From assembly GCA_001774685.1 (NCBI GenBank), contig MFAS01000001.1:671557-705484 (forward strand): a stretch of DNA of 33,928 bases, written 5' to 3'. Below the pieces are notes generated by a model. The model ran no database searches, was not told the DNA's origin, and saw only the letters and a list, made by a program, of their open reading frames with translations. Shown one piece after another: positions 1-33,928 of the stretch (position 1 is the stretch's first letter; each line of letters starts with the position of its first letter). The stretch comes from Candidatus Collierbacteria bacterium RIFOXYD2_FULL_45_13 (lineage in GTDB: Bacteria; Patescibacteriota; Microgenomatia; UBA1400; MFAQ01). The position numbers and the translations under genes are program-made.

Positions 1-848
1 GTTTCTTGGGAATGCAGGTAATCCCGCCTGAGCTTCGGGAAGACACAGGCGAGATCGGACTTGCTCAAAAAAACAGCCTGCCGGAACTAATCGAATTGGG
101 AGATATAAAAGGGGATCTTCATATCCACAGTAACTACGACTTCCCCAGTTCGCACGATCAGGGTGTCAGTTCTCTCCATGAAATTCTTACCAAAGCTGAA
201 GAACTTGGATATGAGTACATCGGAATATCGGATCACAACCCAAAATATTCCGGCCTGTCTGAAAAGGAAACAGAAAAGATCTTGATGGGCAGAAAGAAGT
301 TTCTTGAACAAGATTTTCATGCTTATGAAAAGCGTGTGAAAAATAGGGGAATAAAATTACTCATAGGTATGGAGATAGATATTAGGCCGGACGGCGACTT
401 GGCTTTAAGCGATAAATTGATGAACTCACTGGACTATGCCATTGTTTCCATTCACTCATCCTTTGACAAAGGAATGGATGAAAATACGGACCGGATCATC
501 AACGCACTTTCTCATCCCAAAGCTTTGATCCTGGGACACCCCACTGGCAGACTAATCAATCGACGTGATCCCATTGTTGCGGATTGGGAAAAAATATTTG
601 AGTTCTCTGCCAAAAGCAAAAAGATCATTGAGGTCAACTCTTACCCTGATAGGCTTGACCTGCCTGATGACCTAATAAAGACCGCTGTTTCAAAAGGTGT
701 CAAACTCATCATCAACACGGATAGTCACGATGTCGACCATATGGATGGCATCAAGTATGGTGTATGGCAGGCCAGAAGGGGCTATGCTACAAAAAAAGAC
801 ATTGTAAACTCTCTAACATGGAAGAACTTGCAGACAGTGCTAAAATAG
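1..848 (+). CDS. polX: DNA polymerase family X, C-terminal PHP domain (5' end cut by window)
   Basis: The reading frame is already open at base 3, so the gene starts upstream and only its last 280 or so residues are here. The first visible residues, around IPPELRED and GEIG, match the linker that joins the polymerase core to the PHP domain in bacterial PolX proteins. The rest is a PHP metal-dependent phosphoesterase: DLHIHSNYD, ISDHNP, GMEID, IVSIHSSF, LGHPTGR and NTDSHD supply the metal-binding His and Asp residues in the expected order. In PolX this domain gives 3'-5' exonuclease or AP-endonuclease activity in short-patch base excision repair. The TTG at 6 and ATG at 12 are internal codons, not starts. 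A free-standing PHP phosphatase is possible but unlikely given the linker. Confidence 0.85.
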   Translation, partial: FLGMQVIPPELREDTGEIGLAQKNSLPELIELGDIKGDLHIHSNYDFPSSHDQGVSSLHEILTKAEELGYEYIGISDHNPKYSGLSEKETEKILMGRKKFLEQDFHAYEKRVKNRGIKLLIGMEIDIRPDGDLALSDKLMNSLDYAIVSIHSSFDKGMDENTDRIINALSHPKALILGHPTGRLINRRDPIVADWEKIFEFSAKSKKIIEVNSYPDRLDLPDDLIKTAVSKGVKLIINTDSHDVDHMDGIKYGVWQARRGYATKKDIVNSLTWKNLQTVLK

Positions 849-874
849 TTTTGTTACTTAATTAGTCAATACCT

Positions 875-1462
875 ATGAACTTTCCTCTTCTGCTTCTCGT
901 AGTCGCCGTTATCATATTTTTCTACGTAGTCTCTCTTTACAACTGGTTCCAAACTGCGCTCACAAGAATTACTGCATCCATCCAGGACATTGGTAATCAG
1001 CTAAAACGCCAAGCCAGTCTTATTCCCAATCTTGAAAAATCGGCCAAAGGATATCTCAAGCATGAAAAGGGCATCTACGAGGCCATAGTATCCGCGAGAA
1101 AAGCCGTTGAAAAGGCCTCGGGCAGCAAAGACATTTCCAAAATTGAAGCTGCTTCGGACGCTGTAAGCTCTTTGGTGCCCAAACTCCAGATCCTGGTTGA
1201 AAGTAATCCTGAGATGAAAGGCGTCGAAGTTATCAATAAGCTCATGGATGAGCTCCGCGACACGGCAGACAAACTGATGTACGCCAGACGCGTCGTCATC
1301 GATCTTACAGCCGACTTCAACGCTAAAGTAGTCACAGTTCCCAGCAATTTTGTCGCCATGATCTTCGGTTTTAAGATGCAAAAGGGTTTAGCTACTCCTA
1401 CAGAAGGAGGCCATCTCGAAGTTTCTGAAGCCGAAACGAGAGAACCCAAGATCGACCTCTGA
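875..1462 (+). CDS. lemA: LemA family membrane protein
   Basis: This 195-residue protein has one N-terminal membrane segment (about residues 4-22, rich in Leu, Val, Ile and Phe). A long helical cytoplasmic or periplasmic part follows, with the LemA hallmarks: YNWFQTALTRI, a Q-LKRQASLIPNLEKSAKGY stretch and YNARRVVIDLTADFN-like residues near 130-150 (here YARRVVIDLTADFN). The size is normal for LemA. The gene is 15 bp upstream of htpX, and lemA-htpX pairing is common in bacteria, often linked to membrane-protein quality control. The biochemical role of LemA is not established. No convincing promoter or Shine-Dalgarno sequence stands out in front of the ATG. The hydrophobic C-terminal half lacks further membrane segments. 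Confidence 0.93.
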   Translation: MNFPLLLLVVAVIIFFYVVSLYNWFQTALTRITASIQDIGNQLKRQASLIPNLEKSAKGYLKHEKGIYEAIVSARKAVEKASGSKDISKIEAASDAVSSLVPKLQILVESNPEMKGVEVINKLMDELRDTADKLMYARRVVIDLTADFNAKVVTVPSNFVAMIFGFKMQKGLATPTEGGHLEVSEAETREPKIDL

Positions 1463-1468
1463 TAGAAT
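1460..1468 (+). promoter_or_regulatory. extended -10 promoter for htpX
   Basis: TGA-TAGAAT forms an extended -10 element, and the TGA is also the lemA stop codon. The hexamer ends 9 nt before the htpX ATG, so a transcript started here would have a leader of only two or three bases. No -35 box was identified. Inferred from sequence only. Confidence 0.45.
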
Positions 1469-1477
1469 TCGTTTCAG

Positions 1478-2374
1478 ATGAAAAATATTTACGAACAAGT
1501 AGACGAGAATAAATTCCGGAGTGTGGTGGTTGTCGCATCTTTTATCATTTTCATCACCGCCGCCACCTATCTCATCACTTATTCGCTCGGTTATGATCTT
1601 AGCGCTGTCGGTATAGCACTGATCTTTTCTGGTCTTTTTAGTTTCATCAGTTACTACAACTCCGATAAAATAATTTTGGGGATATCCGGCGCCTCTCCAG
1701 CCAACAAGAAAGATCATTTTGAGTTTTATACAGTCACCGAGAATCTGTCCAGGGTTGCCCGGATTCCCATGCCAAAGCTTTATGTTATCGACGACACCGC
1801 CATGAATGCTTTTGCCACCGGACGGGATCCCGAACACGCGGTTGTCTGTGCCACTACCGGAATTCTCTCCAAACTAAACCGCACCGAACTGGAAGGTGTT
1901 GTTGCTCACGAACTCAGCCATATTAGAAACTACGACATCCGTCTGATGAGTATCGTTACCATTCTCGTCGGCCTGATTACCCTCCTAGCCGATATTCTAC
2001 TTCGTACCAGAATGAGGGGAAAATCAGACAGGGAAGAGGGAAACCTCGGAGCTATTCTGATGATCGCGGGTATTATCATGGCTTTGTTATCACCTGTTGT
2101 TGCTCAGCTGATTCAGCTGGCAATTTCCAGGCGGCGTGAATTCTTTGCAGATGCTTCCGGCGCACTTTTAACAAAATATCCGGCCGGACTAGCGAGTGCA
2201 CTCGAAAAAATCTCCGCCGACAAAGAACCGCTGGAGGCGGCCAACAAGGCGACAGCCCATCTCTACATCGCCAATCCGCTGAAAAATCATCATGACTCTA
2301 TCGGCTGGTTCGCCGGCCTCTTCAACACCCACCCTCCAGTTAAGGAACGTATTAAAGCGTTGAGAGGTGAATAG
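1478..2374 (+). CDS. htpX: HtpX-like M48 membrane zinc protease
   Basis: This 298-residue integral-membrane metalloprotease carries the M48 zinc motif HELSH (in VVAHELSHIRNYD, near residue 145). The third zinc ligand is the Glu in the downstream stretch SRRREFFADASGA. Hydrophobic segments lie near residues 17-35 and 40-58 and on either side of residues 158-210, as expected for HtpX (four segments). The C-terminal THPPVKERIKAL is another family hallmark. HtpX degrades misfolded inner-membrane proteins and in many bacteria is heat- or envelope-stress induced. It follows lemA and overlaps the pentapeptide gene by 8 bp, so the three probably form one unit. The length is normal and all catalytic residues are present. 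Confidence 0.95.
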   Translation: MKNIYEQVDENKFRSVVVVASFIIFITAATYLITYSLGYDLSAVGIALIFSGLFSFISYYNSDKIILGISGASPANKKDHFEFYTVTENLSRVARIPMPKLYVIDDTAMNAFATGRDPEHAVVCATTGILSKLNRTELEGVVAHELSHIRNYDIRLMSIVTILVGLITLLADILLRTRMRGKSDREEGNLGAILMIAGIIMALLSPVVAQLIQLAISRRREFFADASGALLTKYPAGLASALEKISADKEPLEAANKATAHLYIANPLKNHHDSIGWFAGLFNTHPPVKERIKALRGE

Positions 2375-2915
2375 CATCAAAGACAGAAACTTCGTAGACC
2401 ACGACCTCAAGGGGGTCGATTTTGAGGAGACAAAGTTTGTCGATTGTAAATTCGCCAAATCTCAGTTCAAGTTCACCGGATTCAAAAATTGTATATTTTT
2501 CAACTGTGACTTCAGTAATGCCTTACTGGACTCCACCTCCTTCACCAAATGCCGTTTTGAAGACTGTAAATTGAATTGGATAAACTTCAAAGATTGTTCA
2601 CTTTCGGCTTGCATATTTCAACACTGTTTACTGGAAGGCTGTTCGTTTGAAAAACAAAAGCTTCCCGAGTGCTCTTTTCCCGAATCCGATCTCACTTCTG
2701 TCTATTTTGCTAACTGCGACCTCTCGGGGATGGATCTCACTCATGTTAACTTCGAAAAGGCCATTTTTGATTATTGCAAACTAAAAGGGACAAGCTTTAC
2801 AGATTCAAACACCACGGGAGTCTCTTTTCAAAATTGCCAAATCAGTCAGACCATTCTTGACCTTGAAGGGTTCATCCAGTTCGGCCTCTCCAAAGGCTTC
2901 AAACTAAATAACTGA
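2367..2915 (+). CDS. cysteine-rich pentapeptide-repeat protein
   Basis: The 182 residues are almost entirely pentapeptide repeats with Phe or Leu in every fifth position (FVDCKF, FKNCIF, FNCDF, FTKCRF, FEDCKL, FQHCLL and so on). They are expected to form a right-handed quadrilateral beta-helix. Thirteen cysteines recur mostly at the same repeat position and would stack along one face. It starts with a GTG inside the last codons of htpX, with GAGAG just upstream, so translation is probably coupled. Known relatives include DNA-mimic gyrase protectors (Qnr, MfpA), but most pentapeptide proteins have no known function. No signal peptide or membrane segment is visible, so it should be cytoplasmic. 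Partnership with HtpX is inferred only from the overlap. Confidence 0.85.
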   Translation: MNSIKDRNFVDHDLKGVDFEETKFVDCKFAKSQFKFTGFKNCIFFNCDFSNALLDSTSFTKCRFEDCKLNWINFKDCSLSACIFQHCLLEGCSFEKQKLPECSFPESDLTSVYFANCDLSGMDLTHVNFEKAIFDYCKLKGTSFTDSNTTGVSFQNCQISQTILDLEGFIQFGLSKGFKLNN

Positions 2916-2921
2916 TAAAAT
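2913..2921 (+). promoter_or_regulatory. extended -10 for a leaderless mRNA
   Basis: TGA-TAAAAT ends 7 nt before the ATG at 2929. The TGA doubles as the stop codon of the pentapeptide gene. The spacing puts transcription start at or next to the start codon. Confidence 0.5.
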
Positions 2922-2928
2922 CAGGCGC

Positions 2929-3297
2929 ATGTCTTCAGCCATATCAAAGGAATTGCTACTTTCATCGGTCATTTCCGGTGAGGTGGGAAAACTAAGCTCC
3001 AAACTATCCTTTTGGCAGGCCGACATTTCGGCGACACAAACCTTGTGGGAATCACCCAATACTCTTTCATTGGAATCTGTGCTGGATTCCATCGACCCTG
3101 AGGAAGATCTTCTGGAATCGGTAGATTTGGCATTGTTGTATGGCATTGGTTGGGAATTCATCTGGGGCAAGAAACCACCAGAGGTAGTTAGTTTGCTTCG
3201 TCAAGAAATTATTCAGAAAGTCAGAGAGGGCACAGCTCTTAACGAATTGGAAACCCTATGGTATCGACTAATCTGTGTGGATACAGATATGTTTTAG
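2929..3297 (+). CDS. hypothetical protein, 122 aa
   Basis: I do not recognise a family. The protein is soluble, mostly helical and acidic, with a leucine- and serine-rich start (KELLLSSVISGEV), an acidic centre (SIDPEEDLLESVD) and a WEFIWGKKPPEVV stretch. There is no signal peptide or membrane helix. The plus-strand frame is preferred over an 88-codon minus-strand frame because it fills the space between neighbours exactly and has a well-placed -10 element. Its stop overlaps the stop of the convergent kinase gene by 4 bp with no terminator between them. Confidence 0.7.
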   Translation: MSSAISKELLLSSVISGEVGKLSSKLSFWQADISATQTLWESPNTLSLESVLDSIDPEEDLLESVDLALLYGIGWEFIWGKKPPEVVSLLRQEIIQKVREGTALNELETLWYRLICVDTDMF

Positions 3298-4085
3298 TAT
3301 CGAATGTGAGTCCCGTGATGCTTATCTCCCAAGATCGCTTTGCTTAATTCGTTCGGCCTGTTTCCATTGATAATAATTGTTTCAAAGCCCTTATCAGCCA
3401 TTGCCAAACTCTCTCTCACTTTGTGGACCATTCCTCCTGTTACATCAATCTGGCCGGAGCCGGTAATAAATTTTTCAACCTCCTTAATATTCTTGTGGTT
3501 TATTTCCGGAAGGGTCTTTCCGGTCGAGTCGAATACCCCGTCTGTATCTGTACAATAAACAAAACTGATTCTAAATTTCTTGGCTAATTTTCCGGCCAAT
3601 GCTCCCAGTACCAGTTCTGTCGAATATATACAGGCGCCAACTTTTTTATCAAAAATGACATCACCGTATAGCACCGGGATATAGCCTACCTTCAAGGCTT
3701 GTTCAATGGGGACACAAAAAACCTCCTCGACTTTGAAGTTACTTGCCAGAATGCAACTCTCGGGAGAAAACGACACCGCCGGTAGTTTCTGGTCAAGAAA
3801 GTTTTTTATTATTATTCTATTTAATTCAATTGCTCGGTCGGCCACAATTGGAAAGCCTTTAAACTGGAGCGGTCCCTTGATACCATCTTTAACTCTGAAC
3901 TCTACTGCCGGTCTGTGAGCAAAAGATCCGGCACCATGAGCTACTAATATTTTTCCGTCAAAGGTCTTCCGAATTTTCTTCAGTTCTCCGGCAAGTCGAC
4001 AGATCGTTCCCGGTCTGGAAGTTCGATCTATGCTTTTGTCTGTGATCAGACTTCCCCCCAACTTAATTAATACAAGTCTTTCCAT
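3294..4085 (-). CDS. isopentenyl phosphate kinase-like amino-acid-kinase-fold protein
   Basis: The protein (263 aa from the ATG at 4085) has the amino acid kinase fold of isopentenyl phosphate kinase (IPK). The start is LVLIKLGGSLITDK, followed by VAHGAGSFAH (His50 and His57), where IPKs have the glycine-rich loop and the substrate-phosphate histidine. Later come YGDVIFD, TDTDGVFD and IDVTGGMVHKV, which bind nucleotide and close the active site. IPK phosphorylates isopentenyl phosphate to IPP, the last step of the archaeal alternative mevalonate pathway. A longer TTG start at 4127 would overlap the divergent rdgB start and add 14 residues the family lacks, so ATG 4085 was chosen. Other kinases of the fold (glutamate 5-kinase, UMP kinase) fit less well. 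The real substrate is not proven. Confidence 0.8.
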   Translation of the reverse strand: MERLVLIKLGGSLITDKSIDRTSRPGTICRLAGELKKIRKTFDGKILVAHGAGSFAHRPAVEFRVKDGIKGPLQFKGFPIVADRAIELNRIIIKNFLDQKLPAVSFSPESCILASNFKVEEVFCVPIEQALKVGYIPVLYGDVIFDKKVGACIYSTELVLGALAGKLAKKFRISFVYCTDTDGVFDSTGKTLPEINHKNIKEVEKFITGSGQIDVTGGMVHKVRESLAMADKGFETIIINGNRPNELSKAILGDKHHGTHIRY

Positions 4086-4105
4086 TACCCCAAGTTTACC
4101 AAAGA

Positions 4106-4111
4106 TATAAT
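4106..4111 (+). promoter_or_regulatory. -10 box for leaderless rdgB mRNA
   Basis: A perfect TATAAT ends exactly 6 nt before the ATG at 4118, so the A of the ATG should be +1. The divergent kinase gene starts 32 bp away, and any -35 box would lie inside or next to that gene. Confidence 0.6.
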
Positions 4112-4117
4112 AGATCA

Positions 4118-4705
4118 ATGAAAACAATTACTTTCGTCACTGGAAATGAAACCAAACTCCGTCACGCCCGTGAGGCCATGAGGGGTTTTGACGTTGATAT
4201 TGTTGGAAAAAAGCTTGATATTCTCGAGCCGAGAGAAGAAGATCCTGAAATAGTTGTTCGTGAAAAGGCTCTTCAAGCCGCGAAGATAGTTAACCTACCA
4301 TTAATGGTCGAGGACTCCGGTATCTTTATTCGTGCACTGGGAGGATTTCCCAAAAATTTCGTTCATTTTGCTATCGAAAGCATCGGGATTGAAGGAATTA
4401 TGAAGCTGATGGTGGAGATAAAGGACCGTCATGCAGAGTTTAGACAGTCTTTGGCGTATATCGAACCGGGTATGGCAGATCCAATAATCTTTAGCTACGT
4501 CGATGGAAGTTATACTATTGCCGATAAAATCTGGGAGCCGGAGTTTGGGGACACCGATGACTTTAACAAAATTCTTATTCCACCGGGAGAAACCAAACCG
4601 CTCTCTTCATTTAGTCCGGAATGGCTAGCCGAAAGAGATACTAAGGCAAACGAAGATACTATCCACTACCGGAAACTGGCCAAATGGCTATCATCCAGGC
4701 CTTAG
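4118..4705 (+). CDS. rdgB: RdgB/HAM1-type non-canonical purine NTP pyrophosphatase
   Basis: This 195-residue Maf/HAM1-fold enzyme hydrolyses dITP, XTP and ITP to monophosphates, keeping deaminated purines out of DNA and RNA. The sequence starts with the nucleotide-binding FVTGNETKLRHA, followed by the acidic metal-binding stretch LDILEPREEDPE and the family signature VEDSGIFIRALGGFPK (about residues 64-79). The spacing of these motifs resembles the archaeal HAM1 branch more than the E. coli type. Residues near 139-165 (IADKIWEPEFGDTDDFNKI) fit the C-terminal lobe. The start codon is supported by a TATAAT placed 6 nt upstream and by the N-terminal motif. It lies between the divergent IPK-like gene and the CIRCE-clpB unit and probably has its own promoter. 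Confidence 0.9.
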   Translation: MKTITFVTGNETKLRHAREAMRGFDVDIVGKKLDILEPREEDPEIVVREKALQAAKIVNLPLMVEDSGIFIRALGGFPKNFVHFAIESIGIEGIMKLMVEIKDRHAEFRQSLAYIEPGMADPIIFSYVDGSYTIADKIWEPEFGDTDDFNKILIPPGETKPLSSFSPEWLAERDTKANEDTIHYRKLAKWLSSRP

Positions 4706-4748
4706 CACTTGACTTGACGGAGTGCCAGAATGGTTGTAATCTATAGTC
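4702..4748 (+). promoter_or_regulatory. CIRCE-like HrcA operator and promoter of clpB
   Basis: TTAGCACTT at 4702-4710 and GAGTGCCAG at 4720-4728 are separated by exactly 9 nt. The CIRCE consensus is TTAGCACTC, 9 nt, GAGTGCTAA, so the left arm matches 8 of 9 and the right arm 7 of 9. TTGACT (4709) and TTGACG (4714) inside the operator are -35 candidates, and TGTAAT (4735-4740) is a -10 candidate ending 8 nt before the clpB ATG. HrcA bound here would block the -35. HrcA itself is not in this window. Confidence 0.75.
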
Positions 4749-6881
4749 ATGGAAAACCCATTTCAATCTCAAGACGAAGGCAACCTCTTGGAAAAATTTA
4801 CCATCAATCTTACCGATAAGGCCAGGGCACACAAACTAGATCCTGTGATCGGTCGGGATATGGAGATCCGCCGGGTCATGCAGGTACTCTCCCGTCGAAC
4901 CAAGAATAACCCCGTTTTAATCGGAGATCCGGGTGTAGGGAAAACTGCTTTGGTTGAAGGACTTGCCAATCGCATCGCTGACGGTGACGTTCCTGATTCC
5001 ATCAAAGACAAGGACATTTTGGTTCTGGATATGGCCAGCATTCTGGCCGGTGCTTCTTATCGAGGAGAGTTCGAACAAAGGATGAAGGGTATTGTTGATG
5101 AAGTCAAAAAAGGAGAGGGAAGATATATTTTATTTATTGATGAGCTCCATACTCTAGTAGGCGCCGGGTCTGCCGAAGGGGCCGTTGATGCTGCCAATAT
5201 CTTGAAACCGGCTCTAGCCAGAGGAGAGCTTCATCTTATTGGTGCCACAACAATCGATGAGTACCGCAAGCACATCGAAAAGGATGCTGCCCTTGAGCGA
5301 CGTTTCCAGCCTATTCTGGTTGAAGAACCTAGCCAAGAGGATTCGGTGGCTATCCTTCGTGGTATTAAAGAAAAATACGAGATTCATCACAAGCTCAGAA
5401 TTAGCGATGACGCACTGGTAGCTGCGGTTAACCTTTCGGTCCGCTATCTACCCGATCGTTTCTTGCCGGATAAGGCGATCGACTTGATAGATGAAGCCGC
5501 TTCTTCTCTAAAAATCGAAATAGAGTCTATGCCGGCAGAGTTGGATTTATTAAAACGGAAAATTATTCAGATCGAGATCGAACTAGCCGCTCTCAAAAAA
5601 GAAAACACCGACTCAGCCAAGTCCCGACGAGAAATTCTCGAAAAAGATCGTGAAGATAAAAAAGATTTGGCCGGAAGGATAGAAATATCTTGGAAAAATC
5701 AAAAGGGGATTATTGAGGAGATCAACAAAATTCAGTCCGAAATTGATCAAACAAAAATCAAACTGGACGTTGCAGAAAAGGAAATCCGTCTGGAAGAGGC
5801 GGCTCAGTTGAAGTACGGGACACTGCCAAAACTGCAAGCAAAACTAAACGAAAAGCAAAAAGAGTGGGGGAATATCAAGCCGGAAGATCGTGTTCTGCAA
5901 CTGGAGGTTGATACGGAGGATATTGCCAAAGTTATTTCCCGGTGGGCAGGTATACCAGTTACCAGATTATTGGGTTCAGAGTCATCAAAATTAATTAATC
6001 TTGAAAAGGAACTCGTCAAACGGGTTATTGGGCAAGATAAGGCTATCAAATCCGTCGCCAATGCAGTCAGAAGATCTCGTGCCGGCATTTCAGACGAAGA
6101 TAAGCCGATAGCCTCGTTCTTGTTTTTGGGACCCACCGGGGTTGGTAAAACCGAGACCGCTAAAGCCTTGGCTCAAGAGCTGTTTGGTGACGAGAAGTCT
6201 CTAATTCGAATCGATATGACCGAATATACCGAAAGTCACTCAATTGCCCGTCTCATTGGTGCTCCACCCGGCTACGTAGGTTACGAAGAGGGTGGTCAAC
6301 TAACCGAAGCCGTTCGCCGTAAACCTTACTCTGTCCTTCTTTTTGACGAGATCGAAAAAGCTCATCCTCAAATATTTAGTGCCTTTTTGCAAATTTTAGA
6401 TGACGGTCGTCTTACGGACGGCAGGGGACACACGGTCAATTTCAAGAATACAGTCATCATTATGACCAGCAATCTCGGAGGTAGTTTTGTGGTGGATGAC
6501 AAAATGGATGAAGCGGACGTCGAAGCTAAGATGTTTGTAACTCTCAGAGAAAACTTTCGTCCGGAGTTTCTAAACCGCATCGATCAAATCATCACCTTCA
6601 AGCGACTGGGTAAGGATGAGGTTGCCAAGATTGTTGAAATACAGCTCGGGGAACTATCCCTTCGTTTGGCCGAAAAAGGTTTTAACATTATCTTTGACAA
6701 ATCGGTGAACGATTATGTCACTCTCTTCGGCTTCGACAAGATCTACGGCGCCCGTCCGGTCAAAAGAGTGATTCAAAACAAAATTGAAGACGAATTAGCG
6801 CTCCAAATCATCGAAGGGCGTCTTCCAACTGGCCAAATAATTACCGTAGGTATCAAAGATGGGCGTTTATCGGTAAAATAG
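4749..6881 (+). CDS. clpB: ClpB disaggregase lacking the N-terminal domain
   Basis: This 710-residue AAA+ chaperone has two ATPase domains. AAA-1 has Walker A GDPGVGKT at 59-66, Walker B ILFIDE at 127-132, an SYRGEFE pore loop near 103-109 and ALERRF at 181-186. A long charged coiled-coil insertion follows at about 262-375 and matches the ClpB middle domain ([27 protein letters not shown]). AAA-2 has Walker A GPTGVGKT at 461-468, a GYVG pore loop at 508-511 and Walker B LLFDE at 530-534. The roughly 145-residue Clp N domain is missing, so the protein starts where the short E. coli ClpB form starts. No ClpP-binding IGF-type loop was seen, which fits a disaggregase working with DnaK. A CIRCE-like site upstream predicts heat induction through HrcA. 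Confidence 0.95.
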
Positions 6882-6886
6882 AGGTT

Positions 6887-8257
6887 GTGATAAATCTCAA
6901 GATTACCAAGCTCGAAAAGAGTTACAACCAGCCACTGCTGGACAATGTCACCCTTACACACACAGGGAACGGCATTGTTGCTTTGATTGGAGACAATGGT
7001 TCTGGCAAATCGACCCTCTTAAAAATCCTCATGGGCTTAGATGAGCAAGACAGTGGCCAGATCGAATGGGGCGGCGAGCCACGAATTGGCTATCTGCAGC
7101 AGGAGATCGACTCACTTCCCACCTTGTCGGGTGGCCAAAAGAAAATTGCTCTCTTGGCAGATCTCATTTACTCTAACCTTTACGATGTACTCCTCTTAGA
7201 CGAGCCGGATAACCATCTGGACATCGAAAACAAACAGTGGTTGGCCAGCGCTCTCGAATCCTTTGATGGCCTAGTTATCATGATTTCTCATGACCGTCAC
7301 CTACTTAAACAGATTACCACCCATACATGGCTAGTTGAAGACAGGGAAATCCGCACCTATCCCTTCGGCTACGAAAAGTTTGTATTAGAGTATCAGCGCG
7401 AGAGGGACGATCTGGACCACCTTTTTCATGTCCAAGACCGTGAACACAAACGACTCAAGGAACTCGTGGAAAGATTCCGCCAAAAAGCCGCCAGTGGCAA
7501 AAAGACCGCTCGCTACTATCACGCTCTTGAAAAACGACTTGCACGTTTCGAATCGGAAATGGTCAAAGATCCCAAGGGTCGAGACTCTCATATAGAACTC
7601 AGCACTTCAGTCTCAGGGAAAAAAATCAAACATAAGATTGCTATTATTGTGAAGGACTTGGAATTCTCATATCCGGACAATCCCGTCTTCGAAAACGCCG
7701 AGCTTTACGTTGAGGTTGGGGAAAAGGTTGCCTTGATCTCTCCCAATGGTTCCGGCAAGTCGACTCTTATCAAGTTAATTCTCGGTCAGCTCGAACCTTC
7801 CAGTGGTATCGCGAGAACCGGTGAAAATCTCAAAGTCGGCTACTATTCCCAGGAACATCTTGAAGCTTTGGACAAAGACTCTTCACCCATCGACTGCTTT
7901 ACTCAGAGATTTCCGATTGCCGACTACGAAGCCGCCGCCGTTCTGCGCAAGTTTTATTTTAGTAAACATACGATTAAATCCAAGATTTGGACTCTTTCCG
8001 GTGGCCAGAAGGCCCGTCTTCAGTTGGCCCTCTTTCTTTACACCAACCCCGATATTCTTATCCTCGACGAACCCACTAACCACCTGGACCTCAAGTCTGT
8101 CGCAGCTCTTGAGGAATTCCTGGTCGATTACGAAGGTACGGTACTTTTGATTTCTCACGATCACGATCTTCTCAACAACGTCTGTGACATCGCCTACGAG
8201 ATCAAAAACAAAAAGATCACCCTCAGCCCCGACTTCTTGAACGATAATTTGACATGA
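6887..8257 (+). CDS. compact ABC-F family ATPase
   Basis: The 456-residue protein has two ABC ATPase domains and no membrane segments, as in ABC-F translation factors that act at the ribosomal E site. Domain 1 has Walker A GDNGSGKST (35-43), signature LSGGQKK (80-86) and Walker B VLLLDE (101-106). A charged linker at about 165-230 follows. Domain 2 has SPNGSGKST, LSGGQKARL and ILILDEPTNHLD. Only about 37 residues separate Walker A and the signature in domain 1, against roughly 90 in domain 2, so the helical subdomain of domain 1 is almost gone. The D-loop region reads DEPDNHLD in domain 1. The start is GTG at 6887 with GAGGTT just upstream, 5 bp after clpB, so it probably shares the clpB transcript. 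Confidence 0.88.
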   Translation: MINLKITKLEKSYNQPLLDNVTLTHTGNGIVALIGDNGSGKSTLLKILMGLDEQDSGQIEWGGEPRIGYLQQEIDSLPTLSGGQKKIALLADLIYSNLYDVLLLDEPDNHLDIENKQWLASALESFDGLVIMISHDRHLLKQITTHTWLVEDREIRTYPFGYEKFVLEYQRERDDLDHLFHVQDREHKRLKELVERFRQKAASGKKTARYYHALEKRLARFESEMVKDPKGRDSHIELSTSVSGKKIKHKIAIIVKDLEFSYPDNPVFENAELYVEVGEKVALISPNGSGKSTLIKLILGQLEPSSGIARTGENLKVGYYSQEHLEALDKDSSPIDCFTQRFPIADYEAAAVLRKFYFSKHTIKSKIWTLSGGQKARLQLALFLYTNPDILILDEPTNHLDLKSVAALEEFLVDYEGTVLLISHDHDLLNNVCDIAYEIKNKKITLSPDFLNDNLT

Positions 8258-8261
8258 AAAT

Positions 8262-8279
8262 GGCACCCCGGAGGGTGCC
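8262..8279. terminator. hairpin between convergent genes
   Basis: GGCACCC and GGGTGCC form a 7-bp stem with loop CGGA, 4 bp after the ABC-F stop. On the minus strand it is followed by ATTTTC, so it is better as the terminator of the minus-strand gene at 8297-8548. On the plus strand there is no T-run. Confidence 0.55.
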
Positions 8280-8296
8280 TAATCGAAAAGATTCAT

Positions 8297-8548
8297 CTAG
8301 TCATAATGGAAAGCGCGGCGTTCTTCGAGCTGACTTTCCATTGGCAAAGAAAGCGAGTAAACCTCCATCACTTTTTGCATGGGTTTGGCTTTTTCTTCCT
8401 CTGCTTTCTTTCGCACACCCTCATTGGGCAACACATACACAGGAAAGTCTTCATAGTCAAAGGTGTCACACACGATAATCATATGTGTGGCGCCTTTATC
8501 TTTTCCCTCACCGAACCAACGCGCCAGTTCCTCTCTTGTAACAGCCAT
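8297..8548 (-). CDS. small conserved-looking protein, 83 aa
   Basis: The product is a small soluble alpha/beta protein beginning MAVTREELARWFGEGK, then a hydrophobic strand (THMIIVCDTFDYED) and a charged helix (VRKKAEEEKAKPMQKVMEVY). I cannot name a family, although the pattern (helix, strand with CDTFD, PVYV strand, charged helix) looks like a conserved small domain. The start at 8548 was chosen because GGAGAAGG lies just upstream at good spacing; an in-frame ATG at 8566 precedes that Shine-Dalgarno sequence. A TATAAT on the minus strand (8590 down to 8585) gives a leader of about 30 nt. It is divergent from gatC and convergent with the ABC-F gene. Confidence 0.75.
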   Translation of the reverse strand: MAVTREELARWFGEGKDKGATHMIIVCDTFDYEDFPVYVLPNEGVRKKAEEEKAKPMQKVMEVYSLSLPMESQLEERRAFHYD

Positions 8549-8584
8549 GGTACCTTCTCCTTTCATTAATGTGCTTTATAGGCC

Positions 8585-8590
8585 ATTATA
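8585..8590 (-). promoter_or_regulatory. -10 box for the 83-aa gene
   Basis: Reading the minus strand, GTGG-TATAAT-GG gives a consensus -10 box (TGG extension). The start codon lies about 36 nt downstream, with a Shine-Dalgarno sequence between. Confidence 0.55.
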
Positions 8591-8618
8591 CCACTAAGTA
8601 CCCATGCCCAAAAATTCC

Positions 8619-8627
8619 TGCTAAAAT
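8619..8627 (+). promoter_or_regulatory. extended -10 for leaderless gatCAB mRNA
   Basis: TGC-TAAAAT ends 7 nt before the GTG at 8635. This makes the gatCAB transcript leaderless or nearly so and supports GTG as the gatC start. Confidence 0.6.
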
Positions 8628-8634
8628 TGGGTTT

Positions 8635-8961
8635 GTGCACAAAGTAATTGTTTCACCAGAAGAAATCAAGAAAATTGCTAACCTTGCTAGCCTCAAGCTT
8701 CAGCCGAGGGAAGTTGACTTATTCTCCAGTCAGTTTACCGAAACCGTTGATGTCATTAATCAGTTAAACGAAATCGATACCTCAGACATTCCTGCAACAT
8801 ATCAGGTAACCGGCTTAGCCAACATATCCCGTGAAGACATTGTGGATATACCAAGAGTTCTCCCTCAAGAAGTTGCTTTGAGAGAAGCCAAACTAACAAA
8901 CAATGGCTTCTTTGTCGTCCCTCGTATTATCGATACAGACGAAACAGAAAGTGTTATCTAA
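8635..8961 (+). CDS. gatC: Asp/Glu-tRNA amidotransferase subunit C
   Basis: GatC (108 aa) is the small subunit that wraps around GatA and GatB. The N-terminal helix reads ISPEE-type residues (VSPEEIKKIANLASLKLQPREVDLF), and TETVDVINQLNEIDTSDIPATYQ is the family core. The C-terminal EDIVDIPRVLPQEVALREAK-NNGFFVVPRII is the conserved tail. The open frame begins earlier (8569), but the leaderless promoter and the normal family N-terminus point to GTG 8635. It is followed by gatA with the start overlapping the stop (TAATG). GatCAB converts Glu-tRNA-Gln and Asp-tRNA-Asn to Gln-tRNA-Gln and Asn-tRNA-Asn, so this organism probably lacks GlnRS, AsnRS or both. Confidence 0.93.
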   Translation: MHKVIVSPEEIKKIANLASLKLQPREVDLFSSQFTETVDVINQLNEIDTSDIPATYQVTGLANISREDIVDIPRVLPQEVALREAKLTNNGFFVVPRIIDTDETESVI

Positions 8962-10385
8962 TGAAACAGCTGCACGAACTAACCATCAATGAAGTTCACG
9001 AAGGTTACCGAAACCACGAGTTCACCTGTGTTGAACTAGTCAAACATTTTCTTAACAGAATCGAAAAATACAATCCAAAACTAAACATCTTTCTGGCCCT
9101 CAACCCCAACGTCATCACGCAGGCTGAAGCGATCGATAGAGAAATCGCAGAGAAGGGGATTGATAGGGAACTGCTCGGTATCCCGATGGCCATAAAGGAT
9201 AATTTTTTAACCGTTGGTATCTCTACCACAGCGAGCTCAAACATTCTTAAGGGATTTATGCCACAGTACGAATCGACTGTTACCTGTAAACTTCTCGCTG
9301 CCGGTGCCATCTTTTTAGGTAAAACAAACATGGACTCCTTTGCCCATGGTAGTAGTACCGAAACTTCAGACTTTGGTCCTACACACAACCCCTGGAATCC
9401 GGAGAAGCTTCCTGGAGGGTCTTCCGGTGGCTCTGCTGCCGCGATCTCTGCCCAGCTGGCCACCGCTGCATTGGGAAGTGAAACAGCCGGCTCAATCCGT
9501 CAACCGGCGGCCTGGTGTGGTGTTACCGGTTTCAAGCCCACTTATGGTCGTGCCGGGCGCTATGGTTGTATTGCTATGGCCAGCTCCACCGATTCACCAG
9601 GCCCCATCGCCAAGACCGTTGAGGATGCTGCTCTAATTACTAAGGTGATTTCCGGCAAAGACCCCTTCGACGCCACCACTAGTCCGTTGGTGGTTGAAAA
9701 CTACCCTTCCTTTTTGGGAAAATCGAACTTGGATGGTATAAAAATCGGCTTGGTCACAGAATATTTACTGGCAGACATGAGAAACGACGTGAAGCAACTA
9801 ATTTTGGAGGCAGCCGCTAAGTTTCGTTCCTTGGGTGCCATTGTTGAAGAGGTCTCCCTAATGGATCCTAAGTATGCCGTTGGTGTTTATACTGTTGTTC
9901 AGCGCTCGGAAGTTAGTTCAAACTTGGCCAGATTCGATGGCATTCGTTTTGGCCATACTCGCGATTCATTTGGTGAAGAAACCAAGCGGCGTATTATGCT
10001 TGGTACGTATACTTTGTCTTCCGGCTACTATGATGCCTATTACAAAAAAGCTCAGGCTGTTCGAACTAAAATGATTGATCAGTTCACAGAAATATTTAAA
10101 ACCTTTGACGCCGTCATTGGCGCTGTTTCACCTGGACCTGCGCTTCTCATTGGGGCAACCAAGAACCAACCCATGTTTGGAGAGATGGAAGACATTCTCG
10201 TCGAGCAGAGCTCCGTCGCCGGCTTAACTAGTACTAGCGTTCCTTGTGGCTTTGTTGATGGTCTACCCATTGGACTGCAGATTACTTGTGACCAGTTTCA
10301 AGAAGCGAAGGCGCTCGCCATTGCTGATTGTTACCAGAAAAACACCACCTTTAGCCAGTTCCCCGACCTAGACAAAACCCTATGA
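8961..10385 (+). CDS. gatA: Asp/Glu-tRNA amidotransferase subunit A
   Basis: GatA (474 aa) is the amidase subunit that hydrolyses glutamine and passes the ammonia to GatB. The amidase-signature triad is complete and at canonical numbering: Lys79 in IPMAIKDNF, Ser154 in PGGSSGGSAAA and the nucleophile Ser178 in GSETAGSIRQPA. The length is normal for the family. The usual GSDTGGS loop reads GSETAGS here, a mild change next to the nucleophile. The ATG overlaps the gatC stop by one base and the gene overlaps gatB by 4 bp (ATGA), so all three subunits are translationally coupled. Confidence 0.97.
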   Translation: MKQLHELTINEVHEGYRNHEFTCVELVKHFLNRIEKYNPKLNIFLALNPNVITQAEAIDREIAEKGIDRELLGIPMAIKDNFLTVGISTTASSNILKGFMPQYESTVTCKLLAAGAIFLGKTNMDSFAHGSSTETSDFGPTHNPWNPEKLPGGSSGGSAAAISAQLATAALGSETAGSIRQPAAWCGVTGFKPTYGRAGRYGCIAMASSTDSPGPIAKTVEDAALITKVISGKDPFDATTSPLVVENYPSFLGKSNLDGIKIGLVTEYLLADMRNDVKQLILEAAAKFRSLGAIVEEVSLMDPKYAVGVYTVVQRSEVSSNLARFDGIRFGHTRDSFGEETKRRIMLGTYTLSSGYYDAYYKKAQAVRTKMIDQFTEIFKTFDAVIGAVSPGPALLIGATKNQPMFGEMEDILVEQSSVAGLTSTSVPCGFVDGLPIGLQITCDQFQEAKALAIADCYQKNTTFSQFPDLDKTL

Positions 10386-11701
10386 AAATTACTCCCTTAA
10401 TCGGTCTCGAGGTACATGTCGAGTTGGAAACAAAATCGAAAATGTTTTGTGGTTGTCCGGCTGATCATTTTGGTAAAGCTCCCAATACCCAGACCTGCCC
10501 GGTATGTCTTGGTTTACCGGGTGCTTTGCCGGTACCAAATCAAAAGGCCATCGAGTCTTGTATCAAGATTGGCCTAGCCCTCAATTGTTCCGTCAACAGA
10601 CTTTCAAAATTCGACCGCAAACAATACTTTTACCCCGATCTGCCCAAGGGATACCAGATTAGTCAATACGACCAACCTTTTTGCTCAGTAGGGTTTTTGA
10701 ACCTGGATTCCGGAAAAAAGATTGGCATCGAAAGAGTTCACCAAGAAGAAGACACCGGCAAACTCCAGCATACAGTCTTAAACGGAGAAAAGGTTACTCT
10801 CGTGGACTTCAATCGCTCCGGCGTTCCTCTCGTGGAAATAGTTTCCATGCCGGATATGACTAGTAGTGCTGAAGCTAAAGAATACTTGAAAAAAATACAC
10901 GAAATCATTCGGGCTATCGGCGTCTCTAATGCCGACATGGAAAAGGGACAGATGAGACTGGAGCCAACAGTCAATGTTTGTATTGAGAATGAAACCGGGA
11001 TTTACTACACTCCTTTGGTGGAAATTAAAAACATTAATTCCTTCAACTTTGCCGTTCAGGCCATCGAATTTGAAATCAAGCGTCAAGTTCAAGAGTTCGA
11101 AAAATCAGGTATCGAAAAAACAGCCACCAACAAAACTACCCGCGGTTATGACTCCGTCAAGAAGACCACCTTCCTGCAAAGAACCAAAGAGGAAGCCAAG
11201 GATTACCGCTATTTCCCAGAACCTGACATCCCGCCCTTTATCATTGAGGAAGATTTTGTAGAAAGAATTAGAAAAGAGATCCCTTTACTTCCGGATCAGG
11301 AAATATTTTCGTTGGAAAAGCTTGGTGTGGAGAAAAAAGACGCCAAAATCCTTATCAGTACCCAAAACCGGCTCGCTATTCAGATAGTTCATGATTATTC
11401 CCGCGATGATCGGATCGACTCTAAGAAACTTGCCAGTCTGATCGTCAACGGTAAATTAAATCCTGCTCAAGACGTTTTGGTTCAATATCGGAACCTAACA
11501 AAAATCGGCATTACGGATACCACTCAACTCACTCAAATTGTTCAAAACATCATCGACGGTAACCCCAGTATCGTAGCCGAATACAAAAAAGGTAAAACTA
11601 ACGTGGTCGGTTTCTTCATCGGCCAGGCCATGAAAGAGACCAAAGGAGCCGCCAATCCCAAAACACTAAGCGATGTGGTAACAGAGTTGCTTAACCGATA
11701 A
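10382..11701 (+). CDS. gatB: Asp/Glu-tRNA amidotransferase subunit B
   Basis: GatB (439 aa) binds mischarged tRNA and carries out the ATP-dependent amidation. The N-terminal signature LIGLEVHVEL-TKSKMFCGCP, CPVCLGLPGALPVPN and FDRKQYFYPDLPKGYQISQYD are all present. The zinc-ligand cysteines are visible near residues 24-26 and 39-42. The glycine-rich tail ends with the usual IGQAMKETKGAANPKTLSDVV. It is about 35 residues shorter than typical GatB, with the missing length in the middle to C-terminal part (helical and tail domains) rather than at the ends. The gene ends convergently, overlapping the hydrolase gene by 11 bp. Confidence 0.96.
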   Translation: MKITPLIGLEVHVELETKSKMFCGCPADHFGKAPNTQTCPVCLGLPGALPVPNQKAIESCIKIGLALNCSVNRLSKFDRKQYFYPDLPKGYQISQYDQPFCSVGFLNLDSGKKIGIERVHQEEDTGKLQHTVLNGEKVTLVDFNRSGVPLVEIVSMPDMTSSAEAKEYLKKIHEIIRAIGVSNADMEKGQMRLEPTVNVCIENETGIYYTPLVEIKNINSFNFAVQAIEFEIKRQVQEFEKSGIEKTATNKTTRGYDSVKKTTFLQRTKEEAKDYRYFPEPDIPPFIIEEDFVERIRKEIPLLPDQEIFSLEKLGVEKKDAKILISTQNRLAIQIVHDYSRDDRIDSKKLASLIVNGKLNPAQDVLVQYRNLTKIGITDTTQLTQIVQNIIDGNPSIVAEYKKGKTNVVGFFIGQAMKETKGAANPKTLSDVVTELLNR

Positions 11702-12563
11702 ATCTTAGAACATCATCAACAATTCTTTCACCAAAACCCACAAATGGATGTTCGGCACCTTCGTATACTAGTGTACTCACTCGATTGGAACCTATAAGGT
11801 TCTGTTTCAATTTTTTCATTGCTTCGTAAGGATCCATCACGGGAACAATTCCGTCATCCTTGGTGCCGGTGATAGCCAAAACCGGAACGTCAATTGAGTT
11901 AACCGTTTTCCACCCTAAGGAACCATCAAAAAAGTTGAAAACTGCAAGATTGGTTCTTGCTCCAAAGAAATTCACTGCTGTTTTTGCTGAAAGGATCTCC
12001 GAACCCCAAAGTTTATTTTTTAACAACCGTTCGTCTTGTCCTAATGCAATATTCTTGTTGGCCTCTTCCAAGATTGCTTTGATATTTTCTTTCTCACTTG
12101 GCTCTCTTGTAAGTCCTATCATGTCGGCCGGACTTAGGAGGACTGCTCCAGAGATATTATTGTGTTCACATTCTTGTAAGAAATAAGCAATTTTTGAACA
12201 CCCTAGGCTATGTCCAAATAGCCATATATCTGAATACCCCAAACGTAGGGCTTGATTTACCCATGCTTGAATATCAATCACACATTCCTCAAATTTTTCA
12301 AAAGCATTACCTATGACCTTCATATCATTCCCTCCATCGGTATTGAAACCAGTTATAGTACCAAGCCCTCTATTTTCGCCGACCAAACAACTAACTCCAT
12401 TTCTTGGGAGCATTTCGTGCATAGTTGGGAAATAGTCCTCATTCATAATAGAGCCGGCCATGCCATGAATGTGGACAATTATTTTTTTATTCTTGCTTTC
12501 CACTTCAGACAACAAACCATTTAAAATTAGTCCGTCACTGGTTTTTGTTTTGACTATCTTCAT
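11691..12563 (-). CDS. alpha/beta hydrolase (serine hydrolase)
   Basis: This 290-residue protein has the alpha/beta hydrolase fold. An oxyanion-hole HIHGMAGS appears near residues 31-38, the nucleophile elbow GHSLG places Ser119, the acid Asp is likely in TGTKDDGIVP, and the His in YEGAEHPFVG. No signal peptide is present, so it is cytoplasmic. It looks like the esterase/lipase group acting on small acyl substrates; the substrate cannot be told. On the minus strand it follows the MGMT gene by 9 bp. A TAGAAT exactly 6 nt before the ATG and a GAAGGG 12 nt before it both lie at the end of the MGMT gene, so it may be co-transcribed, separately started, or both. Confidence 0.85.
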   Translation of the reverse strand: MKIVKTKTSDGLILNGLLSEVESKNKKIIVHIHGMAGSIMNEDYFPTMHEMLPRNGVSCLVGENRGLGTITGFNTDGGNDMKVIGNAFEKFEECVIDIQAWVNQALRLGYSDIWLFGHSLGCSKIAYFLQECEHNNISGAVLLSPADMIGLTREPSEKENIKAILEEANKNIALGQDERLLKNKLWGSEILSAKTAVNFFGARTNLAVFNFFDGSLGWKTVNSIDVPVLAITGTKDDGIVPVMDPYEAMKKLKQNLIGSNRVSTLVYEGAEHPFVGFGERIVDDVLRFIG

Positions 12564-12569
12564 AACTAT

Positions 12570-12575
12570 ATTCTA
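12570..12575 (-). promoter_or_regulatory. possible leaderless -10 for the hydrolase
   Basis: On the minus strand TAGAAT ends 6 nt before the hydrolase ATG. It overlaps the stop codon of the upstream MGMT gene, so the match could be partly accidental. Confidence 0.35.
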
Positions 12576-12884
12576 CCCTTCAAACAGGATCTTATTGAAA
12601 TCAACTATTCTACCTCCTACAACCGTAACACCTTCACTCTCTAAAATCGCAATTTTTCTTTCGATCTCTGTTCCTTCGATTTTCCCCATAAATCCACCGA
12701 TGGATCCGTCACTTCGAACAACTCGATGACAGGGGGCTTCCGGAGCGTAAGGATTATTCTTTAGTGCCTGACCAACTGCTCGGTAAGCTTTTGTGCCCAA
12801 TTTCTCTCCCAATGCTTTATATGTCGTCACCTTACCCATCGGTACATCCTTTAGGACTTTATAGACTTCATCGGCAAAACTCAT
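12573..12884 (-). CDS. ogt: one-domain O6-alkylguanine-DNA alkyltransferase (MGMT)
   Basis: The 103-residue protein is just the C-terminal DNA-binding and methyl-acceptor domain of MGMT. It has the helix-turn-helix VPMGKVTTYKALGEKLGT with the conserved YRAVGQALKNNP, then the active-site PCHRV with Cys52. The nucleophile Cys rules out an alkyltransferase-like protein, which has Trp there. The RNase H-like N-terminal domain of classical Ogt/Ada proteins is absent. It repairs O6-methylguanine by irreversible transfer to the cysteine. The start is fixed by a 14-bp intergenic gap to the divergent gene and a TATACT 6 nt before the ATG. Good reading of the family; repair activity without the N domain is inferred. 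Confidence 0.93.
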   Translation of the reverse strand: MSFADEVYKVLKDVPMGKVTTYKALGEKLGTKAYRAVGQALKNNPYAPEAPCHRVVRSDGSIGGFMGKIEGTEIERKIAILESEGVTVVGGRIVDFNKILFEG

Positions 12885-12898
12885 ATATATAGTATACT
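12885..12898. promoter_or_regulatory. 14-bp bidirectional leaderless promoter
   Basis: The whole gap between two divergent start codons is 14 bp. The minus strand has TATACT ending 6 nt before the ogt ATG; the plus strand has TATAGT ending 5 nt before the ATG at 12899. The two hexamers overlap inside the perfect palindrome ATAGTATACTAT (12889-12900). Any -35 element must lie within the opposing gene. Confidence 0.6.
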
Positions 12899-13546
12899 AT
12901 GGGCAGAAATATGGAAAAATATTCACATAAAAACGTCGAACTCGGGCAGGAAAGGGAAAAAATAGTGTGTGACTTCGCTATCCTTGAGGCTACCGAGGGC
13001 TTTGCTCAACTTACCGAAAAACAAAGAGAAATAATTCGTGTATCTCTGATTGTTCAGGCGAGAGCCGAAAGAGACATGGACCCATCACACAAAAACGATC
13101 CTTGGTATTATGATTGGCGCAAGCGCAGGGGACTTCGGGCAAAGTACCAAGGAAGTCTCGAACATATAAAGCAATGGTATTGCCACGTAGCCGTGGCAGC
13201 CCTCGAGAATGAGGATCTCTCCCCCACCAGGCCACCAAATTGCAAAAGGGAATTTTTTGATGGAGCCTATCTGGCTATCGACCAAGAATTCGAGTTAAGA
13301 AAAGCGGTTGAGTTTTTTGGTTATCCTTGTGTCGTTCATGTAAGCACTGAGCTTGGTAACTCGAGTGGAGAAACCACAAAGTTTCACACCTTTCTGGCCC
13401 TGGGACATGGACCAAAAGGCGAGATAGTGGTCTGGGAAAAACAAAGGATTGGACTTCCGTATCGGGTCGTAAGCTTAAGCCAGGTTTATGACGATTACAG
13501 CCATGCACACTTTTGGGGATTCAGAAATCTTCGGTCATCCACTTGA
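12899..13546 (+). CDS. hypothetical protein, 215 aa
   Basis: I recognise no family. The N-terminal half is helical and charged (FAQLTEKQREIIRVSLIVQARAER), with a WYYDWRKRRGLRAKYQG stretch near residue 70. The C-terminal half is beta-rich (CVVHVSTELG, TKFHTFLALGHG, GEIVVWEKQ, YRVVSLSQVYDDY) and includes a HFWGF end. No signal peptide or membrane helix is visible. Two starts are possible, ATG 12899 and ATG 12911; the first is placed correctly for the leaderless promoter. It is 33 bp upstream of dnaE on the same strand. Codon use looks like that of its neighbours. Confidence 0.75.
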   Translation: MGRNMEKYSHKNVELGQEREKIVCDFAILEATEGFAQLTEKQREIIRVSLIVQARAERDMDPSHKNDPWYYDWRKRRGLRAKYQGSLEHIKQWYCHVAVAALENEDLSPTRPPNCKREFFDGAYLAIDQEFELRKAVEFFGYPCVVHVSTELGNSSGETTKFHTFLALGHGPKGEIVVWEKQRIGLPYRVVSLSQVYDDYSHAHFWGFRNLRSST

Positions 13547-13579
13547 AATATTCACGGATAACCCTGAAGATAACTAAGC

Positions 13580-16500
13580 ATGCCAAAGTTCACGCATCTC
13601 CATGTTCATACAGAGTTCTCCCTTTTGGATGGGTTGAGCAAAATTGGTAAGCTTGTTGCTAAGACCAAGGAGTTCGGCCAAAATGCGGTTGCGATTACCG
13701 ATCACGGCTCAATGTACGGAGCCATCGAGTTCTACAAGAAGGCCCTTAAGGAAGAGATCAAACCCATTATCGGCTGCGAAATATATCTAGCCAAAGGCTC
13801 TTTATCAGATAAAAACAAAGCAGACGCCAACCATTTGATCTTATTGGCTGAAAATTTTGAAGGGTATCAAAACCTGCTGAAGATTGTCACAATTGGTCAG
13901 ACAGAAGGCTTCTATTACAAACCGCGCGTAGACAAGGAGATTTTGACTAAATATTCAAAAGGTCTAATCTGTACTACCGCTTGTCCGGCAGGCCGAGTCC
14001 AAAAATTACTCATTGAGGAAGGGTTAGAGGCAGCCAAAAGAGAGCTTGTTGAATACGAACAAATATTCGGATCGGGAAATGTTTTTATAGAACTCCAACG
14101 GCACCATTACGACCGATACGCCTTAAACTCTTCAGTGCCAACCGAAATCAAACCAAAACTGCTAAATTTTCATCAAAACGAAATTAGAGCGGAGGAGGGA
14201 CTAATTAGGCTTTCACGAGAACTCGGAATACCTCTGATAGCCACCAACGACTCTCATTACATTAATCAGGAAGACGCCGCCGCTCAGGATGCTTTGGTTT
14301 GCGTGCAAACAGGGAAAATGCTCGAAGATACCAACCGTATGCGGTATGTTGATACACCGGATTTCTATCTTAAAAGTCCTGATGAAATGGCGGTTGAGTT
14401 TCAGGATCTACCAGAGGCCTTGTCCAATACCCAAAAAATCGCAGATCGCTGTGAAGTTACAATTAAATTAGGTGAATGGTATTTCCCTAAACTGCATTTA
14501 CCTACAGGTAAATCAGCAGGCGAAGTGTTGCGCGAAAAAGCTTATTCTGGTTGCCTGGAAATCTTTGGTTCAGTCAGCGAAGAGCAAAAAACTCGGCTGG
14601 AATACGAACTGGAGGTTATTGAAAAAAAGGGGTACTCGCCATATTTTTTACTTGAATCCGGGATCGTTAATTTCGCGAACGATGCCGGAATATATACAAA
14701 CACCAGGGGTTCCGCTGCAGGTTCTCTGGTCTCATATTGTGTAGGGATTACCACGGTTGACCCTCTCTACTTTCGGTTGCCTTTTGAACGTTTCCTAAAC
14801 CCCTTCCGACCATCGCCTCCGGATATTGATTTGGATGTCGCAGACATTCACCGGGACGACTTGATTCATTATCTTTCCAGAACTTATGGCCAAGAAAAAG
14901 TTGGTCAGATATGTACTTTTGGTACCATGAAGGCTAGGGCCGCCGTCCGTGATATTGGTCGGGTTATGGGCATGCCCTACTCTAAGGTAGATAAGATTTC
15001 CAAGACAATTCCTGAAGGTAGTCAAGGTTTCCCCATGACATTAAAAAAGGCCCTTGAGTCCACGCCGGAACTGCAAAAAATGAAAGATGGTGATCCGGAG
15101 ATAAGACGTCTTTTGGATATGGCACAAAAGGTGGAAGGTAATGCTCGTCATATTTCGGTTCATGCGGCCGCGGTTATTGTGGGTCCGGATAGTTTGGTCA
15201 AGTTCACCCCGCTACAGCAAGAAACAGGTGGTGGAGACCGAGTCATAACTCAGTACGAGATGCACTCCTGTGAAGATGTGGGGTTGATCAAGCTTGATAT
15301 TTTAGGCATCGCCAATCTCACCATTCTCGCCAACGCCGTCAAATTAGTCGAAAAACTCTATCCGGTCAAAATAAATATCAAAAAAATTCCTTTGGATGAT
15401 AAGGCTACCTTCGAAATGCTGGCAAGGGGTGAGACCTTTGGCGTGTTTCAGCTGGCCGGTGGCGGCATGACCAAGTATTTGATTGATCTGAAACCGGAAA
15501 GAATCGAAGATGTTATGGCCATGGTGGCTCTTTACCGTCCAGGCCCTATGGGTAGTATTCCGGAATATATTATTCGAAAGAGGGATCCCAGTAAGGTTTC
15601 CTATTTTGTACCGGGACTCGAAAAGATTCTCGATCAATCATATGGAATCATCACTTACCAGGACGATGTTCTCTTTATGGCTATCCAGTTAGCTGGATAC
15701 AACTGGGAGGAAGCTGATAAGTTTAGAAAGGCGATCGGCAAGAAAATCGTTTCAGAAATGGAAGCCCAACACTCCAAGTTCGTTGAAGGATGTGTTACTC
15801 ATTCAAATATTGCAAGAGAGAAAGCTGAAGAACTTTTTAAGCAAATTGAAACCTTTGCTGCTTATGGATTTAATAAGGCTCACGCCGCTTCGTATGGTAT
15901 CGTTGCCTACTGGACGGCATACGTCAAAGCTCATTACCCGGTTGAATATATGACCGCCCTGATGTCCGTTGAGGCGGGAGATACAGACAAGATCGTTCAA
16001 GCCATATCCGAATGTGAAAAGCTAGGTATACGTGTTTTACCTCCGGACGTTAACGAATCGTTGACTGATTTCACCGTCGTCAGTTTGTCGGAAGATCTTT
16101 GGCTTCCAGAAGGTAGAGCTAAGGATTCCGGAAAGGCCATTAGATTTGGCCTCTCAGCGATAAAAAACGTCGGCACCTCAGCCATTACGGCTATTCTGGA
16201 AGCACGAAAAAATGGCCTTTTCCAATCATTCACTGAATTCCTAAGGAGAGTCGATCTGCAGAAAGTAAACAAAAGAGTGGCGGAATCTCTTATCAAAGCA
16301 GGGGCTCTTGATCGTTTCGGCAACCGGGCTCAGCTTCTGGCGGCCTTACCTATTATAAGAGAGGGTTCTGTTCGAATTATGAAAAAACAGGGTGAGAGTC
16401 AGGTGAGCTTGTTTGGTGCCGCTTCGGTAGATGACGCCACCGATCATCTTCCCGACATTCAGGAATTGTCTCTAGAGGAAAAACTAAAACTCGAAAAAGA

Positions 16501-17083
16501 GCTTTTGGGATTCTATCTTTCAGATAATCCGGTCAAAAAGATTGTCAGAATAGTTTCGGATCTAGTTTCTCATAAGATTGTTCATCTTGACCCAACTCTC
16601 CATTTAAATCAGACGGTTACCCTCGCCGGTGTCGTGAGTCGGGAAAAACTTGTTAATACGAAAAAAAATAACTCCAAAATGGCTTTTGTCACCCTTCAAG
16701 ACGACACGGGGACAATCGACTGCATCATTTTTCCCAAGCTTTATGCCGAGAATCCTGAGCTCTGGCACGAAGATTCCGCCCTTATTGTTAAAGGTAAGGT
16801 AGACAACCGAGAAGATAAACTTCAAATTGTCGTTGATTCGGGTACGGCGATCGATACTCACAAAACCCCCAGAGATATGATTCACGAAATCTTTATTAAA
16901 TCTGGAACGCCCAAGAGTGTTATGCAAGAGGTTAGTGATCTCTTAAAGGCTCACCCGGGTGACCATGAAATAGTGGTGGCCGTAGAAACCGGTAACAATC
17001 TAAAGAAAATCACCTTACCTTATAAGGTAGACTACACCCCAGCGCTAGCAAAGCAGGTGGAAAAAACCCTCCACGGCTGGTAA
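13580..17083 (+). CDS. dnaE: DNA polymerase III alpha subunit
   Basis: DnaE (1167 aa) is the replicative polymerase. The N-terminal PHP domain starts with FTHLHVHTEFSLLDG and keeps its metal ligands (ITDHGSMYGA, NDSHYIN), so it may retain proofreading or pyrophosphatase function. The polymerase active site PDIDLD places the catalytic aspartates at residues 415 and 417, and AYGFNKAHAASYG is the conserved thumb/helix-hairpin part. A C-terminal OB domain is visible (VTLAGVVSREKLV to DDTGTIDCIIFPKLY), then a short tail. The size is normal for the DnaE1 type. No clear Shine-Dalgarno or -10 sequence precedes the ATG; GATAAC at 13569 is weak. Confidence 0.98.
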   Translation: MPKFTHLHVHTEFSLLDGLSKIGKLVAKTKEFGQNAVAITDHGSMYGAIEFYKKALKEEIKPIIGCEIYLAKGSLSDKNKADANHLILLAENFEGYQNLLKIVTIGQTEGFYYKPRVDKEILTKYSKGLICTTACPAGRVQKLLIEEGLEAAKRELVEYEQIFGSGNVFIELQRHHYDRYALNSSVPTEIKPKLLNFHQNEIRAEEGLIRLSRELGIPLIATNDSHYINQEDAAAQDALVCVQTGKMLEDTNRMRYVDTPDFYLKSPDEMAVEFQDLPEALSNTQKIADRCEVTIKLGEWYFPKLHLPTGKSAGEVLREKAYSGCLEIFGSVSEEQKTRLEYELEVIEKKGYSPYFLLESGIVNFANDAGIYTNTRGSAAGSLVSYCVGITTVDPLYFRLPFERFLNPFRPSPPDIDLDVADIHRDDLIHYLSRTYGQEKVGQICTFGTMKARAAVRDIGRVMGMPYSKVDKISKTIPEGSQGFPMTLKKALESTPELQKMKDGDPEIRRLLDMAQKVEGNARHISVHAAAVIVGPDSLVKFTPLQQETGGGDRVITQYEMHSCEDVGLIKLDILGIANLTILANAVKLVEKLYPVKINIKKIPLDDKATFEMLARGETFGVFQLAGGGMTKYLIDLKPERIEDVMAMVALYRPGPMGSIPEYIIRKRDPSKVSYFVPGLEKILDQSYGIITYQDDVLFMAIQLAGYNWEEADKFRKAIGKKIVSEMEAQHSKFVEGCVTHSNIAREKAEELFKQIETFAAYGFNKAHAASYGIVAYWTAYVKAHYPVEYMTALMSVEAGDTDKIVQAISECEKLGIRVLPPDVNESLTDFTVVSLSEDLWLPEGRAKDSGKAIRFGLSAIKNVGTSAITAILEARKNGLFQSFTEFLRRVDLQKVNKRVAESLIKAGALDRFGNRAQLLAALPIIREGSVRIMKKQGESQVSLFGAASVDDATDHLPDIQELSLEEKLKLEKELLGFYLSDNPVKKIVRIVSDLVSHKIVHLDPTLHLNQTVTLAGVVSREKLVNTKKNNSKMAFVTLQDDTGTIDCIIFPKLYAENPELWHEDSALIVKGKVDNREDKLQIVVDSGTAIDTHKTPRDMIHEIFIKSGTPKSVMQEVSDLLKAHPGDHEIVVAVETGNNLKKITLPYKVDYTPALAKQVEKTLHGW

Positions 17084-17086
17084 AAT
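17078..17086 (+). promoter_or_regulatory. extended -10 for rplS
   Basis: TGG-TAAAAT overlaps the last codons and stop of dnaE. The hexamer ends 8 nt before the ATG at 17095, so the mRNA leader would be zero to two bases. Confidence 0.5.
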
Positions 17087-17094
17087 AAGTGCCT

Positions 17095-17622
17095 ATGGCA
17101 AATCAAATCAAATGGCAGGACAAAATATCCTTCGGTGTAGGTGATACCCTTAAAGTATCCTTAGCCGTCAAAGAAGGTGAAAAAACTCGTATTCAGGTAT
17201 TTCAGGGTATCGTCATTGCTATTCGTGGCACCGGCGAAGGTAAAAACTTTATCGTGCGCAAGATCGCCACTGGAGGTATAGGTGTCGAAAAAATCCTACC
17301 AATTAATACCCCGACCATTACCGGCATCGAGATACTTAAAAAGGGTAAGGTTCGCCGAGCCAAACTGTACTACCTTAGGGACTTGTTAGGCAAGAAAGCT
17401 ACTAAAATCAAAGATGTTTTTGTTAAAAAGGGCCAAAAGGCCGAAATAGAGGTACCGGTCGAAGCTACAATCGAGAAAACCGAGAGTATCGCTAAGGATG
17501 AGAAGGTCCGTCCGGAAGCTATTAAGGTCAAAAATGCTCCAAAGGTCGAAGTGGTAAAGGTTAAAAAGGTCAAAAAGGGTCCAAAGAAGATAGTTCGCAA
17601 GGAAAAGGTCTTCGTTCGCTAA
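17095..17622 (+). CDS. rplS: ribosomal protein bL19 with charged C-terminal extension
   Basis: bL19 lies at the 30S-50S interface. Residues 1-115 match the family: FGVGDTLKVSLAVKEGEKTRIQVFQGIVIA, FIVRKIATGGIGVEKILPI and KGKVRRAKLYYLRDLLGKKA. A further 60 or so residues form a Lys-, Val- and Glu-rich tail (KVEVVKVKKVKKGPKKIV) not found in ordinary bL19 of about 115 aa. An in-frame GTG at 17089 is possible, but the ATG at 17095 begins MANQIKWQ as is usual and fits the upstream -10 element. The tail is probably disordered and may contact rRNA; this is inference. It follows dnaE by 11 bp and is convergent with the Nudix gene. Confidence 0.95.
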   Translation: MANQIKWQDKISFGVGDTLKVSLAVKEGEKTRIQVFQGIVIAIRGTGEGKNFIVRKIATGGIGVEKILPINTPTITGIEILKKGKVRRAKLYYLRDLLGKKATKIKDVFVKKGQKAEIEVPVEATIEKTESIAKDEKVRPEAIKVKNAPKVEVVKVKKVKKGPKKIVRKEKVFVR

Positions 17623-17636
17623 TCTAAAATATCCAA

Positions 17637-18311
17637 CTAGTCGGTGACCACAACCCTTTTGTTTTTGAAACTATAGAGCATGGCTGGTCTGTGGGCGATA
17701 CCTTCCAGCATCTTCCCTGAAGCAGTAATCAGGCCCGTCGAAAGTATCTTTTTCCTGAAATTCCGTTTGTCCAGACTCGTCTTGAGGATGATTTCATATA
17801 TTTTTTGGAGATCCGTCAGTGTAAAGGAACCGGGAAGCAAGCCTAAAACGATATTGGTATACCCCAGTTTGTTTCTTAATCTCTGAATACCGTAGTTAAT
17901 TATCTCGGCGTGGTCAAAGGCGAGCTTGGGTAGTTTGTTTACCGAGAAAAATCCTGCTCCTCTGGCGTCCCCCGACGACTTAAGCTTCCATTCAGTTTTT
18001 GCTGCCAAAGCCATATACGTAACGGTGATTACCCTGGTTCGCGGATCTCTTTTGGGGGAGCCAAAGGTATAAAGCTGTTCCAAGTAGAGATCTTTCACTC
18101 CACTTTCCTCTAAAAGCTCTCTGGTCGCTGCCTCGTCCAGGGATTCGTCCATCCGCACAAAACCTCCCGGCAAAGCCCAACAGTCCCAAAACGGTTCTTC
18201 ATTTCTTTTTACCAGCAATATCTTTAGTTCTCCCTCTTCAACCGTGAAAAGTAAAACATCAACAGTTACAGAAGGACGTTCATATTTGGTGACATCATAT
18301 TTTGTGGGCAT
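17637..18311 (-). CDS. NrtR-like Nudix protein with C-terminal winged helix
   Basis: The 224 residues combine a Nudix hydrolase domain (about 10-145) with a C-terminal winged-helix domain (about 150-224: GSFTLTDLQKIYEIIL, LDKRNFRKKILSTGLI). This is the layout of NrtR, a repressor of NAD-synthesis genes whose Nudix domain senses ADP-ribose. The Nudix box is complete, from Gly50 through Glu56 to RELLEESGV (64-72), so catalysis may be kept. The ATG at 18311 lies exactly 6 nt after a TATAAT; an earlier in-frame start at 18326 would fall inside that box. A nicotinate phosphoribosyltransferase gene at 33410 with palindromes in its promoter is a plausible target. Confidence 0.85.
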   Translation of the reverse strand: MPTKYDVTKYERPSVTVDVLLFTVEEGELKILLVKRNEEPFWDCWALPGGFVRMDESLDEAATRELLEESGVKDLYLEQLYTFGSPKRDPRTRVITVTYMALAAKTEWKLKSSGDARGAGFFSVNKLPKLAFDHAEIINYGIQRLRNKLGYTNIVLGLLPGSFTLTDLQKIYEIILKTSLDKRNFRKKILSTGLITASGKMLEGIAHRPAMLYSFKNKRVVVTD

Positions 18312-18363
18312 GTGTCCATTATACACTTAGACGGCGCTTGGTTGTTTGTTCTATACTATTTTT
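18312..18363. promoter_or_regulatory. divergent leaderless promoters (Nudix gene / dipZ)
   Basis: The 52-bp gap holds TATAAT on the minus strand (18323 to 18318), 6 nt before the Nudix ATG, and TATACT on the plus strand (18352-18357), 6 nt before the dipZ ATG. Both imply leaderless mRNAs. The Nudix protein could autoregulate here. Confidence 0.6.
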
Positions 18364-20028
18364 ATGTTAGTTCTTCTAATTGTTGCCTTTGTGTCCGGAC
18401 TTCTCACCATACTGGCACCTTGCATCTGGCCCATCCTACCTATCGTTCTCTCCTCTTCATCCACCGGAGGTCGCGGCCGCCCGCTAGGAGTGACCCTTGG
18501 GATCTTACTCAGTTTCTCAATTTTGACCCTCAGTCTTTCCTATCTGGTCAAAATATTCCATTTCGACCCTGATATTCTTAGACTACTCGCGGTGGTGATT
18601 ATCGGTTTTTTTGGTTCGATTTTAATAATTCCCAAACTTGCCTCACTCCTGGAGGGATACGCCTCTAGAATCGGAAATTATTTTGGTGGAAGATTCACCT
18701 CCGGATCGGGTTTTTGGAGTGGAATGGTGGCAGGTATAAGCTTGGGTGTCGTTTGGGCACCATGCGCCGGACCCATACTCGCTACCATTGCCGCTCTGTC
18801 AGCCACCAGAGCCGTAAACTCTCAGGTGGTTCTAATCACCATTACTTATATGATCGGCACCGGCATTCCTTTGTTTTTGTTCGCCGCCTTTGGTAGCCAT
18901 CTCCTCACTAAGAGCCGAGTTCTTTCACCCTTCACCGGTTTCATACAGCAAGCACTGGGTCTTGTAATGATAATTACTGCGGTTCTGATTTGGACCGGTT
19001 ATGACAAACTCCTTCAAGCGAGGTTGCTTAACCTTTTTCCGGCTTATACAGATCTGATATACCGAATTGAACAAACAAATCAAGTCCAAGAGCAGTTAAA
19101 CCGTCTACAGGGTAAAGGGGAGGGAAAGATCTCCACATTGCCAAAGTCTTTTCTTCCTGACATGGGGATGGCACCCGATTTTGTTGGTATCGGCAACTGG
19201 CTCAACAGCACACCGCTAACGCTGGGGGCACTCGAGGGCAAAGTCATCCTGGTGGATTTTTGGACCTACTCATGCATCAACTGTATCCGAACTCTTCCTT
19301 TTGTCACGGGTTGGTACGAAAAGTATAAAGATCAAGGTTTAGTTGTTGTTGGTATTCATACCCCAGAGTTTGAGTTCGAAAAGAAAACTGAAAATGTCGC
19401 CAACGCCATCAAAATGTTTGGCATCAACTATCCAGTCGCCCAAGACAACAACTATTCGACCTGGAACAATTACAACAATAGTTACTGGCCAGCCAAGTAT
19501 TTAATCGACAAAGATGGTCATCTCAGGTATCAGCACAGCGGAGAAGGTCTGTATGCTGAAACCGAAAAGGCGATTCAAACATTATTGGCTGAAACCGGTC
19601 GACCCGTGCCGCAGGAGATTCTCTCTATGCCCGATCAAACGCCTCGGATAAGATTGACACCGGAAACCTATCTTGGGAAAAGCAGGATGAAAAAATTATC
19701 ACCCGATTTTAAGTATTTAGGAGATTGGAAGATCGAAAACGAATTTGGAGAAAGTAGCCCCGGTTCCTCGCTTGAATTAGATTTTTATGCCAATAAAGTT
19801 TTTCTGGTTATCACCCCTGATAGTCCGACGGACATTCTAACAGTGAGCCTTGACGGTATGCCCATCCGTGACGATCTTGCCGGAAAGGACGTTGTCGGCG
19901 GCAAGGTGTTCCTGACCATACCGCGACTATATGAACTTATCGACCTTCGTGGAAACCCTGGGGAGCACATTCTTCGCCTAGACTTTGGTTCCAAAGGTAC
20001 TAAAGTTTTCGCCTTCACTTTTGGCTAA
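18364..20028 (+). CDS. dipZ: DipZ-like CcdA-thioredoxin fusion
   Basis: The 554-residue membrane protein fuses a CcdA/DsbD-type electron transporter to a TlpA-like thioredoxin. The CcdA part (about 1-230) has six membrane segments and the paired cysteines Cys20 (LAPCIWP) and Cys134 (WAPCAGP). A linker of about 60 residues leads to a thioredoxin domain with CINC (Cys304, Cys307) and the cis-Pro YWPAKYLI. The last 130 or so residues form a beta-rich DipZ C-terminal domain. It should carry electrons from cytoplasmic thioredoxin to extracytoplasmic disulfides. The ATG at 18364 is set by the -10 element; an in-frame TTG at 18346 would precede it. Sugar dehydrogenase and DoxX-like genes follow on the same strand. 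Confidence 0.93.
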   Translation: MLVLLIVAFVSGLLTILAPCIWPILPIVLSSSSTGGRGRPLGVTLGILLSFSILTLSLSYLVKIFHFDPDILRLLAVVIIGFFGSILIIPKLASLLEGYASRIGNYFGGRFTSGSGFWSGMVAGISLGVVWAPCAGPILATIAALSATRAVNSQVVLITITYMIGTGIPLFLFAAFGSHLLTKSRVLSPFTGFIQQALGLVMIITAVLIWTGYDKLLQARLLNLFPAYTDLIYRIEQTNQVQEQLNRLQGKGEGKISTLPKSFLPDMGMAPDFVGIGNWLNSTPLTLGALEGKVILVDFWTYSCINCIRTLPFVTGWYEKYKDQGLVVVGIHTPEFEFEKKTENVANAIKMFGINYPVAQDNNYSTWNNYNNSYWPAKYLIDKDGHLRYQHSGEGLYAETEKAIQTLLAETGRPVPQEILSMPDQTPRIRLTPETYLGKSRMKKLSPDFKYLGDWKIENEFGESSPGSSLELDFYANKVFLVITPDSPTDILTVSLDGMPIRDDLAGKDVVGGKVFLTIPRLYELIDLRGNPGEHILRLDFGSKGTKVFAFTFG

Positions 20029-20030
20029 TC

Positions 20031-20039
20031 TGCTATATT
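20031..20039 (+). promoter_or_regulatory. extended -10 upstream of the sugar dehydrogenase
   Basis: TGC-TATATT lies in the 22-bp gap after dipZ. The hexamer ends 11 nt before the ATG at 20051, giving a leader of about five bases. Confidence 0.45.
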
Positions 20040-20050
20040 TATTACATCGG

Positions 20051-21118
20051 ATGAGCAAATTATTTATCGGACTGATTATCATCTTTATCTCGGTGTGGAT
20101 ATATACTTCGGGTCAAAAAAGTCCAGCGACTTCACCAACAATATCACCCGACTCGGACGAAACAATTATCGCCGACAAATTACAGATACCGTGGTCACTA
20201 GTTTTCCTTCCGGATGGCAGTATTTTATTTACCGAACGCCCGGGAAGAGTCCGTGAGATTCCAGTTTCCGGTAAATTAAATCCAAACCCTGTTGTGACCC
20301 TGGACGACGTCAAAGCCATAGGTGAGGGAGGTCTGTTAGGGATCGTACTTCATCCATCTTTTGAAATGAATCGTTTTCTTTATCTCTATTACACTTATGC
20401 AGGAGACGAAAAGAGGACCTTAAATAAAGTTGTCCGTTATGTTTTTGACGGCACTCGCCTGTCTGCCCCAAATACTCTTGTCGCTGGTATTCCGGGAAAC
20501 TCCAATCATAACGGTGGCAGGATAAAGTTCGGTCCTGACGGATACCTCTACATTACCACGGGGGATTCACAGAACCCTTCTTTGGCGCAGGACAAGGGCT
20601 CTTTAGCCGGTAAGATACTCCGCGTGACCGATGAAGGAGAACCTGCACCGGGAAATCCGTTCAACAATGAGATATATTCATACGGCCATCGCAATCCTCA
20701 AGGTCTGGCCTGGGACGAATCGGGGCGTCTTTGGGAAACAGAACACGGCTCATCGGCGGGAGACGAGGTCAACCTTATTGAAAAGGGTAAAAATTATGGC
20801 TGGCCTACTATCACCAAAACTCAATCCAAAGAAGGTATGGTAACTCCGGTGCTAAATTCGGAAAATGAAACTTGGGCTCCTTCGGGATTGGCCTTTGTTA
20901 AACCCTTTATGTATTTCGCCGGCTTACGGAGCAATACATTGTATAGACTTGGTACCACTACAATGAAATTCGACAAGATCCTAAAAGGGAAATATGGACG
21001 ACTCCGAGATGTTGTACTGGGGCCCGATGGCTATCTGTACATTACGACCAGCAATCTCGATGGTCGATCACTAACCCATCTGGATGGGGACAAAATAATC
21101 CGCCTGGCTCCTCCCTAA
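20051..21118 (+). CDS. PQQ-dependent sugar dehydrogenase-like (YliI/GdhB type) exported protein
   Basis: The 355-residue protein starts with a membrane anchor or signal segment (LFIGLIIIFISVWIYTS, about residues 4-20). A six-bladed beta-propeller of the glucose/sorbosone dehydrogenase family follows. Family marks include LQIPWSLVFLPDGSILFTERPGRV, EGGLLGIVLHPSF, NHNGGRIKFGPDGYLYITTGD, GHRNPQGLAWD, TEHGSSAGDEVNLIEKGKNYGWP and the closing GPDGYLYITTSN. Members oxidise aldose sugars with PQQ, so the reaction is probable; the electron acceptor and the source of PQQ are unknown, and no PQQ-synthesis genes are in the window. The ATG at 20051 is chosen because earlier in-frame codons lie in dipZ. It lacks a lipobox Cys. 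Confidence 0.9.
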   Translation: MSKLFIGLIIIFISVWIYTSGQKSPATSPTISPDSDETIIADKLQIPWSLVFLPDGSILFTERPGRVREIPVSGKLNPNPVVTLDDVKAIGEGGLLGIVLHPSFEMNRFLYLYYTYAGDEKRTLNKVVRYVFDGTRLSAPNTLVAGIPGNSNHNGGRIKFGPDGYLYITTGDSQNPSLAQDKGSLAGKILRVTDEGEPAPGNPFNNEIYSYGHRNPQGLAWDESGRLWETEHGSSAGDEVNLIEKGKNYGWPTITKTQSKEGMVTPVLNSENETWAPSGLAFVKPFMYFAGLRSNTLYRLGTTTMKFDKILKGKYGRLRDVVLGPDGYLYITTSNLDGRSLTHLDGDKIIRLAPP

Positions 21119-21156
21119 ATAACTTCGATTATCCAAAAATGTATACTGAAGTTATT
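21118..21156 (+). repeat. 9-bp inverted repeat upstream of doxX gene
   Basis: AATAACTTC (21118-21126) and GAAGTTATT (21148-21156) are perfect complements, 21 nt apart. A TATACT (21142-21147) abuts the right arm, so the repeat could be an operator over the transcription start. There is no T-run, so it is a poor intrinsic terminator. Confidence 0.5.
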
Positions 21157-21179
21157 AACCAAAACCAGTCATCAATAAT

Positions 21180-21713
21180 ATGAAGAGTCATGAAATAAGT
21201 GTTCGTCCAACCGTCCTACCAATATTCTATGAAAAATGGGCCTCAATACTTTTCCTGCCCTTACGTCTCTGGCTCGGTTGGGGATGGCTAACCAGTGGCT
21301 ACCACAAACTGCTCAACCCTGCCTGGATAGAAACCGGTGAAGCTCTCAAAGGATTTTGGGCTCGGGCAGTCCTTGTCACGGACGGTAAGGGAGCCATTAC
21401 CTACGACTGGTATAGATCGTTCATTCAATTTATGTTAGATGCCCAAGCTCATACCTGGTTTGCGAAGATGGTCGCCATCGGTGAGACCATGGTCGGCGTG
21501 ACTCTCATTATTGGTGCGTTTGTTGGGGTGGCTGCTTTCTTCGGAGCTCTTATGAACTGGAACTTTATGATGGCCGGCACTGCTTCCACCAACCCCATGT
21601 TTCTTCTGATTTCCATTTTCCTGATTCTTGGTTGGCGTATCGCCGGCCACCTCGGAGCCGATTACTATATTCTTCCATGGTTCCGAAAGCGATTCCGTCC
21701 GGGCTACCCTTGA
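21180..21713 (+). CDS. DoxX-like / TQO small-subunit DoxD-type membrane protein
   Basis: The protein (177 aa) has about four membrane helices (near residues 20-42, 95-115, 118-135 and 138-155) and ends with a basic tail (FRKRFRPGYP). PLRLWLGWGWLTSGYHKLLNP and the MNWNFMMAGTASTNPMF motif are typical of the DoxX/DoxD family. Family members include a thiosulfate:quinone oxidoreductase subunit and the mycobacterial membrane oxidoreductase complex that resists oxidative stress. Placed after dipZ and the sugar dehydrogenase, it could link periplasmic redox chemistry to a quinone or thiol pool; this is inference. No Shine-Dalgarno sequence is visible. Confidence 0.85.
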   Translation: MKSHEISVRPTVLPIFYEKWASILFLPLRLWLGWGWLTSGYHKLLNPAWIETGEALKGFWARAVLVTDGKGAITYDWYRSFIQFMLDAQAHTWFAKMVAIGETMVGVTLIIGAFVGVAAFFGALMNWNFMMAGTASTNPMFLLISIFLILGWRIAGHLGADYYILPWFRKRFRPGYP

Positions 21714-21726
21714 ACCACTCCTTTGT

Positions 21727-21761
21727 TATAATGCTTCAGGTCTTTAACATCACAGAAGGAG
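21727..21761 (+). promoter_or_regulatory. promoter and strong Shine-Dalgarno for the 73-aa gene
   Basis: TATAAT at 21727-21732 gives a leader of about 28 nt. GAAGGAG at 21755-21761 lies 5 nt before the ATG at 21767 and decides that start over earlier in-frame codons. Confidence 0.6.
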
Positions 21762-21766
21762 TCACC

Positions 21767-21988
21767 ATGGGCACAAACTATTTTGATGATGAAACACTTA
21801 CAGATAATCTTGATGACAAGCAAGCCGGTAGGATTATTAGTATCCTTGGAAAGACTCAAGGTATCGATCAAGACCAGCGACTTCAGATCGTATTACTGCT
21901 CCGTCTATTGAATCAAATTTGTCGAGATAGCCAAGAGATGGCTTTATTTGAAGACATAATGTCAAAACTGGAGGCTAAATATGTCTAA
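21767..21988 (+). CDS. hypothetical acidic protein, 73 aa
   Basis: This small, soluble, helical protein has an acidic start (NYFDDETLTDNLDDK). A leucine-rich helix follows (LQIVLLLRLLNQICRD), then a final helix ending in EAKYV. No known family was recognised. A strong promoter and Shine-Dalgarno sequence suggest it is well expressed. It overlaps the PLD-fold gene by 8 bp, so the two are coupled and may work together. Confidence 0.7.
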   Translation: MGTNYFDDETLTDNLDDKQAGRIISILGKTQGIDQDQRLQIVLLLRLLNQICRDSQEMALFEDIMSKLEAKYV

Positions 21989-23132
21989 GAAAAATACCGT
22001 GAACAGGTTGCTATATCCATTTCTGGTAATTCTCATAATTGCGCTTTATGGCGTTTTTTCCTCGGACAACATTTTTAGCCAAACCGTTCGGGAAACCGGT
22101 ACCTCGACCCCAACAGTTATGGGTGCAACCGACACCCCACCTCTTCCCGAAAACCCAGTTTGGTATGAGGTTTATTTCACAAGTCCCAGAATTCCCTTTG
22201 ATGATATATATAACGGCGGTATAGAGAACGTCCTTATCGAAAAAATAAACCAGTCAAAGGTATCTATCGATTTAGCGGTTTATGAGTTTAGTCTGGAAAA
22301 CGTGACTCAGGCTCTAATTGCCGCCAAAAATCGGGGAGTCAAGGTGCGGGTAGTATATGACGATGAGTTTGCCGACCCAGACCCGCAAATAAACGAGCTA
22401 AAAGGCGCCGGTGTCCCTGTAGTACCGGACGAACGTTCCGCCTTTATGCATAATAAATTTTTTGTCTTCGATGGCCAATGTATCTGGACAGGATCATTTA
22501 ATATCAGCCAGAACGCGGCTTACAGAAACAATGAAAACGCCCTGTATTTTTGTTCTTCGGAGGCGTCCGAAAACTTTACATCCGAATTCGAGGAGCTCTT
22601 CGCCGGTCAATTCGGAGCATCTTCTCCGTCCAACACACCGCACCCGGTCTACACAGTCAATGGTTCAACCGTAGAAAATTACTTTGCTCCAGAAGATAGA
22701 GTCATGGAAAAAGTAATCGCTCAGGTCAAATCCGCCCAGAAATATATTCATTTTATGGCCTTTTCATTTACTGATGGTGACCTTGGACAAGCCATGATCG
22801 AGAAGTTGATGAGAAACGTAGACGTGGCCGGAATTTTTGAGTCTCGTGGTGCGACCAGCGAATACTCCGAGTGTTTGTTTTTATTGCAGGGAGGAGCCGA
22901 TATCTTTCTTGATGGAAACCCGCGCACCTTCCATCATAAGGTGATCATAATAGATGGACAGGTGGTGATCTTGGGTTCTTTTAACTTCTCCCAAAGTGCC
23001 GATAGCGAAAATGACGAAAATCTCCTGATAATACACGACTCTTCATTGGCTGCTGCCTACGAAAACGAGTTTCAGAAAATGAAAGAAATGTCTTATCCTA
23101 CTCATGGTAACTCCTGTCGTACAAACGACTAA
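21981..23132 (+). CDS. exported phospholipase D-fold protein with two HKD motifs
   Basis: The 383-residue protein has an N-terminal membrane or signal segment (about residues 12-28), then a Thr/Pro-rich linker. Two PLD-like halves follow, each with a complete HKD motif: His157, Lys159, Asp164 (MHNKFFVFD, followed by TGSFNIS) and His318, Lys320, Asp325 (FHHKVIIID, followed by LGSFNFS). Two motifs in one chain make a full active site. Family members are phospholipases, cardiolipin synthases or Nuc-type nucleases; the NRGVKVRVVYDDEF stretch resembles the Nuc side. An exported nuclease that scavenges DNA would suit a host-dependent lifestyle, but that is inference. A GGAGG Shine-Dalgarno sequence lies in the gene before it, and a strong terminator follows. 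Confidence 0.87.
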   Translation: MSKKNTVNRLLYPFLVILIIALYGVFSSDNIFSQTVRETGTSTPTVMGATDTPPLPENPVWYEVYFTSPRIPFDDIYNGGIENVLIEKINQSKVSIDLAVYEFSLENVTQALIAAKNRGVKVRVVYDDEFADPDPQINELKGAGVPVVPDERSAFMHNKFFVFDGQCIWTGSFNISQNAAYRNNENALYFCSSEASENFTSEFEELFAGQFGASSPSNTPHPVYTVNGSTVENYFAPEDRVMEKVIAQVKSAQKYIHFMAFSFTDGDLGQAMIEKLMRNVDVAGIFESRGATSEYSECLFLLQGGADIFLDGNPRTFHHKVIIIDGQVVILGSFNFSQSADSENDENLLIIHDSSLAAAYENEFQKMKEMSYPTHGNSCRTND

Positions 23133-23148
23133 ACTTCTTTCGAACGGG

Positions 23149-23170
23149 CCCCGCTAACAGCGGGGTTTTT
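23149..23170 (+). terminator. rho-independent terminator
   Basis: CCCCGCT, loop AAC, AGCGGGG, then TTTTT. It sits 16 bp after the PLD-fold gene and ends the 21767-23132 unit. Confidence 0.9.
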
Positions 23171-23185
23171 AAAATAGAATTAACA

Positions 23186-23191
23186 TACAAT
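23186..23191 (+). promoter_or_regulatory. -10 box for leaderless mRNA of the HD-like gene
   Basis: TACAAT ends exactly 6 nt before the ATG at 23198, directly after the terminator. Confidence 0.55.
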
Positions 23192-23197
23192 CAAGGT

Positions 23198-24454
23198 ATG
23201 CAAGAAGAATTTGAAAAAAAGTTCGATTACGAAGTAATCTACCTGGGTCAAAGTGAGAACTCATATAGAGAAGATTGTGCCTCCTCTCCATCAATCAAAG
23301 AAAGATTGGCTAAACTATTGGAAAACACAAACAATAGAAAAGCTCGTGAACTCATGTTGAGAGCTGTTCTGAGGCTCGATTACGTTCTTACGGAAAGTGA
23401 CAGCAAAAACGACAAGCGCTCCTATGATATACAGCTGATAGAAACCGTCCGTCAAATCGCTACGGATATGGTCCAGGTTTTGCCGGTTGGGGACCAAGAA
23501 GGTGCCCGCAAATTCATCGGCAATCTTGACAAATCCCCTTGGCTATTTTCCCATCTTGATGAAACTGGTCATTCCATCGCTGATTTTTTTGAGAACACGA
23601 GGCAAGTCACAACAGGGGAGAATGAGTTGTTGTCATCGAGACAAATGGAGCTCATGGAATTTGTGGGTAGAACCCACGACGTTTGTAAACTGCTTGGTGG
23701 CCTGAACGCCCAAATCGACCCTGATCATGAAATCATTTATCGTGAAATTATAGGTAGACATCTTGAAGGAAAAACCTTCACCACCAAGTCTGGCCACACA
23801 ATTGTCTTTGATAAAGATGATGTTGACTTCATTAAGGGTGTTGTCGAACTGCACGAAGATATCTATCGAGAAGAGGGTTTTGCTCATCAGGCTGAATCTC
23901 TTAAAAAGGAGAACAATTCCCGAGACCTAGAGGTAGCCATAGCTCGAGGCAGGACGATTCTTCACTTTGTCGATATCTTTGGAGATGCTGTCAGATTTCA
24001 AGATGGTGTACTAAAAATCGTCGACCAAAAGGCCTTTGAGAAACGCTTTATTGATCTGTTTCGAAGACATATCAAATTACCCATCGTCTCCACCGATACA
24101 AAAATCATAACGGTTGATGGCATTGATCAGGAAAAAACATTCATCACCGACTGGTCTCTGGGCAAAGTGTTTCGCCCTCAATGGGGAGAGCATGGTGTGG
24201 CTGGGCTTACCTGGACATTCGGTCTTTTGAAAGACGAGTGGGGGATCAACGTTGATCCGGCACTTATCCCAGCAGTTCAAAACGGGATCATTCAGGTTCT
24301 TGAAGAGGCTGTGGATGCCATTGAAGGAGTTAGGCGTGGGGATCCTAAATACCATTATCAACAGGGAGTCATCCCCGAAAAGGTACAGGCACAGTTTACA
24401 ATCGATTTAGAGAAGCTAAAGCTTTCACTCACAGCTCTCAATGTAGACCTATAA
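23198..24454 (+). CDS. HD domain-like protein, 418 aa
   Basis: The large soluble, mainly helical protein contains what looks like an HD phosphohydrolase core. His119 or His125 comes first, then GRTHDVCK with His160-Asp161, a DHE at 176-178, and VELHEDIY with His219 and Asp221. Spacing and order fit HD-type metal sites, but the neighbouring signature is weak and I cannot name a subfamily. The C-terminal part has a tryptophan-bearing ITDWSLGKVFRPQWGEHGVAGLTWTFG stretch that may be a separate domain. No signal peptide is visible. It stands alone between a terminator and a separate promoter. Possible roles are nucleotide or cyclic-nucleotide hydrolysis; substrate unknown. Confidence 0.65.
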   Translation: MQEEFEKKFDYEVIYLGQSENSYREDCASSPSIKERLAKLLENTNNRKARELMLRAVLRLDYVLTESDSKNDKRSYDIQLIETVRQIATDMVQVLPVGDQEGARKFIGNLDKSPWLFSHLDETGHSIADFFENTRQVTTGENELLSSRQMELMEFVGRTHDVCKLLGGLNAQIDPDHEIIYREIIGRHLEGKTFTTKSGHTIVFDKDDVDFIKGVVELHEDIYREEGFAHQAESLKKENNSRDLEVAIARGRTILHFVDIFGDAVRFQDGVLKIVDQKAFEKRFIDLFRRHIKLPIVSTDTKIITVDGIDQEKTFITDWSLGKVFRPQWGEHGVAGLTWTFGLLKDEWGINVDPALIPAVQNGIIQVLEEAVDAIEGVRRGDPKYHYQQGVIPEKVQAQFTIDLEKLKLSLTALNVDL

Positions 24455-24474
24455 GGGTAAATTCTACCTTGTAG

Positions 24475-24518
24475 TATAATATATCCGTTCCCTAACTTAC
24501 CAATCCCAGACTAAGGGG
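24475..24518 (+). promoter_or_regulatory. promoter and Shine-Dalgarno of the duplicated membrane-protein gene
   Basis: TATAAT at 24475-24480 and AAGGGG at 24513-24518, 6 nt before the ATG at 24525, give a leader of about 38 nt. Confidence 0.55.
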
Positions 24519-24524
24519 TTTTAG

Positions 24525-24845
24525 ATGAGAGATGGTTTTGAGTGGCGTGCTTTACAATTCATTGGCAATTTCATTTTATTCGTCACGATGAGCTATGTTG
24601 CTCAAGGAAACCTTTGGATTCTACTACCGGCTATATTGATTTCCCTATGGAACTTCATCGACGGTAGGTTTCGTCCTTCCGACTCATATTTTGTCTGGCC
24701 GCTACTTGTTATTGCAGTAAATGTGGCCTTGAATCTTTGGGCCGTCAGTGTTGCCGGTGGCAGTCTCTGGATTTTAATCCCCATCCTCTTCCTTGGCATT
24801 TGGAACTTTATCGATGGTCGTATACGTAGGCAATCACAGGTTTAG
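24525..24845 (+). CDS. small membrane protein with internal duplication, 106 aa
   Basis: The protein has four predicted membrane helices in two tandem halves. Residues 28-50 (GNLWILLPAILISLWNFIDG and RFR) and 79-101 (GSLWILIPILFLGIWNFIDG and RIR) are near copies, each preceded by a second hydrophobic helix. The repeat ends in a polar WNFIDGR turn. No known family was recognised. Such dual or repeated helices suggest a channel, transporter or scaffold-like role, but nothing specific can be claimed. A strong Shine-Dalgarno sequence and a terminator 10 bp downstream frame it as a single-gene unit. Confidence 0.75.
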   Translation: MRDGFEWRALQFIGNFILFVTMSYVAQGNLWILLPAILISLWNFIDGRFRPSDSYFVWPLLVIAVNVALNLWAVSVAGGSLWILIPILFLGIWNFIDGRIRRQSQV

Positions 24846-24855
24846 ACTTTTCAAC

Positions 24856-24881
24856 AAACCCGCCCAATTAGGGGCGGGTTT
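24856..24881. terminator. bidirectional rho-independent terminator
   Basis: AAACCCGCCC and GGGCGGGTTT form a perfect 10-bp stem with loop AATTAG and TTTT on the plus strand. The minus strand reads TTTGTTG, so it may also end tRNA-Glu transcription. Confidence 0.88.
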
Positions 24882-24889
24882 TACTATTG

Positions 24890-24962
24890 TGACCCCGGCG
24901 GGACTCGAACCCGCGATATTCAGGATGAAAACCTGACGTCCTAACCGCTAGACGACGGGGCC
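24890..24962 (-). tRNA. tRNA-Glu (anticodon UUC)
   Basis: Read on the minus strand, the acceptor stem GGCCCCG pairs with CGGGGTC (one G-U). The anticodon arm is TCAGG-TTTTCAT-CCTGA with TTC at 34-36, and the T-arm is CGCGGGTTCGAGTCCCGC. The discriminator base is A and no CCA is encoded. It is the last gene of the minus-strand tRNA unit and, with tRNA-Lys, encloses an unassigned structured element. It also supplies the substrate of Glu-tRNA-Gln type misacylation if GluRS here is non-discriminating. Confidence 0.97.
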
Positions 24963-24974
24963 AAATGTTAATAA

Positions 24975-25076
24975 GGTGGGTCAGGCGGGACTCCCTTCAG
25001 TAAATCTCTGCTGAGATTTCTTCAGGACCTGGCTCAGCACCGTCGTGCTTCCGCCTTTCGAGTCCGTCTGTCCACC
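24975..25076. ncRNA. three-way-junction structured element between tRNAs
   Basis: This 102-nt stretch is not coding and folds strongly. GGTGGG-T-CAGGCGG-G-ACTC (24975-24993) pairs with GAGTCCGTCTGTCCACC (25060-25076) in about 17 bp with two bulged bases. Inside are hairpin A (24994-25026; AAATCTC-TGCT-GAGATTT plus CCT/AGG) and hairpin B (25031-25055; AGCAC-CGTC-GTGCT plus GGC/GCC). The plus-strand fold keeps two G-U pairs that become A-C on the minus strand. It matches no RNA class I know (SRP, 6S, 5S, RNase P). Its 24976-24993 end repeats tRNA-Lys. It may be an RNA, or a DNA-level palindrome left by a mobile element. Confidence 0.5.
24976..24993. repeat. 18-bp direct repeat of the tRNA-Lys 3' end (distal copy)
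   Basis: GTGGGTCAGGCGGGACTC here is identical to 25114-25131, the part of tRNA-Lys that encodes its acceptor 3' strand and half of the T arm. The flanking bases differ on both sides. Direct repeats of a tRNA 3' end are the usual scar of tRNA-targeted integration. Confidence 0.75.
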
Positions 25077-25079
25077 GTA

Positions 25080-25116
25080 CACAACACATTTTACCGCGAG
25101 GGTAAAATATATTGTG
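25080..25116 (-). terminator. 16-bp hairpin directly after tRNA-Lys
   Basis: On the minus strand CACAATATATTTTACC pairs with GGTAAAATGTGTTGTG (two G-U pairs, loop CTCGC). It begins at the discriminator base of tRNA-Lys. The stem is best on the minus strand, so it is probably a terminator, attenuator or 3'-processing signal for tRNA-Lys; it lacks a T-run. Confidence 0.5.
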
Positions 25117-25188
25117 GGTCAGGCGGGACTCGAACCCGCGACACCCTGCTTAAAAGGCAGGTGCTCTAACCGACTGAGCTACTGACCC
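25115..25188 (-). tRNA. tRNA-Lys (anticodon UUU)
   Basis: On the minus strand GGGTCAG pairs with CTGACCC. The D arm has GCTCAGTCGGTTAGAGC, the anticodon arm is CCTGC-CTTTTAA-GCAGG with TTT at 34-36, and the T arm is CGCGGGTTCGAGTCCCGC. The discriminator is A and no CCA is encoded, so a CCA-adding enzyme is required. A TGA-TAAAAT (25213 to 25205, minus strand) is the likely promoter. Confidence 0.97.
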
Positions 25189-25241
25189 AACAAACCACGC
25201 TCATATTTTATCATTTACGGCGTAGTGTGTACAATCAAACA
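25189..25241. promoter_or_regulatory. divergent promoters of tRNA-Lys and ruvC
   Basis: The minus strand has extended -10 TGA-TAAAAT (25213-25205) for tRNA-Lys. The plus strand has TACAAT (25230-25235) ending 6 nt before the ruvC ATG at 25242, implying a leaderless ruvC mRNA. Confidence 0.6.
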
Positions 25242-25712
25242 ATGAAGATTTTAGGCATCGACCCAGGAACTGGAAGGGTGGGGTGGGGGATAATTAGCCA
25301 CGATAAGGGGGTAGACACTTTTGTAGATTGTGGCTGTTTCGAAACTAAAGCAAACTCAGATTTACCCGATAGATTGGTGAAAATTTATGAATATATCGAA
25401 AAACTAATTCAAACCCACAATCCTGACGTTATGGCGGTAGAGTCACTGTTTTTCGAAAAAAACGCCAAAACCGCTATCGACGTGGCTGCCGCCAGAGGAG
25501 TAACTTTACTGGCAGGCGCCAAGGCCAGATTAACCGTCTTTCAATACACGCCACTCCAGGTAAAGTCATCCCTTACCGGGTATGGAAAAGCCGAGAAGAA
25601 TCAGGTTGAGTTTATGGTGGGCAAGATTCTTCATCTAAAAGAAAAAATTAAACCGGATGACGCCGCCGACGCAGTGGCTATAGCTCTCACTCATGCCTTT
25701 CGGGTTCGGTAA
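25242..25712 (+). CDS. ruvC: Holliday junction resolvase RuvC
   Basis: RuvC (156 aa) is an RNase H-fold endonuclease that cuts Holliday junctions as a dimer with RuvAB. All four catalytic acids are present: Asp7 (GIDPGTG), Glu67 (AVESLFFEKN), and Asp140 and Asp143 (PDDAADAVA). The middle VAAARGV and TPLQVKSSLTGYGKAEK are standard. Size is normal. An in-frame GTG at 25227 would add five residues and contains the -10 box, so ATG 25242 was chosen. ruvC, ruvA and ruvB follow in order, but ruvC and ruvA each have their own -10 element. Confidence 0.97.
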   Translation: MKILGIDPGTGRVGWGIISHDKGVDTFVDCGCFETKANSDLPDRLVKIYEYIEKLIQTHNPDVMAVESLFFEKNAKTAIDVAAARGVTLLAGAKARLTVFQYTPLQVKSSLTGYGKAEKNQVEFMVGKILHLKEKIKPDDAADAVAIALTHAFRVR

Positions 25713-25718
25713 GGGTCG

Positions 25719-25727
25719 TGCTAGAAT
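25719..25727 (+). promoter_or_regulatory. extended -10 for leaderless ruvA mRNA
   Basis: TGC-TAGAAT sits in the 21-bp ruvC-ruvA gap and ends exactly 6 nt before the ruvA ATG. Confidence 0.55.
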
Positions 25728-25733
25728 TGGATT

Positions 25734-26291
25734 ATGATCGGTTATTTGGAAGGAGAAATAAAATTTGCAAGTAAGGGTAAAATTGTTCTTTTTGCAAATG
25801 GAATAGGCTTTACGGTATTTGTTCCTACCAGTCTACTATACTTCGAAGAAGACAAGGTTAAGCTCTATATTCATACCCATCTTAGAGAGGACAATCTCTC
25901 ACTTTTTGGCTTTGCTTCTGCGCACGATCTAGATCTTTTTGAACTCCTCATTAGTGTTTCCGGGGTTGGACCCAAAATCGGCTTAGGCATATTCTCCGTG
26001 TCTAAGTCTGAAAATATTATCCAGGCGATTGAATCAAGCAATCTAAACTTTTTTACCTCTATCTCAGGAGTTGGGAAGAAAACAGCCCAAAAAATCATCT
26101 TAGATCTGAAATCAAAAGTCGGCAAAGGGGAAATTAACATGAAAAATCTCGAGGGCTCGTCTGAATTGGTTGATTCACTCATCTCTCTTGGCTTTCAAAA
26201 ACAAGAGATCACTCCTATTCTCTCAGACATCGACAGCTCACTTCCAATCGCTTCTCAAATTAAACTCGCCTTAAAGCAACTACACAGATGA
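25734..26291 (+). CDS. ruvA: Holliday junction DNA-binding protein RuvA
   Basis: RuvA (185 aa) forms the tetramer that holds the four-way junction open for RuvB. The N-terminal OB domain starts MIGYLEGEI and contains the acidic pin region (THLREDNLSLFGF). The central helix-hairpin-helix pair is ISVSGVGPKIGLGI and SISGVGKKTAQKIILDLKSK. A C-terminal domain III (about 145-185: ELVDSLISLGFQKQEI) is the RuvB contact. The length is normal. The gene overlaps ruvB by 4 bp (ATGA), so the two are coupled. Confidence 0.96.
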   Translation: MIGYLEGEIKFASKGKIVLFANGIGFTVFVPTSLLYFEEDKVKLYIHTHLREDNLSLFGFASAHDLDLFELLISVSGVGPKIGLGIFSVSKSENIIQAIESSNLNFFTSISGVGKKTAQKIILDLKSKVGKGEINMKNLEGSSELVDSLISLGFQKQEITPILSDIDSSLPIASQIKLALKQLHR

Positions 26292-27247
26292 TCAATCAAT
26301 CCGAATCCGTTCGTCCCTCTAATTGGCTTGATTTTGCAGGCCAGCCGCAAGTAGTTAAATCTCTCAAGATAGCTATCTCTGCCGCTAAATCCAGAAATGA
26401 GCCCATGGAACACACATTACTTTACGGGCCACCCGGTCTAGGCAAAACCACCTTGGCTCACATTATTGCAAATGAGATGGGCGTTAATCTCAAGGTAACT
26501 TCGGGACCTGCTTTAACGAGAGCCGGAGACCTTGCCTCCATTCTTACTGCTCTTGAACCTGGAGATGTCTTATTTATCGATGAAATTCATAGGTTGAGTA
26601 AAACAGTTGAGGAGGCACTTTACCCGGCCATGGAAGATTACGCGATCGACATCATTCTTGGAAAGGGGCCGGCCGCAAAAAATCTTAGGCTTGATCTCAA
26701 CCCTTTTACTTTGGTTGGTGCCACCACGCAGGCAGGACGTATTAGCTCTCCTTTGCGTGACCGTTTCGGCATTGTCCACCGGCTTCGCTTTTATATTCCC
26801 GAAGAACTCCAGGGAATAATTCAGAAAGCCGCCCAAAAATTTGATCTAAAGTTGGACGATCAATCAACCTTAGAGATCGCCAAACGATCTCGTGGTACAG
26901 CTCGTATCGCACTAAAACTGCTCCGTCGAGTGAGAGACTACACTCAAGTAGAGAACAACTCCATTACTACTCCAGACAATATCAAAACATCTCTGGACTT
27001 CTATCAGGTCGATCAGGAAGGCTTAGACGAAACCGATAGGAGACTGCTTCGTGCCATCATCGAGCAGCATCGTGGTGGTCCGGTAGGTCTGGAAACTTTA
27101 GCGGCATTGATTTCCGAATCGATCGATACTGTTACGGATTTATATGAACCCTACTTACTTCAATCCGGCTTTCTATCCAAAACATCCAAAGGCAGAGTGG
27201 CTACAGAAAAAGCCTATACCCATCTGGGTTTAAAGGTAAGGAAATAG
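26288..27247 (+). CDS. ruvB: Holliday junction branch-migration ATPase RuvB
   Basis: RuvB (319 aa) is the AAA+ motor that drives branch migration with RuvA. Walker A is GPPGLGKTTLA near residue 49, Walker B LFIDEIHRL near 96, and sensor 1 lies in VGATTQAGRIS. The arginine finger is in SSPLRDRFG, and RGTARIALKLLRRVRDY gives sensor 2. The C-terminal winged helix ends with HRGGPVGLETLAALISE. This is slightly shorter than E. coli RuvB (336 aa) but complete. A further leaderless promoter at 27253 separates the next gene. Confidence 0.97.
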   Translation: MINQSESVRPSNWLDFAGQPQVVKSLKIAISAAKSRNEPMEHTLLYGPPGLGKTTLAHIIANEMGVNLKVTSGPALTRAGDLASILTALEPGDVLFIDEIHRLSKTVEEALYPAMEDYAIDIILGKGPAAKNLRLDLNPFTLVGATTQAGRISSPLRDRFGIVHRLRFYIPEELQGIIQKAAQKFDLKLDDQSTLEIAKRSRGTARIALKLLRRVRDYTQVENNSITTPDNIKTSLDFYQVDQEGLDETDRRLLRAIIEQHRGGPVGLETLAALISESIDTVTDLYEPYLLQSGFLSKTSKGRVATEKAYTHLGLKVRK

Positions 27248-27252
27248 CAGCT

Positions 27253-27261
27253 TGCTATAAT
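27253..27261 (+). promoter_or_regulatory. extended -10 for leaderless glycoside hydrolase mRNA
   Basis: TGC-TATAAT ends exactly 6 nt before the GTG at 27268. This is the best match in the window to the recurring TGC-TATAAT element and it fixes GTG as the start. Confidence 0.65.
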
Positions 27262-27267
27262 TTTTTT

Positions 27268-28401
27268 GTGCGCATCTTATTATTTCTCATGGGAACCATT
27301 TTCTTTTTTTTGCTGGTAGGGCACGCCTTGGCTATTTATGACCCTCTTTCAGTCTCCAACAATAAAATGGGAATTCATATCCTGTTTCCTTCGGAGCTTC
27401 ATACAGCCGCCAGAATCATAAACAACGGCGAAAGGGGTTCTTGGGGGTATGTTACGGTGCCTATTCAGTCAACAGACAGGAACCGAAAGAAATGGCAGGA
27501 CTTTCTCAACCAGTGTTCGGTGGAAAGGGTGATTCCACTAATTCGTATCGCAACCGTCCCTAGCGGCTCAAACTGGGAAGAACCAAATAGCTTGGACTTG
27601 GTTGACTTTGCAAATTTTTTAAACGATCTAAATTGGCCTGTTCAAAATCGTTACATAATCATTTTTAATGAAGTTAACCGTCCTGATGAATATGGCGGCC
27701 TAGCCAATCCGGAAGAATATGCCGATATTCTAAACAACGCCATTGATATCTTCAAAAGCAGATCGTCAGATTTTTTTATTCTACCTGCAGGACTAGATAA
27801 TGCAGCCAGAACCGGAAATGATGCCGTGCACTGGAAAACTTTTTTGACCAGGATGCATCGAACTCAACCGGACATATTTAACAAAATAGATGGATGGACC
27901 TCACACGCCTACCCAAATCCCGATTTTTCCGTCCGTCCGGACTTGTCGGGGAGCAACAAAATCGACTCATTCCGTTACGATCTTGCCTTCCTCAAGAGGT
28001 TTACCGGCAAAAAGCTACCCGTCTTTATTACCGAGACCGGCTGGTCAAACCGCTATTTATCAGATTCGCAGATTTCCTATTATTACCAATATGCCTTTTC
28101 CAAAGTTTGGTCTGACCCGAACATTGTAACCGTCACTCCATTTCTACTTAATGCTCAGGATGGACCATTTAAACAATTTTCCTTTCTCAACCAAAGTCAA
28201 GAGCCCAAAGTCTTTGCCTACAACTTATCGGCCCTCGCCCAAGCCGGCCAGCCCATATTACCGGCGGTTAATCTTCCCCCGGAACTAATCGATCAGCCGG
28301 CCGTTATCTATGAGCCGGTAGCCGTTACTCCACCTGATCCCTATACAGATATTAAAACGTTCTACAATAACGTTAAGTCATTATTTGGAATAATCGATTA
28401 A
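27268..28401 (+). CDS. exported glycoside hydrolase-like TIM-barrel protein
   Basis: The 377-residue protein has an N-terminal signal or anchor (LLFLMGTIFFFLLVGHALA). A clan-A type glycosidase barrel follows: the acid/base candidate is Glu135 in IIFNEVNRPDEYG and the nucleophile candidate is Glu256 in FITETGWSNRY, both at strand ends as in GH-A enzymes. GWTSHAYPNPDF is a further sugar-site loop. The subfamily and substrate are unclear (GH5-, GH39- or GH128-like). The C-terminus is Pro-rich. It would act outside the membrane, perhaps on host or own cell-surface glycans. It overlaps holA by one base, so an export enzyme and a polymerase subunit are in one unit. Confidence 0.8.
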   Translation: MRILLFLMGTIFFFLLVGHALAIYDPLSVSNNKMGIHILFPSELHTAARIINNGERGSWGYVTVPIQSTDRNRKKWQDFLNQCSVERVIPLIRIATVPSGSNWEEPNSLDLVDFANFLNDLNWPVQNRYIIIFNEVNRPDEYGGLANPEEYADILNNAIDIFKSRSSDFFILPAGLDNAARTGNDAVHWKTFLTRMHRTQPDIFNKIDGWTSHAYPNPDFSVRPDLSGSNKIDSFRYDLAFLKRFTGKKLPVFITETGWSNRYLSDSQISYYYQYAFSKVWSDPNIVTVTPFLLNAQDGPFKQFSFLNQSQEPKVFAYNLSALAQAGQPILPAVNLPPELIDQPAVIYEPVAVTPPDPYTDIKTFYNNVKSLFGIID

Positions 28402-29084
28402 TGCTGATAATCCACGGTGAAGACACCGTCACCTCTTACAACAAACTTACTCAGGCCATTGATTTATTCAAGAGTAAAGGCCTTGAAGTAGTTATCAAAG
28501 ATGCCGCCGAAATAGACCCCACCAGTCTCCGACAGGAGACACAAACCACCAACTTGTTTGGAGACAGCAAGTGTTTGGTTATCAAAAACCTTCTCTCCGG
28601 CAACAAAGCAAGGCAAAGGGACATTCTGATCGACATTTTATTAAAATCCAGCGGGGCGGACGTTATCCTTTTTGAAGCTAAGAAAATCTCCGATCTGGCT
28701 TTGAAACCGTTTTCTGCCGCCAAAGTTGAGAGTTACAATATAAATCCTGTAATTTTTAAATTTTTGGATCTAATCCGACCGGGTAATAGCAAAAGTCTTC
28801 TGGCCGGCTGGAATAGACTAATGGTTCTCAATCACGAAAAGGAGTATGTTTTTACCATGTTGGTTAGACAAATCCGTCTTCTTATTCAAACCAAGTCCGG
28901 ACCTTCGTATCTAAAGCTTTCTCCGTACCCCAAAAAATTCATTACCGCCCAAGCCGCCGTATTTGAACTTCCTCATCTTTTGGACCTACATCAAATGCTT
29001 TATGAAATTGACAAGAAGATAAAAACAGGCTCGTCTTCTTTGCCAATTGATCAGCTCTTGACCCAATTTTTTCTCAAAGTTTGA
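28401..29084 (+). CDS. holA: DNA polymerase III delta subunit (short form)
   Basis: This 227-residue protein looks like HolA, the wrench subunit of the clamp loader. It begins MLIIHGEDTVTSYNKL and has TNLFGDSKCLVIKNLL and ADVILFEAKKISDL, typical of delta. The C-terminal half VFTMLVRQIRLLIQTK and the helical tail LLDLHQMLYEIDKKIKTG are the collar-type part. It is much shorter than typical delta (about 340 aa), with the missing length mostly in the middle domain. No Walker A is present, as expected for delta. The ATG overlaps the stop of the glycosidase gene (TAATG). Confidence 0.8.
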   Translation: MLIIHGEDTVTSYNKLTQAIDLFKSKGLEVVIKDAAEIDPTSLRQETQTTNLFGDSKCLVIKNLLSGNKARQRDILIDILLKSSGADVILFEAKKISDLALKPFSAAKVESYNINPVIFKFLDLIRPGNSKSLLAGWNRLMVLNHEKEYVFTMLVRQIRLLIQTKSGPSYLKLSPYPKKFITAQAAVFELPHLLDLHQMLYEIDKKIKTGSSSLPIDQLLTQFFLKV

Positions 29085-29093
29085 GTAGTGCTA

Positions 29094-29127
29094 TATAATC
29101 ATCGGGTACGTACCTTTAATAAGGAGG
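29094..29127 (+). promoter_or_regulatory. promoter, palindrome and Shine-Dalgarno of the 124-aa gene
   Basis: TATAAT (29094-29099) is followed by the perfect 10-bp palindrome GGTACGTACC (29105-29114), at or just after +1, and AAGGAGG (29121-29127), 6 nt before the ATG at 29134. The palindrome is a candidate repressor site. Confidence 0.5.
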
Positions 29128-29133
29128 CTCAAC

Positions 29134-29508
29134 ATGTGTTGTGGAGGAATGTATTTTCCGACCGAATTAGGCATCCGTATTAGCGAATTGAAGCCCGGTG
29201 ATGAAATTATCATCCTCAAGGGTGAAGGTTACCCGGCGGTTGAAAAGGAAACGGTAGCGACTGTCTGGATCGTTGCTGGTTTCTCCGCATTGTGTGCAGA
29301 TGGTACCACAATCTCTTGTATAAGCATTAGCGATTTTATGCTCACCGGCGAGCACCATGATGAGTTCGAAGTCTCTGAAGCGGCTAAGCAGATGGAGGCA
29401 GAAGCCGCCATTCGAAGAGCCGAGCAAGACCGCGTTCTTGAAGAATTGATGAAGGACGACGAGCCTGACTGGTCGGTTCCAGATCCTTTCTCGAATGAGC
29501 CTGAATAA
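29134..29508 (+). CDS. hypothetical acidic protein, 124 aa
   Basis: No family was recognised. The N-terminus is MCCGGMYFP. A beta-rich part has LKPGDEIIILKGEGYPAVEK and TVWIVAGFSALCADGTTISCISISDF. The last 50 residues are a charged helix and an acidic tail (EVSEAAKQMEAEAAIRRAEQD, then DDEPDWSVPDPF). There is no signal peptide or membrane helix. The strong Shine-Dalgarno sequence, promoter and terminator suggest it is expressed at a high level on its own. Confidence 0.7.
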   Translation: MCCGGMYFPTELGIRISELKPGDEIIILKGEGYPAVEKETVATVWIVAGFSALCADGTTISCISISDFMLTGEHHDEFEVSEAAKQMEAEAAIRRAEQDRVLEELMKDDEPDWSVPDPFSNEPE

Positions 29509-29516
29509 TTGTCTTA

Positions 29517-29542
29517 CCCCGCCAACAGGCGGGGTTTTCTTT
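29517..29542 (+). terminator. rho-independent terminator
   Basis: CCCCGCC, loop AACA, GGCGGGG, then TTTTCTTTT. It follows the 124-aa gene by 8 bp. Confidence 0.9.
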
Positions 29543-29549
29543 TATATGG

Positions 29550-29659
29550 TATAATAACCCATAATTGTTCTTAGGTAGAGCTGTTAGCTCTGAGGTAGAC
29601 TCGATCTCGATTGTCTAGCTTAATTTTCCAGAGGACAATCGGGGAAATCCCCACCAAAC
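29550..29659 (+). promoter_or_regulatory. promoter and structured 5' leader of the DEAD-box helicase
   Basis: TGG-TATAAT (29547-29555) should start a leader of about 98 nt. It can form AGAGCT-GTT-AGCTCT (29577-29591), TAGAC/GTCTA (29596-29600 with 29613-29617) or, instead of the latter, CGATTGTC/GACAATCG (29608-29615 with 29634-29641). Last is GGGG-AAAT-CCCC (29641-29652), 7 nt before the ATG. No Shine-Dalgarno sequence is visible. Alternative pairings suggest temperature or helicase-responsive control. Confidence 0.55.
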
Positions 29660-30856
29660 ATGTTTAATTCACGTCCGTCCTATGGTCGGAGGCCCGCTAA
29701 CCGTGGCTTTCGCCCTTCGGGAAGTAATTTCCGAAGACCCAACCGTTTTATGCCCAAATCTCTTGATCCGAGATTCTTTGTCTGTGCCGCTACTCCGGTA
29801 ACCGTGGAAGAGGCAATTATTAGCCATGCATTTTCCGACTTTGATTTACACCCTCAAGTTCACACCAACTTGGCTAGTCGTGGGATGGTTACGCCTACTC
29901 AAATCCAAGATCGGGCCCTGGAACACGCTCTGGCCGGTAAGGATATCATTGGCCTTGCAGATACGGGAACTGGCAAAACAGCTACCTTCGCTCTCCCCGT
30001 GATTCAAAAGCTCTTGGCTTCTCCCAACGAAACTTGTCTTGTTGTCGCTCCCACACGGGAACTGGCTGTGCAAATCCGGGATGAAATTCGTGCTTTGGCT
30101 ACAAATTTACCAATCTATTCATGTGTTCTTATCGGAGGTTCTGACATTCGACGTCAATTGGAAGACCTTCGTCGTCGCCCTCATATCTACATCGGTACAC
30201 CCGGCAGGCTCAGAGATCTCTACAATCGCCGTGCCTTAAATCTTCAAAATACTCGTACTATCGTTCTGGACGAGGTGGATCGAATGCTCGATATGGGCTT
30301 CGTCAAAGAGATTACCGAACTTATGTCCTTCCTCCCCAAAGAAAGACAAACCTTGCTTTTCTCAGCCACACTGGATCCAAAAGTTGAGGACATTGCCCGG
30401 AGATTTCTAACCAACCCGATAAAAATCTCAGTCAAAAACGGTGCCACCTCTCACAATGTTGAGCAAAATATTATTCGTACCCATGGTAACAAGATGGAAG
30501 TCCTAAGTGACCTTCTCAGAAAAGAAGAATTTAAAAAAGTACTCATCTTCGGACGAACAAAGCATGGTGTGGAAAAAATTTCCATTGCACTTCAAAATGC
30601 CGGCTTCCCTGCAGATGCCATTCATGGTGACAAGCGCCAAAACCAAAGAGAAAATGTCCTCAGAAAATTCAAAGCCAATCAAATCAGGATTCTGATTGCT
30701 ACCGATGTCGCCGCCAGAGGCATTGACGTAAAAGATATCTCACACGTCATCAACTACGACGAGCCGGCCACATTCGAAGACTATACCCATCGCATTGGGC
30801 GTACCGGCAGGGCAGGTAAACAAGGCATCGCCCTCACCTTTGTAGAAAACATCTAA
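29660..30856 (+). CDS. DEAD-box RNA helicase
   Basis: The 398-residue helicase begins with a short Arg/Gly/Pro-rich tail (RPSYGRRPANRGFRP), likely an RNA contact. It has all core motifs: Q-motif TPTQIQ, motif I ADTGTGKT, Ia PTRELAVQI, Ib TPGRL, II DEVD (variant of DEAD), III SATLD, IV FGRTKHGVEK, V ATDVAARGID and VI HRIGRTGRAG. It stops right after motif VI with no C-terminal domain, so it is a minimal helicase. DEAD-box helicases of this kind aid ribosome assembly, mRNA decay and cold adaptation. A structured leader fits the common self-regulation of such genes. It is followed by the P-type ATPase 30 bp later. Confidence 0.95.
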   Translation: MFNSRPSYGRRPANRGFRPSGSNFRRPNRFMPKSLDPRFFVCAATPVTVEEAIISHAFSDFDLHPQVHTNLASRGMVTPTQIQDRALEHALAGKDIIGLADTGTGKTATFALPVIQKLLASPNETCLVVAPTRELAVQIRDEIRALATNLPIYSCVLIGGSDIRRQLEDLRRRPHIYIGTPGRLRDLYNRRALNLQNTRTIVLDEVDRMLDMGFVKEITELMSFLPKERQTLLFSATLDPKVEDIARRFLTNPIKISVKNGATSHNVEQNIIRTHGNKMEVLSDLLRKEEFKKVLIFGRTKHGVEKISIALQNAGFPADAIHGDKRQNQRENVLRKFKANQIRILIATDVAARGIDVKDISHVINYDEPATFEDYTHRIGRTGRAGKQGIALTFVENI

Positions 30857-30865
30857 TCAGGATAT

Positions 30866-30886
30866 AGTTATGTAAGAAACATAACT
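30866..30886 (+). repeat. inverted repeat next to the P-type ATPase start
   Basis: AGTTATG, loop TAAGAAA, CATAACT is a perfect 7-bp repeat that ends directly at the ATG at 30887. It also overlaps a -10 candidate TATAGT (30863-30868). It could be an operator or a leader hairpin controlling translation. Confidence 0.5.
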
Positions 30887-33322
30887 ATGAAATATGCCGG
30901 TTTAGAATACTCAACGGTGGTGTCGTTGCAAGAAAAGCATGGTCCAAACTCACTACCCGAGGAAAATCAGCTTCATGCCTTTTCTATCCTACTGTCTCAG
31001 TTTAAGAGTCCGCTGATATATATTCTTTTGGGGGTTATGGCACTTTCACTCGTTTTTGGAGAGTACTTGGATGTGTGGTTGATTCTATCGATTGTTCTGC
31101 TAAACGTCATTATGGGTTTTTCTCAGGAATATAGTGCACAAAAAACTTTGAGGGCACTAAGAAAAATCATTAAACCTTTTGCTACGGTTATCCGCTCGGG
31201 AACTCGCCAAACCATCGAAGCATCCGCTCTGGTTCCCGGAGATGTTGTGATTTTGGGATCAGGCGACAAGATCCCCGCCGACGGTTCTCTGCTTGAGGGA
31301 GTTGATATGCTCATCAGCGAATCAATTCTGACAGGGGAGTCTGAACCGTTAGAGAAATCACAAGGAGAAAAACATAGTAGTCTGTATATGGGTACCACCG
31401 TAATGGCCGGCCGGGGTACTATGCTCGTAGAGAGGATTGGTACACATACCGAGATCGGAAAAATCGGTAAAAGTATTACACAGTTAAAAGAATCTCAGAC
31501 GCCTCTGCAGATAAAACTCGAAAAATTTTCACAAATCTTGGTCCTTATTATTGTCAGCATCTCTATTTTGATTTTTTTGGTCGGACTACTCCTCAAGCAG
31601 GATCTGTGGAGCATGTTTCGGTATTCAATCGTCCTGTCGGTCGCCGCCATCCCCGAAGGACTTCCTATAGCCGTCACCGTTATTCTCTCTCTTGGTGTCC
31701 GGAGAATCCTCAAGAAAGAGGGTTTGGTGAAAAAACTCCTTTCAATCGAAACACTTGGCGCCACTTCAGTAATTTGCACCGATAAAACCGGAACGTTGAC
31801 TGAAGGAATCATGAAAGTGGTCAAAACAAGGTTTAAAAACCATCGGGAAGCTCTTAGAGGGCTAATTTATCTAAATACTCAGAGAACAAGTTTGGAGGTC
31901 GCCATATGGAACTTTCTAAAAAAAGAGCTGGGGAAGGATCCACAGGAGGTTCTCGATCAAGTCAATATTTTGCACGAAGAAGCTTTCGAAAGTGACAAAA
32001 AATATGCTAAAACCATCGTTAGGGTCGGACAAAAAACTTCCGGCTATATTATCGGAGCTCCCGAGGTAATTTTGGGATTCTGTGCCGTAACTAAAAAAGA
32101 AAAGGAGAGAATTCTCTATGAGTTTGAAAGTTGGGCCAGATCCGGATTGAGGGTGGTTGGCCTTTGTGAAAAACTTAATGCCGGCATAGCAAGCAAGTCT
32201 GGTTACGGCTGGTGCGGCTTAATTGGAATCAAAGATCCGGTCCGGAAAACCGTTTACGAGTCTATTGCTAAGGCCAAGACTGCCGGAATTCGAGTAATTA
32301 TTGTAACAGGGGATTATTTACACACCGCACTGAAAGTCGCCAAAGAAGTTGGGCTTGATGTACCGGATGGTGCTTTCATCGAAGGACATGAGCTCGATAA
32401 AATTTCGGCCGGAGAGTTAAAGTCACGGATACGAGACATTACTCTCTTCGCCAGAGTAGCCCCCATCCAGAAGCTTAAAATCATCCAAGCCCTTCAGGAA
32501 AACGGAGAAGTCGTTGCGATGACGGGAGACGGAGTCAATGACGGGCCGGCACTTAAGAAAGCGGACATCGGGATCGCGGTGGGATCTGCTACCGACGTAG
32601 CAAAGTCTGCCTCTGATATGGTTTTGCTAAATAGTGATTTCCATACCATCATCTCGGCTGTTGAAGAAGGCCGGATCATTTTTGCCAATATTAAGAAAGT
32701 TGTTGCTTATGTCCTCTCCAACTCATTTGCGGAGATCGTTTTGATTATGGGTGCTTTGATGCTCAACGTCCCCATACCCCTGACTATAGTTCAGATACTT
32801 TGGGTTCATCTAATTTGTGATGGTCCCCCGGACATCGTTCTTGGCTTCGAACCGAAGGAAACCGGTATTATGGAAGAGAAGCCACGAAAATTAATTAGTG
32901 AACACATTCTTGAGCTCCCCATGATCTTGCTGATAGTCGCAATAAGTTTGACGGCAGGGCTTACCGCCTTGTTTGCTTTTCACCACATTTTCGATGGTAC
33001 CAACTTGAGACTGGCACAAACAGTTGCCTTTGCGGTCATCGGATCAATCGATCTGACCTACATTTTCTCGTATAAAGACCTCAAGAAACCGATTTATCGC
33101 ATGAACCTGCTGGATAATAAATTTCTTTTAGGTGCGGTCTTCTATGGCTTCACCTTGCTGCTTTTAGGAATCTATAATCCCATGGTTAATCGATTGCTGG
33201 GTACTACACCCTTGAGCCTGAGCCACTGGATATACCCCTTGCTCGCCTCTATTGCCACCATTTTTTGGGTAGAGATAGTCAAGGGTTTGAGGCCAAATCA
33301 AGCCCAGAATACGAAATGGTAG
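30887..33322 (+). CDS. P2-type cation-transporting ATPase
   Basis: This 811-residue pump has ten likely membrane helices. The phosphorylated Asp299 is in ICTDKTGTLT, the A-domain TGES is at 149-152, PEGLP at 256-260, TGD at 474-476 and GDGVNDGPALKKADIG at 547-562. It is close to Ca2+ pumps of the PMR1/SERCA type, but the N-domain is small (about 90 residues from Asp299 to IGAPE), and the ATP-binding KGAPE lysine is Ile389. In the cation site Glu257, Glu616 and Asp645 are kept while the SERCA Asn768, Asn796 and Thr799 positions read Ser, His641 and Cys644. The ion is therefore uncertain. An inverted repeat lies at the start. Confidence 0.92.
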   Translation: MKYAGLEYSTVVSLQEKHGPNSLPEENQLHAFSILLSQFKSPLIYILLGVMALSLVFGEYLDVWLILSIVLLNVIMGFSQEYSAQKTLRALRKIIKPFATVIRSGTRQTIEASALVPGDVVILGSGDKIPADGSLLEGVDMLISESILTGESEPLEKSQGEKHSSLYMGTTVMAGRGTMLVERIGTHTEIGKIGKSITQLKESQTPLQIKLEKFSQILVLIIVSISILIFLVGLLLKQDLWSMFRYSIVLSVAAIPEGLPIAVTVILSLGVRRILKKEGLVKKLLSIETLGATSVICTDKTGTLTEGIMKVVKTRFKNHREALRGLIYLNTQRTSLEVAIWNFLKKELGKDPQEVLDQVNILHEEAFESDKKYAKTIVRVGQKTSGYIIGAPEVILGFCAVTKKEKERILYEFESWARSGLRVVGLCEKLNAGIASKSGYGWCGLIGIKDPVRKTVYESIAKAKTAGIRVIIVTGDYLHTALKVAKEVGLDVPDGAFIEGHELDKISAGELKSRIRDITLFARVAPIQKLKIIQALQENGEVVAMTGDGVNDGPALKKADIGIAVGSATDVAKSASDMVLLNSDFHTIISAVEEGRIIFANIKKVVAYVLSNSFAEIVLIMGALMLNVPIPLTIVQILWVHLICDGPPDIVLGFEPKETGIMEEKPRKLISEHILELPMILLIVAISLTAGLTALFAFHHIFDGTNLRLAQTVAFAVIGSIDLTYIFSYKDLKKPIYRMNLLDNKFLLGAVFYGFTLLLLGIYNPMVNRLLGTTPLSLSHWIYPLLASIATIFWVEIVKGLRPNQAQNTKW

Positions 33323-33349
33323 TGTCGAAACGACACTATGTGCTATAAT
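33320..33349 (+). promoter_or_regulatory. operator-like inverted repeat and promoter of pncB
   Basis: TAGTGTCG-AAA-CGACACTA (33320-33338) is a perfect 8-bp inverted repeat placed where the -35 box and spacer of the next promoter should be. The extended -10 TGC-TATAAT is at 33341-33349. No T-run follows, so an operator is likelier than a terminator. It also covers the stop codon of the ATPase gene. Confidence 0.5.
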
Positions 33350-33381
33350 ACCCTGTAGAAATCCAACGTACACTGAAATTA

Positions 33382-33393
33382 CGGCCTAGGCCG
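33382..33393. promoter_or_regulatory. perfect 12-bp palindrome in pncB leader
   Basis: CGGCCTAGGCCG is a perfect palindrome in the leader between the TATAAT and the GGAGG Shine-Dalgarno (33401-33405). It could be a second site for a regulator of the gene. Confidence 0.45.
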
Positions 33394-33409
33394 AAAAATT
33401 GGAGGTAGC

Positions 33410-33928
33410 ATGAAGCCCATAATTACGTCAAGGTATGAGACAGACGGTTACAAATTAACGATGGGAAACATCTTTTGGTTCATGAACATGGTCCAAGAAC
33501 GAAAAATACGTGGACGATATATGTTTGTAGATCGTGATGGTACACGGTACCCCGCCGGACATCTTGATCAGCTTAAGGAAGAGATCGGCTATATGGCTTC
33601 ACTTTCCGCCGATCCTTACGTGTCCGGGTACATAAGTGACAAGTGGCCTTTTTTGCCGAACAGTTTTCTGCAATGGTACGACCAAGTCTTCTTTCACGAT
33701 ACCAGTCAGCTCGATTTATCGCAAAAAGATGGCGAACTGCGGGTAGTAGTAGAAGGACCAATCCACACCGCCACACACTGGGAAGTACCATTTTTACGCA
33801 TCAACTCAACCATACTGAGCCGAGAACTGGGCCACAATTCTCCCTCCGGCTGGAGACTTCAAGCTGAGGAAAATGCCAAGTTTTTTTGGGAAAACAATAT
33901 TGCTTACTCGGAGGGTGGCGGGCGTCGA
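33410..33928 (+). CDS. pncB: nicotinate phosphoribosyltransferase (3' end cut by window)
   Basis: The first 173 codons of a gene that leaves the window open. The N-terminal SRYETDGYKLTMGNIFWFMN matches nicotinate phosphoribosyltransferase, whose members begin DxYKLTM. A later EGPIHTATHWEVPFLRINSTILSRE fits the family core (EGP...WEVP-L). The enzyme makes nicotinate mononucleotide from nicotinate and PRPP with ATP, the salvage entry to NAD. This matters if the cell cannot make NAD from scratch. The start is supported by GGAGG 4 nt upstream. Two palindromes in the control region suggest repression, with the NrtR-like protein as a candidate. A nicotinamide-specific relative is an alternative, but less likely. 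Confidence 0.85.
   Translation, partial: MKPIITSRYETDGYKLTMGNIFWFMNMVQERKIRGRYMFVDRDGTRYPAGHLDQLKEEIGYMASLSADPYVSGYISDKWPFLPNSFLQWYDQVFFHDTSQLDLSQKDGELRVVVEGPIHTATHWEVPFLRINSTILSRELGHNSPSGWRLQAEENAKFFWENNIAYSEGGGRR

Follow-up and report, generated by a model that had tools for sequence, protein, structure and literature searches.

What is the three-way junction of 102 nt that occupies positions 24975-25076, between the genes for tRNA-Lys and tRNA-Glu, of the window (the whole 33,928-nucleotide stretch analysed here, part of a 1.09-Mb genome that forms a single contig, is labelled G000 and, judged by RuvC, has Candidatus Collierbacteria as its closest named relatives)? A preliminary description of the sequence had drawn a closing stem (24975-24993 with 25060-25076) around two hairpins (24994-25026 and 25031-25055), and sequence and fold confirmed the stem, both hairpins and all coordinates. 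With RNA parameters, the stretch folds with a minimum free energy of -45.8 kcal/mol on the plus strand and -44.6 kcal/mol on the minus strand (z -4.50 and -4.60, respectively), and none of 200 dinucleotide shuffles folded equally well. With DNA parameters, the junction gave z values of -3.4 and -3.6. The description could name no RNA class for the element, and this held: the only Rfam matches here are the two tRNAs, and a scan of the element against Rfam 15 returned no family above threshold, the best sub-threshold match having an E value of 3.8. A hammerhead-like core was considered and rejected on inspection, CUGANGA- and GAAA-like strings being present and the geometry of a cleavage site absent. 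A search of the open-licence literature found no description of the element, which is apparently an undescribed insertable DNA element of Collierbacteria.

Three features overlooked in the preliminary description tie the junction to tRNA-Lys, and all parts are given here on the minus strand. The tRNA-Lys(ttt) gene (25114-25188; ARAGORN, Rfam tRNA 77.5 bits) carries the unit, which presumably docks at the T-arm and 3' end of this gene. Directly 3' of it, in the interval before the junction, lies a terminator-like inverted repeat, hp1 (25080-25116), with 16-bp arms and a CTCGC loop (consensus CTNGN), which shares the three terminal bases of the tRNA and belongs to the same unit as the junction. 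The 5' arm of the closing stem, antiT (25057-25076), is the reverse complement of the tRNA-Lys 3'-end sequence, exact against the T-arm (GGACTCGAA) and imperfect against the acceptor strand. The 3' arm, T-copy (24976-24993), is an exact 18-nt direct repeat of the tRNA-Lys 3' end (25113-25130) and also forms the downstream border of the insertion. Both arm assignments draw on the comparisons with the local tRNA given below, antiT on a match beyond permutation and T-copy on an identity test. The arms enclose hairpin A (25031-25055; GGC GGA stem GACG stem GA GCC) and hairpin B (24994-25026; tandem G-A mismatches, an AGCA loop and a bulged A), which were defined by fold and by covariation of helices 2 and 3 and helices 4 and 5, respectively. 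On the tRNA strand the unit thus reads hp1, antiT, hairpin A, hairpin B and T-copy; it spans about 150 bp and has no ORF. The tRNA-Glu(ttc) gene (24889-24962; ARAGORN) lies beyond it and follows tRNA-Lys directly where the site is empty.

A lack of homologues with compensatory changes would have spoken against the preliminary description, and this was clearly not the case. Homologous stretches were present in relatives, at tRNA-Lys and also behind other tRNAs, and covariance-model searches of related genomes found homologues with compensatory changes. A first model built on nine copies, in which 22 of 26 pairs showed two-sided changes, gave about 115 matches in 12 of the 16 genomes of one Collierbacteria family, and a second built from 103 copies gave more, including 25 in G013, 21 in G010 and 11 in the window genome. 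The family totals more than 130 copies (about 140 model matches), again in 12 of the 16 genomes, with 0 to 25 copies per genome among relatives, plus one copy in another family of the order, where one genome holds a lone unit whose arms fit the tRNA-Leu of that genome. Across 137 genomes of the class, the two matches outside the family were weak and resembled coding sequence, and a search of 374 class genomes for the T-arm mirror pattern returned family members and chance-like tRNA matches. Carriage by viruses, phages or plasmids was rejected, as two core patterns were absent from IMG/VR and blastn on phage and plasmid records gave no match.

Compensatory change was seen in 25 of the 26 pairs among 114 distinct copies. 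Paired cells made up 93.8% against 62.6% in shuffled alignments, cells with two-sided changes numbered 963 against 298, and the covariation score was 0.752 against 0.226 (at most 0.115 when partners were slid); the 114-copy alignment was fitted to the structure and includes a few doubtful weak matches, neither effect of which nears these margins. The results show structural selection.

Where do the copies lie? Directly behind a tRNA gene we found 84 copies, all on the tRNA strand and together serving 29 isoacceptors; the distance from tRNA to copy is 40-61 nt in 83 of them, with a mode of 46. Further copies follow tmRNA. Units are found behind almost every kind of tRNA gene. A strong hairpin, hp1, is present in 83 of the 84 spacers between tRNA and junction, and a CTNG hairpin loop follows 38 of 56 tRNAs with units compared to 8 of 156 without; therefore hp1 is part of the unit.

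In the tRNA-adjacent units, antiT reverse-complements the T-arm of the very tRNA that it follows and matches T-loop bases missing from T-copy, unusual loops included, while T-copy reproduces that tRNA's 3' end, often through the base after the discriminator. Exact complementarity of antiT to its own tRNA averages 9.56 nt, compared to 5.81 nt with permuted partners (2000 permutations, maximum 6.45), and identity of T-copy to its own tRNA averages 13.4 nt, compared to 5.6 nt permuted. No other tRNA makes a better partner than the own one for T-copy in 83% of copies and for antiT in 57%, because T-arms resemble one another. Judged by these sequence comparisons, both arms track the local tRNA far beyond chance. 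The arms of the 84 units read GGANTCGAAC / GANTCC, as set by the T-arm of the tRNA. Ahead of antiT, there is at best a weak trace of a complete inverted acceptor-strand copy. A short palindrome of the CCTGCCGGCAGGCAGG type, apparently another small repeat, interrupts T-copy at the downstream ends of several units (L077, L091, L089, L148 and L114).

Comparison of relatives showed that these units insert. The Lys T-arm and tRNA-Glu stand 32-33 nt apart in four genomes whose site is empty, 174-185 nt in five genomes with one unit, the window genome among them, and 322 nt in G007, which carries two, a window-type unit followed by one of a type that is solitary in G009. The tRNA 3' end is duplicated over 18-21 nt and the tRNA is left intact. 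With a duplicated 3' end, an intact tRNA and empty sites in relatives, the units have what is looked for in a tRNA-targeting integrative element. Tandem units also occur at Leu, Ser (three), Trp and Asp. Cores that are about 94% identical stand at different tRNAs with locally matching arms, as in the pairs Ser-gct of G013 and Leu-caa of G000, and Arg-tcg of G011 and Glu-ttc of G012. Insertion, duplication, tandem accumulation and arm matching are thus direct observations. The preliminary description had settled on a new small RNA family or an integration remnant; a new structured family, with massive covariation and no Rfam match, and an integrating one, with duplication, empty sites and tandem units, both stood, and what found no support was the plus-strand RNA.

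Most units contain no gene, and a few sites are separated by ORFs; such distal sites still bear the arms of the upstream tRNA. At tRNA-Lys of G005, an ORF of 390 aa lies between the unit and tRNA-Glu. An exchanger gene lies between tRNA-His and the distal site in G010, two ORFs precede the distal site at tRNA-Gln in G006, one of them a Y1 transposase, and a single ORF does so at tRNA-Asp in G012 and G013, the one in G013 having no homologue in the other 15 genomes. The Y1 (IS200-like) transposase gene of G006 (L118:2892-3323, minus strand) sits between two sites of the tRNA-Gln array.

We then asked which molecule folds. A plus-strand RNA had been proposed from two G-U pairs, and this was not upheld: all 84 tRNA-adjacent copies keep the strand of the preceding tRNA, which is the minus strand here. 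Nor did the pairing argument carry over to the family, in which helix changes are almost all from Watson-Crick to Watson-Crick and G-U makes up 1.9% of helix cells, about twice A-C at 1.0% (47 and 26 cells), so that a DNA-level fold fits better. In tRNA stems at the same loci G-U reaches 4.1%, with A-C uncountable there since only called pairs are listed. The Watson-Crick-only variation and the position of hp1 between tRNA and junction suggest, short of proof, that folded single-stranded DNA is to be favoured over RNA. An RNA role may nevertheless exist, as G-U is somewhat above A-C.

attC sites, integron gene cassettes (IntI tyrosine recombinase) and CALINs, which are clusters of attC sites without integron integrases, were taken as defined in PMC9668308. 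Like attC sites, the units are conserved in fold more than in sequence, and the target supplies the 3' arm of their two-armed closing stem. Their structure shows Watson-Crick covariation and folds under DNA parameters, and a single-stranded state, which is presumed, would be a further likeness. Tandem units occur, with genes between a few of the sites, and may correspond to the cassette arrays of integrons. Unlike integrons, they have a tRNA gene as platform instead of an attI next to intI, their arms vary by tRNA, and most are geneless; the fold is a three-way junction rather than one hairpin, the attC boxes RYYYAAC ... GTTRRRY are absent from the closing-stem arms of the 84 units on reading, and an IntI-type integrase was not recognised in the window genome. 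CALINs are likewise arrays of folded sites without a linked integrase gene; each array here, in contrast, is headed by a tRNA gene that matches its arms, and the other differences from integrons apply.

Phages and islands with tyrosine integrases that target tRNA genes insert at the 3' end, share a block of identity from T-loop to tRNA end, restore the tRNA and accrete in tandem. All four traits recur here; the units differ in measuring about 150 bp without an integrase of their own, in using one structural core for 29 isoacceptors and in having an inverted T-arm copy built in. REP and BIME sequences, moved by RAYT (Y1) transposases, are small, dispersed, geneless palindromes recognised as folded single-stranded DNA. 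The units are also small, dispersed, palindromic and mostly geneless, and may be recognised in a folded single-stranded form; they differ in their duplicated target, a location exclusively behind tRNA genes and a presence that Y1 transposases do not track. The element is therefore set apart from integrons, REP/RAYT, retroelements and all Rfam families; it behaves as a tRNA-targeted integrative element, and probably in an attC-like manner as well.

From this analysis we infer that the unit serves for recombination in the manner of an attC site. We give an even chance to the full reading, that of an integron-like insertion site which is anchored at tRNA genes and recombines in the form of folded single-stranded DNA, the leading candidate enzyme being of the Xer type. 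The units would be small insertion cassettes of Collierbacteria, with the 3' ends of tRNA and tmRNA genes as their docking points. The tRNA strand of the unit would fold as single-stranded DNA, with antiT pairing T-copy to recreate a double-stranded version of the tRNA T-arm; a T-arm shares its geometry, a 5-bp stem enclosing a 7-nt loop, with the core of a tyrosine-recombinase site. Hairpins A and B would guide a tyrosine recombinase of the Xer type, which would then exchange the recreated duplex with the T-arm of the real gene, the single-stranded substrate, the enzyme and the crossover position all being putative. Retargeting of a core to a foreign tRNA needs an extra step, because simple exchange there would leave a hybrid tRNA. 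Against an integron-like reading, most units are geneless, unlike integron cassettes, and neither an excised circle nor an intermediate of the reaction was seen.

Four enzyme classes were tested across the genomes (tyrosine recombinases, Y1 transposases, serine recombinases and reverse transcriptases), and of these only tyrosine recombinases occur in all site-bearing genomes, mostly as two Xer-like proteins per genome. Xer-like proteins also occur in site-free genomes of the family and so do not discriminate; the choice of enzyme is thus by elimination, not association. The three tyrosine recombinases of the window genome match XerC, XerD and XerA best and reach at most 113.5 bits against the IntI model TIGR02249 (cut-off 265); the ORFs of its Xer-like proteins lie at G000:C1:811222 and 86631. 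A REP/RAYT mechanism was rejected, Y1_Tnp being absent from G002, G005, G012 and G015, which carry 5-17 sites, and present in the site-free G001, G003, G004 and G014. Serine recombinases were rejected on G010, in which none was found despite 21 sites, and copying of the tRNA end by a reverse transcriptase or retroelement on the finding of RVT_1 in G007 and G005 only. Separately, the gene for the larger Xer-like recombinase adjoins one with a Y1_Tnp-like domain at G007:C17, G008:C7, G009:C52, G010:C25 and G011:C34.

Other explanations were weighed against these data. Units that are small, gene-free and dispersed, with empty sites and target duplications, could belong to a non-autonomous, MITE-like transposable element that enters tRNA 3' ends where an enzyme acting in trans makes a staggered cut, so that 18-21 bp of target are duplicated, its transposase recognising the fold and the enclosed genes being bystanders. 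We consider this possible but doubtful: the units have no terminal inverted repeats of their own, hp1 and both arms vary by copy and follow the local tRNA, and, among the four enzyme classes tested, some site-bearing genomes lack Y1 transposase, some serine recombinase and some reverse transcriptase. A structured RNA read from the tRNA strand and acting in regulation or processing of the upstream tRNA, with antiT switching between the T-arm (misfolding) and T-copy (release), appears improbable. It would explain why distance from the tRNA and strand are constant, the strong and covarying structure, and an antiT that complements the tRNA itself, including T-loop bases missing from T-copy. However, the terminator-like hairpin separates tRNA from junction, G-U is rare, nearly as rare as A-C, copy numbers among relatives run from 0 to 25, one and the same tRNA can have an empty site or tandem units, and genes separate some sites from their tRNA.

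Island insertion, too, would be expected to leave a trace such as the 18-nt repeat of the tRNA 3' end, and the window genome does hold an ordinary integrase-bearing island at tRNA-Asp. That the element is a plain attL/attR scar of such an island, folded by chance, is nevertheless very improbable; it is refuted as a full account by the conserved hairpins and compensatory changes of more than 100 copies, and the tRNA-Asp island displaced a pre-existing two-unit array and has its own, longer attachment sequence. This island (G000:C1:664000-670147; L230, L232) is about 6 kb long, encodes a 333-aa tyrosine integrase and has its nearest edge about 1.4 kb upstream of where the window starts; its far end shows the old 3' part of tRNA-Asp and then the two-unit array. 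Its integrase, which is separate from the units, was rejected as a helper, being present only in the window genome.

Taken further, the integron-like reading would make the units a previously undescribed gene-capture system of Candidate Phyla Radiation bacteria, which we put forward tentatively, at somewhat less than an even chance: nearly every tRNA kind would serve as insertion platform instead of a dedicated attI, through a folded single-stranded site with a built-in T-arm complement and one core for about 30 targets. Integrons are the best-studied system recombining folded single-stranded sites. If true, a tRNA-anchored counterpart would mean that folded-site recombination arose in another form, in tiny and probably host-attached bacteria, and would open a route for genes in which close relatives differ. 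It poses the question of where the arms matching each new tRNA come from after the core moves. With the target (tRNA), the arms and candidate enzymes (Xer-like proteins) now named, the proposal is directly testable.

Two further kinds of unit were noticed. In G014, a genome with no model match, a decayed unit at tRNA-His (L226, approximately 1525-1700) retains hp1 and antiT intact with eroded hairpins, which suggests loss of units. A diverged subtype, with cores GAGTGCCGG ... GGGGGTGA and arms of the GAGGCTCTG type, occurs at L244:2035-2121, L257:3154-3239, L247:7431-7513, L242:2131-2224, L258, L250, L245 and L259; its copies either adjoin tRNA-Arg(ccg) or tRNA-Ile in the opposite orientation or are distant from any tRNA found.
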